Shown: positions 1 through 64,000 of the stretch, piece by piece
Layout: the number at the start of each line of letters is the position of its first letter
Numbering within the stretch: position 1 is the stretch's first letter
Assembly (NCBI GenBank): GCA_902556205.1
Contig: CACDVH010000001.1
Span: 124,001-188,000, forward strand
Length of the DNA: 64,000 nt
Reading direction: 5' to 3'
From: an uncultured Gammaproteobacteria bacterium
Lineage (GTDB): Bacteria > Pseudomonadota > Gammaproteobacteria > PS1 > Pseudothioglobaceae
Program-made: the position numbers and the translations under genes
The notes under the pieces: model-generated
What the model was told of the DNA's origin: nothing
The model's database searches: none
Seen by the model: only the letters and a program-made list of their open reading frames with translations

Positions 1-1
1 T

Positions 2-409
2 CCCAGAATGATAGAGTTTGAGCTTCATGTTGATGATGACTTTGTTAATAATCAAAGGGCTGATGGAATTATTGTTACAACGCCAACAGGATCTACTGCC
101 TATGCGTTGTCGAGTGGTGGGCCAATAATGCATCCAAGCACGAACGCAATTTGCCTGGTCTCAATTAGCCCTCATACAATGAGCCATAGGCCATTTATTC
201 TTCATGGCGAAAGTGAAGTAGTTATTTCGCTTTTAGATTGTGATGAGAGAGCTACTATAAGTTTTGATGCTCAATCCTCAGTTTCTGCATCTGAAGGCGT
301 TTCGCTCAGAGTTAAAAAACATGAGAATTTTGTTCACCTAATCCATCCAAAAGGTTATGACTATTTTGAAATTATTAGGTCAAAACTCCACTGGGGACAA
401 AAGGTTTAA
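2..409 (+). CDS. nadK: NAD kinase, 5'-truncated by window edge
   Basis: Translation contains RADGIIVTTPTGSTAYALSSGGPI, the NAD kinase core; frame stays open to the window edge; followed by recN. Confidence 0.9.
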   Translation, partial: PRMIEFELHVDDDFVNNQRADGIIVTTPTGSTAYALSSGGPIMHPSTNAICLVSISPHTMSHRPFILHGESEVVISLLDCDERATISFDAQSSVSASEGVSLRVKKHENFVHLIHPKGYDYFEIIRSKLHWGQKV

Positions 410-420
410 AAGGTTATAGT

Positions 421-2082
421 ATGCTCGATAGCCTGAATATTAAAAATCTAGTAGTTATTGAGGATTTAGATATTGACTTTCAGTCAGGGATGACAGTTAT
501 CACGGGTGAAACCGGAGCAGGAAAATCAATTATTGTTCAGGCTTTGGCGATGATTGCTGGGAGACGTTCAGATGCCTCGCTTATTAGAAAGGGGGCACAT
601 AAAGCAGAAATTAGTGCTACTTTCAGCATTGAATCAAATTCAAGCGTTCTAGCTTACCTGAAGAGTCAAGATTTAGAAAATGACTTTGAGTGCATTATAC
701 GGCGAGTGATCCTTTCAGACGGAAAGTCTCGCTCATACATAAATGGAAGCAAAGTCCCATTATCAGTCCTGAGTGAAGTTGGAGCTTCTTTGATTGACAT
801 GCATGGCCAAAATGAGCATCAGCTCTTATTAAGGCCTAGCCATCATAGAATTCTTTTGGACGACTATGCCGGATCTCAAAAACTGTGCAATGAAGTTAAT
901 GATATTTTTAATAGTTATCAAAAAATCAAAGGCAAGATTGATAACTTGCGAAACAACAACTCATTTCTTTCTGCTCAAAAAGATTTGGTAACACATCAGT
1001 TGAATGAACTTCATGAAGCTGAATTATCCATAGAGGAGCTAAGCAGCATTGAAGATGATTATAAAGCCTCGAAAAATTCCAGCCAGTTAACTGAGAAAAT
1101 ATCAAAGATATTAAGTGCATTGAATGACGATCATGGAGTAAACAATATTCTTATTGATGGAGAGAATATTCTGGATCAATCAAAAGAGATTGATTCACGA
1201 TTAGATTCCATTAGAGCATTAATTGCTGGAGCGCAGTTGCAAGTTCAAGAGGGTATATATGATCTGACAGACTATCTCACTAAAATAAGCAACCAGGAAG
1301 ATAATTCTATGCAACTGGAGCAAAGAATTACCCTGCTTCATGATTTAGGTAGAAAGCACAATTGTCAAATTACAGAGCTCATCAATATACAACAATCTCT
1401 AGAGAAAAGTCTGACTGAACTAGATAGCTCGAATGAAACACTAGATAAACTAAATGAAGAACTAAATCAGTTTGAAAAAGAATATTATCTCAGGTCTAAG
1501 GCACTATCTGCTAAGAGACAGAAAGCCAGCAATGCACTATCAAAAGAAGTTACAAGTCTTATGCAAAAGCTTGGAATGCCCGGTAGTGAAATTATTTTTA
1601 AGATGGTCGATTTGGATAAAGAGGTTAGATTAAATGGCACTGAAGATATCAACATCCATGTTAAAACAAATGCTGGACAAGACTTTAAACCATTGAATAA
1701 AGTTGCTTCTGGTGGAGAGCTTTCAAGGGTTTCCCTGGCGCTTTCAGTTTCGGGAAGCAATACTGAGCTCACCCCTTCGGTAGTTTTTGATGAAGTAGAT
1801 GTTGGAATCAGCGGTTCGGTTGCAGAGATTGTTGGTCAAATGCTTAAAAAGCTGGCAAAACATTATCAAATTATTTGTGTAACCCATCTGGCACAAGTTG
1901 CTGCTCAAGGTAAAGACCACCTAAAAGTTGAGAAAACACAAAAAAATGATATGACTTTCACTGATGTAGTCTCATTGGATAACAATCAGAGGGCAGATGA
2001 GATTGCAAGAATACTGGGTGGAATCAAGATTACTGAAAAGACGAGAATTGCTGCAGAAGAAATGATTAGTTCAAGCTCATAA
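421..2082 (+). CDS. recN: DNA repair protein RecN
   Basis: MLDSLNIKNLVVIEDLDIDF..TGETGAGKS Walker A and C-terminal ASGGELSRVSLAL/VFDEVDVGISG; SMC-like architecture. Confidence 0.95.
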   Translation: MLDSLNIKNLVVIEDLDIDFQSGMTVITGETGAGKSIIVQALAMIAGRRSDASLIRKGAHKAEISATFSIESNSSVLAYLKSQDLENDFECIIRRVILSDGKSRSYINGSKVPLSVLSEVGASLIDMHGQNEHQLLLRPSHHRILLDDYAGSQKLCNEVNDIFNSYQKIKGKIDNLRNNNSFLSAQKDLVTHQLNELHEAELSIEELSSIEDDYKASKNSSQLTEKISKILSALNDDHGVNNILIDGENILDQSKEIDSRLDSIRALIAGAQLQVQEGIYDLTDYLTKISNQEDNSMQLEQRITLLHDLGRKHNCQITELINIQQSLEKSLTELDSSNETLDKLNEELNQFEKEYYLRSKALSAKRQKASNALSKEVTSLMQKLGMPGSEIIFKMVDLDKEVRLNGTEDINIHVKTNAGQDFKPLNKVASGGELSRVSLALSVSGSNTELTPSVVFDEVDVGISGSVAEIVGQMLKKLAKHYQIICVTHLAQVAAQGKDHLKVEKTQKNDMTFTDVVSLDNNQRADEIARILGGIKITEKTRIAAEEMISSSS

Positions 2083-2168
2083 GACTTAAAGAAATTGCCA
2101 TTGAATTAAACTCCTTAATTAGTTGAATTTTTTTTAACTTTAGGCAATATATATTCAGCTTTCAATGC

Positions 2169-2196
2169 TTGACTATTAAACATTAAATTGTATAAT
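2169..2196 (+). promoter_or_regulatory. Putative sigma70 promoter of atp operon
   Basis: TTGACT - 16 bp - TATAAT just upstream of atpI. Confidence 0.55.
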
Positions 2197-2233
2197 GTTG
2201 CGTTTGTGCACAATCAGGGTGGTTAAGTAGCAA

Positions 2234-3399
<1,166 letters not shown>

Positions 3400-3426
3400 T
3401 TTTTTTTAAATAGTTTTAATAAGTAG

Positions 3427-3669
<243 letters not shown>

Positions 3670-3704
3670 ATCGTAATCTTTTTCAATAAACAAGGGTATT
3701 AGTT

Positions 3705-4175
3705 ATGAACATTAACCTTACGCTAATTGGACAAACAATCATGTTTGCCATGTTTGTCTGGTTTTGTATGAAGTTTGTCTGGCCTCCCTTAGTTGAGGCA
3801 ATGGCAGCTCGTAAAAAAGCTATTGAAGACGGACTAAAGGCTGCAGAGCTTGGAAAAGAAGAGCATGCGTTAGCCCAAAAAAATGCAGAAGATTTAATTG
3901 AAACTTCAAAAACTCAGGCGGCTGAAATTATTGCAAATGCTGATAAACAGGCAAGCGTAATGATAGATAACGCCAAGGGTGCTGCATCTGAAGAAGCAGA
4001 TAAAATCAAAGCACAAGCAAAATCTGAGCTTGATCAAGAGGTTGTTAAAGCACGTAATGAGCTTAGAGACCAGGTTTCCACTTTGGTTATGCAAGGAGTT
4101 AATTCTGTATTGGATAAAGAAGTTGATTCTAAAACTCATAAAGATATGCTTTCTAAGCTTTCACAGTCACTATAG
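3705..4175 (+). CDS. atpF: F0F1 ATP synthase subunit B
   Basis: 156 aa, N-terminal TM plus charged coiled coil; operon position. Confidence 0.95.
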
Positions 4176-4184
4176 GGCGATAAA

Positions 4185-4733
4185 ATGGAATTATCATCAA
4201 TTGCAAAGCCATACGCTCAAGCGATTTTTGAAGTTGCAGAGCAAAGTAATTCTATCTCGGCATGGAGCTCTTTTCTCTCAACAGCAAGCGCTGTATTGAG
4301 TGATGAAAGCACGAAAGCTTTTATTGCATCTCCAGGCAAAAGTAAAAATCAAAAATATGATTTGATTTCTGCATTAATTGCTAAAGCCTCATCAAAAGAT
4401 CTCAGCAAGCAGGAATCAGCATTTGTTGGGCTTATTTTAAAGAATGATCGTTCTGCTGCAATTGAAAGTATTGTAAGTGCATTTGAAATGGCAGTTTCTA
4501 GTTCTAATCAAAGCAAGAACTTTAAGGTTATAAGTGCTTTTGAACTGAGTGAAAATGAGAAAAAAGCAATTATTGATGAGTTAACAAGTAAACACAAAAC
4601 AACAGTATCAGTAGAAACTGAAGTTGATGAGGCTCTCAAAGGTGGCATCATCATTAAAGAGGGCGACAAAGTTATTGATACATCAATTAAGGCAAGAGTT
4701 GACGCTTTAAGTGTCTCATTGTCTGTAAATTAA
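4185..4733 (+). CDS. atpH: F0F1 ATP synthase subunit delta
   Basis: IAKPYAQAIFEVA N-terminus and GGIIIKEGDKVIDTSIKARVDAL C-terminus. Confidence 0.95.
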   Translation: MELSSIAKPYAQAIFEVAEQSNSISAWSSFLSTASAVLSDESTKAFIASPGKSKNQKYDLISALIAKASSKDLSKQESAFVGLILKNDRSAAIESIVSAFEMAVSSSNQSKNFKVISAFELSENEKKAIIDELTSKHKTTVSVETEVDEALKGGIIIKEGDKVIDTSIKARVDALSVSLSVN

Positions 4734-4754
4734 TTTTATATAGAGAGGTTTGTT

Positions 4755-6296
4755 ATGCAATTAAACGCTTCTGAAATCAGTGATTTAATTAAGAAAGAAA
4801 TAGAGGGCTTTGATTTTTCAGCAGAAGCTCGAACTGAAGGCACAGTAATAAGTGTGAGTGATGGTATTGTTCGTATTCATGGTCTAGCAGATGCTCAATT
4901 TGGTGAAATGCTAGAGTTTCCTGGTAATACATTTGGCCTGGCGCTTAACTTGGAGCAAGACTCAGTGGGTGCGGTTGTTTTGGGAGACTATCTTCATATT
5001 TCAGAAGGTGACACAGTAAAGTGTACAAACCGAATCATGGAAGTGCCAGTAGGAAATGAGTTACTAGGCCGAGTTGTCAATCCATTAGGAGAAGACCTAG
5101 AGGGCAAAGGTGACATTAAAGCTTCTGCATCGAGACCAATTGAAGTTGTTGCTCCAGGTGTAATTGAGAGACAATCTGTTGACCAGCCAATTCAAACTGG
5201 AATTAAGGCGATTGATTCAATGGTGCCAATTGGCCGAGGTCAACGCGAGCTGATTATTGGTGACCGTCAAACAGGAAAAACTGCTGTAGCTATTGACGCA
5301 ATTATTAATCAAAAAGATACAGGAGTTAAATGTATTTATGTTGCTATTGGACAAAAAGCTTCATCTATTGCAGCTGTAGTTCGCAAATTAGAAGAGCATG
5401 GTGCTTTAGCGCATACAATTATTGTTTCTGCATCTGCTTCTGATTCTGCAGCACTTCAATATATTGCTCCATATGCGGGCTGCGCTATGGGTGAGTACTT
5501 TATGGAGAGGGGCGAAGATGCACTTATTGTTTATGATGATCTTACTAAGCAGGCTTGGGCTTATCGTCAAGTTTCGCTTCTTTTAAAGCGACCGCCAGGA
5601 CGTGAGGCTTATCCAGGAGATGTTTTCTACCTTCACTCTCGTCTTTTGGAGAGAGCTTCTAGGGTAAATGCTGAATACGTTGAGCAAGTTACTAATGGAG
5701 AGGTGAAGGGCAAGACTGGATCCTTAACAGCATTACCAATTATCGAAACTCAAGCTGGAGATGTATCGGCTTTTGTTCCTACAAACGTAATTTCAATTAC
5801 TGATGGTCAAATTTTCCTTGAGACAGATTTATTTAATTCAGGAATCAGACCCGCGATTAATGCTGGTTTGTCTGTATCTCGAGTTGGTGGTGCGGCACAA
5901 ACTAAGGTTATAAAAAAACTTGGGGGAGGTATTCGTCTTGACTTAGCTCAATATCGTGAGCTTGCAGCGTTCGCTCAGTTTGCATCTGATCTTGATGCTG
6001 AAACAAAAGCACAGATTGACAGAGGTCAGCGTGTAACGGAGCTTATGAAACAAGGACAGTATTCACCATTAAATGTGGCTGAAACTGCGACTTCATTGTT
6101 TGCTGCAAATAGCGGTGCTCTAGATGATATCGATGCAAATAAAGTAGTTGCATTTGAGTCAGCACTCTTGTCGTATATGAATACAAGCCAAGCAGCTTTA
6201 ATGGATGAAATTAACGAGTCTGGTGACTATAACGATGATATAGCTGCCAAGCTTCAGGCTGCAATTGATGACTTTAAAGCTAATAATACTTGGTAA
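4755..6296 (+). CDS. atpA: F0F1 ATP synthase subunit alpha
   Basis: [18 protein letters not shown] and [27 protein letters not shown]. Confidence 0.98.
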
Positions 6297-6302
6297 ATAA
6301 TT

Positions 6303-7166
6303 ATGGCAGTTGGTAAGGAAATTAGAACACAGATTGCAAGTATTCAAAATACTCAGAAGATTACTTCGGCCATGGAAATGGTTGCAGCTTCTAAAATGAA
6401 AAAAGCGCAAGATAGAATGCAGGCTTCACGACCATATTCAGAAAAGATTCTTAATGTGATTGGTCATCTTACGCATGCTAACTCTGAGTTCAAGCATCCT
6501 TACATGACTGCTTCAAAGGAAGTTAAAAAAGTAGGCATTATCATCATCTCAAGTGACAGAGGTCTTTGTGGAGGTTTAAATACTAATTTATTTAGAAGTT
6601 TGTTGAAAGATATTGCAAATTGGCAATCTGATAAGGTGGATGTTGAACTATGTACAATTGGAAAAAAGGCAACATCCTTTTTCAAAAATACAGGCCTTCA
6701 GATTAATTCGGTTTTAACTGACCTTGGTGATAATCCTAATTTCGATGAGTTGTTAGGCACAATTAAGGTTATGTTAGACAAGTATGATTCGGGTGAGATT
6801 GATCAGATTATGATTGCCTATAATCGTTTTGCAAACACAATGACGCAAGTGCCAACAGTGAAACAAATTGTTCCAATGGAGCTTACTGAAGAAGAGAGCA
6901 TGGACCATCATTGGGATTATATTTATGAACCAGATGCTGAAAAGGCACTTGGGGCATTATTAGTTAGATACATTGAGGCGTTAGTTTATCAAGGCATAGT
7001 TGAAAACAACGCATGCGAGCAATCTTCAAGAATGATCGCAATGCATAGTGCGACAGATAACGCTGGAGACATGATTAAAGAGTTAGGATTGATTTATAAC
7101 AAGGCTAGACAGGCTGCAATTACTCAGGAAATATCTGAAATAGTTGCTGGTGCTGCTGCTGTTTAA
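6303..7166 (+). CDS. atpG: F0F1 ATP synthase subunit gamma
   Basis: [28 protein letters not shown] and [12 protein letters not shown]. Confidence 0.97.
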
Positions 7167-7180
7167 AATTTACAAAATAG

Positions 7181-8569
<1,389 letters not shown>

Positions 8570-8986
8570 ATGTCAGTAATCCACGTTGATGTAGTTAGCG
8601 CAACTGAGGAAATATACTCAGGAGAAGCAAAATGTGTTTTTGCACCCGCTACTATGGGTGAGATTGGTGTTTATCCAATGCATGTTCCTTTGATTAGTAC
8701 GCTTAAACCTGGTGAGGTTAGAGTTGAAACTGACAGTGGTATGGAGTCAATTTTTGTATCTGGTGGTATTATTGAGGTTCAGCCTGATGTTGTTACAATT
8801 TTTTCTGATACTGCAATCCGAGCTAATGACCTAGATGAATCAAAAGCTCTAGAGGCAAAACAAAGAGCTGAAGAGGCAATGTCAAATGCTCAAGGAGATC
8901 AAGACCTTTCTACTACTCAGGCTGCATTGGCTGAGTCACTGGCGCAACTTCAAATGATCACTAAGATGAGGGGCAAAAAGCGTTAG
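8570..8986 (+). CDS. atpC: F0F1 ATP synthase subunit epsilon
   Basis: 138 aa, GEIGVYPMHVPLISTLKPGEVRV; last atp gene. Confidence 0.96.
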   Translation: MSVIHVDVVSATEEIYSGEAKCVFAPATMGEIGVYPMHVPLISTLKPGEVRVETDSGMESIFVSGGIIEVQPDVVTIFSDTAIRANDLDESKALEAKQRAEEAMSNAQGDQDLSTTQAALAESLAQLQMITKMRGKKR

Positions 8987-9289
8987 TTAGATTTTAAAAA
9001 GAGTTGATCGAAAATCGACTATCTTGTTATCTGATACCATTACGCCTTCTTCTTGAAGGCGTTTTATTTTCACCTCTATATCTGTTGCAAAGCCCCCTAA
9101 GTCACCATTAGATTTGACTACTCGATGACACGGCACTTGGGGTGCATAAGGGTTTTTATTCATTGCACTTCCAACTGCTCTATGAGCTTTCGGCCTTCCT
9201 ATCATTCTAGCCAGACCAGCATAAGTAATTACTTTTCCTTTGGGTACTTTTTTGAGAGCTTCATAGCAATCAGACTGAAATCTAGTCAT
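8987..9289 (-). CDS. MGMT/Ogt-family DNA-binding domain protein retaining PCHRV
   Basis: 100 aa; VPKGKVITYAGLARMIGRPKAHRAVGSAMNKNPYAPQVPCHRVVKSNGDLGGF is the alkyltransferase C-terminal domain. Confidence 0.85.
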   Translation of the reverse strand: MTRFQSDCYEALKKVPKGKVITYAGLARMIGRPKAHRAVGSAMNKNPYAPQVPCHRVVKSNGDLGGFATDIEVKIKRLQEEGVMVSDNKIVDFRSTLFKI

Positions 9290-9819
9290 TTTAAAAAAGA
9301 CTGCATTAGATCATCATACTTATCTTGAGATTTTATTAAAAAGTCACAGACCTCTCTAACCGCTCCAGAGCCGCCAGCATTGTTTGTAACCATTAGGGCA
9401 TTTTCTTTTACGAATGAATGTGCATTTGCTACAGCAATAGGTAAAGCAACTTTGGACATAGCTGGAAGATCAATGACGTCATCACCCACAAAGGCGGATT
9501 CACTTAAATCAATGGAAAGTTTTTCCGAAAGCTCTTTGAGCGCTTTACCTTTATCTTTTATTCCATGATAGTAATTTTTGACACCAAGAGTTTCAAGCCT
9601 ATGAGCAACAGAAAGAGTGCTTCTTGCAGTTATGATTGCAACTTCAACACCACATAATTCTAGTAATTTAATCCCACAACCATCCTGAGAATCAAATTTT
9701 TTATGCTCAGTGCCATTATCGTCAAAATAAATACCGCCATCAGTTAGCACTCCATCGACATCCAAGATTAAAAGCTTGATACCTCTTGCTATTGATTTGG
9801 CTTTAGAATGATTACTCAT
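9286..9819 (-). CDS. kdsC: 3-deoxy-D-manno-octulosonate 8-phosphate phosphatase (KdsC-type HAD)
   Basis: IKLLILDVDGVLTDGGIYFDDNGTEHKKFDSQDGCGIKLL; FVGDDVIDLPAM. Confidence 0.88.
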   Translation of the reverse strand: MSNHSKAKSIARGIKLLILDVDGVLTDGGIYFDDNGTEHKKFDSQDGCGIKLLELCGVEVAIITARSTLSVAHRLETLGVKNYYHGIKDKGKALKELSEKLSIDLSESAFVGDDVIDLPAMSKVALPIAVANAHSFVKENALMVTNNAGGSGAVREVCDFLIKSQDKYDDLMQSFLK

Positions 9820-9828
9820 GATAAATAG

Positions 9829-11472
9829 CTACCCATTAATTTTTTTGTTAATGTACATTTGTTGAGCAATTGAAAGAATATTATTGGTGACCCAATATAA
9901 TACAAGTCCTGATGGGAACCAGAGGAAGAAAACGGTAAAGACAATTGGAAGCATTTGCATAATCCTTGCCTGGATTGGATCTGCAGGAGGTGGATTAAGT
10001 CTTTGCTGAAACCACATAGATGCGCCCATGATTAATGGTAGGATGAAGTAAGGATCCTTTGCAGCCAAATCTGGCAGATATAAGAAAGGTGTTTGGCGAA
10101 GCTCAACCATTTCTATAAGAACCCAGTAAATTGAAATGAATACAGGAATTTGAACAAGAATCGGAAGACAACCAGCAGCAGGATTGATTTTTTCAGTCCT
10201 GTAAAGCTCCATGGTTTTTTTACCAATTTTCTGTTTGTCGCCCTCGTATGTTTCTTTAATCTTTTGGAGTCTAGGTGCTAATTTTTTCATCCCAGCCATT
10301 GATTTAAAGGATTTTTCAGACAATTTATAGAAGGCAAGCTTAATTGCGAGAGTTACTAAGATAATTGATATGGCCCAGTTTTGAACAAAACTATAAATCC
10401 AATGAAGGAATACAGATAAAGGTTTAGCCACTATAAAAAGGAATCCATAGTCAACTGTTTTATCTAGTCCAGGCGCTAGGTTTTCAAGACGAACATGTTC
10501 TTTAGGTCCGATGAAGAGCTGATTTTTTCCAATATTGACTGAGGAGCCCGCGGCAATTCTTGAGCTAGGATTCACAGTTGTTAGAAGGAAGTTGTCTCTA
10601 CTTGATTTGGTTGAGTATGTATGCTTCTCTTTTTCGTTTGGAATCCATGCTGAAAAGAAGTAATGCTGAATCATCGCTGCCCATCCACCGATAGATGTTG
10701 TCTTTGGACTTGAGTCAAAGTCTTCAAAATCAATTTTTTCAAAGATTTCCTCGTCATTGTAAATAGCACCACCGTTGAAGTTTTGCATTCCCATCATAAA
10801 GCCACCAGATTCTTGCGAAGCACCATGAGCAAGCTGAGTATAGCTACTTACAACGCGGTCAGAAGAGCTGTTATTGTCTATTTGATAGTCAACTTCGATT
10901 ACATAGCTATCTGGCTTAAAGTGAAAGTTTTTGGTTACAGTGACACCATTATTGTCAGTCCATTTTAGTGGGACAGTCAATTCATTATTACTCCCTAAGA
11001 AATATTCTTCTCTTTCTGAAGTATATTCATCTTGATGAGTTGGCATTTGGTCTGCAGGAATCAATCCACTTTGTGCATGGAAAATTCTATCTGGTGAATT
11101 GCTTAATAACTCAAATCTTTCTTCAGAATTCAAACTTTCAGGATACGCATTCAGTAAGGCACTAATTATCGTTCCACCCTTGTGTGAAATTTGAAGAGTT
11201 AAAAGATCTGTTACAACTGTAGTATATGCTCCAGAATTACTTGGCTCATATATTGCTGGAGTCGAATCTTCTGAGACTTGTAATTCTGCTGTTGGAACAT
11301 CACTTGGAAGTGGAACATCAGTTATTTCTGTTGAAGAGTTATTAGTAACTAGCTGAGTTTGAGTTATTACATTTCCGTTCTCGTCTACAGACTGAGTAAG
11401 CTCCCATTTATCCCAAAGCAAAAAAACAGTTAAAAAAATCGCAATAAAAAGAAAGAGTTTTTGAGTGTTCAT
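9829..11472 (-). CDS. yidC: Membrane protein insertase YidC
   Basis: 547 aa; N-terminal TM, large periplasmic region, FYKLSEKSFKSMAGMKKLAPRLQKIKE and INPAAGCLPILVQIPVFISIYWVL. Confidence 0.96.
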   Translation of the reverse strand: MNTQKLFLFIAIFLTVFLLWDKWELTQSVDENGNVITQTQLVTNNSSTEITDVPLPSDVPTAELQVSEDSTPAIYEPSNSGAYTTVVTDLLTLQISHKGGTIISALLNAYPESLNSEERFELLSNSPDRIFHAQSGLIPADQMPTHQDEYTSEREEYFLGSNNELTVPLKWTDNNGVTVTKNFHFKPDSYVIEVDYQIDNNSSSDRVVSSYTQLAHGASQESGGFMMGMQNFNGGAIYNDEEIFEKIDFEDFDSSPKTTSIGGWAAMIQHYFFSAWIPNEKEKHTYSTKSSRDNFLLTTVNPSSRIAAGSSVNIGKNQLFIGPKEHVRLENLAPGLDKTVDYGFLFIVAKPLSVFLHWIYSFVQNWAISIILVTLAIKLAFYKLSEKSFKSMAGMKKLAPRLQKIKETYEGDKQKIGKKTMELYRTEKINPAAGCLPILVQIPVFISIYWVLIEMVELRQTPFLYLPDLAAKDPYFILPLIMGASMWFQQRLNPPPADPIQARIMQMLPIVFTVFFLWFPSGLVLYWVTNNILSIAQQMYINKKING

Positions 11473-11478
11473 AAGTAT

Positions 11479-11706
11479 TTAAATTGTTTTAATTTTTTTT
11501 GGGACTGGATCGTAGCTTGCCTCAGACCAAGGATGACATTTGCTTATTCTTTTTGCACCAAGGGTGGCCCCTTTAATGGCTCCATGATACTTAATTGCTT
11601 CATATGTGTATTCAGAGCAAGTCGGTATGTGGCGGCAATTATTGCCTAAAATAGGACTGACAACCCATTGATAAATTTTGATGAGAGGTAGAAGTAAGAA
11701 TTTCAT
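11479..11706 (-). CDS. yidD: Membrane protein insertion efficiency factor YidD
   Basis: 75 aa; IKIYQWVVSPILGNNCRHIPTCSEYTYEAI. Confidence 0.94.
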   Translation of the reverse strand: MKFLLLPLIKIYQWVVSPILGNNCRHIPTCSEYTYEAIKYHGAIKGATLGAKRISKCHPWSEASYDPVPKKIKTI

Positions 11707-12056
11707 TATAAGTTTGACCTATTTATTGCTTTTTTCATGAGTGAAAGCAGATCATTTGTCATTTCAATATTGTTTATGCTTTGAGCTTTTTTGGCCATTA
11801 CAACATAGTTCAATTGCCCCAAGCTGTCTTGGTTGACTCGAAAAGTTTCACGAGCGAGTCTTTTTAAATGATTTCTATCGACAGCTCTTCTGTATTCTTT
11901 TTTGGATATCGCAAGCCCAAGTCTTGAAAATGAGTATTCAGTTTTACTGGTGACTATTTTCCAAAACTTACTTTGAGAATGGCGCCCTTTTTTGAAAATA
12001 TATGCGAATTCCTTGGCATTAGTAATACGCACACTTCGAGCAAGCGAGCTAGCCAT
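11706..12056 (-). CDS. rnpA: Ribonuclease P protein component
   Basis: RLGLAISKKEYRRAVDRNHLKRLARETFR, between yidD and rpmH. Confidence 0.92.
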   Translation of the reverse strand: MASSLARSVRITNAKEFAYIFKKGRHSQSKFWKIVTSKTEYSFSRLGLAISKKEYRRAVDRNHLKRLARETFRVNQDSLGQLNYVVMAKKAQSINNIEMTNDLLSLMKKAINRSNL

Positions 12057-12060
12057 TGTA

Positions 12061-12195
12061 TTAAGCTGCTAAGCGCTTACGCCCTTTTTTTCTACGTGCA
12101 CTTAGAATAGCACGTCCAGAACGGGTTTTCATTCTGGCTCTAAAGCCGTGATTGCGTTTACGTTTTAACACGCTCGGTTGGAAAGTTCTTTTCAT
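12061..12195 (-). CDS. rpmH: Large ribosomal subunit protein bL34 (absent from supplied ORF track)
   Basis: Reverse-strand translation by hand: [44 protein letters not shown]. Confidence 0.96.
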
Positions 12196-12315
12196 AATCT
12201 ATTTATGCCAACAAAAAATTTTGCAATTTTACCATACTTGAATAGAATCGGTATACCTGATAAATGAGAGTTTCTTGGCTGTTAAAGCCTTATTAAGGCC
12301 CAATTTATATAAAGA

Positions 12316-12324
12316 TGTGGATAA
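12316..12324 (-). promoter_or_regulatory. Perfect DnaA-box match (TTATCCACA on minus strand)
   Basis: TGTGGATAA in the noncoding gap between rpmH and smg. Confidence 0.4.
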
Positions 12325-12499
12325 TGAAGGTAACAAATAATTAGTTGCTTTAATTTAGTAATCACTTTATAACTTAAGTGGAGGTTGAAAAAGTGATTGT
12401 TGCCCACAAGTAATAAGCAAATAAATAGACTCTTTATAATTTGCGATGGGGGTCTAGTATGAATAAATTTGTAAGATATGTTAATTTTTAAGAGGCTCT

Positions 12500-12988
12500 A
12501 TGACTAACAACATTCTTGATGTACTCACTTTTATGTTTGACTTCCTTTTTGAATCTGCTGAGCAAGATTCAACTCAAGAGTTGGATGATGATTTGTTAAA
12601 GACACATCTATCTGAAGCTGGGTTTGATTCTGAGAGAATTGAAAAAGCATTAATTTGGCTTGAGAATATTGCAGCGCTCCAAGACGGAAAAATTGCAAGT
12701 TTTAATACGGTTCATAATTCGATGCGAATTTATAGTGAGCTTGAAAAAACTAAATTAGATTCCAGGGCTCGAGGCTTCATAATGTTCATGGAAAATATGG
12801 GCCAATTAAACCCCAGTCAAAGAGAGATAGTCATTGATCAAGTTATGTCTTTAGAGGATTCAAAGCTTAGTATTGATGATTTGAAATGGGTAGTAATGAT
12901 GGTTATTGGAAATAGTGCTGAATCGGCTGTTCCATCACAATGGATAGAGTCTATTGTGTTTCATGATGATAACCCTACTCTCCAGTAG
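12500..12988 (+). CDS. smg: Smg family protein (DUF494)
   Basis: MTNNILDVLTFMFDFLFE...; located directly upstream of topA. Confidence 0.85.
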   Translation: MTNNILDVLTFMFDFLFESAEQDSTQELDDDLLKTHLSEAGFDSERIEKALIWLENIAALQDGKIASFNTVHNSMRIYSELEKTKLDSRARGFIMFMENMGQLNPSQREIVIDQVMSLEDSKLSIDDLKWVVMMVIGNSAESAVPSQWIESIVFHDDNPTLQ

Positions 12989-12996
12989 GACTTCTT

Positions 12997-15342
12997 ATGT
13001 CAAAAAATCTTGTTATTGTCGAATCACCGGCGAAAGCAAAAACAATTGAAAAGTTTTTAGGGCCGGACTATGTTGTTAAATCCAGCATTGGTCACATTAG
13101 AGATATGCCCAAGAAAGATATGGGTGTCAGTATTGAGAATGACTTTCTGCCTACTTATGCTATCAGTGCGGATAAGAAAAAAGTTGTTGCCGACTTAAAA
13201 AAATCTGCTAAAACTGCTGAGAAAATCTTTTTAGCTACGGATGAGGACCGTGAAGGAGAGGCTATTGCATGGCATCTTCAGCAGGCTCTATCTTTAGATC
13301 TAGATACTCCAAGGATTGTATTTCATGAAATAACCAAGGGTGCTATCACGGCGGCAATCAAGAACCCAAGAACAATAAATACTGATCTAGTTGATGCGCA
13401 ACAAGCTCGAAGAATCATTGACAGGCTAGTTGGCTTTGAGATTTCTCCAGTTCTCTGGAGAAAGATTTCTGGAGCCCGTTCAGCAGGACGAGTTCAGTCT
13501 CCAGTTGTAAGATTAGTTGTTGAAAGAGAGCGTGAAATTTCAGCCCATACTCCAATTAGTACTTTTAAAGTTAAAGCAAATCTAGCGAATAAGAACAATC
13601 AAAATCTTGAAGTAAAACTCAGTAAAGAATTTAGCTCAAAGGAAGATGCTCTCTCTTTTGCTGAGGCTTTGCTAGAAGCTGACTTAATAGTTGATTTAGT
13701 TGACACGAAGCCATCTAAAAGATCACCTAAGGCGCCATTTATTACCTCTACTTTGCAGCAAGAGGCATCACAAAAGCTTGGTTTTTCAGTTAAACAAACT
13801 ATGTCAATTGCCCAGAACTTATATCGTGAGGGCGCAATTACATATATGAGAACTGACTCATTGAATTTATCTGAAGTTGCAATTACTGCTGCCCAAGAAG
13901 AAATTGTCTCGAAATATGGAAAGCAATTTCATCAAGCTAGAAGATATAAAACTAGTTCGAGTGGCGCTCAGGAAGCACATGAGGCTATTAGACCAACTGA
14001 CCTTACCAAGCCTACTATTCTTGGCCTAGATGACCAATCTTCAAAGTTATACTCATTAATTTATAAAAGAACACTCGCCTCGCAGATGAGCGATGCACAA
14101 TTACAAAAAACTAAAGTCACTATTAATATATCTGGACGGAGCGAACACTTTATCGCGGATGGTGAGGTGCTCTCTTTTGCTGGATTCCTTGAAGTATATG
14201 ACTATATGTCCTCTGATGACAAGCTTTTGCCTGAAATAAGTAAGAGTGATATGCTGACCTTGATTGATATGAACTCAAGGGAGTCTTTTTCAAGAGCAAA
14301 GCCAAGGTATACGGAAGCATCACTAGTTAAAGAAATTGAACAAATGGGCATTGGAAGGCCATCAACCTTTGCAACTATGATTACAACTGTCCAAGACAGA
14401 AATTATGTGGTTAAAGATACGAGAGATGGTATTCAGCGAGAATATCAATGTGTTGAGATCTCAGAGGGCAATATCTCAGAGCTGACACAAACTGAAACGA
14501 CTGGGGCTGAAAAGAATAAGCTTTTCCCAACCAATGTCGCTTACCTATTGGTAGATTTTTTGCTCAAAAACTTTAGAAATATTATTGGTTATGAGTTCAC
14601 AGCTAATCTTGAAAGTGATTTTGATCTTATAGCTGAAGAATCGAAGTCCTGGACAGGGGTAGTTCGTAATTTTTACGAGCCTTTTCATGAACAGATCGAG
14701 CTGGCTAAAGATATTTCAAGAGACGAGACACATGGCAAAAGAGAGCTAGGGGAAGATCCAGTTTCTGGTAAGCCAGTGAGCGTAAGATTTGGTCGGTATG
14801 GTGCATTTGCTCAGATTGGAAGTCAGGATGATGAGGAAAAGCCAACTTTTGCATCATTAAGAACGGGACAAGATATTGAAAATATATCTCTTTTAGAGGC
14901 CTTAGAGCTTTTTAATATGCCAAGAACTGTTGGTGAGACTGAAGCTGGCGAGACTATTAAAGCAAACTATGGTCGGTTTGGACCCTACATTCAATATGGC
15001 AAAAAATATGTTTCTCTGAAAGAAGAGACTCCAGAGGAGGTTACTTTAGAAACTGCATTAGAGCTAATTGCTGCAAAAGAAAAATTTGATGCAGAGAGGA
15101 TCATCAAGGTTTATGAGGATTCAGATATCCAAGTACTAAATGGTCGTTTTGGGCCTTACATTTGGAATGGAAAAAAGAGGGGCAAGGGACAGAAAAACGT
15201 CACTGTAGCTAAAGTATTTGGAGATAAGGAGCCTGCGGATTTAACCTTAGAAGAATGTAAAAAAGCTATCGAAGGAAAAATTAAGGCAAAAGCCAAGCCA
15301 AAAAAAAGAAAAAAGAAAGCTTCTCCTAAGACAAAAAAATAA
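12997..15342 (+). CDS. topA: DNA topoisomerase I
   Basis: LVIVESPAKAKTIEKFLG, FLATDEDREGEAIAWHL, ITYMRTDS, GIGRPSTFA; lysine-rich C-terminus. Confidence 0.97.
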   Translation: MSKNLVIVESPAKAKTIEKFLGPDYVVKSSIGHIRDMPKKDMGVSIENDFLPTYAISADKKKVVADLKKSAKTAEKIFLATDEDREGEAIAWHLQQALSLDLDTPRIVFHEITKGAITAAIKNPRTINTDLVDAQQARRIIDRLVGFEISPVLWRKISGARSAGRVQSPVVRLVVEREREISAHTPISTFKVKANLANKNNQNLEVKLSKEFSSKEDALSFAEALLEADLIVDLVDTKPSKRSPKAPFITSTLQQEASQKLGFSVKQTMSIAQNLYREGAITYMRTDSLNLSEVAITAAQEEIVSKYGKQFHQARRYKTSSSGAQEAHEAIRPTDLTKPTILGLDDQSSKLYSLIYKRTLASQMSDAQLQKTKVTINISGRSEHFIADGEVLSFAGFLEVYDYMSSDDKLLPEISKSDMLTLIDMNSRESFSRAKPRYTEASLVKEIEQMGIGRPSTFATMITTVQDRNYVVKDTRDGIQREYQCVEISEGNISELTQTETTGAEKNKLFPTNVAYLLVDFLLKNFRNIIGYEFTANLESDFDLIAEESKSWTGVVRNFYEPFHEQIELAKDISRDETHGKRELGEDPVSGKPVSVRFGRYGAFAQIGSQDDEEKPTFASLRTGQDIENISLLEALELFNMPRTVGETEAGETIKANYGRFGPYIQYGKKYVSLKEETPEEVTLETALELIAAKEKFDAERIIKVYEDSDIQVLNGRFGPYIWNGKKRGKGQKNVTVAKVFGDKEPADLTLEECKKAIEGKIKAKAKPKKRKKKASPKTKK

Positions 15343-15427
15343 GTCAGATTTCAAGATCTCCATTTATTTCATCCAACGGAATAGAAGCCTGTGAGAAAAT
15401 CTAAATATAAATACAAAATAACTTCCA

Positions 15428-16039
15428 ATGACAAAAGTTAAGATTTGTGGATTTACGGACCCTAAAAATGCAAGAGATGCCGCAATTGCTGGCGTAGATG
15501 CAATTGGTCTTGTTTTCTATGATAAATCACCAAGAAATGTGGAGATTCATAGAGCACAACAGATTATTGATGAATTGCCACCCTTTGTTAATAGAGTTGG
15601 ATTATTTGTCAATGCAAACCCAAGTTTCATTGATGAAGTTCTTTGCGAGGTACCTCTCGATACACTTCAATTTCATGGTGATGAAGGCCCTCTTGACTGT
15701 ACTCAGTATCAAATGCCGTTTATTAAGTCATTGCGAGTGAAGCCAGAGACTCATGTTGAAGAAGTAGCTGAACAATTTTCAAGTGCAAGTGCGATTCTCC
15801 TTGATTCATACAACCCCTCTTCTTATGGCGGCACTGGGGAGGCCTTTGATTGGTCCCTAGCTTGCGTTGATATATCGTTACCTATTATTCTTGCTGGGGG
15901 ATTAAATCAAGACAATGTGTCTGCTGCGATTAGTCAAGTTAAGCCATACGCTGTAGATGCTTCCAGTGGTGTTGAAAGTGCTCCAGGGGTTAAGGATATT
16001 GATAAAATAGTAGCTTTTATAAGAAATACAAATTCATGA
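15428..16039 (+). CDS. trpF: Phosphoribosylanthranilate isomerase
   Basis: [57 protein letters not shown]. Confidence 0.95.
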
Positions 16040-17238
16040 GTTATAACCTCCCAGATGAAAATGGTCATTTTGATCAATATGGTGGCATTTTTGTTGCAGA
16101 AACCCTTATGTCTGCAGTAACAGAATTAAACGAAGCCTATGAAAAATACAAAGATGATCCAGAGTTCCTGAAAGAGTTTGAGTATGATCTTAAGCATTAT
16201 GTAGGAAGAGAAACACCACTTTACTATGCTGAGAACTTAACAAAAAAGATTGGTGGCGCTAAGATTTATTTAAAACGTGAAGACTTAAATCATACGGGTG
16301 CACACAAAGTCAACAACACAATTGGCCAAGCTTTGCTCGCTAAGAGGATGGGTAAAACTCGTATCATCGCAGAAACTGGTGCTGGCCAACATGGCGTGGC
16401 ATCAGCCACTATTGCAGCAAGATTAGGTCTAGAGTGCGTCGTCTACATGGGTGAGGTTGATGTAGTCAGACAGGTTCAGAATGTTTATCGCATGAAGCTT
16501 CTTGGTGCAACTGTAGTTCCAGTATCTTCAGGTTCAAAAACACTGAAAGATGCTTTAAATGAGGCAATGAGAGACTGGGTGACTAATATTGATGACACCT
16601 ATTATATTATCGGAACTGTAGCTGGTCCTCATCCCTATCCAATGCTTGTAAGGGACTTTCAAAGCGTCATCGGTAAAGAGGCCAAAGAACAATTTGATCA
16701 GCAAGTTGGAGGTCTTCCTGATGCCATCATTGCTTGTGTTGGAGGAGGCTCAAATGCAATTGGGCTTTTCCACCCTTTCATTGAAGATACTTCGGTCAGA
16801 ATTATTGGTGTTGAAGCTGGAGGACGAGGCATCGATCTCGGACCTGATGCTCATGCTGCGCCGCTAACAGCTGGAAGTGTCGGTGTTTTGCATGGAAATA
16901 GAACTTACTTAATGGAAAATGAAAGTGGTCAAATAATTGAGGGGCACTCAATTTCTGCTGGCCTTGATTACCCTGGAGTTGGTCCTGAGCATGCTTACCT
17001 AAAAGATATTGGCAGAGCTGAATATGTTGCTATTACTGATAAGGAAGCCTTAGAGGCCTTTCATCTTTTAACTGAAGTTGAGGGGATTATCCCAGCACTT
17101 GAGCCCGCCCATGCGATTGCTTATGCAGTGAAATTAGCTAAAGAGTGGTCCAGTGATAAGTCTATTATCATTAACCTCTCAGGTAGAGGTGACAAAGATA
17201 TGCAAACGATTGCTGAGGTCGAAGGTATTGAATTTTAA
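16036..17238 (+). CDS. trpB: Tryptophan synthase beta chain
   Basis: [41 protein letters not shown]; overlaps trpF. Confidence 0.98.
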
Positions 17239-17296
17239 TACCTGACTTCCAATAATTCTCTTATACTGTTTAGTTTAGAAAATAGCTTGGAGAGGT

Positions 17297-18595
17297 ATGG
17301 AAGAAAGTCAACCGATTAGCAGAGAGCGCTCCTTAGTTTTTTCAATCTACTTAGTTGCTGTATTTCTAAATGCCTTTGTGGACTTAGGCCACAAGATCAT
17401 TATTCAAAATACTATCTTTATGATTTATGGTGAGCAACAGCAAATCATTTTGACTGCTGTTGTAAATGCCATGATTTTGGTGCCATTTATCCTTCTTTTT
17501 ACAATGTCTGGGTACCTTTCTGACAGATTTGCAAAGACAAGTGTGATGCGTTTTAGTGCCTTTTCAGCAGTCTTAATTACCTTAGGAATTACATACTGTT
17601 ACTACAATGGTTTGTATAAAACTGCATTTGGCTTCACGCTTCTCCTTGCAACTCAAAGCGCAATATACTCACCTGCTAAAATGGGATACATTAAGGAGTG
17701 TCTTAGTAAAGCAGGTTTGAGTAAAGGTAATGCATATCACTCATCAGTTGTGTTGATTGCAATTCTGTTGGGCACAGTATTTTTCTCTTATTTATTTGAA
17801 GCCTACTTAGGGACAATGCAGGTTACAACTCCTGAGGAGATTCTCATGAAAATAGCCCCAGTAGGCTGGGTTTTAGTTGGACTATCAACGGTTGAATTCT
17901 TGGCAACTCTTGGAACTCGTTTCTACCCATCCAAGTTGAGTGAAGTAAAGCTTTCAATCGGAAAGTTAATCTCATTTCATTATTTATCCACAAACTTTAA
18001 AGCCATGAGGGCTAATGAAATAGTTTGGTATTCTATTTTGGGCACAGCTATTTTTTGGGGTATGTCGCAGAACTTAGTGGCCGTTATTCCTGCTCATGCC
18101 AAGGTCAATTTTGGGGTAGAGAGTCCACTGGTGGTTAATGCAATGCTTGCCTCATCAGTCATTGGAATTATGATTGGGGCGTTTTTATCTGGTAGAAAGA
18201 GTTTTAATAAAATTCGCATTAATAACATTTATACAGGATCAACCATGATTACGGTGTGCGCTATTTTGGTGCCAGTAATCTCAAGTCTTAGTTTTATTCC
18301 AAACTCTTCAGCACTTATTTTGGTTACCTCTGTCATATTGTTATTTGGGGTTGGTGCTGGCATGATGATTGTTCCACTTAATGCTTTAATGCAAGCCAAC
18401 TCTCCAGAAGATGGCCTAGGCAGCATGCTTGCAGGAAAGAATTGGCTTCAAAATATCGCGATGATAAGTCTTTTAATCTTTACAGTTTTTCTTGCAAATC
18501 TAAGCTTTGGAAGTGAGTTTATTCTTTACTTCAATGCTTTCATTGCAGTTGTTGGATTTAGTATTGTATTGAGAAAACTCAAAGCCATTCTATAA
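17297..18595 (+). CDS. MFS transporter, LplT-like
   Basis: About 12 hydrophobic segments; GYLSDRFAKTSVMR; adjacent to a PlsC-domain gene. Confidence 0.7.
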   Translation: MEESQPISRERSLVFSIYLVAVFLNAFVDLGHKIIIQNTIFMIYGEQQQIILTAVVNAMILVPFILLFTMSGYLSDRFAKTSVMRFSAFSAVLITLGITYCYYNGLYKTAFGFTLLLATQSAIYSPAKMGYIKECLSKAGLSKGNAYHSSVVLIAILLGTVFFSYLFEAYLGTMQVTTPEEILMKIAPVGWVLVGLSTVEFLATLGTRFYPSKLSEVKLSIGKLISFHYLSTNFKAMRANEIVWYSILGTAIFWGMSQNLVAVIPAHAKVNFGVESPLVVNAMLASSVIGIMIGAFLSGRKSFNKIRINNIYTGSTMITVCAILVPVISSLSFIPNSSALILVTSVILLFGVGAGMMIVPLNALMQANSPEDGLGSMLAGKNWLQNIAMISLLIFTVFLANLSFGSEFILYFNAFIAVVGFSIVLRKLKAIL

Positions 18596-18597
18596 AT

Positions 18598-19182
18598 ATG
18601 CGTCAACTTGCAGGGCTCCTTTTATTTGGGTGGCGATATCGATTAAAAGTTCATGGACTTGAAAATTTACCAAAGAGCGGCCCTGTCTTACTTCTAGGTA
18701 ATCATATTAGCTACATTGATTTTGCTTTTATTCAGTGGGCAATTCCAAGAACAATAAGATTTGTTGTGCATGATGATTATTATAGTAAACCTATTTTTAA
18801 TTGGATTTTAAGAGGCGTGGGTGCCGTTTCCATTAAGCCTGAGAATAGTAGAAATGCTATGCAAAATATCATCAACTTATTAAATGACGATTGTGTTGTT
18901 GGTTTGTTCCCAGAGGGCCATGTTTCAACTACTGGGGAGTTGAGTGATTTAAAAAGAGGATTTGAAAAAGTTTTGTCTCAATCAAAGGATGGAGTCAATG
19001 TTGTTCCTTTTGCAGTAAACAATATGTGGGGTAGTTTTTTCTCAAAAGCTCCTAGATCAGTAAAAAGAGGCATGGGGTTTAGTTTTCGACGAGAGATCAA
19101 TGTTAGTATTGGAAAAGCCTTAGATTCTAGCGCGACAAAGGAAGAAGTAAAAAGAGGTATTGGTAATCTGCTTTATCAGTGA
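18598..19182 (+). CDS. 1-acyl-sn-glycerol-3-phosphate acyltransferase family (PlsC domain)
   Basis: GNHISYIDF (HX4D-like) and FPEGHVSTTGEL motifs. Confidence 0.82.
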   Translation: MRQLAGLLLFGWRYRLKVHGLENLPKSGPVLLLGNHISYIDFAFIQWAIPRTIRFVVHDDYYSKPIFNWILRGVGAVSIKPENSRNAMQNIINLLNDDCVVGLFPEGHVSTTGELSDLKRGFEKVLSQSKDGVNVVPFAVNNMWGSFFSKAPRSVKRGMGFSFRREINVSIGKALDSSATKEEVKRGIGNLLYQ

Positions 19183-19218
19183 TATCATAATTGTAACAAA
19201 GTTAAATAAGGAGTTTGT

Positions 19219-19830
19219 ATGAAAAAAATTATTGTAGTTGGGGCGACAGGAAGGCTTGGAAGTGTTGTAGTTGAAGGTCTTAAAGACTATGAAGTGATTC
19301 GTGCTGGTCGCTCTGGACCTGATTTAAAAATTGATGCTCTAGACTTTGCAAGTGTCTCGGATGCATTTGCATCAATCGGGTCTTTCGATGGCTTAGTTTC
19401 ATGTGCTGGTGTTCGGGCTCCTTTCAAACCATTTGAAGAATTGACCATGGAAGATTTTGCTCTTGGGCTATCTAATAAGTGCTTTAGCCAACTCAATTTA
19501 GCAAAAGCCGCAATTCCCTATCTAAGTGAAAATGGTACGATCACTTTGACCAGTGGAATCATCGGAGATGAGCCTATTTTGGGAGGTTCTGCCGCTGCTG
19601 CTGCAAATGGTGCATTAAATATGTGCGTTTCAACATTGGCTGCAGAGTATGCAGGTAGGCTCAGAATTAATATAGTTTCGCCATCTATTATTGAGAACTC
19701 CGTTGACCACTATGGAATGATTTTCGATGGATTTGAACCCACTTCAGAGAAACGAATTATTGAGGCTTATAGGAGGACGATTTCTGCACCGATAAGTGGA
19801 AGAGTGCTTTCTCAAACTAGAACCCTTTAG
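19219..19830 (+). CDS. Short-chain dehydrogenase/reductase
   Basis: IIVVGATGRLGSVVVEGL; SAAAAANGALNM; N-VSPSIIENS. Confidence 0.75.
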   Translation: MKKIIVVGATGRLGSVVVEGLKDYEVIRAGRSGPDLKIDALDFASVSDAFASIGSFDGLVSCAGVRAPFKPFEELTMEDFALGLSNKCFSQLNLAKAAIPYLSENGTITLTSGIIGDEPILGGSAAAAANGALNMCVSTLAAEYAGRLRINIVSPSIIENSVDHYGMIFDGFEPTSEKRIIEAYRRTISAPISGRVLSQTRTL

Positions 19831-19863
19831 TTCTTCATTAAAACTTTAATTGTCAAAAGCATT

Positions 19864-19890
19864 ATTTAAGATTCATCTTGAATCTTAAAT
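19864..19890. terminator. Perfect 12-bp inverted repeat, possible terminator
   Basis: ATTTAAGATTCA-TCT-TGAATCTTAAAT shortly after the SDR stop; no strong T-tract. Confidence 0.45.
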
Positions 19891-19905
19891 AGTCACTAAT
19901 ATGTC

Positions 19906-19961
19906 AAAAAAAGTTAACAAACGACTATATTTGTTAAAAAAAAGTTAACAAACGACTATAT
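19906..19961. repeat. Two 25-bp direct repeats, 31-bp period
   Basis: AAAAAAAGTTAACAAACGACTATAT at 19906-19930 and 19937-19961. Confidence 0.9.
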
Positions 19962-20033
19962 GTATTCGTGTATATTTCAGATTATCGTAGTTAATATATA
20001 GCTATGATAATTTAAAAACATAAGGGAGAAACT

Positions 20034-21182
20034 ATGAAAATATTTAATATTATTATGGGCGCATTCTTGGCAGTTGGCTCAAGTTCTATATATGCAGCAC
20101 CCATAACTGAGTTAGGTTCGCCTGAAGGTGAACTTAATATAGTAGCATGGGCTGGCTATATTGAAAGAGGTGAGACCATGGAGGCATTTGATTGGGTAAC
20201 TTCATATGAAAAATCCACAGGATGTAACGTAAAGGTTAAGACTGCTGGCACATCTGATGAGATGGTTGCCTTGATGAACCAAGGAGGTTTTGATATTGTC
20301 ACAGCCTCTGGTGATGCAAGTCTAAGGCTTATCGCAGGTAAAACTGTTCAAGAAATAAATACAGACCTAATACCAAGCTGGGGTACTATTGATGAGAGAC
20401 TTCAAGATGCAGTCTGGCATACTGTAGATGGTAAGCATTATGGTACGCCATACATGTGGGGGTCAAATGTTTTAATGTATAACACTGAGGCATTTGGTGG
20501 AGAGGTTCCAGATAGCTGGAATGTTGTTTTCGAAGAACAAACTCTTGCAGATGGTCAAAGTAATAAAAACAGAGTCCAAGCGTTTGATGGACCAATTCAT
20601 ATTGCTGATGCTGCGATGTACTTAATGTACCATAATCCATCGCTGGGTATTAAAGACCCGTATGAGTTAACTAATGAGCAATATCAAGCTTCGCTTGACT
20701 TATTACGTCAACAAAGGGAGATAGTAGGAAGATACTGGCATGACGCCTTTATGCAAATGGATGATTTTACCAATGAAGGATTTGTGGCCTCTGGCTCATG
20801 GCCTTTCCAGGTAAACCTTTTAAGACCAAATGTTCCTATTAGTAGTGTTATTCCTAAAGAAGGAGCAACGGGATGGGCTGATACAACAATGGTTCATGCA
20901 GATGCTGAAAACTTAAATTGTGCCTATCTATGGATGGAGCATCAGTTGAGCTCTAATCTGCAGAGTGATTTAGCAGCATGGTTTGGGGCTGTTCCAGTTG
21001 TTCCATCAAAATGTGTTGGGTCAGAATTGCTTGGTCCTGAAGGTTGTAAAATAAATGGTATAGATAACTTTGATAAGATTTACTTTTGGAAGACTCCGGT
21101 CGCCTCATGTAAAACTCAAGAAAGTTGTGTGCCATACTACAAGTGGGTTACTGATTACATTGCAGTACTCGGCGGTAGATAA
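20034..21182 (+). CDS. Pot-type ABC transporter substrate-binding protein
   Basis: Signal peptide, GELNIVAWAGYIERG..., followed by PotA/B/C-like genes. Confidence 0.85.
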   Translation: MKIFNIIMGAFLAVGSSSIYAAPITELGSPEGELNIVAWAGYIERGETMEAFDWVTSYEKSTGCNVKVKTAGTSDEMVALMNQGGFDIVTASGDASLRLIAGKTVQEINTDLIPSWGTIDERLQDAVWHTVDGKHYGTPYMWGSNVLMYNTEAFGGEVPDSWNVVFEEQTLADGQSNKNRVQAFDGPIHIADAAMYLMYHNPSLGIKDPYELTNEQYQASLDLLRQQREIVGRYWHDAFMQMDDFTNEGFVASGSWPFQVNLLRPNVPISSVIPKEGATGWADTTMVHADAENLNCAYLWMEHQLSSNLQSDLAAWFGAVPVVPSKCVGSELLGPEGCKINGIDNFDKIYFWKTPVASCKTQESCVPYYKWVTDYIAVLGGR

Positions 21183-21200
21183 TTTCTTCATAACTTAATA

Positions 21201-21230
21201 AAAAAAGGGGGGTAACTCCCCCTTTTTTTT
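21201..21230 (+). terminator. GC stem plus T-run hairpin within ABC operon
   Basis: AAAAAAGGGGGGTAACTCCCCCTTTTTTTT. Confidence 0.85.
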
Positions 21231-21239
21231 GATTGTATT

Positions 21240-22271
21240 ATGCTAAAAGCTTTAAATTTAGAGAATATTAATAAGTCTTATGGTTCTATCCAAGCCCTAA
21301 GAGATATTAATTTAACCATAAGTGATGGAGAGTTTTTTTCTTTACTCGGCCCTTCTGGCTCTGGAAAAACAACCTGTCTCAAGGTTATTGCTGGGTTTGA
21401 AGCGCCTGATGAAGGGAGTGTAGTTATCTTTGATCAGGAAGTTACAAATATTCCACCATTTAAGCGTCAGGTTAATACAGTATTTCAAGACTATGCACTA
21501 TTTCCTCATATGAATGTGAGACAAAATGTTGGCTATAGCCTCAAAGTGCAAAAGCTCAAAGGCCCATCAATTGAAAAAAGTATAGATGAAATCCTCGAGA
21601 TTGTGAATCTGACAGGCTATGATTTTAGAAAGCCGAGTGAGCTTTCGGGAGGACAAAGACAAAGGGTTGCATTAGCTAGAGCTCTAGTTAACAAGCCTAA
21701 AATTTTGTTGCTTGATGAGCCACTAGGTGCTTTGGACCTTAAACTGAGAGAGAAAATGCAGATTGAATTGAAAAATATCCAGCGTCAATTCAAAATTACC
21801 TTTATCTACGTAACTCATGATCAGCAAGAAGCACTTAGCATGAGTGACAGAATTGCAGTATTTAACGATGGAAAGATAGAGCAAGTTGATACACCTGCAA
21901 ATATATATAGCAAACCAATAAATTCATTTGTAGCTGACTTTATTGGAACTACTTCAATATTTGATAAAGTATCAGCAATGAATCTTTTTAATTTAGACAG
22001 TGCATTTTCAGTAAGGCCAGAAAATGTGCTTATTTTCGATAAAGAAAAGGACCTAATTGGTATAAATAAAAATGAGTATTTTATTGCCAATGGAACAGTT
22101 ATAGATTGTCAGTTTCAAGGCTCTCATCTTAAGATTACTTTCTCCACTGATGCAAATTCTAAACTCAGTGCATTTAAATCTTTAGAAGGAAATATCAATC
22201 AGATATATGATGTTAATTCTAAACATTTAATTGCTTGGAAAAGGTCTGATATTACTATCTTAAATGAATAA
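21240..22271 (+). CDS. PotA-like ABC transporter ATPase
   Basis: [47 protein letters not shown]. Confidence 0.93.
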   Translation: MLKALNLENINKSYGSIQALRDINLTISDGEFFSLLGPSGSGKTTCLKVIAGFEAPDEGSVVIFDQEVTNIPPFKRQVNTVFQDYALFPHMNVRQNVGYSLKVQKLKGPSIEKSIDEILEIVNLTGYDFRKPSELSGGQRQRVALARALVNKPKILLLDEPLGALDLKLREKMQIELKNIQRQFKITFIYVTHDQQEALSMSDRIAVFNDGKIEQVDTPANIYSKPINSFVADFIGTTSIFDKVSAMNLFNLDSAFSVRPENVLIFDKEKDLIGINKNEYFIANGTVIDCQFQGSHLKITFSTDANSKLSAFKSLEGNINQIYDVNSKHLIAWKRSDITILNE

Positions 22272-23181
22272 TTTCCTCGACTCTTTTTCAAATTTTGCTT
22301 TCAGGAATAAAAATTTTATTTTTTTGTCCTTTCTTATCATTCCCCTTCTTTGGTTGGGAGTTGTATATCTTGGTTCTTTATTAATTTTTTTAGGCCATTC
22401 TTTTTTTCATCTTGATGGTTTTACTGGCCAAATCGTTTACGAATTTAGTTTTAAAACACTTCTTGAGCTTTTTAGTTCACCAGCAAATATAGATATCCTT
22501 ATAAGAACAGTTGTTCTTGCAGCTTGCGTCACGATTGGTTCAGCAATAATTGGATTTCCAATTGCTTACTATATGGCTAAATTTACTTCACCAAAAGTCA
22601 AAATATTTCTTTTTATTGCAATTATGCTCCCTTTATGGTCAAGCTATTTAGTTCGAGTCTATTCTTGGAAGCTAATTTTGGCGAAGGAGGGAATAATAAA
22701 TTGGTTTTTTGAAAAGTTAAATCTTGAATGGCTTCTTGATAGCATTCTATCGACTCCAGTAATTGGAGGGCCTTCATTATCAATTTCATATATTGGGATG
22801 TTTTTAGTTTTTACTTATATATGGCTTCCATTTATGATTTTGCCTATCCAGGCATCTTTGGAGAGGGTTCCTAACTCTCTGATTAATGCTTCACATGACT
22901 TGGGAGCAAATAAAAGACAGACTTTTTATAAGGTAATTTTGCCTTTAGCCCTTCCAGGCGTTATTGCAGGATCGATTTTTACTTTCTCTTTGACTTTAGG
23001 AGACTATATCATTCCATATATCATTGGGACGTCGAAATTTTTTATAGGTCAAGCGGTCTACACGCACCAAGGAACTGCTGGAAACATTCCACTAGCTGCA
23101 GCCTTCTCACTTGTGCCAATCTTGGTAATGGTTATTTATATTTATTGTGCAAAAAGAATGGGAGCATTTGATGCTCTTTAA
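22264..23181 (+). CDS. PotB-like ABC transporter permease
   Basis: Multi-TM; LINASHDLGANKRQTFYKVILPLALPGVIAG EAA-loop. Confidence 0.9.
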   Translation: MNNFLDSFSNFAFRNKNFIFLSFLIIPLLWLGVVYLGSLLIFLGHSFFHLDGFTGQIVYEFSFKTLLELFSSPANIDILIRTVVLAACVTIGSAIIGFPIAYYMAKFTSPKVKIFLFIAIMLPLWSSYLVRVYSWKLILAKEGIINWFFEKLNLEWLLDSILSTPVIGGPSLSISYIGMFLVFTYIWLPFMILPIQASLERVPNSLINASHDLGANKRQTFYKVILPLALPGVIAGSIFTFSLTLGDYIIPYIIGTSKFFIGQAVYTHQGTAGNIPLAAAFSLVPILVMVIYIYCAKRMGAFDAL

Positions 23182-24001
23182 GAAAGGGTCAATTAATAAA
23201 CTTAATCAAGCTGGACTTGGGTTGAGATTTGGCGCGATAGCGGGACTCCTTTTTCTTCATATACCTTTATTACTTATAATTCTATATGCTTTTACTACTG
23301 AAGATAAATCCTATCAGTTCCCACCCCCTGGCTATACTCTTAAATGGTTTGAAGTTGTATTAAATAGGCAAGACATTTGGAATGCTGTGGGATTATCAAT
23401 GCGTATTGCAATTATCTCTACATTTGTAGCAATAATTCTTGGAACCCTAGCAGCTGGGGCTCTTTACAAGAAATCTTTCTTTGGTAAAAGCTCAATAACT
23501 ATTTTGATTATTTTGCCAATTGCACTTCCTGGAATAATTACTGGAATATCTTTAAGAAGCACCTTTGGTGTGATGGGGATTCCTTTTAGTACATGGACTA
23601 TTATTATTGGACATGCTACTTTCTGCATGGTAGTTGTCTATAACAATGTTGTAGCAAGACTAAGAAGAACATCGCCAAATTTAATTCAGGCATCGATGGA
23701 TCTTGGAGCAAACAACCTACAAACATTTTTTTATGTTATTCTTCCTAATATGGGCACAGCCATACTTGCTGGGGGTATGTTAGCTTTTGCATTGTCTTTT
23801 GATGAAGTTATTGTAACTACCTTTACTGCTGGACAACAAACAACCCTTCCAATATGGATGTTTTCAGAATTAATAAGGCCAAGGCAAAGACCAATAACAA
23901 ATGTTGTAGCTGTTTTTATTATGTTTATAACCTTTATACCTATTGTTTTTGCGAGTTATATGGCAAGTAAAACATCTGAGTCTGAAGGGTCAACAAAATA
24001 A
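23147..24001 (+). CDS. PotC-like ABC transporter permease
   Basis: Multi-TM; LIQASMDLGANNLQTFFYVILPNMGTAILAG EAA-loop. Confidence 0.9.
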   Translation: MQKEWEHLMLFKKGSINKLNQAGLGLRFGAIAGLLFLHIPLLLIILYAFTTEDKSYQFPPPGYTLKWFEVVLNRQDIWNAVGLSMRIAIISTFVAIILGTLAAGALYKKSFFGKSSITILIILPIALPGIITGISLRSTFGVMGIPFSTWTIIIGHATFCMVVVYNNVVARLRRTSPNLIQASMDLGANNLQTFFYVILPNMGTAILAGGMLAFALSFDEVIVTTFTAGQQTTLPIWMFSELIRPRQRPITNVVAVFIMFITFIPIVFASYMASKTSESEGSTK

Positions 24002-24022
24002 TGAATTTCAAAAGGAGTAAAT

Positions 24023-25453
24023 ATGAAAATCAAACAATTAATCAATAATGAACTAGTTTTAGGAGATGGGCCAAAAGAGAAAATAATAAACCCGTTTAAC
24101 TCTGAAATAATTACAGAGATACCTCAATCTTCAGTTGAACAGGTTGAGCTTGCAGTCCAATCTGCCAAATCTGCCTTTACTTCATGGTCTCAAACCACTC
24201 CAGCTGATAGGTCTGCAATGCTTCTCAAGGTTGCAGATATGATTGAGGAGAATGCTGAAGAAATAGCAAGAATTGAGTCGTTGAATTGTGGAAAACCATA
24301 TCATTTAGTTTTAAATGATGAGGTTCCAGGCGTTGCAGATGTCTTTAGATTTAATGCTGCAGCCTGCAGAACAATGCAAGGCTTAGCTGCAGGAGAGTAT
24401 CTCGAGGGTTTTACAAGCATGATTCGAAGAGATCCAATAGGAGTGGTTGGTTCAATTGCTCCATGGAACTATCCCCTAATGATGGCTGCATGGAAGTTAG
24501 CACCAGCTCTAGCTACTGGCAACACTATAGTTCTTAAGCCATCTGAGCAAACTCCACTTACAGCTCTTTATATAGTAGATATTCTTGCAGAAATTTTTCC
24601 TAAGGGGGTTGTAAATGTTATTTATGGAATTGGCGAAACTGTTGGTTCAGCGCTTATAAATAATCCAAATGTTCAGATGATTTCATTAACAGGTGACGTA
24701 AGTACTGGAAAGAAAGTTCTTGAAGCTGCAAGCCATAGTATTAAAAAAACACATTTAGAATTAGGTGGTAAAGCTCCAGTCATAGTTTTTGATGATGCTG
24801 ATATAGAGCTTCTAATCGAGGGAGTTAAGGATTTTGGATATTACAATGCTGGACAAGATTGCACAGCTGCTTGCAGAATGTTTGTAGATAAGAAAATCTA
24901 TGAAAAAGTTGTTTCTGAATTAACCTCTGCAGTGAATACCATTGGATATGCTAATGATGATGATAGTAAAAATGATATACCACCTTTAATTACTGCTGAA
25001 CATTTAGATAGGGTTTCTGGATTCATTGAAAAGGCAAAGTCCTCTAAGAATACAGAAATTACCACTGGTGGCTATGCAAGAGAAGGCAAGGGTAATTTTT
25101 ATACTCCAACAGTAGTTGCAGGAGCAAGTCATAGTGATGAAATTGTTCAAAAAGAAGTATTTGGACCTGTAGTTTCAGTAACACCTTTTTCAGATGTAGA
25201 GGATGCTATTGGGTGGGCTAATGATTCACCGTATGGTTTGGCATCATCAGTTTGGACAAAGGATATTTCAAAAGGGATGTCAACTGCGGCAAGACTTCAG
25301 TATGGATGCACATGGGTTAATACTCATTTCATGCTTGCATCTGAGATGCCGCATGGTGGTGTCAAAACTTCTGGCTATGGAAACGATTTGTCTATCTACT
25401 CACTAGAAGACTATACAAGTATTAGGCATGTCATGGTTAACATAGGGGCGTAA
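24023..25453 (+). CDS. NAD-dependent aldehyde dehydrogenase (aminobutyraldehyde/betaine aldehyde dehydrogenase-like)
   Basis: [42 protein letters not shown]; operonic with the Pot-type importer. Confidence 0.88.
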
Positions 25454-25481
25454 TTCCAACTTAAAATCCTGTTAAAAGTTT

Positions 25482-25510
25482 GACTGCGTCGCAGTCTATT
25501 TCCTTTTTTC
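25482..25510 (+). terminator. Candidate terminator hairpin
   Basis: GACTGC-GTC-GCAGTC followed by TATTTCCTTTTTT. Confidence 0.6.
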
Positions 25511-25611
25511 AGGATAAAGTCTATTTTTAAAAAAATTCAATAGAAACCATCAATTTTTTTGATTGAGTTAAACTATTTTTTGAACTATCATGAGAGAACT
25601 AGGTTCAATGT

Positions 25612-27180
25612 TTGATTGAATTGATAAAGAAGATTGAGGTTTCTATGCCAAGTCAAAAAAGAGGAAAAGGAGGTCGTTCGGCAAAAATTGCACAACGAAA
25701 AAAATCAGAGCAGATTGATCCTCCAAGATATTTAACGCGAAATATCAAGTGTTATGACATGCTGAGCGAAGAAGAGCTATCAAAAATTGATGATCATGTA
25801 GATTGGATTCTTAAAGAGGTTGGTCTCGAGTTTTGGGATGATCAAGAGTCATTAAGCTTATTCAAAGAAGCGGGCGCAACCGTTAAAGGAAGCCACGTAA
25901 GGTTTGATAAAGGCCTGATACAAAATCTTTGTAAAACTGCTCCAAGTGAATTTGAAATGCTTGCCAGAAACCCCAAAAGGTCAACGATATTTGGGGGCAA
26001 TAAATTGGTCCTAGGCCCCGCGTATGGCTCTCCTTTTGTATATGATCTCAAGGGTGGGAGGCGGCAAGGCAACATGCAAGATTTCAATAACCTGATAAAG
26101 CTTTCACATATGAGTCCATGGCTTCATCACACTAGCGGAACCAACTGCGAGCCAGTTGATATTCCTGTTAATAAACGCCATCTGGATATGGTTTATTCAC
26201 ATATTAAGTATTCTGATAAGCCTTTTATGGGCTCAGTAACTGCACTTGATAGAGTAGAAGACTCAATCAATATGGCTCGTATTGTTTTTGGCGACGATGT
26301 CCTGGATAAAAACTGCGTTATTCAGGGGAATATTAATGTTAATTCCCCTTTGGTCTATGACAAAACAATGACTGATGCTTTAAAAGGCTACGCAAGAGCT
26401 AACCAAGGTGTTGTCATAACGCCATTTATTTTAGGCGGTGCAATGTCACCAGTCACGATGCCAGCTGCTATTGCCCAAGCGCATGCAGAAACACTGGTTG
26501 GAGTTGCTCTCACACAGCTAGTAAGGCCAGGATCTAGCGCAGTTTATGGAAACTTCTTGACAACAATGGATTTGAAGTCAGGAGCACCTACTTTTGGAAC
26601 GGCTGAGTCAAGTCTTGCAACCTATGCGGTTGGACAGATGGCAAGAAGAGTCCGTTTGCCATTTAGAGCGGGCGGTCACTATACTGCTTCAAAGGTCGCT
26701 GATGCACAGGCTATGCAAGAGTCAGTGGATTCAATGTATCCGGCAATTCTTGCTGGTGCTAACTTTATGCACCAGGCTGCTGGCTGGCTTGAAGGAGGGC
26801 TAGTTGTTGGTTATGAAAAGTTCATACTTGACTGTGATCGACTTGGGATGCTTCATCGTATGTTTGAGGGGCTGACTATAGATGAGAATTCTCTAGCGAC
26901 TAGTGCCTTTAAGGAAAATGCACCTGGTGAGAATTTCTTGGGAACACAGCATACAGCTGAAAACTTTGAAACTGCAAACTATCGAGCAGAGCTTCCTGAT
27001 AACAACTCCTATGAGCAGTGGGTGGAAGATGGATCGAAAGATTCTGAGCAAAGAGCTTATGAGCGTTGGAATCAGATGTTAGAGGAGTATGAAGAGCCAC
27101 CTCTAGATGAGTCTATAGACGAGGCCTTGATAGACTATATGGCCAAGAAAAAAGAAAGTATGGCGGATGAGTGGTATTAG
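25612..27180 (+). CDS. MttB-family (non-pyrrolysine) trimethylamine/betaine methyltransferase homologue
   Basis: GQMARRVRLPFRAGGHYTASKVADAQAMQES, LGGAMSPVTMPAAIAQAHAETL; ORF uninterrupted by TAG. Start may be ATG at 25645. Confidence 0.85.
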   Translation: MIELIKKIEVSMPSQKRGKGGRSAKIAQRKKSEQIDPPRYLTRNIKCYDMLSEEELSKIDDHVDWILKEVGLEFWDDQESLSLFKEAGATVKGSHVRFDKGLIQNLCKTAPSEFEMLARNPKRSTIFGGNKLVLGPAYGSPFVYDLKGGRRQGNMQDFNNLIKLSHMSPWLHHTSGTNCEPVDIPVNKRHLDMVYSHIKYSDKPFMGSVTALDRVEDSINMARIVFGDDVLDKNCVIQGNINVNSPLVYDKTMTDALKGYARANQGVVITPFILGGAMSPVTMPAAIAQAHAETLVGVALTQLVRPGSSAVYGNFLTTMDLKSGAPTFGTAESSLATYAVGQMARRVRLPFRAGGHYTASKVADAQAMQESVDSMYPAILAGANFMHQAAGWLEGGLVVGYEKFILDCDRLGMLHRMFEGLTIDENSLATSAFKENAPGENFLGTQHTAENFETANYRAELPDNNSYEQWVEDGSKDSEQRAYERWNQMLEEYEEPPLDESIDEALIDYMAKKKESMADEWY

Positions 27181-28655
27181 ACTTTATCCCCGACTGCGCG
27201 GCTGATTCCTTCTGGAGCAGGTAGTTTTTTGTGCGCGTTATAAATGCGCTCCATTCTATCCAGGACTATATCGCTAGGCATGCTTGCACCTCTTGTTTTT
27301 AAGTCTACATGAATCAACATATGTTCAGCAGTTGCCAGCAGCCTTCCATCGTCATGATGAAGCCAGTGAAAGAGGTGAAGTTTTTTATTTTGACCAACAA
27401 TCACTTGTGTTTTTGAATAGATTTTTTCTCCAATCAGCACTTCATCCAGATGTCTGATATGAGTTTCTACTGTAAAGTAAGAGCCTACATTGGCAATATA
27501 TCCTTCATCAACTCCAATAATCTTCATTAACTCCGTTGTTGCCTCAGAGAAACAATCAAGGTAGCGCGCCTCAGTCATGTGGTCATTATAATCTGCCCAA
27601 TCCTTAGGTATGTAAGTCGAATAAGTATCAATGGGCTGTGATAAATTAAGCTCCGAAAATTCTAGTTTTTTTACTGAGCTCGATAGAGCCTCATCGTATT
27701 CTTTTAAAACATTTCCAGCACCCCATCGATTCTCTTTAAGTGCTTTTAAAAAATCAACCAAGTTGTCATCTCGCTTCTGCATTAGTTCATCAATACTATA
27801 CTGCCCAGATTGAGCATCAGATTGGTTTGACACCTTGTCAACGAGCTCATCAGTGAACTCAGGAACATCCATTAGGTGAGTCCAAGGCCATTCAAGACAT
27901 GGACCAAATTGAGAAATAAAATGACGCATGCCGGCTTCACCACCGGCTAACCTGTAAGTTTCAAAAAGACCCATCTGAGCCCACCTTAAGCCAAATCCAT
28001 AACGAATTGCATCATCAATTTCCTCCGTTGTCGCAACATTATCATTAACTAGCCACAAAGCCTCTCTCCAAACTGACTCAAGCAGTCTGTCTGCAATAAA
28101 GGCAGGTATCTCTTTTTTAATATGAAGAGGAAACATCCCTATATGTGTAAAAATAGTTGAGGCTTTTTCGATCACTTCATGAGATGTTTGCTTTCCGCCC
28201 ACTAGCTCTACTAGTGGCAATAGATAAACTGGATTAAATGGATGTGCAACTATCAGCCGCTCTGGATGTTTCATTTCTGACTGCAGATCTGAGGGCAGTA
28301 TTCCTGAAGTTGACGAAGTGATAATTAAATCTTTAGAGCCATTAGATTCAATTTCATCATAAACAGATTGCTTTGCAGAGAGTCTTTCTGGAACTGCTTC
28401 AATTATTATGTCTGAAGATTTAGCAACATCAGATACTGCTGTTGCAAATGCAAGACTACCCTTCTCGGGGAGCTTTGACTTGAGTAAGTTTTTGTATGCC
28501 CTTTCAGCATTTTGAATAACTTTATCGACGTTTGTAGGAGCATCTTTTGAAGGATCAAATACACAAACATTAACACCATTTAGAAGAAGACGAGCTATCC
28601 ATCCACTTCCAATAACGCCCGCTCCAATAACACCTGCAGACTTTATCTGAGCCAT
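27177..28655 (-). CDS. L-carnitine dehydrogenase-type 3-hydroxyacyl dehydrogenase fused to hotdog thioesterase
   Basis: GVIGAGVIGSGWIARLLLNGVNVCVFD, HPFNPVYLLPLVELVGG; C-terminal about 150 aa hotdog-like (DHMTEARYLDCFSEATTELM). Confidence 0.85.
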   Translation of the reverse strand: MAQIKSAGVIGAGVIGSGWIARLLLNGVNVCVFDPSKDAPTNVDKVIQNAERAYKNLLKSKLPEKGSLAFATAVSDVAKSSDIIIEAVPERLSAKQSVYDEIESNGSKDLIITSSTSGILPSDLQSEMKHPERLIVAHPFNPVYLLPLVELVGGKQTSHEVIEKASTIFTHIGMFPLHIKKEIPAFIADRLLESVWREALWLVNDNVATTEEIDDAIRYGFGLRWAQMGLFETYRLAGGEAGMRHFISQFGPCLEWPWTHLMDVPEFTDELVDKVSNQSDAQSGQYSIDELMQKRDDNLVDFLKALKENRWGAGNVLKEYDEALSSSVKKLEFSELNLSQPIDTYSTYIPKDWADYNDHMTEARYLDCFSEATTELMKIIGVDEGYIANVGSYFTVETHIRHLDEVLIGEKIYSKTQVIVGQNKKLHLFHWLHHDDGRLLATAEHMLIHVDLKTRGASMPSDIVLDRMERIYNAHKKLPAPEGISRAVGDKV

Positions 28656-28657
28656 AC

Positions 28658-29569
28658 TTAACCCCAGCGCTTCTCTAATTTTAAGTTCTTACGAACTTGC
28701 TCAGGGCCGAGTAAAGTGCACCCCATTCCTTCAGCTGTTTGAACTGCTTTTTTAACTAGATCACCGTTCGTAGCAAGAACTCCTTTCTTGAGATATATAT
28801 TATCTTCTAAACCAACACGTATATTGCCACCCGCAAGAACTGCCATGGCTACAAAAGGTAACTGATTTCTACTAATTGAAAAGGCTGAAAAAGTCCAATC
28901 TTTGGGAATACTTGAAGTCATCGCTAAGAATGTATGCATATCATCTGGAGCGCCCCATGGGATTCCCATGCAGAGCTGAATCATTACCGGATCATCAATT
29001 AATCCTTGGTTCTTGAGCCATATTGCCAGTTGTAAATGACCTGTATCAAAACATTCAATCTCAGGCCTGACTCCAAGCGCCTGAACCTGACGAGCCATTT
29101 CTTGAAGAACAGACGAGGTGTTGGTCATTACATAATCACCATGACCAAAATTCATTGTGCCACAATCAATGGTACAAATTTCTGGAAGGAGATTGCGTAC
29201 ATGTTCCAGTCTTTCTGTTGCTCCAACCATGTCAGTGCCAGCTTCATTTAGAGGAAAAGGCTTTTCAGCTGATCCAAAAACAATATCACCACCCATTCCA
29301 GCAGTAAAGTTGATGACCATGTCAACGTTTGATTTCTTGATTATGTCGATCACCTGACTATAGAGATCAGGATCACGAGCTGGGACACCTGTTTTAGGAT
29401 CTCGAACATGAATGTGAACAATTGCTGCACCAGCTTCAGCTGCTTCGATGCAAGAATCGGCAATTTGCTGCGGCGTAATAGGAACCTTATCAGATCTTCC
29501 AGTTGTGTCACCTGAGCCGGTAACAGCACAAGTAATAAAGACTTCTCTCGATGGTTGCAGGTTTGTCAT
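28658..29569 (-). CDS. BKACE (DUF849) family, dehydrocarnitine cleavage enzyme-like
   Basis: EVFITCAVTGSGDTTGRSDKVPITPQQIADSCIEAAEAGAAIVHIHVRDPKTG; adjacent to carnitine dehydrogenase fusion. Confidence 0.85.
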   Translation of the reverse strand: MTNLQPSREVFITCAVTGSGDTTGRSDKVPITPQQIADSCIEAAEAGAAIVHIHVRDPKTGVPARDPDLYSQVIDIIKKSNVDMVINFTAGMGGDIVFGSAEKPFPLNEAGTDMVGATERLEHVRNLLPEICTIDCGTMNFGHGDYVMTNTSSVLQEMARQVQALGVRPEIECFDTGHLQLAIWLKNQGLIDDPVMIQLCMGIPWGAPDDMHTFLAMTSSIPKDWTFSAFSISRNQLPFVAMAVLAGGNIRVGLEDNIYLKKGVLATNGDLVKKAVQTAEGMGCTLLGPEQVRKNLKLEKRWG

Positions 29570-29645
29570 ATTCTTCTCCCCTTAAATAGAAATTTGAATT
29601 TTATTTCAAAATTCACATTAAACAATAGTTAATTAAGTATTTTTT

Positions 29646-29661
29646 TTGCATAGGATTGCAA
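29646..29661. promoter_or_regulatory. Putative LacI-type operator O1a
   Basis: TTGCATAGGATTGCAA; 15/16 match to reverse complement of TTGCAATCGTATGCAA. Confidence 0.75.
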
Positions 29662-29690
29662 CATTATCTTTCAAAGAAAAAACCTTGTGC

Positions 29691-29696
29691 TATAAT
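29691..29696 (+). promoter_or_regulatory. -10 element (extended TGCTATAAT)
   Basis: TATAAT ending 3 bp before operator O2a. Confidence 0.65.
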
Positions 29697-29699
29697 ATT

Positions 29700-29715
29700 T
29701 TGCAATCGTATGCAT
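29700..29715. promoter_or_regulatory. Putative LacI-type operator O2a
   Basis: TTGCAATCGTATGCAT, near-identical to site at 40121; half site TTGCATAC follows at 29717-29724. Confidence 0.8.
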
Positions 29716-29763
29716 TTTGCATACATTCCTTAATTTATAAGAATTAGTTTACACAAGAATATT

Positions 29764-30816
29764 ATGGCAGAAATTGAATTAAAAAATCTTACAAAACGAT
29801 GGGGTAGTTTTGTAGGTGTAGACAACTTTAACCTTACTATACCTGATGAAGAGTTTTTAGTTTTGTTAGGGCCTTCAGGTTGTGGTAAGACAACGACAAT
29901 GAGAATGATTGCTGGCTTAGAGAATGTTACAAGTGGCGAGGTTTTAATTGATGGAAATGTTGTTAACTCCCTTGAGCCAAAAGACCGAGATGTTGCCATG
30001 GTATTTCAATCTTATGCGCTATACCCCAACATGACAGTCTATGAAAATATTCGTTTTCCTTTAAAGGTCAGAAAAATTGATAAATCTCTCCATGATGAGA
30101 AAGTGATGAGAGCCTCAGAAATGGTTGAACTGAATGATTATCTTCACAGAAAACCAGCAGAGCTCTCTGGAGGCCAAAGGCAAAGAGTTGCATTAGCAAG
30201 GGCAATTGTAAGAGAGCCAACAGTCTTTTTGATGGATGAGCCATTATCAAATCTTGATGCTAAATTACGTGTTTCCACTCGTGCACAAATAAAAAATCTA
30301 CAGCACAGTTTAAAAGTTACAACTATTTATGTGACACATGATCAGGTAGAAGCTATGACTTTGGCAGATAGAGTTGTGGTAATGAATGCTGGAATCGTTC
30401 AGCAAGTTGGAACACCTCAAGAAATATACAACAAACCCGCCAATAGTTTCGTAGCCAGCTTTATTGGATCCCCAGCCATGAATCTATTGAAAGGTTCAAT
30501 TTCGGACGGTGTTTTCACATGTGACGGCGTAAAGATTGATGGTCTGAGTAAAAAACATAAGGGTAAGGTTACACTCGGATTTAGAGCTGAGGATGCTGTC
30601 ATTGTTAAGTCAAAAGGTGCAATTTCCGCCCCAGCATTTTCAATGGAGCTTCTTGGAGATATGACAATGGTTTCCATTAAATCTGGAGGAGAGTTGATTT
30701 CAATTAAGTCTGATAAAAATTATCACGTTGATATTGGCTCTGAGGTTATGGCAAATATCTCTGCTAATTTATGCCTATTGTTCGACAGTGAATCAGGACA
30801 AATGCTAGATAACTAG
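29764..30816 (+). CDS. Carbohydrate-type (MalK/UgpC-like) ABC transporter ATPase
   Basis: [63 protein letters not shown]. Confidence 0.92.
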
Positions 30817-30831
30817 AGATGGAGATATAGG

Positions 30832-31317
30832 ATGAGTTATGATGAAAAATCCCAAAAAACCCTTGCAGTAGTTAAGGCAATGGAAGAAGCATTGGGAGCT
30901 AATTCAAATAGTATGGACAAGCACTTTCATAAAGATTTTCGATGGATGGGCAATCAAGGATGTGGAACAAAAAACAATCTTGAAGAGTTTCGAAACAACT
31001 GGCAGCTCCCTTTAAGAGCAGCTTTTACAGATAGAATATACAAAACAGACAAGTTTCTTGTGGACGGTGAATGGGCTTCATGTTTTGGGCACATCGACGC
31101 TGTTCATAGTGGAGAATTCATGGGTATTAAACCTACAAACAAGCGCGTGAAAATTCATTACACAGATTTTTGGGAAGTTAGAGATGGTCTCATTATCGAT
31201 AATTGGGTCAATGTAGATTTCCCCAGTATTCTTGCCCAACTTGGAGTTGATGTTTTTAATGGCCAGGGCTGGGAGGCTTTTGATCGGGGTGAGGCTGAAC
31301 CACCCAAACCTAATTAA
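30832..31317 (+). CDS. SnoaL/NTF2-like protein, single domain
   Basis: [14 protein letters not shown]..., C-terminal [25 protein letters not shown]. Confidence 0.7.
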
Positions 31318-31328
31318 TTGGAATTACT

Positions 31329-32639
31329 ATGGCTATATATTATTTAAAAAAAGGAAAAACTGCTGAAGATAAAGCAATCGACGATGCTCAGGTGAGTGAG
31401 GTAGTTAAAAATACTCTTCAAGTTATTGAAGAAAAAGGCGATGCTGCTGTAAGAGAGTTCTCAGAAAAGTTTGATAATTACTCACCAAAATCATACAAAC
31501 TAAGCTCAGCTGAGATTGATAGTCTTATTGCGAATGTGTCTGATAGAGACATGAAAGACATTAAGTTTGCTCAAGAACAAGTGAGGAACTTTGCACAAGC
31601 TCAAAGAGACTCGATGCAAGATATCGAAGTAGAAACAATGCCAGGCGTTATCCTTGGGCACAAAAATATTCCCGTTCAGTCAGTCGGCTGTTATGTGCCA
31701 GCAGGTAAGTTCCCAATGGTCGCCTCTGCACATATGTCGGTTGTTACTGCTAGTGTTGCCAAGGTTCCTAGGATTGTAGCTTGCACTCCGCCCTATCAAG
31801 GTCAGCCTAATGCAGCGGTCATTGCTGCAATGCACCTTGGTGGAGCCCATGAGATTTATGTGATTGGCGGCATTCAAGCAGTTGGTGCTATGGCCTTAGG
31901 CACTGAAACGATTGCCCCAGTCGATATGCTGGTAGGTCCCGGTAATGCATATGTGGCTGAAGCTAAAAGACAACTTTTTGGACGAGTTGGAATTGATCTT
32001 TTTGCTGGTCCAACAGAGACCATGGTGATTGCAGATGAGACCGTTGATGCTGAATTATGTGCAACTGATCTATTGGGCCAAGCTGAGCATGGCTATAACT
32101 CGCCAGCGGTCCTAGTAACTAATAGTCAGGAGCTTGCAGATGAGACTCTTAATGAGGTTGATCGAATACTCACCATTCTTCCTACAGCTGATACTGCCGG
32201 CGTTAGTTGGGAGGAGTACGGGGAGGTTGTAGTCTGTGATACATATGATGAAATGCTTCAGGTTGCTAATGAGATTGCTTCTGAGCATGTTCAAGTAATG
32301 ACTGATCGTGATGACTGGTTTTTGGATAATATGCACTCTTATGGTGCCTTATTTTTAGGGCCAAGAACTAACGTATCAAATGGTGATAAAGTGATTGGAA
32401 CTAACCATACGCTTCCTACAAAAAAAGCGGGACGTTACACTGGCGGTCTTTGGGTTGGTAAGTATCTTAAAACACATAGCTACCAAAAAATTACAACGGA
32501 TGAAGCTGCTGTCAAGATTGGCAGATACTGCTCAAGACTCTGTATGCTTGAGTCTTTTGTTGGTCACGCAGAGCAGGCTAACATCAGAGTTAGGCGTTAT
32601 GGTGGTGAAGATGTGCCCTATGGCAAAGCTGCTCAATAA
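31329..32639 (+). CDS. Histidinol dehydrogenase superfamily, HpsN (sulfopropanediol dehydrogenase)-like
   Basis: [53 protein letters not shown]; clustered with SDR and LacI regulator instead of his genes. Confidence 0.75.
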
Positions 32640-32693
32640 GCCTAGTTTGCAATCAACCAATAAAGCCCTTGTATTTATTAAGGAGCGCAATAA

Positions 32694-33461
32694 ATGATTG
32701 AATTACCTATGACGCCTTCATTGAGACTGGATGGCTTCAGGGCTTTAGTAACTGGTGCTTCATCAGGAATTGGCTTAGGATGTGCAGTTGCTCTGGCTGA
32801 GGCTGGAGCTGATGTTGTCTTAGCCTCAAGAAATATTAAAGCTTTAAATGAAGCAGCTGAGGCAATTATCATGAAAGGATTCAGCGCAGAGACTTTACAG
32901 CTTGATATCTCAGATTTAGTCTCAATCGATACTGTTTTAAAAGACCAAAAGCCTTTTGATGTTTTGGTTAATAGCGCTGGCTTGGGGCGACATACTCCCT
33001 CATTAGAAACATCAGCCGAAGATTTTGATGAGGTAATGGATGTAAATCTTAAGGGCGCATACTTCCTAACACAGTCTATTGCAAAAGCTTTAATTAAAGC
33101 AAAAAAGCCTGGATCGTTGATTAATATATCTTCTCAAATGGGTCATGTCGGTGGGGTTGATCGAGCAGTGTATGCAGCTTCAAAACATGCTGTTGAGGGT
33201 TTTACAAAGGCAATGGCTATTGAGTGGGGGAGGCATCAAATTAGAGTGAACACCATTTGTCCAACATTTATTCGCACACCTTTAACTCAGTCTACATTCG
33301 ATAATCCTGAGCGTAAAAAATGGATTGAGGAGAAAATAAAACTTGGTCGTGTGGGTGAAGTGCAGGACGTGATGGGAGCAGTGGTCTTTCTTGCGTCAGA
33401 GGCATCTAGCATGATCACTGGCTCTGCTTTGATGATTGACGGAGGGTGGACTGCAGACTAA
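32694..33461 (+). CDS. Short-chain dehydrogenase/reductase (gluconate 5-dehydrogenase-like)
   Basis: ALVTGASSGIGLGCAVALAEAGADVV, YAASKHAVEGFTKAMAIEWG. Confidence 0.87.
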   Translation: MIELPMTPSLRLDGFRALVTGASSGIGLGCAVALAEAGADVVLASRNIKALNEAAEAIIMKGFSAETLQLDISDLVSIDTVLKDQKPFDVLVNSAGLGRHTPSLETSAEDFDEVMDVNLKGAYFLTQSIAKALIKAKKPGSLINISSQMGHVGGVDRAVYAASKHAVEGFTKAMAIEWGRHQIRVNTICPTFIRTPLTQSTFDNPERKKWIEEKIKLGRVGEVQDVMGAVVFLASEASSMITGSALMIDGGWTAD

Positions 33462-34474
33462 TGGAAAATAAAAAAGTTACATCATTGGAGGTTGCTAAAT
33501 TAGCGGGAGTTAGCCAGTCCGCTGTTTCTCGCGTGTTTACTCCTGGAGCATCATCTTCTAAAAAAACAAATGAATTGGTTCGTAAGGCAGCTGCAAAGCT
33601 TGGCTATAGGCCAAATGTTCTGGCCCGTTCATTGATAACAGGAAGGTCAAGAATTATTGGGCTTGTTGTGGCCTATCTTGATAATTATTTTTATCCAGAA
33701 GCCTTAGAGCTACTATCCAGTGCTCTTCAAAAGAAAGGGTATCACGTTCTTATATTTATGGCTGGCAACACTGAGGATGATATTGAGGATGCTGTTGATG
33801 AAATACTAGATTATCAAGTTGATGGGATTATAGCTGCATCTGTTTCTATGTCTTCTGACTTAGCTAAAAGATGCGGATCAGCTGGAGTTCCTGTTGTTCT
33901 ATTTAATAGATCACAAGATGATGAAAGATTTTCTGCAGTCACATCTGATAATGAGCTTGGAGGTCAGAAAGTCGCAAGATTTCTTTTGGCAGGTGGCCAC
34001 AAGAAAATTGGATACATTGCGGGTTGGGAAGGCGCTTCTACGCAACGAGATCGAGAAAAAGGATTCGTAACCGAGCTAGCCAGAAATGGACAAGAGCTCT
34101 TTGCCCGTGAAGTTGGAAACTTTAATACTGATGAAGCGAGGCAAGCTGCAAGAAAAATGTTTACTAAAAAAGATTTTCCAGATGCGGTATTCATTGCCAA
34201 TGATGCAATGGCAATTGCAGTGATTGATGTAATTAGGTTTGAGCTTGGATTAAAAGTCCCTGAGCAGGTCTCTGTTGTTGGGTATGACGATGTCCCCATT
34301 TCATCATGGCCAGCCTATGACCTAACAACTGTTCGTCAGCCTGCCAATCGAATGGTAGCAGAAACCGTTTCAATATTAATTGAAAGTATTGAGAACAAGA
34401 CAACAACCGCAAGAAGAATTGAAATTGATGGTCCACTCATGGTGAGAGGGTCAGCAAGAATGTCCGAAAAATAG
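33461..34474 (+). CDS. LacI-family transcriptional regulator
   Basis: TSLEVAKLAGVSQSAVSRVFTPGASSSKKTNELVRKAAAKLGYRPNVLARSL HTH and periplasmic-binding-like domain. ATG overlaps the SDR stop; ORF track extends upstream. Confidence 0.93.
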   Translation: MENKKVTSLEVAKLAGVSQSAVSRVFTPGASSSKKTNELVRKAAAKLGYRPNVLARSLITGRSRIIGLVVAYLDNYFYPEALELLSSALQKKGYHVLIFMAGNTEDDIEDAVDEILDYQVDGIIAASVSMSSDLAKRCGSAGVPVVLFNRSQDDERFSAVTSDNELGGQKVARFLLAGGHKKIGYIAGWEGASTQRDREKGFVTELARNGQELFAREVGNFNTDEARQAARKMFTKKDFPDAVFIANDAMAIAVIDVIRFELGLKVPEQVSVVGYDDVPISSWPAYDLTTVRQPANRMVAETVSILIESIENKTTTARRIEIDGPLMVRGSARMSEK

Positions 34475-34484
34475 GAGATAATTA

Positions 34485-35453
34485 ATGGAAGGGTTCGATT
34501 CAAAGTATGCAAATTTTCCAGATTGGATTAATGGCATAACTCATGAAATTTGGGAAGAGAGAGGGATTGATAAACTTCTGTATCTATATTCAGATGATAT
34601 TATTTTAAGAGCACCACTCTCTCTGGTGATTGGTAATAAAACAGTTATCGAGGCCACCAAGGCAACATTATTTGAGTTTCCTGATCGTAAGCTTTTAGGA
34701 GAAGATGTAATTTGGTCAGGCAGTCCAGAGAAAGGGATGTTGTCTTCTCATCGAATTATTTCAACTGCCTCCCATCTTGGAGATGGCTCATTTGGAAATG
34801 CAACTGGAAAAAAAGTTGTATTCAGGACCATTGCAGATTGTCATGCAATCAACAACCAGGTCAATGATGAGTGGCTGATAAGAGATCAGGGCGCTATCGT
34901 TAGACAGTTAGGTATGACTCCGCAGGATTTTGCTAGAAATCAGATTGATCATGAGGGTGGTGTTGAGCAATGCCAGCATCCATTCAATGATTCGATGGAT
35001 CAGCCTGGACCCTACACGGGAAAAGGTAACCAAAATGAATGGGGAGAGAGATTTGTTGGTATATTGGAGCGTATTATGAATTCAGATTCCTCAGTCTTTA
35101 GGTCTGAATATGACCGAGGCTGTCATCTTGAATATCCAGGAGGCATTAGTGGTCACTCATATAATGACGCAGAAGAATTCTGGATGGGGCTTCGCTCTTC
35201 AATGCCAAGCGCAAAATTTACAGTAGAGCATCAAATCGGACGCGAAGATGAACAGCTTTCTCCAAGAGCTGCGGTTCGATGGAATCTCAAAGGTAAGCAT
35301 GATGGATGGGGGGTTTTTGGTGAACCTACAGGGGCGGATTTATATGTTATGGGTGTTACCCATGCAGAGTTTGGACCGTGGGGATTAAGAAGGGAATACA
35401 CTCTGTTCGATGAAACGGCTCTATGGAAGCAAATAATAATTAAAACAGGCTAA
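34485..35453 (+). CDS. Double SnoaL/NTF2-like domain protein
   Basis: 322 aa with an apparent tandem of about 160-aa units; neighbouring related genes. Confidence 0.6.
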   Translation: MEGFDSKYANFPDWINGITHEIWEERGIDKLLYLYSDDIILRAPLSLVIGNKTVIEATKATLFEFPDRKLLGEDVIWSGSPEKGMLSSHRIISTASHLGDGSFGNATGKKVVFRTIADCHAINNQVNDEWLIRDQGAIVRQLGMTPQDFARNQIDHEGGVEQCQHPFNDSMDQPGPYTGKGNQNEWGERFVGILERIMNSDSSVFRSEYDRGCHLEYPGGISGHSYNDAEEFWMGLRSSMPSAKFTVEHQIGREDEQLSPRAAVRWNLKGKHDGWGVFGEPTGADLYVMGVTHAEFGPWGLRREYTLFDETALWKQIIIKTG

Positions 35454-35456
35454 TTT

Positions 35457-36422
35457 ATGACCTCGGAAGAGATGGAAAAATTTATTGTGAGATATTCTGA
35501 TTTAAAGCCATGTAAGACGGCATTTATTGATGCTCATACGCCTGGCTCAAATCAAAAAGAAAATTTTACAATTATTGGTTCTGGGGTTTCTGAAAGCCCT
35601 GATCAACATGTTCATATTAAGGAGACACCTGGCTTTAATATTGGTGCAGCTGGTCAGCCACCAGGCTGCACTAATTCATTGCACTCTCACACCACAGCAG
35701 AAGTTTTTTATGTCCTTAAAGGCAGATGGCGTTTCTTTTGGGGTCGTGATGGAAAAGACGGCGAGGTAATTGCGAGTGAAGGCGACTTGGTTAATATTCC
35801 TACTGGTATTTTTAGAGCATTTAAAAATATTGGCAATTCCTACGGAATGATAATGGCAGTTCTGGGAGGTGATGATGCGGGTGGTGGAGTGACGTGGGCT
35901 CCCGAAGTCATCAATAATGCAAAAGAGTACGGCCTTATATTGGGCGAAAATGGATTGCTTTATGACACTAAAAAAGGAGAGTCGCTTCCAGGCAATGTTA
36001 ATCCAATGCCCCTTTTAAGTGACGACGAGCTAAAAGATTTTCCTATTGTTACAACTGAAGAATTTGAAAAAAACTTTTTTGTTAGTGCAGCAGATCTTCT
36101 TGAAAGTTCAAAAAAAGGATTAGTCAACGTCATAGGAAAAAATGGAATATTAAAAGATAGGCCCGGTTTCGAAGTTGACTTTATTACAAATAGATCGTTT
36201 ATTAATGAGTTCGATTCTCCAGGCCAGTATCAAGTTAATATGATCTCAAAGGGGAGCTGGTCTCTAGAATATGAAGGTGGTAGTTCAGAATTATTGGAGG
36301 GTGACACATGCCTTATAACGCCCAACTTAACTTATAGGATGGCACCATTAAACTCAAATGAATCCAGTCTTTTTCGGGTGACTAAGACTAATGACACAGC
36401 AGGGCCAACATGGAGAATGTAG
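35457..36422 (+). CDS. Cupin (bicupin) protein
   Basis: HSHTTAEVFYVLKGRWRFFWGRDGKDGEVIASEGDLVNIPTGIFRAFKNIG; second beta-barrel-like C-terminal half. Confidence 0.75.
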   Translation: MTSEEMEKFIVRYSDLKPCKTAFIDAHTPGSNQKENFTIIGSGVSESPDQHVHIKETPGFNIGAAGQPPGCTNSLHSHTTAEVFYVLKGRWRFFWGRDGKDGEVIASEGDLVNIPTGIFRAFKNIGNSYGMIMAVLGGDDAGGGVTWAPEVINNAKEYGLILGENGLLYDTKKGESLPGNVNPMPLLSDDELKDFPIVTTEEFEKNFFVSAADLLESSKKGLVNVIGKNGILKDRPGFEVDFITNRSFINEFDSPGQYQVNMISKGSWSLEYEGGSSELLEGDTCLITPNLTYRMAPLNSNESSLFRVTKTNDTAGPTWRM

Positions 36423-36444
36423 TCTTAATTTTAAGGAGATTAAA

Positions 36445-37572
36445 TTGAATAAAATTTTAACTAGTCACGTAGGCTCATTGCCCCGAAGTCAGGAGGTAGT
36501 CGACTTTATTTTTGCAAGAGAAAATAATCAAAATTATGATGAAAAAAGCTTTGATGAATGCATGCAGAGAAATGTTTTGAGTACAGTTGAAAAACAAAAA
36601 AATTCTGGAATTGATATTGTTAGTGATGGCGAAACCTCCAAAATTTCTTACGCTACCTATGTCAAAGATAGATATACCGGATTTTCCGGAGATAGTCCAA
36701 GAAACGCACCAGAAGACTTAAAGCTTTTCCCGGGATTCCTTCAGAGACTTGCAGATGAGGGTGGTACGCCCCAATATGCAAGGCCAATGTGCACTGGAGA
36801 AGTAAAGTCTAAGGGGCAGGGAGAGCTTCAAAAAGACATCACCAATTTAAAAAATGCAATGAAAGCCAAGGGCGTTGAGAGAGGTTTTATGAATGCAGCC
36901 TCACCAGGCGTGATTTCTTTATTTCTGCAGAATGATTTTTATGCCACAAGAGAAGCTTACCTTGCAGCTCTTGCAGACGCTATGAGAGAAGAATATGAAA
37001 CGATTGTAGCTTCAGGATTAGACTTACAGCTGGATTGTCCAGACCTAGCACTCTCCCGACATATGCTATTTAGTGACTTATCGGATTCGGAGTTCATAAA
37101 GATAGCAGAGTCACACATGGAGGCTTTAAATCATGCTCTAAAAAATGTCCCATCGGAAAAAGTAAGAATTCATATTTGCTGGGGAAACTATGAGGGACCT
37201 CATGTCTGTGATATTGATATGAATAAGGTTTTTGGAACTTTGATGAAAGCAAATGCTCAATACACATTATTTGAAACCTCAAACCCAAGGCATGCTCATG
37301 AATGGACAGTCTTTCGTGATCGTAAGAATGAAATACCCGATGACAAGATACTTGTTCCAGGAGTTGTTGATACAACGACTAACTTTATTGAACACCCAGA
37401 GCTAGTCGCTGAAAGGATCAGTAAATTTGTTAACATTGTTGGAAAGGAGCGAGTTATAGCGGGCTCTGACTGTGGCTTTGGAACTTTCGCAGGATTTGGA
37501 GCTGTAGATCCTGATATTGCTTTTGCTAAGCTAAAGTCACTTTCTGAGGGCGCTTTGCTTGCAAGTAATTAG
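36445..37572 (+). CDS. MetE-like (cobalamin-independent methionine synthase C-terminal fold / UROD-MetE-like) protein
   Basis: LTSHVGSLPRSQEVVDFIF, QLDCPDLALSRH, RIHICWGNYEGPH, GSDCGFGTFAG. Start TTG 36445 follows AAGGAGAT. Confidence 0.8.
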   Translation: MNKILTSHVGSLPRSQEVVDFIFARENNQNYDEKSFDECMQRNVLSTVEKQKNSGIDIVSDGETSKISYATYVKDRYTGFSGDSPRNAPEDLKLFPGFLQRLADEGGTPQYARPMCTGEVKSKGQGELQKDITNLKNAMKAKGVERGFMNAASPGVISLFLQNDFYATREAYLAALADAMREEYETIVASGLDLQLDCPDLALSRHMLFSDLSDSEFIKIAESHMEALNHALKNVPSEKVRIHICWGNYEGPHVCDIDMNKVFGTLMKANAQYTLFETSNPRHAHEWTVFRDRKNEIPDDKILVPGVVDTTTNFIEHPELVAERISKFVNIVGKERVIAGSDCGFGTFAGFGAVDPDIAFAKLKSLSEGALLASN

Positions 37573-37574
37573 TT

Positions 37575-38267
37575 GTGAAGAGTCTAGTAATGGTTCCGGG
37601 AATGATGTGCGATGAAAGAATCTTTTCCCCACAAATTGAAGAGCTCAGTAAGAATTTAGAAGTAACTGTTGCAGATATTTCTAGTTTTCCAACTGTAAGG
37701 GAACTGGCCTCAGACTTGCTAAAAAAGGCTCCAAAAAGTTTTTCACTTCTAGGGCATTCGATGGGTGGTATTGTTGCTATGGAGATATATTCTCAAGAGC
37801 CGAATCGGATTGAGAAACTCATACTTATGGATACAAACCCTAAGGCTGAACTAGACGAAGTTAAATTAAAGCGTGAACCCCAGATAAAAGATGTTAGAGA
37901 AGGTAAGCTTCTAGAGGTGATGCGAGATGAAATGAAACCAAATTATCTTGCAGAGAGTGAAAATAAAAGCAGTGTTCTTGATGTCTGTATGGATATGGCA
38001 TTGAGCCTAGGACCAGATGTTTTTATTAATCAATCAAGAGCACTTCAAAAAAGGACAGATCAATTGAACACTATTCAATCAATTAATATCCCCGTATTGA
38101 TTATGTGCGGCTCAGAGGATAAATTATGTACTGTGGAAAGACATGAGATGATGCATAATATGATTAGTGATTCAGATTTAAAAATAATTAATAATGCAGG
38201 CCATATGCCTACATTGGAGCAACCCAGAGAAACAACGGAGGTATTAAAAGAATGGCTGATGAAATAG
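37575..38267 (+). CDS. Alpha/beta hydrolase
   Basis: LLGHSMGGIVAMEIYSQEP nucleophile elbow; terminal NNAGHMPTLEQP. Confidence 0.87.
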   Translation: MKSLVMVPGMMCDERIFSPQIEELSKNLEVTVADISSFPTVRELASDLLKKAPKSFSLLGHSMGGIVAMEIYSQEPNRIEKLILMDTNPKAELDEVKLKREPQIKDVREGKLLEVMRDEMKPNYLAESENKSSVLDVCMDMALSLGPDVFINQSRALQKRTDQLNTIQSINIPVLIMCGSEDKLCTVERHEMMHNMISDSDLKIINNAGHMPTLEQPRETTEVLKEWLMK

Positions 38268-38959
38268 ATTCAGATTTACTAAAACTGCTTCAGTCGGTCG
38301 ATACACCAACTGTCTGTAATGCGATTGAGGTTGCTCAAGGCAAACGGGGTTTTTCACAATTTACACGAGGCACAATGATCTCTTCAGATCCTGAGGGCGG
38401 TGCAATGGTGGGCTATGCAAAAACTGCAAAAATTGCAGCCTTAGAGCCTCCAAAAGAAAACAACGACATCATCAAAGAGCGCAGAATGAATTACTATCAT
38501 TACATGTCAGAGCTTCATGGCCGGACTGTTGTAGTCATTGAAGATCTTGATTTTCCAAATTGTATTGGTGCTTATTGGGGAGAAATAAATACCAAAGTAC
38601 ACAAGGGGTTTGGACTTTCAGGGGCACTAACAAATGGAGTAATGAGGGACTTAGGTGATCTTGCAGAAGAATTTCCAGTGGTTGCTGGTTCTATAGGCCC
38701 TAGCCATGGCTTTGTCCATGTCCGTGAGATAGATACCCCTGTAAACGTCTTTGGATTGACGGTCAGTCCAGGCAACTTAATACATGCAGATCGTCATGGA
38801 GCAGTTGTAGTTCCGAATGAGGTAATACCTATTTTGAAAGATTCAATTAACAAGTTGTTTGCTTCTGAAAGGCTCATATTAAATCCTGCAGAAAAAACTG
38901 AATTTACGTTTGATGATTTTAAAAGAGCATGGGAAGATTTTGAAAAATCCCGTACCTAG
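38252..38959 (+). CDS. RraA-like / HMG-CHA aldolase family protein
   Basis: VDTPTVCNAIEVAQG, LTNGVMRDLGDLAEEFPVVAG, HADRHGAVVVPNEV. Confidence 0.8.
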   Translation: MADEIDSDLLKLLQSVDTPTVCNAIEVAQGKRGFSQFTRGTMISSDPEGGAMVGYAKTAKIAALEPPKENNDIIKERRMNYYHYMSELHGRTVVVIEDLDFPNCIGAYWGEINTKVHKGFGLSGALTNGVMRDLGDLAEEFPVVAGSIGPSHGFVHVREIDTPVNVFGLTVSPGNLIHADRHGAVVVPNEVIPILKDSINKLFASERLILNPAEKTEFTFDDFKRAWEDFEKSRT

Positions 38960-39016
38960 TTTTTACTTTATTAATCATTTAGTTGCCCTAAAGTATATAT
39001 ATTAAAAGGATTAACT

Positions 39017-39991
39017 ATGTCGATACCTGACCGCTCAATCTATTTGAAATATGCAAAGGCATTGAGCCATCCGGGAGATTTCTCATCGAACATTACGAGT
39101 TTTTTTAGCGAAGATGCTGACATTAATATTGTCCATCCGTTTAATCAGCTCAAAGGTCTAGATATATACCTTAAAGAGTTTCTCCTGCCGCTCCAGCATT
39201 CATTCACAGGGCTCTATAGGCGCGATGATATCTTTATGACTGGAGAATTTGAGGGACAAAATTGGATAAGCTCAACGGGTTATTATGTTGGTCAATTTGT
39301 AAGTGATTGGATTGGTATTACAGCAACAAAAAGTCTGAGTTACCTGCGCTATGGTGAATTCCACCGTATCGAGAATAATCAGGCTGTCGAAAGTTATATC
39401 TTTCTAGACATTCCAGAGTTGATGATTGCCTGTAATCAATGGCCTTTGGATATGGGGCCTGGGTATTCACGAGGGTACACCGGTCTGATCCAGGGGCCTG
39501 CCTCTCGAGATGGCGTCCTTATAAATTCTCTAGACCCTGCTGAGGGGCAGCAAAGCTATCAAATTGTTACCGATATGCTTGATAAATTAGCGACAAAGGA
39601 TGAGTCCTGGCGGCCCTTTTGGCATGAGAATATGATGTGGTATGGTCCGGGTGCGTTCGGTTCTTTTATTGGCATTGAAGAGTTCGCTTCATTTCAGGTT
39701 CCGTTTGAATCTCAGTTTGAAGGGTGGTCAGGTGGAACAAAAAATAATGGCTTTACAAAACACTTTACAAGATTTGGTGAGGGCAATTACACGTGCTCTG
39801 GGGGCTGGCCATCCTTGACCGGTGTTAACGTAAAACCATTCCTTGGACAAGGCCCAACCAATGAGCGAGTTTTTATGCGTGTTTGTGATTGGTGGCGCCG
39901 TGAAAATGAGCTCTTAGTTGAAAATTGGGTGTTCGTCGATGTGCCACATGTTTTATTGCAGCTCGGTTATGACCCATTACCAAAATGGTAA
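39017..39991 (+). CDS. Double SnoaL/NTF2-like domain protein, paralogue of 45047-46060
   Basis: WYGPGAFGSF... and WWRRENELLVENWVFVDVPHVLLQLG shared with 45047. Confidence 0.65.
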   Translation: MSIPDRSIYLKYAKALSHPGDFSSNITSFFSEDADINIVHPFNQLKGLDIYLKEFLLPLQHSFTGLYRRDDIFMTGEFEGQNWISSTGYYVGQFVSDWIGITATKSLSYLRYGEFHRIENNQAVESYIFLDIPELMIACNQWPLDMGPGYSRGYTGLIQGPASRDGVLINSLDPAEGQQSYQIVTDMLDKLATKDESWRPFWHENMMWYGPGAFGSFIGIEEFASFQVPFESQFEGWSGGTKNNGFTKHFTRFGEGNYTCSGGWPSLTGVNVKPFLGQGPTNERVFMRVCDWWRRENELLVENWVFVDVPHVLLQLGYDPLPKW

Positions 39992-40066
39992 AAGTATTGT
40001 AATTTTAATTATAGTATTCAAAACTGAGGCTAATTTCTATCAAAAAAATGAACCAAAAGCAATAAT

Positions 40067-40082
40067 CTGAATACGAATGCAA
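40067..40082. promoter_or_regulatory. Putative LacI-type operator O1b
   Basis: CTGAATACGAATGCAA; 13/16 match to TTGCATACGATTGCAA. Confidence 0.65.
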
Positions 40083-40111
40083 AATTATTTATATATTAAT
40101 ATAGACTGTGT

Positions 40112-40117
40112 TATAAT
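40112..40117 (+). promoter_or_regulatory. -10 element (extended TGTTATAAT)
   Basis: TATAAT ending 3 bp before operator O2b. Confidence 0.65.
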
Positions 40118-40120
40118 TCA

Positions 40121-40136
40121 TTGCAATCGTATGCAA
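40121..40136. promoter_or_regulatory. Putative LacI-type operator O2b
   Basis: TTGCAATCGTATGCAA, imperfect palindrome with central CG. Confidence 0.8.
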
Positions 40137-40205
40137 AAGTAAGTTTTTAAGTTCATTCGATGTGATACTAAGAGTATTTAATTGAGAAAAAATAGGAGAG
40201 TAAAT

Positions 40206-41435
40206 ATGTTTTTAAGAAAAATTGCTACAGTTGTAGCGTTAACAACATTAGCTTCTAGTGCCTGGGCAGGATGCGGAGCATCCGATGGCCGTGTAAGCAT
40301 TGTTGGAAATGAATTCCCAGCAATCCAAACTGTTGGTGCAGGTGCTATGGAATGTGCTGGTGGTGGTGTTACAGTAGAGAAAAACTTGACAGCTGATCAC
40401 CAAAAAATCAATGTGCCAGGTATGCAAGGTAATCCAGCTGAATTTACAACAGCGATTGTTGCAAACTCGTCGATTGTTGCGCTAATGAATAATGACGTCA
40501 TTAGACCGCTTGATGATTTGGTTGCTAAGCATGGCCAAGGCCTTCAGAAGAGTCAGCTAATTACTGTTGACGGAAATATTATGGGAGTTGCCTTTATGGC
40601 AAACGCTCAGCATTTAGTTTTCAGAGCAGATATCTTAGATCAATTAGGTATTGCGCCGCCAACAACTTATGAAGAGATGTTGGTTGCTGCTGCGAATATC
40701 CGTGCCAGTGGACTGATGGACCATCCTGTCGGTGGTGCTTATGCTGCCGGTTGGAACTTAGCTGAGGAATTTGTCAATATGTACATTGGTCATGGTGGTG
40801 AGTTCTTTAAGCCCGGTTCTGCTGAGATTGCGGTTAACAATCAACATGGTGAAGATGCACTTCACATGATGAGAGCATTATCAGATTACATGAACCCAGA
40901 CTACTTGACTCACGACTCAAACGCAACGAGTGCTGAATGGAAGGCAGGTAATGTTGCTCTTATGAATATGTGGGGCTCTCGTGTTGGACCACTTAAGAGT
41001 GATGAAGTCGATCCAACAGTTGCAAATAATACTGATATTGCAGGTCCAATGACAGTAGGCGGTGGCTCAACTCCTGCTTCAACACTATGGTGGGATGGAT
41101 TCACTGTTTCTAAAAACATTTCGGATGCAGATGCAGAGGCTACCTTTATGGCTATGATGCACGCAATTCGTCCTGAAATGCTAAATGATGAAACTTCGCC
41201 GTTAGCGGTTTGGCTAATTGATGGTTATCAGCCAACGGATGCTGCCAAAGGTGTGTTTGCTGCGGCTGCAATGGGAACAACTCCATATCCAATGTTGCCA
41301 TATGCTGGTCTAATGCATTCAGCAGCAGGTAAGGAACTTGTTGATTTCATGCAAGGAAAAGAAACAGCTAGTCAAGCACTTGCTGATTTAGAGGCGGCTT
41401 ACACAACAGCTGCTAAAGAAAAAGGTTATCTCTAA
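40206..41435 (+). CDS. Carbohydrate-type ABC transporter substrate-binding protein
   Basis: Signal peptide MFLRKIATVVALTTLASSAWAGC; upstream of two permeases. ORF track start 40182; ATG 40206 preferred. Confidence 0.85.
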   Translation: MFLRKIATVVALTTLASSAWAGCGASDGRVSIVGNEFPAIQTVGAGAMECAGGGVTVEKNLTADHQKINVPGMQGNPAEFTTAIVANSSIVALMNNDVIRPLDDLVAKHGQGLQKSQLITVDGNIMGVAFMANAQHLVFRADILDQLGIAPPTTYEEMLVAAANIRASGLMDHPVGGAYAAGWNLAEEFVNMYIGHGGEFFKPGSAEIAVNNQHGEDALHMMRALSDYMNPDYLTHDSNATSAEWKAGNVALMNMWGSRVGPLKSDEVDPTVANNTDIAGPMTVGGGSTPASTLWWDGFTVSKNISDADAEATFMAMMHAIRPEMLNDETSPLAVWLIDGYQPTDAAKGVFAAAAMGTTPYPMLPYAGLMHSAAGKELVDFMQGKETASQALADLEAAYTTAAKEKGYL

Positions 41436-41461
41436 ACTTTAATGTTTTGATCTCCTAAGTA

Positions 41462-41492
41462 GGGGCATGTTCAAAGCGTGCCCCTTCTTTTT
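41462..41492 (+). terminator. Hairpin between binding protein and permease genes
   Basis: GGGGCATG-TTCAAAG-CGTGCCCC then TTCTTTTT. Confidence 0.75.
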
Positions 41493-41527
41493 GTGTAATA
41501 TAGAGCTTTAAACGATAACTAACTTTT

Positions 41528-42553
41528 ATGAAGCATAAAACTTTTTTTTGGTTCTTTTTACCTACAGCGCTGGCGATGCTTTTATTTATTGCATTACCCC
41601 TAACTTCTGTTGTGAGCCAGTCTTTTCATGCTCCACATGAGGAGGTATTGCTTGTTTCTGAAATCTGTGATCCATTCGGCTGTGCGACAGAATCGACTAT
41701 TGACCATCAGGCAACTGAACAACTGAAGAAAGATAAGCCCTTAGGTCAGTGGGTTGGATTTGAAATCTATACTGATCGAAACCATTTAGCCTTTAAAGAG
41801 GTTGCCGAGTTTTGGCAGACTAGGTCAAGCTTCACTGGTTTTATTTCCAGTCTCAATAACCTTCAATTTTATAGAGCAATGGGATTCACTTTGACTTATG
41901 TCATTGTTGTAACTCCTTTGGTTATATTGTTTGGATTGATAATTGCACTGGCAGTCAACTCGCTGCATCGACACCTTAAAGGTCTTATGGTGTTCTTTTC
42001 ATTGCTTCCAATGATTGTAACCCCCCTTGTTGGTTCTTTAATTCTATTTTGGATGATTGATGCGAGAGGAATAGTTGGCTCAGGACTCCAGGAGATATTT
42101 TCAGATCCAAATCTATCATTAAAGGCATCAACTGGGTTAACCTGGGTAACGCTGATCGTTTATGGTGTGTGGCATTCTGCCCCTTTCGCGTTTATTGTTT
42201 TTTATGCTGGTCTTCAAACGGTTCCTAAAGAGACTTTGGAGTCGGCAATGATTGATGGCGCTACGCGTTTTCAACAAGTTATTCATGTTGTAGTTCCTCA
42301 TTTGTCGCCACTCGTTGCTTTCGTGGCATTAATTCAATTGATGGATAACTTTCGAGTATTTGAGCCAATAGTTGGTTTTAGTGCATCAGCACATGCAACC
42401 TCACTCTCATGGATTATATGGAATGATATTGGTCAAGAAATCAGACTCTTTTCGTCTGCAGCAACAACATCAGTTCTGACAATCATTGGAGTTGTTATTC
42501 TACTATTGCCCGTTTTGATTAGAACATGGCGTGAATTTAATCCAGAGAAATGA
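41528..42553 (+). CDS. Carbohydrate-type ABC transporter permease 1
   Basis: Multi-TM; LESAMIDGATRFQQVIHVVVPHLSPLV EAA-loop. Confidence 0.9.
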   Translation: MKHKTFFWFFLPTALAMLLFIALPLTSVVSQSFHAPHEEVLLVSEICDPFGCATESTIDHQATEQLKKDKPLGQWVGFEIYTDRNHLAFKEVAEFWQTRSSFTGFISSLNNLQFYRAMGFTLTYVIVVTPLVILFGLIIALAVNSLHRHLKGLMVFFSLLPMIVTPLVGSLILFWMIDARGIVGSGLQEIFSDPNLSLKASTGLTWVTLIVYGVWHSAPFAFIVFYAGLQTVPKETLESAMIDGATRFQQVIHVVVPHLSPLVAFVALIQLMDNFRVFEPIVGFSASAHATSLSWIIWNDIGQEIRLFSSAATTSVLTIIGVVILLLPVLIRTWREFNPEK

Positions 42554-43436
42554 TATGACTTCGAATCAAATTAAGAGACCATTGGGACTTCAGTTATTGA
42601 TTTATGGCTTTGTGTTGCTTTGGTTAATAGTGGCAGCTTTTCCATTTTTTTGGACAATGTGGGGATCCTTTAAGGTTGAGTTAGATTTTTTCTCAAAGGG
42701 AGATTGGAAACATGCCATATCAGGTGTCAGAACGCAGGCAGTATATGGGGAATCTTTTACAGGTGCAGGCTATGAGGGTGCATGGATTCAGGAAGAGTTT
42801 TGGCGCGCTTTTAGCAATACAGCAATAGTCTGTTTTTTTACTGTACTTACCTCACTCACTATTGCTACTTTGGGAGGGTATGCCCTTTCTAGGTCAGGCT
42901 TCCGTTATTCATTTTGGCTTCTAATAATAGCTCTTGTTTTTCGCGCTTTACCGCCAATAACTTTGGTTTCAGGATATCTTCCTCCATTTTATGCCTGGAA
43001 TGTTTGGGGTTTGTTACCCACCACCATCATTGTGTTAGTGGCAATCAATCAGCCATTTACCTTGTGGATGCTTCACTCATTTTTTCAAACAATACCAAAA
43101 GAGCTTGATGAGAGTGCTAAAGTAGATGGTTGCACTCAGTTTCAAGCATTTCGACATGTCATTATCCCTGTAATGTGGCCTGGAGTTATTACGGCAGGTC
43201 TTTTCTCATTTCTTTTGGCTTATAATGATTTTGCTGTCACAGCTGTTCTTTTAAATCAAGACAATCAAACAATGGTTCCAAAAATTGCTAGTTTTATGGG
43301 TACCACTCAAACAGAGGGCAATGTGATGTTTGCTGTAGCGGCAGTTGTTTCATCTATAATCCCATTATTTCTTCTAGTATTATTTTTTCAGAGGCAACTA
43401 GTAAGCGGTCTTACTGCGGGTGCTGTCAAGGGATAA
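42546..43436 (+). CDS. Carbohydrate-type ABC transporter permease 2
   Basis: Multi-TM; LDESAKVDGCTQFQAFRHVIIPVMWPGVITAG EAA-loop. ORF track start 42531. Confidence 0.9.
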   Translation, partial: RNDMTSNQIKRPLGLQLLIYGFVLLWLIVAAFPFFWTMWGSFKVELDFFSKGDWKHAISGVRTQAVYGESFTGAGYEGAWIQEEFWRAFSNTAIVCFFTVLTSLTIATLGGYALSRSGFRYSFWLLIIALVFRALPPITLVSGYLPPFYAWNVWGLLPTTIIVLVAINQPFTLWMLHSFFQTIPKELDESAKVDGCTQFQAFRHVIIPVMWPGVITAGLFSFLLAYNDFAVTAVLLNQDNQTMVPKIASFMGTTQTEGNVMFAVAAVVSSIIPLFLLVLFFQRQLVSGLTAGAVKG

Positions 43437-43439
43437 ACC

Positions 43440-45050
43440 ATGGAAAAGTTTGATTATATCGTTATCGGTGCAGGTTCTGCAGGATGCGTATTAGCCAATC
43501 GTCTGAGTGAGAACCCTGAAAATACTGTTTGCCTTGTTGAGGGCGGCGGAAGTGATAAAAGTCCGTGGGTTAAAATTCCTGCGGGTCTATATTTCGCTTA
43601 TGACCATAAGAAGCTAGATTATGCTTATAAGGGCGTCCCCCAAAAGAACTTAAAAAACCGAGTCATAACTGTCAATCGAGGAAAGTGTCTTGGTGGATCA
43701 AGTTCAATTAATGGAATGATATATATCCGAGGCAACAAGCATGATTATGATAATTGGGAAAAATTAGGCTGCAAGGGCTGGTCATATAATGATGTTTTGC
43801 CTATCTTTAAATCTCTTGAAAAAGATCAAACAGGAGGAGATTCAAAGTACCATTCCAAGGATGGAGAATGGCCAGTTGTCAAACCTCAAGAGGTTAATAA
43901 AACTGCAAAACGCTTTATTAATGCTGGGAGTCATATAGGTCTTCCTCAGAACTCTGACTTTAATGATGCCTCTCAATTGGGTCTGGGTATTTACAAGGTA
44001 AATCAAGATAAAGGAACTCGGGTTAATTCTTACAGGGCCTTTATTGAGCCTATTATTTCTAGGCCCAACCTAACTATATTAACCCATGCTCGAGTTCAAT
44101 CCATTGAAATTGATGGCGATACTGCCAAATCCATAAAACTTCAAGTTAACGGTGTTGATAAAGAATTGTATTGCAATAAAGAGGTGGTGCTATCTGCTGG
44201 CGCAATTGAATCGCCAAGAATACTTATGTCCTCAGGAGTGGGGAATAAGGAGGAGCTTGAAAAGGAAGGGGTTCCCTGTCAACATAATGTTCCAGGGGTT
44301 GGGGAAAACTTTCAGGACCATCTTGATACGATGGTTACAGTTCGCTCAAATAAAGCGGAGTCAATCGGAGTGTCTTGGAAATCACTCATACCTCAAGTAC
44401 TTACCTCACCGTTTAACTATTTATTTAGAAGGATGGGCTGGTGGACGAGTAATTTTGTTGAGGCTGGGGGTTTTGCAGCTACCAAACTAGGAGCACCTGA
44501 ATATCCAGATGTTCAGTTTCACTTTACGCCTATATATCGCAGCCATCGAGGAAGAAAATTTGAGTTCGGTCATGGTTATTCATTGTTTACTTGTTTATTG
44601 AGGCCTCATAGTAAGGGTTCAGTTAAGTTAAAGAGTGATGGTGACAACTATCAAGTCCTGATTGATCACAACTTTTTATCTGACTCCAGAGATGAGGCAA
44701 ACATTGTTGAGGCCATCAAAAAAGCGAGAGAAGTTTTGGCATCAAAAGAGTTTGACGAAGTTCGAGGAGAGGAGATAGCTCCGGGGAAATCAATTCAATC
44801 AGACGAAGATCTATTAGAGTATATCCGCCGGACATCGCTTACAGTCTACCATCCAGTTGGCACCTGTAAGATGGGCACCGATGATTTAGCAGTCGTCTCA
44901 CCAAGTGATTTAAAAGTAAAGGGTATGAGTAACCTTAGAGTGATTGATGCCTCAATTATGCCAAGCATTGTGAGTGGAAATACTTCTGCTCCAACGATGA
45001 TGATTGCTGAGAGAGGTGCTAGAATGATATTAAATGGGATAGGAATATGA
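43440..45050 (+). CDS. GMC-family oxidoreductase (choline dehydrogenase-like)
   Basis: DYIVIGAGSAGCVLANRLSENP, RGKCLGGSSSINGMIYIRG, YHPVGTCKMG. Confidence 0.92.
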   Translation: MEKFDYIVIGAGSAGCVLANRLSENPENTVCLVEGGGSDKSPWVKIPAGLYFAYDHKKLDYAYKGVPQKNLKNRVITVNRGKCLGGSSSINGMIYIRGNKHDYDNWEKLGCKGWSYNDVLPIFKSLEKDQTGGDSKYHSKDGEWPVVKPQEVNKTAKRFINAGSHIGLPQNSDFNDASQLGLGIYKVNQDKGTRVNSYRAFIEPIISRPNLTILTHARVQSIEIDGDTAKSIKLQVNGVDKELYCNKEVVLSAGAIESPRILMSSGVGNKEELEKEGVPCQHNVPGVGENFQDHLDTMVTVRSNKAESIGVSWKSLIPQVLTSPFNYLFRRMGWWTSNFVEAGGFAATKLGAPEYPDVQFHFTPIYRSHRGRKFEFGHGYSLFTCLLRPHSKGSVKLKSDGDNYQVLIDHNFLSDSRDEANIVEAIKKAREVLASKEFDEVRGEEIAPGKSIQSDEDLLEYIRRTSLTVYHPVGTCKMGTDDLAVVSPSDLKVKGMSNLRVIDASIMPSIVSGNTSAPTMMIAERGARMILNGIGI

Positions 45051-46060
45051 ATCAGAATTTTCAAAAAGAAAAAAACTTAGTTTTAGATTATTACAAAGCC
45101 TTGGATAAGGCTGAGGGTGATGAAATTTCAAAAGTCTTAAGTAGCCATATTAGTAAAGACTATATTTGGAGAGGGTTTCACCCTTTTAATGAACAATCTG
45201 ATGCAGAAGAATTATCTAAAGTCTTCTGGCAGCCATTTCGCAATGCCTTTAAAAATATGCAAAGAAGGATGGATATTTTTATAGCTGGTAAAAACCAGAT
45301 AGATGGTTTTGAATCCGTTTGGGTTGTCTCCATGGGTCACTTGATGGGCTTATTTGATAATGAGTGGCTTGGAATTCAGCCATCAAGAAAAATGGCTTTT
45401 CTGCGTTACTGTGAATTTAATAAAGTTCAAGATGGAAAGATTACTGAAACAGCCATGTTTTTTGATATTCCTCATGTGATGATTCAAGTTGGTTTAACTC
45501 CTTTCCCGCCTCAAACAGGAGCACATCTTGTTCAGTCAGGACCAATGACTCACGAAGGTTTACTTTTTGATGAGCAGGATGCCGCTGAGGGAGAAAAAAC
45601 TCTTGCTTCAATAAATTTCATGGTTGAGGATATGAGAGATTGGAAGCATACTAATGAATTACCTCTAGTTGATGAGTTAAGAAGAAGCTGGAAAGAAGAT
45701 ATGATCTGGTGGGGGCCTGCTGGAATTGGAGCAACCTACACCATTGAAAGATATGCCGAGCAGCATTCAGGACCATTTAGAGCTTCTTTTAAAGATCGGA
45801 TATCTAATGGACATCTTTGTAAATTAGCTGAAGGCCATTTTGGTGGTTTTTTTGGATGGCCTAATCTTACACTCACTCCAACAGGGGGCTTTATGGGTAT
45901 GCCTGCAACTGGAAAGCCAGGCGATATGAGAGTCATAGATATGTACAGGAGGGAAGGAGACATGCTCGCTGAAAATTGGATCTTTATTGATCTGTTGCAT
46001 TTTTGGAAACAACAGGGCGTTGATATTTTAGAAAGGATGGCTCAAAATCCAAGAAATTAA
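45047..46060 (+). CDS. Double SnoaL/NTF2-like domain protein
   Basis: WWGPAGIGATYTIERYAEQHSGPFRASF; YRREGDMLAENWIFIDLLHFWKQQGVD. Confidence 0.65.
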   Translation: MNQNFQKEKNLVLDYYKALDKAEGDEISKVLSSHISKDYIWRGFHPFNEQSDAEELSKVFWQPFRNAFKNMQRRMDIFIAGKNQIDGFESVWVVSMGHLMGLFDNEWLGIQPSRKMAFLRYCEFNKVQDGKITETAMFFDIPHVMIQVGLTPFPPQTGAHLVQSGPMTHEGLLFDEQDAAEGEKTLASINFMVEDMRDWKHTNELPLVDELRRSWKEDMIWWGPAGIGATYTIERYAEQHSGPFRASFKDRISNGHLCKLAEGHFGGFFGWPNLTLTPTGGFMGMPATGKPGDMRVIDMYRREGDMLAENWIFIDLLHFWKQQGVDILERMAQNPRN

Positions 46061-46122
46061 TTTTTTCTTGTGTTGACATGTAAATTCATTTAACATCCAA
46101 ATTCTATACATCATTAGGTTGA

Positions 46123-47649
46123 GTGCTAGTGAGAAGAGGTAGAAGTAAAAACGTTAGAGAAGTTACAAACTTTCAGCAGGCTCCTTACGGTCAAAAAAAG
46201 AACCCCTTTCAGCCGATGTCAATCTTTTCAGAAGATGAGATTGAGTTAATTCATCAGGCTTCATTAAAAGTTTTGTGCGACACAGGTATGGATATTCAGT
46301 CGCCGCGCGCTGTTGAAATTCTCAAGAGAGAAGGCGCAATGATTGGAAGTGATGGAAGACGAGTTCGATTTGATCCAGACTTCGTGATGGAGAAAATTTC
46401 CACTACTCCACGTGAATTTACTCTTCATGGTAGATATAAAGAGAGGCATGTTCATGTTGGAGGTCAATCCTTTATCAACACCATGGTCTCGAGCGCCCCA
46501 AATGTATCAGATCTTGATAGAGGACGAATCTTAGGTAACTTTGAGGATTATTCAAACCTAATCAAGCTTGGTGAAATCTTGAATACTGTGCATGCTCTAG
46601 GCGGTTATCCAGTTGAGCCCTGTGACTTGGATGTTCGCGAGCGCCATTTACATGCGGTATCAGCTGCCGCTCGATTATCGACAAAACCTCTATTTGGTTA
46701 TGCTATTGGCAGTGAGAGAATGCTAGATGCCATTGAAATAGTTCGAATTTCAAGAGGGATTGATAAAGAAACGCTTTTAAAAGAGCCTTCAATTACAACA
46801 GTCGTCAATGCGAACTCTCCCTTAGTCTATGACAAGGCATTACTGGAGGGAGCTATAGAAATGGCTGAGCATAATCAGCCAGTAATCTATACCCCATTCA
46901 CTTTGGCCGGCGCTATGGCGCCTATTACTGTTGCAGGCGCTCTTGTTCAGCAGAATGCAGAGTCACTTGCTGGACTTACTTTTCATCAATGCGTAAATCC
47001 AGGGGCTCCGGCAATTTATGGAAGCTTTACATCTAATGTTGACATGAAATCAGGCTCCCCTGCCTTTGGGACGCCAGAATATACACAGGCCACAATTGCA
47101 AGTGGACAGCTTGCAAGAAAATATAAAATCCCTCTTCGCGCCTCTAATGCAAATGCCTCGAATGCTCCTGATGAGCAGTCCGTTTATGAATCTCAGATGT
47201 CATTATGGGCCTGTCTTTTAGGGCAAGTCAATTTTATCCTTCACGGACATGGTTGGATTGAGGGTGGGCTCTGCGCTTCATATGAGAAGGTCATTTTGGA
47301 TGCAGAGATGAGTCAAATGATGGAGGCTTTTTTAACTCCTTCTCCTGTCAATAAAGACACGCTTGGTGTTGAGGCAATTGCGGAAGTGGGTCCTGCCGCT
47401 CATTTTTTTGCAGCTCAGCAAACATTGGATCGATATGAAACAGAACACTATAACCCTCTATTGTCTGATTGGAGAAATTTTGAGTCATGGAGAGATGCAG
47501 GCTCTGAGACTGCTTCTCAGCGCGCCAATAAAATATGGAAGCAGCTCTTGGCTGATTACAAAGAACCTAAACTTGCATCTGAGGTTGAAGAGGAACTCTC
47601 AAGTTTTGTAGATAAAAGAGTATCAGAAGGCGGCGCACCACCTTTATAA
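46123..47649 (+). CDS. MttB-family (non-pyrrolysine) methyltransferase homologue, second copy
   Basis: Clear paralogue of 25612 gene: INVNSPLVYDK/VNANSPLVYDK, GGAMSPVTM/AGAMAPITV; GTG start. Confidence 0.85.
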   Translation: MLVRRGRSKNVREVTNFQQAPYGQKKNPFQPMSIFSEDEIELIHQASLKVLCDTGMDIQSPRAVEILKREGAMIGSDGRRVRFDPDFVMEKISTTPREFTLHGRYKERHVHVGGQSFINTMVSSAPNVSDLDRGRILGNFEDYSNLIKLGEILNTVHALGGYPVEPCDLDVRERHLHAVSAAARLSTKPLFGYAIGSERMLDAIEIVRISRGIDKETLLKEPSITTVVNANSPLVYDKALLEGAIEMAEHNQPVIYTPFTLAGAMAPITVAGALVQQNAESLAGLTFHQCVNPGAPAIYGSFTSNVDMKSGSPAFGTPEYTQATIASGQLARKYKIPLRASNANASNAPDEQSVYESQMSLWACLLGQVNFILHGHGWIEGGLCASYEKVILDAEMSQMMEAFLTPSPVNKDTLGVEAIAEVGPAAHFFAAQQTLDRYETEHYNPLLSDWRNFESWRDAGSETASQRANKIWKQLLADYKEPKLASEVEEELSSFVDKRVSEGGAPPL

Positions 47650-47743
47650 GGAGCTAAATTTTTTCAATATTTTTGACTAAATTTTTTAACTTGAGTTTAA
47701 TTCTTTTTTGAATTAACATTTTAATTTTATTAATGGGTTCATT

Positions 47744-50158
47744 ATGAAAGATCAGGCAAGAGTGGTTGTAATTGGAGGCGGCGTTGTTGGCTGCTCAATC
47801 CTTTTTCACCTTGCAAAAATGGGATGGAAGGATGTCATTCTTTTAGAACGAGATGAGCTAACTTCGGGTTCAAGTTGGCACGCTGCTGGCTCGTTTCATA
47901 CAGTCAGTTCTGATCCTAATGTTTCTAAACTCCAAGACTATACAATTAATCTATATAAAGAAATTGAAGAGACCTCTGGTCATTCAATTAGTATGCATAC
48001 GACGGGAGGATACTACTTAGCCTCAAATCAAAATTGGCATGACTACCTTAAACGAGAGCGATCAAACGCTAGATCATTGGGTTTAAATCAGGAGTTTGTC
48101 TCTCTTGATGAGGTTGTAGAAAAGCATCCATTAATTGATCCTGATCATTATGTTGCTGCCCTTTGGGATCCATCTGATGGTGACATTGATCCTTCAGGAG
48201 TTGTCTATGCTTATGCCAAATCAGCTAGAGTTCATGGCGCAGAGTTTTATACGCATACACCAGTTATAGAAACCAACCAAAGGGCAGATGGTTCATGGGA
48301 TGTTGTGACCGAAAAGGGCAATATCCATGCAGAGCATATTGTAAATGCTGGCGGTCTTTGGGCTCGTGAGCTGGGCCGCATGTCTGGAATACATTTGCCA
48401 GTGGTGCCAATGGAGCATCACTACTTAATTACTGAAGAGATTGACCAAATTGCTAACTTAAAGGATGGCCAAAGACTGCCAAGTTGCATTGACTTCGAGG
48501 CCAATATTTATACCCGTCAAGAGAGCACTGGCATGTTGCTGGGAACTTATGAACCTCGATCAACCCCATGGTCTTTGGATGGAACGCCACAAACCTTTGG
48601 ACATGATCTACTAGAGCCAGACTTGGACCGAATTGCCGATCGATTGGAGCTTGCATTTGAGAGAATCCCGGCATTAGGAACAGCTGGCATTAAGAATATT
48701 ATAAATGGCCCATTTGTTTTCTCACCTGATGGAAATCCGATGATTGGTCCTGTTCCTGGTATGAAAAACTACTGGACAGCTGTTGGCGTCATGGCAGGAT
48801 TCTGCCAAGCAGGTGGCGTTGGTAAAACATTAGCCGAATGGATTATTGAGGGTGAGCCGTCAGTTGATGTTTGGGCTATGGATATTGCGCGATTTGGAGA
48901 TTTTGCAACGCCTGAATGGGGCGTAATCAAGTCTTCTGAAAATTATGAGCGCCGCTTTGTGATGACTTTCCCTAACGAAACCTTGCCTAAAGGAAGGCTT
49001 CAAAAAACTACTTCAATCTATGATCGCTTGACTCAAAAAGGTGCAGTATGGCAGGATACTTTTGGACTTGAAAATGCTCTTTGGTTTGCTAACTCTCCTG
49101 AGGATGCTTATGAAGAGCCAACCTTTCAAAGGTCAAGATCTCATGATTATGTGGCTAAGGAAGTTGAAGCGGTTAGAGCCTCTGTTGGAGCAAGTGAAGT
49201 AGCGAACTTTGCTAACCATAAGTTTACGGGTAAGGGTGCTAAAGCGTTTTTGAATAAGGTATTAGCGGGTCGAATTCCAGGCCCTGGAAGAGTAAATCTG
49301 ACACCTATGCTTTTGGAGAGTGGAAAGCTGAATGGCGACCTCACAGTCGCCTGTATTGATGAAGAAACCTATTATTTGTTTGGCTCAAGCGTCGCCCAAA
49401 ATATGCATCTTCGCTGGTTTGAGAAGCATCTCGAGGGGGTCCAAGATGTTGTTTATAAAAATATGACAGATGACTTTCATGGCATTGCAATATCGGGTCC
49501 AAACTCTCAAGAATTGTTATCAAGGCTTACTCGAGAAGATGTGCGCTCTGAAGCATTTAAATTTAGAGATATCAGGGATACATTTATTGGGGGAGTGCCA
49601 TCACTCTGCGTAAGAATTTCATTTACAGGGGAGCTTGGCTATGAGATCTATGTGGCCCCTCAGTACCAACTGAAACTCTTTGAGGCTATAGAAGATGCTG
49701 GAGCGGACCTGGATCTCAAGTGGTTTGGCGGAAGAGCGTTGATGTCTATGAGGCTTGAGAAGAGTTGGGGCGCATGGACCATGGACTTTAGGCCAGACTT
49801 TACAATAATGGAGTCAGGGCTTGATTTTTTTGTGGACTGGGACAAGGACTTTATAGGCAAAAAAGCAGCCTTAACTGAGAAAAAGAATGGACCAAGCAAA
49901 AAGCTTTCAGTAATTCAAATTCATACTGATACCGATGTCAGTGGTGACGAAGCTGTAATGCATAATGGTGAGTGTGTCTCTTATATAACTTCAGGGGGCT
50001 ATGGACATTCGGTTAAAAAATCTCTTGCCATGACCTATCTTCCAGTTGAATTAATTGAGTCCAATGCAAAACTTGAAGTCGAGATATTGGGAGAGTTAAG
50101 AGAGGCATCTATTGTTATGGAGCCCCTTTATGATCCGTCTGGATCTAAAATGAGGTGA
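47744..50158 (+). CDS. FAD-dependent oxidoreductase with GcvT-like C-terminus (dimethylglycine/sarcosine dehydrogenase family)
   Basis: VVVIGGGVVGCSILFHLAKMGWKDVILLERDELTSGSSWHAAG; C-terminal SFTGELGYEIYVAP, FIGKKAAL. Confidence 0.9.
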   Translation: MKDQARVVVIGGGVVGCSILFHLAKMGWKDVILLERDELTSGSSWHAAGSFHTVSSDPNVSKLQDYTINLYKEIEETSGHSISMHTTGGYYLASNQNWHDYLKRERSNARSLGLNQEFVSLDEVVEKHPLIDPDHYVAALWDPSDGDIDPSGVVYAYAKSARVHGAEFYTHTPVIETNQRADGSWDVVTEKGNIHAEHIVNAGGLWARELGRMSGIHLPVVPMEHHYLITEEIDQIANLKDGQRLPSCIDFEANIYTRQESTGMLLGTYEPRSTPWSLDGTPQTFGHDLLEPDLDRIADRLELAFERIPALGTAGIKNIINGPFVFSPDGNPMIGPVPGMKNYWTAVGVMAGFCQAGGVGKTLAEWIIEGEPSVDVWAMDIARFGDFATPEWGVIKSSENYERRFVMTFPNETLPKGRLQKTTSIYDRLTQKGAVWQDTFGLENALWFANSPEDAYEEPTFQRSRSHDYVAKEVEAVRASVGASEVANFANHKFTGKGAKAFLNKVLAGRIPGPGRVNLTPMLLESGKLNGDLTVACIDEETYYLFGSSVAQNMHLRWFEKHLEGVQDVVYKNMTDDFHGIAISGPNSQELLSRLTREDVRSEAFKFRDIRDTFIGGVPSLCVRISFTGELGYEIYVAPQYQLKLFEAIEDAGADLDLKWFGGRALMSMRLEKSWGAWTMDFRPDFTIMESGLDFFVDWDKDFIGKKAALTEKKNGPSKKLSVIQIHTDTDVSGDEAVMHNGECVSYITSGGYGHSVKKSLAMTYLPVELIESNAKLEVEILGELREASIVMEPLYDPSGSKMR

Positions 50159-50175
50159 CGATTGAGGATTATTAA

Positions 50176-51492
50176 ATGAGTTTTACAGCAGCTAAAAGAC
50201 ATCATTCAAAAATAGGCTCTCAGCTAAGAGGTGAAGAGGATATTTACAGTCTGAATAAACATGCACTCGGCCCAGGAGAGCTTGCTGAGTCTGAATGGCT
50301 TAAGGCTGGTTTAGCCAATCCAGATATGACCAAAATTAGGGAGTATCGTCTCAAAAGAGTTCGAGAAAAACTTGTTGAATTTGACTGTGCCGGCATTCTT
50401 CTCTATGACCCATTAAATATTCGCTATGCAACGGACAGCACCAATATGTCTTTGTGGACATCCCATAACGCTGCTCGTTACGCGCTTGTGATGACTGAAG
50501 GCCCTGTCATTATTTTTGAGTTTGATGCCCATGAATTTCTTTCAAATCACAACCCCTTAATTACTGAAGTCAGACATGCCGTCACCTATTTATACTTTAC
50601 TGCAGGTGACAAGAGTAAAGAGAGGTCCAAGATATGGGCATCTGAAATTGTTGATATAGTCAAGGAGCATGGCAAAGGAAATAAAAGATTGGCTCTCGAT
50701 CACTGCGCACCTGAGGGAATTCATGAGCTCCAGTCAAATGGCCTAGAACTTGCAAATGGTGAAGAGGTGATGGAACTCGCTAGGCTCATTAAATCAGAAG
50801 ATGAGATGATGGCTATGCGGCGCTCAATCTTTTCGTGTGAAAAGTCTATGGAGCTTATGCGCCATCATTTTAAGCCAGGAATAACTGAACAAGAGCTTTG
50901 GGGTTACTTTCAAATGGAGGCTGTTTCCAGGGGAGCAGAGTGGATTGAGACGAGATTGCTAGCCTCGGGCCCAAGAGCAAATCCATGGTATCAGGAGTGC
51001 TCATCTCGACCTATATTAAGTGGTGAGTTAATGGGCTTTGATACTGACCTAGTTGGATCTTACGGCTACTGTACTGACATGTCTCGGACATGGCTGTGTG
51101 GCGATGAGAAGCCTACGAATGAGCAAAGAGAAATCTATACCATGGGCTATGAGCAAATTCAAAATAATATTGAGTTGTTAAAACCGGGAACAACTTTTAA
51201 AGAGTTAACACTTAACTCTAAAGAGTACTCAAAGGATGAGTTTCGCCATTACTCGGTCCTTTTTCATGGCGTAGGTTTGTGTGATGAGTTCCCTGCAATA
51301 CCATTTAGCTGGGAGTTAAATGAGAACAGTTTTGATGGGGTTCTTCAGCCCGGGATGGTGATGTGTGTCGAGACTTATGTTGGAAGATACAGTGGAGGTC
51401 CTGGTGTGAAACTTGAAGAGCAGGTGTTAATCACTGAAAGTGGCTATGAACTATTAACAAGTTATCCATTTGAAAAAGATTTGTTAAGCTAA
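50176..51492 (+). CDS. dddP: M24-fold enzyme, DddP-like DMSP lyase candidate
   Basis: DPLNIRYATDSTNMSLWTSHN, EWIETRLLASGPRANPWYQECSSRP, GFDTDLVGSYGYCTDMSRTW, HGVGLCDEFP, CVETYV, KLEEQVLI resemble recalled DddP sequence and metal-ligand motifs. Confidence 0.75.
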   Translation: MSFTAAKRHHSKIGSQLRGEEDIYSLNKHALGPGELAESEWLKAGLANPDMTKIREYRLKRVREKLVEFDCAGILLYDPLNIRYATDSTNMSLWTSHNAARYALVMTEGPVIIFEFDAHEFLSNHNPLITEVRHAVTYLYFTAGDKSKERSKIWASEIVDIVKEHGKGNKRLALDHCAPEGIHELQSNGLELANGEEVMELARLIKSEDEMMAMRRSIFSCEKSMELMRHHFKPGITEQELWGYFQMEAVSRGAEWIETRLLASGPRANPWYQECSSRPILSGELMGFDTDLVGSYGYCTDMSRTWLCGDEKPTNEQREIYTMGYEQIQNNIELLKPGTTFKELTLNSKEYSKDEFRHYSVLFHGVGLCDEFPAIPFSWELNENSFDGVLQPGMVMCVETYVGRYSGGPGVKLEEQVLITESGYELLTSYPFEKDLLS

Positions 51493-51524
51493 ACTTTAAG
51501 AGATTAATTTCGACTCAAGAACAC

Positions 51525-52574
51525 ATGAAAATAACCAAAGAATTAATTTCTAGTAGAGATAATCAGACTATTTATCTTGTTAGTATTAAAAATGACAATA
51601 ATTTCAGTGTTTCATTTTCAAATTTCGGCGGCTATATTCATCAAGTTTTAATTCCTTATGACAATAATCCGGAATTAACTGAGGATGTAATTCTTGGCTA
51701 TGAAGATCCTCTAGGTTGTATAACGGATAGAAGCTTTTTCAATGTAATTACTGGAAGAGTCTGCAATCGAATGAAGGATGCTGAATTTACACTCAACAAT
51801 AAAAAATATAAATTAAATAATAACAATGGAAATAATCATCTTCATGGAGGAAGCACTGGCTTTAATAAGAGGCTTTGGACGATAGATTCAATTGATGAGA
51901 ATAAAGACGAAGTCATCGTATCAATGTCCTATCTATCTTCACATCTAGAAGAAAAATATCCTGGTAATTTATCCTGCACTACTCAATATAAGTTCAATAA
52001 TAAGAACGAATTTTCAATTTGTTATTCAGCAACGACAGATGAAGACACAATTGTCAACATTACTAATCATAACTATTGGAACTTTCATGGTCACAATGAT
52101 TATTATGGAAAAATACTTAATCATAGTGCTCAGATTTATGGGAATAAGGTTTGTGAGGTAGAGTCAGACCTAATACCCAATGGTAATCTCTTAAATGTTG
52201 CTAATACCAAATATGATTTCATAGAAAGTAACCCTATTTCGAAAGAACTCATAGATCAAGGCGGAATTGATATTAACTATGTTGTAAATAACGAAAAAGA
52301 AATGAAGCCAGTGGCAAGAGCCTGGAGTAATCTAACAGGGATGGGGGTTCAGTACTCTAGTGATCAGCCTGGTCTTCAGTTTTATACGGGTGGCAACATG
52401 CATCCGGAGTACCAAGGCAAGAATCAGAGAACTTATGGAAAAAATTATGGTCTATGTATGGAAACTCAATTTTTTCCTGACGCAATCAATCAGGATAACT
52501 TTGAGAGCCCAATTTTAAAAGTGGGCGAAACCTATACTTCAAATACTATAATTAAACTTTCAAATAATTATTAG
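51525..52574 (+). CDS. galM: Aldose 1-epimerase
   Basis: TGRVCNRMKDAEFTLNNKKYKLNNNNGNNHLHGGSTGFNKRLW; NITNHNYWNFHGH. Confidence 0.9.
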   Translation: MKITKELISSRDNQTIYLVSIKNDNNFSVSFSNFGGYIHQVLIPYDNNPELTEDVILGYEDPLGCITDRSFFNVITGRVCNRMKDAEFTLNNKKYKLNNNNGNNHLHGGSTGFNKRLWTIDSIDENKDEVIVSMSYLSSHLEEKYPGNLSCTTQYKFNNKNEFSICYSATTDEDTIVNITNHNYWNFHGHNDYYGKILNHSAQIYGNKVCEVESDLIPNGNLLNVANTKYDFIESNPISKELIDQGGIDINYVVNNEKEMKPVARAWSNLTGMGVQYSSDQPGLQFYTGGNMHPEYQGKNQRTYGKNYGLCMETQFFPDAINQDNFESPILKVGETYTSNTIIKLSNNY

Positions 52575-52578
52575 AAGT

Positions 52579-53658
52579 ATGAGCATAATCCCAAAAACAA
52601 TGAGCGCAGTTTTGACAACTGGCCATGGTGGTTATGAGGTACTTGAGTACCGAAGTGATATTGAAGTCCCTACTCCTAATTTAGATCAAGTTCTGATTAA
52701 GGTTTTAGGGGCGGGCATCAACAATACTGATATTAACACCCGAACTGCTTGGTATTCTAAGTCAGTCAAAGGCGAAACCAATGCTAGTAATTCTCATGGA
52801 GATGGTGATGATGGAAGCTGGTCTGGTGAGCCCCTAGAATTTCCAATCATTCAGGGTGCAGACTGCTATGGAGAAATCGTTGCTGTTGGAGATGAGGTCG
52901 ATGCTGGTCGAATTGGTGAGCGAGTATTGGTTAGAACAATGCAACAGTATGCTGTCGATTACAGGCCTTATGAATGCTGGACAATGGGCTCTGAGTGTGA
53001 CGGTGCTTTTGCAGAATACATGCTCGCTTTTAGTGATGAAAGTTTCAAGATTGAAAGTAATTGGTCGAACGCAGAACTTGCATCCATTCCCTGTGCATAC
53101 TCGACAGCAGAAAACCTACTGGAGCGTTCAGGTGTTAAAGAGGGTGAAGTTGTTCTTATAACTGGAGCTTCTGGAGGTGTTGGATCAGCTGCTATTCAGC
53201 TGGCTAACAGACGTGGTGCTAGTGTTATTGCGGTTTCAAGTAAATCAAAGTCAGATTTAGTAAAAGAGATTGGTGCAAATACTGTCGTTAATAGAGAGGA
53301 TAAATTAACAGACTCTATAGAAAATGAGAGTATTGATGTGGTTATTGATCTGGTTGCAGGGAAGCGCTGGGGAGACTTGCTAGATGTGTTAAAAAAAGGC
53401 GGGAGGTATGCAGTAGCTGGAGCTATCGCAGGACCAATTGTTGAACTTGATGTTAGAACACTTTACTTAAAAGACTTGGTTTTAATAGGATGTACTTTTC
53501 AAGATCGAAAAGTTTTTGAAAATTTAATTGGATACATCGAAAGAAACGAAATTAAGCCACTGGTCTCCAAGACTTATCCTTTAAAAAATATTGTTAAAGC
53601 TCAAAAAGACTTTGTTTCAAAAAAGTACGGAGGTAAGCTGGTTCTTTTGCCCAAATAA
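52579..53658 (+). CDS. Zinc-type/quinone-oxidoreductase-like alcohol dehydrogenase (MDR)
   Basis: GADCYGEIVAVGDEVDAGRIGERVLV, LITGASGGVGSAAIQLANRRGASVIAV. Confidence 0.85.
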   Translation: MSIIPKTMSAVLTTGHGGYEVLEYRSDIEVPTPNLDQVLIKVLGAGINNTDINTRTAWYSKSVKGETNASNSHGDGDDGSWSGEPLEFPIIQGADCYGEIVAVGDEVDAGRIGERVLVRTMQQYAVDYRPYECWTMGSECDGAFAEYMLAFSDESFKIESNWSNAELASIPCAYSTAENLLERSGVKEGEVVLITGASGGVGSAAIQLANRRGASVIAVSSKSKSDLVKEIGANTVVNREDKLTDSIENESIDVVIDLVAGKRWGDLLDVLKKGGRYAVAGAIAGPIVELDVRTLYLKDLVLIGCTFQDRKVFENLIGYIERNEIKPLVSKTYPLKNIVKAQKDFVSKKYGGKLVLLPK

Positions 53659-53697
53659 AGTTTAATCAAATTTATTATTTTCTAATTCCTTGAACAG

Positions 53698-55566
53698 TTA
53701 GGAATTCTTAGTATGCAGATATATTGTATTTCTTGACAGGCCAAGCTGACGAGCCGTTAAAGCAACATTGTAATTACAGTTTTGAAAGGTTGTTCTAATT
53801 TCAAGACAGAGACTCTCCTTTATTGGGTGACCAGCACATTGTTGGCAAAATTGCGTGCCTGTTTTCTTCGGACCCAACACTCTAAAGATTTGATCTTCAT
53901 TGATGATACCCTCAGGCGTATGAACTGCTAAAAGGCGCAACTGTTGATCAAAACTATGAAAGTTATTTTCCCAGCTCATGGCTTGAAGTGAATCTATTGC
54001 ACTTTTATTAAGAACATGCTGTGGTGATATTTTTTTCATAAGACTTACAGCAAGTTTATGAAAGTCTGTTCGCTTGTTAAGCTCAGGAAGTACAAGTTCA
54101 AATCCAAATAGTCTTTCAGATAGACATCTAAGGGATTCATTCTCTGATAACGCGCTAATAGGTAAGCTTGAACTTGAGATTATGACCCATTTATTATTTG
54201 ATTCTTGATCTCTATTTTGAAGTAGATTATCAATCAGTGTATTGAGGCTTGAAGTAATCTCAGCAGAAGCACAATCTAGTTTGTCTAAAAACAATGTTCC
54301 TCCGCACTCTAATTTATAGGATGTACTTGAGGTCTCAATTATATTGCTTGGCGAAGACTGAATATTTGCTATGAAGTGGGCATTAATGGAATCTAACGAA
54401 ACAGTTTCACAGTCAATTGTAATAAAAGCTTTTTGACGATGAGTTCGCTTATGAAGATCTTGGGCAACAATTTTTTTACCGGTACCATATTCACCTTGAA
54501 TTATGACTGTAGAGCCTACCTGAATTGATTTAGTGGCTAGCTTCATATTATATTGAAGCGCCTCATCGTCAAAAATAAAGCCTGTATCATCAATTAAACT
54601 TGCAGCATGATTTTGAGAGACTGGTTCTATTGGCAGAAGAACCTGATCACTTTTAAGCATACTAGCATTAGAATGATTTGGTATTAGACGAGCAAAATAA
54701 ACAGATTGGAGCCAATCTGTGATTTTTGTTTCGCCATTTTTTACAAGCCTATCTAAAATCAAAGAGTAATTCTCATGGAAAAGATCAGAAAAGTTAGACC
54801 CAATATTTGCATTCATGCCAGCAAGAATCTCAATCGCCCTTCGATTAATTCCTAAGACTTTACCATCATGATTAAGTGCAATCATTCCAGCACTTTGCGT
54901 TGCAAGATACTCATGGCGTGGATGCAGAAGAATGATAAAACTATCATTATTTTCTTCAATAAATAATCTATTTTCAATATTTGAAGCAGCTAAGTTTACA
55001 AGCACATTGGTATGATTTTGTCTTGCTGAAATTTCTGATGAAGCATCCAAAAGTCCGACTAATTCCTGATGGCTATTATAAATTGGGGCGGCGACGCATG
55101 AAACTTTAGCTTGCGCCGAAAAATAATGCTCAAGTCCTGTTACCTTTGATGCCTCACCAGTGTGTATTGAAAGTCCAAGTGCATTTGTTCCTCGCGCACT
55201 CTCAGACCAAACTGAGCCAGGTATTATCGATTTACCACAAATAGAATTTTTGAACTCAGTATCCATTATTTGATCGAGCACAACCCCTTCATTGTCAGCA
55301 AATGCTATCAGATAATTTGAACCTGCTATTTGTGAGCTTAGTAATTCAAGCTCAGGTCTTGCAAGCATATGGACTCTCTCCAGTTTTTCTCTGCGAAGAT
55401 TAAGTTCCCTATTTGATAGAACATTTTCATCTGGATTTGAGTTAGGATTCAGCCCCAGATTGATACACCTCTCCCAGCTATCAGCAATAGGCTTGGCTAC
55501 TGCATCATGTGAGAAATGTCCAGTAAGTTCTAAATTTGACCGAGCTTGACTAAAGGAAGAATCCAT
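53698..55566 (-). CDS. AcoR-like GAF/AAA+/Fis-type HTH regulator with degenerate AAA+ motifs
   Basis: GEYGTGKKIVAQDLH, CGGTLFLDKLD, C-terminal NYNVALTARQLGLSRNTIYLH; no GAFTGA. Confidence 0.82.
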   Translation of the reverse strand: MDSSFSQARSNLELTGHFSHDAVAKPIADSWERCINLGLNPNSNPDENVLSNRELNLRREKLERVHMLARPELELLSSQIAGSNYLIAFADNEGVVLDQIMDTEFKNSICGKSIIPGSVWSESARGTNALGLSIHTGEASKVTGLEHYFSAQAKVSCVAAPIYNSHQELVGLLDASSEISARQNHTNVLVNLAASNIENRLFIEENNDSFIILLHPRHEYLATQSAGMIALNHDGKVLGINRRAIEILAGMNANIGSNFSDLFHENYSLILDRLVKNGETKITDWLQSVYFARLIPNHSNASMLKSDQVLLPIEPVSQNHAASLIDDTGFIFDDEALQYNMKLATKSIQVGSTVIIQGEYGTGKKIVAQDLHKRTHRQKAFITIDCETVSLDSINAHFIANIQSSPSNIIETSSTSYKLECGGTLFLDKLDCASAEITSSLNTLIDNLLQNRDQESNNKWVIISSSSLPISALSENESLRCLSERLFGFELVLPELNKRTDFHKLAVSLMKKISPQHVLNKSAIDSLQAMSWENNFHSFDQQLRLLAVHTPEGIINEDQIFRVLGPKKTGTQFCQQCAGHPIKESLCLEIRTTFQNCNYNVALTARQLGLSRNTIYLHTKNS

Positions 55567-55646
55567 ATTAAAAATAATTTTAAAGGTCTATATCAATAGA
55601 TATATTACACTATAACGCTAAAAAGTTCACTTATTGAGCAACCAAA

Positions 55647-55661
55647 GTTCAAAATTTGAAC
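55647..55661. promoter_or_regulatory. Perfect palindrome in divergent intergenic region
   Basis: GTTCAAA-A-TTTGAAC between the AcoR-like gene and the alcohol dehydrogenase gene. Confidence 0.5.
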
Positions 55662-55737
55662 ACCTATAATTTAGTAATAATGGTTTTCATTGTGTAAAAA
55701 GCTCTTTAGATTTTAAATTTTTTTTGGAGAATGCGCA

Positions 55738-56790
55738 TTGAAAGCACAAGTATTACATAAATATGATGATGATTTAGTGGCCCCATCTTGGGTAGATTAC
55801 GAAGATGTTCCAGACCCCATAATAGAAAAAAGTTCTGATGTGATTGTTCGTATTGGAGGAGCTGGTGTTTGCAGGACAGATCTGCATATTATTGAAGGTG
55901 TTTGGCGTGATTCTCAAGATGGTGATGGAAAATTATTACCATTAATCATGGGACATGAAAATGCAGGCTGGGTTGAAGATGTTGGTTCTGAGGTGCAGGG
56001 ACTAAAAAAAGGTGATCCAGTTATAGTTCATCCAAAGATTACTGGTGGTACATGTATAGCCTGTCGTCGTGGCCATGATATGCATGGTGAAGATGGGGCT
56101 TTTCCAGGAGTTAGTTGTGACGGTGGTTATGCTGAAGCACTTAAAACGTCTGTTCGTAATATTGTTAAGCTCCCGCAAACACTTATTCCAAAGGAAGTTG
56201 CTGCTTATGCTGATGCAGGCTTAACGGCTTATCGTGCAGCTAAAAAAGCTTCACGCCATTTGTTGCCTGGACAGAAATGTGTTGTCATAGGTTCAGGCGG
56301 TTTAGGACATATTGGCATTCAGGTATTAAGGTCTATGTGTGCGGCAGATATTATCGTTGTAGATCCATCCGATTTATCACTATCATTAGCCGAATCATGT
56401 GGAGCAGATGCCTTGGTTAAGGCAGATGGTAATGAAGTTCAAAAAGTACTCGAGCTTACTAATGGTCGAGGTGCTGAAGCCGTTTTAGACTTTGTTGCAG
56501 AGCGTGGAACAACTGCTAAAGGCTTGGCGATGACACGTGATATGGGTAGTTATTATGTTATTGGTTATGGTGAAGACATTAATGTTAGTGCCTTTGAGAT
56601 GATTACGACTGAAAAAAATATTATTGGAAATTTAGTTGGAACTTGGGCTGAATTGACAGAACTAATGGAGCTAGCGAATAGAGGGCATGTTCATCTAGCG
56701 ACACAAGAATTTTCATTAGAGAACGCTAATGAAGCTTTACAAGCGTTAAATGGTGGAAAGGTTAAAGGACGTGCAGTCCTTGTACCGTAA
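55738..56790 (+). CDS. Zn-dependent alcohol dehydrogenase
   Basis: GAGVCRTDLHIIEG, IMGHENAGWVEDVGSEVQGLKKGDPVIVHP, VIGSGGLGHIGIQVLR. Start codon TTG. Confidence 0.9.
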   Translation: MKAQVLHKYDDDLVAPSWVDYEDVPDPIIEKSSDVIVRIGGAGVCRTDLHIIEGVWRDSQDGDGKLLPLIMGHENAGWVEDVGSEVQGLKKGDPVIVHPKITGGTCIACRRGHDMHGEDGAFPGVSCDGGYAEALKTSVRNIVKLPQTLIPKEVAAYADAGLTAYRAAKKASRHLLPGQKCVVIGSGGLGHIGIQVLRSMCAADIIVVDPSDLSLSLAESCGADALVKADGNEVQKVLELTNGRGAEAVLDFVAERGTTAKGLAMTRDMGSYYVIGYGEDINVSAFEMITTEKNIIGNLVGTWAELTELMELANRGHVHLATQEFSLENANEALQALNGGKVKGRAVLVP

Positions 56791-56843
56791 ATAGAGAGAA
56801 AAAGATAAGTGTGACTTTCACACAAATAAACTAGGAGATAGTA

Positions 56844-58385
56844 ATGAAATTTAAAACATACAAGAGCGGACTACTCGCTGCGATATGTACTTTTACATTT
56901 TCGCAGGGAGTCAGCGCTGATACGTGGAGTGATCAATTTCCACATATCAAAGGAACTGGAGATATTGCAGGTGAATGTTCGTACGAAGCAATGTCTAAGA
57001 AAGACTATAGTGGAGAAAAGCTACGAATTCTTACTCATGCTGTTCCAGTAATGGGTGAGCCTACTGCATTGCATGCTGATGCTTTTCAAAAACTAACTGG
57101 AGCAGAGGTCAATGTTGTTCATGTTCCAGCTGGTGATCTATATTCAAAATCAATGATTCCATTTCAGACTGGACAAGCGCCATATGATGTCGTGTTCGGT
57201 TTCTCAAACTGGATCAATGACTGGAAGCCATACTTAGAGCCTGTTCCACAAAAGTATTTAGATATGGCACAAATGCAAGACGTTACTGCGAGTCACAAGG
57301 CTATCAACACATGGGAAGGTGATATGTTTCAATTTCCTATTGATGGAGATCGCCATTACCTTAAGTACCGCACCGACGTAATTGAGAATCCTGAATATCA
57401 GGCAAAATATAAAGCTGATACTGGTAGAACTCTTAAAGTGCCAACAACTTGGAAAGAGTATGCAGAGATTGCCACATACTTTAATGGCTGGGATTGGGAT
57501 AATGATGGTGAGCTAGAATATGGCTCAGCTGAAGTGATGAAGAAGGACGACCTAATGTTTGCCGCTTTCTTCTCTAGATCAGTTGGTTATTCTAAAAATC
57601 CAAGAACTCCTGGTGGTTTCTATTTTGATTTAGAAACTATGGAGCCGCTTATTAATAATCCAGGTTTTGTTGAGGCACTGACGGACTGGGTTGAAGCTAC
57701 TAACTATATTCCACCAGGTGGAACTAACTTTGGTCTAGGTGATGAAATTAATTCATTCGGTGGCGGGCAGACATTATTCAGTTTCTCATGGGATGATGCT
57801 TTTGTAGCTGCAATGGAACCAGATAGTGCGATTAGAAACATGGTGAAAGCCGCTCCACTTCCAGGTGCTGAAAAGGTTTGGAATAGAATGGATGGTTCAT
57901 GGGATATGGGTCATAACCATGCTCCATACATCGTTTGGGGCTGGACAGCTGCTGTTCCTAAGAAAGCTAAGAATCAAGAAGTTGCATTTGACTATTTATG
58001 CTTCTTTGCTAATGATGCAAACCACGTTGCTGACTTAGGTGTTGGAAGATTTGGTGTTAATCCATATAAGAAGTCTGACTTTGATGCCGAGATTTATATG
58101 GCTAATGGATGGGATCCATTAGTTGCTTTAAGCTACGCATCAACTCTTATGGAAATGGAAGAATACAGTACAAATCGTGTATTCCCTCTTAAAGTGCCAG
58201 GCACAAATCAGTTTGTATCTGCTGTAGCAACAGGAACTGCAAAAGCTTTAGCTGGTCAACTTAGTCCTCAAGAAGCAATGGACGAAGTCGCTGCAGAGTG
58301 GAAGAAAATCGTCGAAAGAGTAGGCGCTGATAACATCAGAGATGCTTATGCTGTTGGCGTTGCGCTTGAAGATAATATTAATTAA
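56844..58385 (+). CDS. ABC transporter substrate-binding protein (large, GlpV-like)
   Basis: Signal peptide, LRILTHAVPVMGEPTALHADAFQKLTGAEVNVVHVP; followed by two permeases and two ATPases. Confidence 0.85.
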   Translation: MKFKTYKSGLLAAICTFTFSQGVSADTWSDQFPHIKGTGDIAGECSYEAMSKKDYSGEKLRILTHAVPVMGEPTALHADAFQKLTGAEVNVVHVPAGDLYSKSMIPFQTGQAPYDVVFGFSNWINDWKPYLEPVPQKYLDMAQMQDVTASHKAINTWEGDMFQFPIDGDRHYLKYRTDVIENPEYQAKYKADTGRTLKVPTTWKEYAEIATYFNGWDWDNDGELEYGSAEVMKKDDLMFAAFFSRSVGYSKNPRTPGGFYFDLETMEPLINNPGFVEALTDWVEATNYIPPGGTNFGLGDEINSFGGGQTLFSFSWDDAFVAAMEPDSAIRNMVKAAPLPGAEKVWNRMDGSWDMGHNHAPYIVWGWTAAVPKKAKNQEVAFDYLCFFANDANHVADLGVGRFGVNPYKKSDFDAEIYMANGWDPLVALSYASTLMEMEEYSTNRVFPLKVPGTNQFVSAVATGTAKALAGQLSPQEAMDEVAAEWKKIVERVGADNIRDAYAVGVALEDNIN

Positions 58386-58406
58386 TTTATATTAATCTTC
58401 TCCTTG

Positions 58407-58436
58407 TATAACCGCCTTCATTCGAAGGCGGTTATA
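58407..58436 (+). terminator. 13-bp perfect-stem hairpin between binding protein and permease genes
   Basis: TATAACCGCCTTC-ATTC-GAAGGCGGTTATA. Confidence 0.8.
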
Positions 58437-58458
58437 TTTCTTGTTATAATTTTTTGTT

Positions 58459-59331
58459 ATGAATTTTAAACATAAATTTGTTTTTCTTATGCCAGGCCTT
58501 TTAGTTCTGCTTGGTATTTTAATTTTCCCAATTATATTTACCGTTAGGCTGAGTTTTTCAGGATGGGACAGCTTTAATCCTGGTCTAGATTTCATTGGAA
58601 TAGAGAACTATATAAGACTTTTTACAGATGATAAAAGGTTTTGGGAGTCCTTTCTTAGGCTTGGTTTTCTATCAATCACAACGGTTTTTTTACAATATAT
58701 TATTGGCTTTGGTTTAGCATTACTAGTCTGGAAGGAAATTAAATTTAAAAGATTTTTTCGAGTTCTATTTTTAATACCAATGATGACAACACCAGTCATC
58801 ATGACGGTTATTTGGAGAACTTTTTTTCATGAGTCACTAGGGCCTGTTAATGACTTTTTTAGTTTGTTTGGAATGGCCCCACCTTGGTTATCTCATGAAG
58901 TTTTAGCGCTTGTAACAGTTATGATTGTCGAAGTGTGGCAGTGGACTCCTTTTATGTTTTTGCTAATGCTGGCGGGCCTTCTCTCATTACCAAAAGAACC
59001 ATTTTTAGCTGCTGCAATTGATGGTGCAAGCTCAATTAGAAAGTTTATCTACGTCACTTTTCCGTTAATGGCGCCGATTTCCATTGGCGCAATAATTATT
59101 CGATTGATTGAGGCATCCAAGATTATGGATACAATATTTGTTCTCACATCAGGAGGGCCTGGAACCTCTACGGAGACATCAAGCTTTTATATATTTATTA
59201 AAGGCTTAAGAGAGTTTCAGATTGGCTATTCAGCCACGTTATCCTTCACATACTTAATCATTATGATTATTTCTTTAACATTTATAGCTAAATTTCTTAC
59301 TAAAATATTTATGAAAGGAGATGCTGAATGA
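58459..59331 (+). CDS. ABC transporter permease 1
   Basis: Multi-TM; FLAAAIDGASSIRKFIYVTFPLMAPISIG EAA-loop. Confidence 0.9.
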   Translation: MNFKHKFVFLMPGLLVLLGILIFPIIFTVRLSFSGWDSFNPGLDFIGIENYIRLFTDDKRFWESFLRLGFLSITTVFLQYIIGFGLALLVWKEIKFKRFFRVLFLIPMMTTPVIMTVIWRTFFHESLGPVNDFFSLFGMAPPWLSHEVLALVTVMIVEVWQWTPFMFLLMLAGLLSLPKEPFLAAAIDGASSIRKFIYVTFPLMAPISIGAIIIRLIEASKIMDTIFVLTSGGPGTSTETSSFYIFIKGLREFQIGYSATLSFTYLIIMIISLTFIAKFLTKIFMKGDAE

Positions 59332-60176
59332 AAACTCTCTACACCACTTTAAAGTATTCAGCTGTCACTTTATGGTCAATGTTTGTTATTGCTCCTTTTC
59401 TATGGGCTATTTCCACATCTTTTAAGGATTTTAATTCTGTTACATCTGGCGTATCTTATATACCATGGCTTCAATTTGAACCCTCATTTGAAGGTTGGAA
59501 AGTTTTAACAAAACCAGCTTCTGAAGGTGGTATCAATATAGTAGAGCCATACTTTAATAGTATTTTTGTGACGCTTATCTCGAGTTTAATCAGTATTATT
59601 CTCGGAACACTTGCTGCTTATGCTCTTTCAAGGTTTACCTTTAAAGCGGGTTTTGTAAAAAATAGTGACATCACATTTTTCTTTATTTCTCAAAGAATTA
59701 TGCCGCCTATCGTTTTGTCAATACCATTTTTTCTAATGCTTGGTTATCTCAGTTTGTTGGATACTTTGATGGGTCTTGTTATGGTTTACATAGTCCTCTT
59801 AATGCCAATTGCTGTTTGGATCATGGTTGACTTTTTTAATAAAGTTCCTCGAGAGATAGATGAAACGGCCCTTATAGATGGGTGTAACCCTTATCAGGCT
59901 TTTTATAAGGTTGTCCTACCAAACTCTATACCGGGTTTAATTGTTGCAGGTATGTTTTGCATTATCTTCGGATGGATTGATTTCTTTTTTGCCTTTATAT
60001 TAACGTTTACAGAGGTTCAATTGCTTCCTGTAGCTATCGTTGCACTTAACTCTTCAATTACACCATGGTGGAGTTTGTCTGCAGCTGCTTTAGTTTCAGT
60101 AGCTCCATTAATTGTTGTTGCATTCATAGTCGAGCGATATCTATCAAAAGGAAATCTTTCAGGAGCAATTAAGTAA
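59328..60176 (+). CDS. ABC transporter permease 2
   Basis: Multi-TM; IDETALIDGCNPYQAFYKVVLPNSIPGLIVAG EAA-loop. Confidence 0.9.
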   Translation: MKTLYTTLKYSAVTLWSMFVIAPFLWAISTSFKDFNSVTSGVSYIPWLQFEPSFEGWKVLTKPASEGGINIVEPYFNSIFVTLISSLISIILGTLAAYALSRFTFKAGFVKNSDITFFFISQRIMPPIVLSIPFFLMLGYLSLLDTLMGLVMVYIVLLMPIAVWIMVDFFNKVPREIDETALIDGCNPYQAFYKVVLPNSIPGLIVAGMFCIIFGWIDFFFAFILTFTEVQLLPVAIVALNSSITPWWSLSAAALVSVAPLIVVAFIVERYLSKGNLSGAIK

Positions 60177-61253
60177 ATGAAATTAGTTACAAAAAATTTA
60201 ACATTTAAGCCTGAAGATGAATACTATCTTAATGATGTGTCTCTTGAATTTGAAGCTGGAAGGCTCTATACAATTCTTGGAAGAACACTTTCAGGCAAGA
60301 CCTCCTTTTTAAAAACAATAGCCGGCCTTCAGCCAGTTGATGAGGGTGAAATTACTCTTGGTGAAAAAGACTTCAGATCTATTCCTGTGTGGGAGAGAAA
60401 TGTAGCAATGGTCTATCAGCAATTTATCAATTATCCTCATTTAAATGTTTATGAAAATATTGCTTTTCCTTTAAAGCAAAGAAAAATGAGTGCTGCTGAT
60501 ATCAAACAAGAGGTTGCAGTCGCCATCAGTCAGGTAGGGCTTGAAGGCTTTGAAGCTAGAAAAATACAGGAGCTCTCCGGTGGGCAGCAACAAAGAGTTG
60601 CACTTGCAAGGTCTCTTGCAAAGAAAGCTAAAATTTTGCTCCTTGATGAGCCTTTAGTGAATCTAGACTATAAATTAAGGGAAGACTTAAGGGACGTGTT
60701 CAAGAATCTTTTTGATAGCGACCTCTCAACTGAATCTATTCTAATATATGCCAGTACTGATCCTCAAGAGGCAATGCAGTTAAATGGGGATATTGTTGTG
60801 ATTGATGAAGGGAGAGTTTTGCAAACAGGCCCTGCAAAAGAAGTCTTTGAAAACCCTGCAAATATTAAAGTCGCAGAGATTACTAATGATCCAGCTATGA
60901 ACATCCTTCCTGGCATCATTGATGATAAAGAAATTATCTTTAATGAAGATTTTAAGCTTAATCTTCCGTCCCACTTGAGCCATTTAGACTCTGGTAAATA
61001 TTTTTTTGGAGTTAGAGCAACCGATTTGAAATTAGATAATTCTGGTTTTAATTTCACTGTCGACATTTCTGAAATTTCTGGTTCTGAAACTTTCCTTCAC
61101 ATGCATCAGGATGAATTAAAAGTTGTTTTGATGATTGAAGAAGTTCGCAATTTTAATCTTGATGATCAAGTCAAAATAAGTATGGATATGAACAGATTGT
61201 ACGTTTTTGATGCAAATGGTGATTTAATTTTTTCACCATATAGGGGTAACTAA
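60177..61253 (+). CDS. ABC transporter ATPase 1 (LSGGQ intact, H-loop altered)
   Basis: LGRTLSGKTSFLK, LSGGQQQRVALARSLAK, LLLDEPLVNLD, LIYASTDPQEAM. Confidence 0.92.
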   Translation: MKLVTKNLTFKPEDEYYLNDVSLEFEAGRLYTILGRTLSGKTSFLKTIAGLQPVDEGEITLGEKDFRSIPVWERNVAMVYQQFINYPHLNVYENIAFPLKQRKMSAADIKQEVAVAISQVGLEGFEARKIQELSGGQQQRVALARSLAKKAKILLLDEPLVNLDYKLREDLRDVFKNLFDSDLSTESILIYASTDPQEAMQLNGDIVVIDEGRVLQTGPAKEVFENPANIKVAEITNDPAMNILPGIIDDKEIIFNEDFKLNLPSHLSHLDSGKYFFGVRATDLKLDNSGFNFTVDISEISGSETFLHMHQDELKVVLMIEEVRNFNLDDQVKISMDMNRLYVFDANGDLIFSPYRGN

Positions 61254-62329
61254 TGGCAAAAATTGAATTTAAAAATGTTGGCCATTGTTATGATGTGAGT
61301 GCTGAAAATAAAGTATATGCCCTAAACCCCTTCTCATTGACCTGGGAGGATGGAGGAAGGTACGCTTTATTAGGGCCATCAGGTTGTGGAAAGACAACGA
61401 TGCTTAACATTATGTCAGGCTTAATTACTCCATCTGATGGTAATGTCTATTTTGATGAAAATGATATTACAAATGTTATCACTGAGGAGCGAAACATAGC
61501 CCAAGTTTTCCAGTTTCCAGTTATTTATAACACCATGACAGTTTTTGATAATTTAGCATTCCCGCTCAGGTGTCGAAAATTTGATGAGGATAAAATCAAA
61601 ACTAAAGTTCATGAGGTTGCTGAGCTATTAAATTTAACTGAGTTTTTGAATAAGCTTACAAAAAAATTAACAGCTGATCAAAAACAACTTATTTCACTGG
61701 GTAGAGGTCTAGTTCGAGAAGATGTTGCAGCAGTGCTGATGGATGAGCCTCTTACAGTAATTGACCCTGACTTGAAATTCAAATTAAGAAGAAAGCTTAA
61801 GGAGATCAATGCTAAATATAAAACGACACTTATCTATGTGACACATGATCAGAATGAAGCAATGACCTTTGCTGATAATATTATTGTCATGAATGAGGGA
61901 AATGTTGTTCAGATAGGCACACCAAAAGAGCTCTTTGAGAAACCTAAAACAACTTTTGTGGGCTACTTTATTGGCTCTCCAGCAATGAACATTTATCCTT
62001 GCGATGCTGTTTCAGATGATGAGGTTTCTATTGGAGGTTTAAAGCTAAAAGTAAATACAAAGTTACCAGACTCTCAAAAAAGTAATTTAAAGCTTGGCAT
62101 ACGCTCTGAGTATATCAATGTAGTGAATAAGAAATCAGAAAATACAGTTGAAGCTAATATAAATTTAGTTGAAGATTTTGGTAACTATAAGCTCATTTCT
62201 GCAACTAATGATAATATTCAAATTAAAGTAAAAGTAAAGAGAGAAAGCGTCATTCCTGAAGATAAAATTTTGCTAGAAATTCCACCAGAGCACTGCTGTA
62301 TTTATAATAATGAAGAGCTAGTAGAATAA
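61253..62329 (+). CDS. ABC transporter ATPase 2 (signature altered, H-loop intact)
   Basis: [54 protein letters not shown]. Confidence 0.92.
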   Translation: MAKIEFKNVGHCYDVSAENKVYALNPFSLTWEDGGRYALLGPSGCGKTTMLNIMSGLITPSDGNVYFDENDITNVITEERNIAQVFQFPVIYNTMTVFDNLAFPLRCRKFDEDKIKTKVHEVAELLNLTEFLNKLTKKLTADQKQLISLGRGLVREDVAAVLMDEPLTVIDPDLKFKLRRKLKEINAKYKTTLIYVTHDQNEAMTFADNIIVMNEGNVVQIGTPKELFEKPKTTFVGYFIGSPAMNIYPCDAVSDDEVSIGGLKLKVNTKLPDSQKSNLKLGIRSEYINVVNKKSENTVEANINLVEDFGNYKLISATNDNIQIKVKVKRESVIPEDKILLEIPPEHCCIYNNEELVE

Positions 62330-62330
62330 G

Positions 62331-63683
62331 TTATTTTTCTTTCCCTGCCATCAGTTCTTTCCAGCGCATATAGCTATTAACCCCAAACCACATGAATGGT
62401 TTCGGCATCAGTTTTTTTGGCGCTTCTTCGTCAACAAAGTCGGGAATAAGGCTATTGATGGTTCCAGTTATTTTCTCGGCCGTAATGACACCAATCGCAG
62501 TTCCTTTGGCAGTTCCAAGGCCATTTTGACAGCACGCAGAGTAGATGCCTTCATCCACCTCACCCTGAGCAAAGACGTTGTTAAGACTCAGGCAAAGACG
62601 TCCTCCCCATGAGTAATCCATAGATACTTTATCAAGCATTGGAAAGCGAGCTTTAAATGATTCATCATGGCTATTGGCAGCAGAATTCATAAATGAATCT
62701 GAGGCTTCCATGCTTGGGTTGTATGACCATCTGTTTCGAATCAGGATTCTATTGCCACCGATTCCAGCAATACGCCTGACTGAAGAGCCCATAGCATCAG
62801 CTGAAGTTAATCCCCACTCTTGAGAGCCGCCCAGCATATTGGATTCATCTAAAGTTAGCTCTCTTGATAAAGATGAGTAGGTAAAAATTGTCATTAGCCT
62901 ATTCTGAAAGTATCCAAATTTTTCAACTAATCCGTTGACAGCTAATATAACTTTTGGGCTTGATATTGATCCAAGATTAGTTTTAGCCTTCCATACTTTT
63001 TGTCCATCATGCACTCCTTCCTCTTCAAGAGAAATGACCGGAGAGTTTTCATAAATTGTTGTGTTGGGGTTTTTAGAGACGCCATCTGCGAGTGACTGGA
63101 TGTAAAGCGCAGGTTGCAGTATCGCTGTACCTGGTGTCCATAGACCGTTTAGATAATAATCTATTCCGGTCAGTTCTTTCATTTCTTGAGAGTCGAGCAT
63201 CTTATAGCTTTCACTCGTCTTGTCCAGGTGCTTTGCATACTCTGTATTGAAATTCACTCCTTTTGGGGTGGCTGCTGCGTTCGTTTTTCCAACCAGCTGA
63301 ATTGCCTCAGGTGGCATCTCGTATTCTTCTGAAGCATTCTTGGCAAATTCAATTGCAGAGCGATTAATCAGGGTTTGTTCACGATCTTTATCGAGGCTTC
63401 CTACGTAATCATCTGATGCTAAGTTGTGGGGTAAGTCAATCATAAAGCCCGAGTTTCTCCCAGCGGGGCCTTCTGCAATTTCACAGGCTTCGATTACAGC
63501 AATTGTTGCTTTATTATCGATTTGAATTAAACGCCTAGCCGCAGAGAGGCCCGCAAAGCCTCCGCCAATAATCAGGTAGTCGGCGGTGAGATGATCTGAA
63601 AGTTTTGGGTTAATCTTCCTTTTAGGAAGGATTTCTTTCCAGCCTGTATCACCAGGATTTTTAGGAAGCTTAATCTGACCCAT
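62331..63683 (-). CDS. FAD-dependent oxidoreductase (DAO/PuuB-like)
   Basis: ADYLIIGGGFAGLSAARRL, AEGPAGRNSGFMIDLPH. Confidence 0.87.
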   Translation of the reverse strand: MGQIKLPKNPGDTGWKEILPKRKINPKLSDHLTADYLIIGGGFAGLSAARRLIQIDNKATIAVIEACEIAEGPAGRNSGFMIDLPHNLASDDYVGSLDKDREQTLINRSAIEFAKNASEEYEMPPEAIQLVGKTNAAATPKGVNFNTEYAKHLDKTSESYKMLDSQEMKELTGIDYYLNGLWTPGTAILQPALYIQSLADGVSKNPNTTIYENSPVISLEEEGVHDGQKVWKAKTNLGSISSPKVILAVNGLVEKFGYFQNRLMTIFTYSSLSRELTLDESNMLGGSQEWGLTSADAMGSSVRRIAGIGGNRILIRNRWSYNPSMEASDSFMNSAANSHDESFKARFPMLDKVSMDYSWGGRLCLSLNNVFAQGEVDEGIYSACCQNGLGTAKGTAIGVITAEKITGTINSLIPDFVDEEAPKKLMPKPFMWFGVNSYMRWKELMAGKEK

Positions 63684-63720
63684 TTCTAATATAATCTAAC
63701 GACAAAGTTCATAAATTCTC

Positions 63721-64000
63721 CTAGAGAGTTGGCAGGCTAATTTTTGCCATCCTGCCTCCATCAATAGTATATACCTGCCCTGTTACAAAACTTGATTCTG
63801 TTGATGCAAGCCAAGCAACTAAAGAGGCAACTTCTTCTGTTTTGCCTGTTCTATTTACTGGGTGGATACTTCCAATACTATTTCTAAATTGCTCTGAATC
63901 TGGCATCGAATTAATAAAGTCTTCGTTCAACTCGGTATCTATCCATCCTGGGGCAACTGCATTGCATCTCACATCATCCTTCCCATGGTCAACCGCTATG
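63721..64000 (-). CDS. Short-chain dehydrogenase/reductase, 5' part beyond window
   Basis: Frame reads DHGKDDVRCNAVAPGWIDTELNEDF...GQVYTIDGG, open to the window edge. Confidence 0.88.
   Translation of the reverse strand, partial: IAVDHGKDDVRCNAVAPGWIDTELNEDFINSMPDSEQFRNSIGSIHPVNRTGKTEEVASLVAWLASTESSFVTGQVYTIDGGRMAKISLPTL

Follow-up and report, generated by a model that had tools for sequence, protein, structure and literature searches.

Probable loss of sigma-54 dependence by an AcoR/DhaR-like regulator and its alcohol dehydrogenase promoter in a Pseudothioglobaceae genome

The regulator encoded beside an alcohol dehydrogenase (ADH) operon in an uncultured gammaproteobacterium of the Pseudothioglobaceae is, with a probability of roughly three in four, an AcoR/DhaR-like relative of the bacterial enhancer-binding proteins (bEBPs) that no longer works through sigma-54 and likely acts via the housekeeping RNA polymerase. 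The gene lies in a 64,000-nucleotide stretch of DNA (GenBank assembly GCA_902556205.1, contig CACDVH010000001.1, positions 124,001 to 188,000 of the forward strand), hereafter the window, from whose first letter all coordinates are counted unless another contig or locus is named. Sigma-54 promoters depend on remodelling by an ATPase and sigma-70 promoters on recruitment, and the crossing of a regulator from one to the other is rarely traceable. A preliminary description of the sequence had proposed a DNA-binding regulator independent of sigma-54, a proposal supported by the motif losses, by the lack of an rpoN match and by the lack of a -24/-12 element at the target. To these sequence-level observations are added the retention and shift of the operators, the synteny of the locus and purifying selection in relatives. 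Action with sigma-70, and activation rather than repression, are what we infer from them. The regulator gene and its parts are as follows.

53698 to 55566, minus strand: regulator gene, 622 aa, encoding GAF, PAS-like, degenerate AAA+, tri-cysteine linker and Fis-type helix-turn-helix (open reading frame and Pfam)
54985 to 55368, minus strand: GAF domain, residues 67-194 (Pfam)
54745 to 54903, minus strand: PAS-like domain, residues 222-274 (weak Pfam match, below cut-off)
53911 to 54573, minus strand: degenerate AAA+ domain, residues 332-552, with a predicted bEBP fold (Pfam and model)
54472 to 54495, minus strand: Walker A GEYGTGKK, residues 358-365, Lys retained (translation and alignment)
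54331 to 54372, minus strand: L1 region IANIQSSPSNIIET, residues 399-412, GAFTGA absent (alignment)
54274 to 54303, minus strand: Walker B GGTLFLDKLD, residues 422-431 (translation and alignment)
53806 to 53847, minus strand: tri-cysteine linker C574-x2-C577-x9-C587 (family alignment)
53719 to 53799, minus strand: Fis-type helix-turn-helix, residues 590-616 (translation, Pfam and alignment)

The reading frame begins with ATG and contains no internal stop. By descent the protein belongs to the bEBP superfamily, with a Pfam Sigma54_activat match at residues 332-448 (E 2.5e-12) and a C-terminal Fis helix-turn-helix. The latter, VALTARQLGLSRNTIYLH at residues 601-618, is as it had been described from the sequence, and its HTH_8 score of 21.1 bits falls just below the Pfam cut-off of 22. 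In the AlphaFold2 model (mean pLDDT 87), the AAA+ region stays bEBP-like and matches bEBP folds, and a structural search places the N-terminal GAF and PAS region closest to the solved N-domain of E. coli DhaR. For comparison, a family of 84 aligned members, the window protein included, was assembled from tblastn matches on plasmids and from species genomes scanned with a profile. The tri-cysteine linker, located between the AAA+ domain and the helix-turn-helix, is present in 84 of 84 members and in both promoter classes, is missing from six more distant bEBPs and, together with the GAF residue Cys157 (likewise invariant, 84/84), is on sequence a hallmark of the family. A role for the linker as a metal or redox sensor is possible.

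The changes in the AAA+ domain affect both the contact with sigma-54 and the hydrolysis of ATP. In Walker B, Asp428 is retained and the position of the catalytic Glu is occupied by Lys429, as the preliminary description had read it, and the Walker A-like motif that it reported is likewise present, with its Lys. The aligned L1 region reads IANIQSS-PSNIIET and coincides in the model with a low-confidence loop at residues 407-415. An alignment with 83 homologues and with E. coli DhaR, TyrR and PspF recovered neither GAFTGA nor the Walker B Glu elsewhere in the protein, which leaves the earlier reading of a loss unrefuted. Further substitutions are found at sensor I (Asn to Ser), R-finger 1 (to Leu) and sensor II (Arg to His), and the Arg of R-finger 2 is retained. 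What would identify a functional sigma-54 activator, namely the GAFTGA loop, the set of Walker B Asp-Glu, sensor and R-finger residues, and rpoN together with a -24/-12 element at the target, was not found for this regulator.

To evaluate the genomic background, PF04552, the DNA-binding domain of sigma-54, was searched for in the window genome (92% complete) and 28 congeners, two of which are single-contig assemblies at 99% completeness. No match was obtained (0 of 29), so the proposed independence from sigma-54 stands, and the same search detects rpoN in the controls where it is expected and in 16 of 21 genomes sampled from other families of the class. Of the PF00158 matches in the window genome, only that of the regulator's AAA+ domain is strong; two others are near or below the cut-off. 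One congener without an rpoN match (G001, 3% contamination) has two bEBP-like matches, at G001:C43:1213-1509 and G001:C66:8075-9001, possibly on foreign contigs. Among 19 hosts of degenerate regulators from the main loop-less group described below (completeness unstated), nine have a full rpoN, nine have none and one has fragments with a stop codon, whereas rpoN is present in all four sampled hosts of intact regulators. Because of this half-way split, rpoN loss alone does not explain why contact with sigma-54 was given up. In the genome with fragments (G065, the host of the degenerate regulator at locus L070), the sigma-54 DNA-binding domain consists of two pieces with an internal TAG (G065:C25:152711-153158), possibly an rpoN gene in decay.

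Within the family, 31 of the 84 members have a GAFTNA-type loop and complete catalytic residues, and 53, the window regulator among them, are without the loop; 47 of these 53 also lack the Walker B Asp-Glu. The six loop-less members that keep Asp-Glu, read from the alignment (L126, L131, L134, L135, L076 and L078; Paracoccus, Limimaricola and others), have no -24/-12 element at the ADH promoter and may represent an intermediate step. In a tree calculated without the AAA+ domain, 48 loop-less members including that of the window lie on one side of a branch with an SH-aLRT support of 93, or 83 in a reduced set from which long branches were removed. The remaining five form a second group of Tabrizicola and four Paracoccus/Limimaricola-type members, and a topology test does not reject a single loss covering both groups (p 0.52). 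The phylogeny is thus one of only one or two transitions, and the loop loss is derived, as the nearer outgroup bEBPs are intact. In 49 members scored as degenerate, Walker A retains Lys in 40 and has Arg in 9, whereas the Walker B Glu, sensor I and R-finger 1 positions scatter. The AAA+ domain is under constraint in degenerate pairs, as its dN/dS is 0.1-0.4; its dN exceeds that of the GAF-PAS region in 12 of 12 degenerate pairs and is lower in 3 of 3 intact pairs. The loss of sigma-54 function that had been attributed to this regulator is therefore upheld as a loss but not as a private trait: it is common to a large clade of mostly marine bacteria, some members of which reside in genomes with rpoN.

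Divergent from the regulator gene is its predicted target operon.

55738 to 56790, plus strand: zinc-dependent ADH, first gene, TTG start
56844 to 58385, plus strand: extracellular solute-binding protein
58459 to 59331, plus strand: ABC permease 1
59328 to 60176, plus strand: ABC permease 2
60177 to 61253, plus strand: ABC ATPase 1 (UgpC/MalK type)
61253 to 62329, plus strand: ABC ATPase 2 (UgpC/MalK type)

No substrate was named for the solute-binding protein, as its PDB match (trehalose/maltose type, E 0.00026) is too weak. Across the family, a divergent ADH gene adjoins most regulators, followed in many loci by the ABC operon; in others, the ADH gene is near an aromatic/alkene-type diiron monooxygenase cluster. 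On a Ponticoccus plasmid, a gene annotated 'RNA polymerase subunit sigma-54' (L044:16997-18256) is located between the ADH/ABC regulator locus and such a cluster. An Rfam search of the window gave no match.

The promoters of the ADH genes divide with the state of the regulator. Using sigma-54 and sigma-70 score tables written from general knowledge, a strong TGGCAC-type -24/-12 element was found 61-73 bp from the ADH start codon in 29 of 30 intact loci, and none was found at the expected place in 40 loop-less loci, that of the window included. A strict-pattern version of the scan returned 28 of 29 and 0 of 40, respectively. The check on target promoters thus agrees with the preliminary description: the window promoter lacks the element that homologues with an intact AAA+ domain have at the same gene. 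The association between regulator state and promoter is nearly perfect, yet it contains one independent phylogenetic pair and, with this single contrast on the tree, is evidence for one coordinated change and not for many. With its tri-cysteine linker, divergent ADH gene, common operator and missing -24/-12 element, the window regulator falls within the loop-less ADH-linked clade.

The predicted operator, common to the intact and loop-less classes, is the palindrome TGTTCA-N5-TGAACA, which generally occurs as a pair spaced by about 32 bp. The elements in the window are listed here.

55625 to 55640, no strand assigned: distal predicted operator GTTCACTTATTGAGCA (operator model)
55647 to 55662, no strand assigned: proximal predicted operator GTTCAAAATTTGAACA (operator model)
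55665 to 55670: competing TATAAT abutting the proximal operator, which would give a different geometry
55672 to 55700, plus strand: candidate sigma-70-type promoter of the ADH operon, TAGTAA-17-TAAAAA, in the clade-wide register, weak in the window copy

The sequences on which the operator model was trained are the ones it scores here, and its seed was chosen by eye, so that its weight rests on common position and spacing. In the window, the two copies are 22 bp apart from centre to centre, compared to about 32 bp in relatives, and the exact pattern occurs three times in the genome; the third copy lies in a coding region and was treated as fortuitous. Relative to the ADH start, the best predicted operator has a median position of -160 in intact and about -112 in degenerate loci, and the proximal one is at about -129 and about -84, respectively, which brings the pair some 45 bp nearer to the ADH gene in the main loop-less group. 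At the proximal site of degenerate loci, the right half is kept at 5.7 of 6 positions versus 1.9 of 6 for the left half. In 18 degenerate representatives, a -35/-10 score peak with its -10 at 32-33 bp past the proximal half-site exceeds all 150 shuffles, and the intact control class gives a weaker signal, borderline when the exact offset is tested. The sigma-70-type promoter expected of a DhaR-like regulator is accordingly a statistically supported signal at the level of the clade and weak in the window copy. The abutting TATAAT, a second candidate for the -10 element, was not adopted in view of this better-supported register.

Comparison with characterized proteins places the window regulator closest to E. 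coli DhaR, with which it shares the GAF-PAS-AAA-HTH order, the missing GAFTGA and a broken Walker B (FLEK in DhaR), and which is its best full-length NCBIfam match (E 1.8e-41). The score against the DhaR equivalog NF008485 is, however, 142.2 bits, far from the curated cut-off of 551, and DhaR has no tri-cysteine linker and targets dhaKLM. E. coli TyrR is also a bEBP relative without GAFTGA that acts on sigma-70 promoters, but it has an intact Walker B (LLDEIGE), whereas the window protein carries GAF and PAS-like domains; the TyrR profile matches over a short AAA+ stretch only, and the regulator is not classed with TyrR. The earlier comparison with TyrR-type proteins is therefore apt as to kind, a GAFTGA-less protein that probably acts with sigma-70, and less so as to the closest parallel, which by profile, N-domain structure and broken Walker B is DhaR. 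Rhodobacter capsulatus NtrC and HupR, Caulobacter NtrC and Vibrio VpsR are similar as bEBPs whose L1 loop is deleted or defective and which work, or are thought to work, with sigma-70. To our knowledge, these are not GAF-PAS (AcoR/DhaR-type) proteins, and Caulobacter NtrC differs in that its Walker A and B residues are still needed. Intact AcoR-like regulators beside ADH in Rhizobium, Aminobacter, Labrys, Ancylobacter and others (L080-L133) are homologous throughout and share the divergent ADH gene, often near a diiron monooxygenase cluster, the operator pair and the tri-cysteine linker; they differ in their GAFTNA-type loop, complete Walker B, sensors and R-fingers, and -24/-12 element. GAFTGA-less activators are a known kind: TyrR, DhaR and HupR are GAFTGA-defective and sigma-70-dependent, VpsR and YplP are suspected to be, defective EBPs have been noted in species without sigma-54 (PMC3162934), and Caulobacter and Rhodobacter NtrC lack the loop (PMC10274813).

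In the mechanism that we propose, the GAF-PAS sensor and the tri-cysteine linker would probably receive a metabolic or redox signal, and the Fis helix-turn-helix is predicted to bind the operator pair between the regulator gene and the ADH/ABC operon. The AAA+ domain lacks the parts for hydrolysis and sigma-54 contact. With its predicted fold and its Walker A Lys kept, it may still bind nucleotide and contribute to oligomerisation, and it likely serves a structural or nucleotide-binding purpose. With the operators beside a sigma-70-type promoter, the regulator would most likely act by direct contact with the housekeeping RNA polymerase.

Several other explanations were weighed against this one. 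The protein could act mainly as a repressor: bound to operators beside or across the sigma-70 promoter, it would keep the ADH operon, and its own gene, silent until it senses a ligand, and would not activate at all. Both predicted operators are near the start region, the TATAAT abuts the proximal one in the window, and occupancy alone would be enough for repression by a protein without an ATPase cycle. In the best-supported sigma-70 register, however, the proximal operator is upstream of the -35 element and not over the promoter, and the pair and its spacing are common to intact sigma-54-type relatives, in which upstream sites normally serve activation; we regard repression as the main function as unlikely. 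Continued use of sigma-54, for which rpoN would have to reside in the 8% that the assembly lacks and a divergent loop would have to stand in for GAFTGA, would fit the incompleteness of the assembly but is extremely improbable, given that 28 of 28 congeners have no rpoN match either, that the target has no -24/-12 element and that catalytic residues are gone besides the loop. An ATP-dependent role of the AAA+ domain, such as oligomerisation driven by nucleotide binding for sigma-70 activation, is compatible with the proposed mechanism and no strict rival to it. By analogy with R. capsulatus NtrC, which reportedly requires that ATP be bound, though not hydrolysed (PMC10274813), and from the Walker A Lys kept while hydrolysis residues scatter, such a role is quite conceivable, if still short of an even chance; the Arg in place of Lys in nine members argues against it.

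Gene decay, in which the AAA+ losses would reflect selection relaxed as the genome shrinks and the protein would be heading for loss, draws support from two congeners from which the locus is absent.

53946 to 62292, no strand assigned: segment absent in congener G002 (genome comparison)
about 53817 to 62068: segment absent in congener G005 (genome comparison)

In both genomes, C-terminal regulator stubs remain (matches of 82 and 43 residues), and 25 other congeners, many of them incomplete, show no trace of the regulator. The regulator and the ADH/ABC operon are nevertheless absent together as one block, with endpoints that differ (L038 about 1154; L039 about 8451), and the window copy is a full 622-aa frame. 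Over 82 codons, the G002 stub differs from it by 10 synonymous and 3 non-synonymous changes, and the same degenerate state recurs in many genomes, of Roseobacter type and others, at dN/dS values far below 1. Decay is thus a distinctly improbable account. In other congeners, no ADH gene was found at E 1e-60.

Beyond the single locus, the sequence comparisons make it slightly better than an even bet that this family preserves, as a record in nature, a joint move of regulator and promoter from sigma-54 to sigma-70 control, with the operator pair retained at a position some 45 bp nearer to the ADH start and the -24/-12 element gone. Since the conversion is also seen in genomes with rpoN, it may have enabled the module to persist in, or spread to, streamlined marine genomes without rpoN. 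The novelty would lie in this joint change on both sides: a literature search of partial coverage found no case that compares a sigma-54 version of one regulator-target pair directly with its converted version at the same operators. With the same gene pair and operators in both states and possible intermediates, the order of loop loss, promoter change and ATPase decay becomes directly testable. Automated 'sigma-54-dependent' annotations of this regulator family can be wrong, and a genus of bacteria with small genomes seems to have kept such a regulator after losing sigma-54.

The histories of the regulator and the operon (55738-62329) differ in the trees, the ADH grouping the window with a marine Roseobacter group and the regulator grouping it with Octadecabacter/OCS116. 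This discordance may reflect recombination between the two, but an origin from different lineages remains a suggestion, since the alternative survives the AU test (p 0.058). Elsewhere in the window, positions 50176-51492 encode an M24-family protein whose best NCBIfam match is the DMSP lyase DddP, at 476 bits and below the cut-off of 600.
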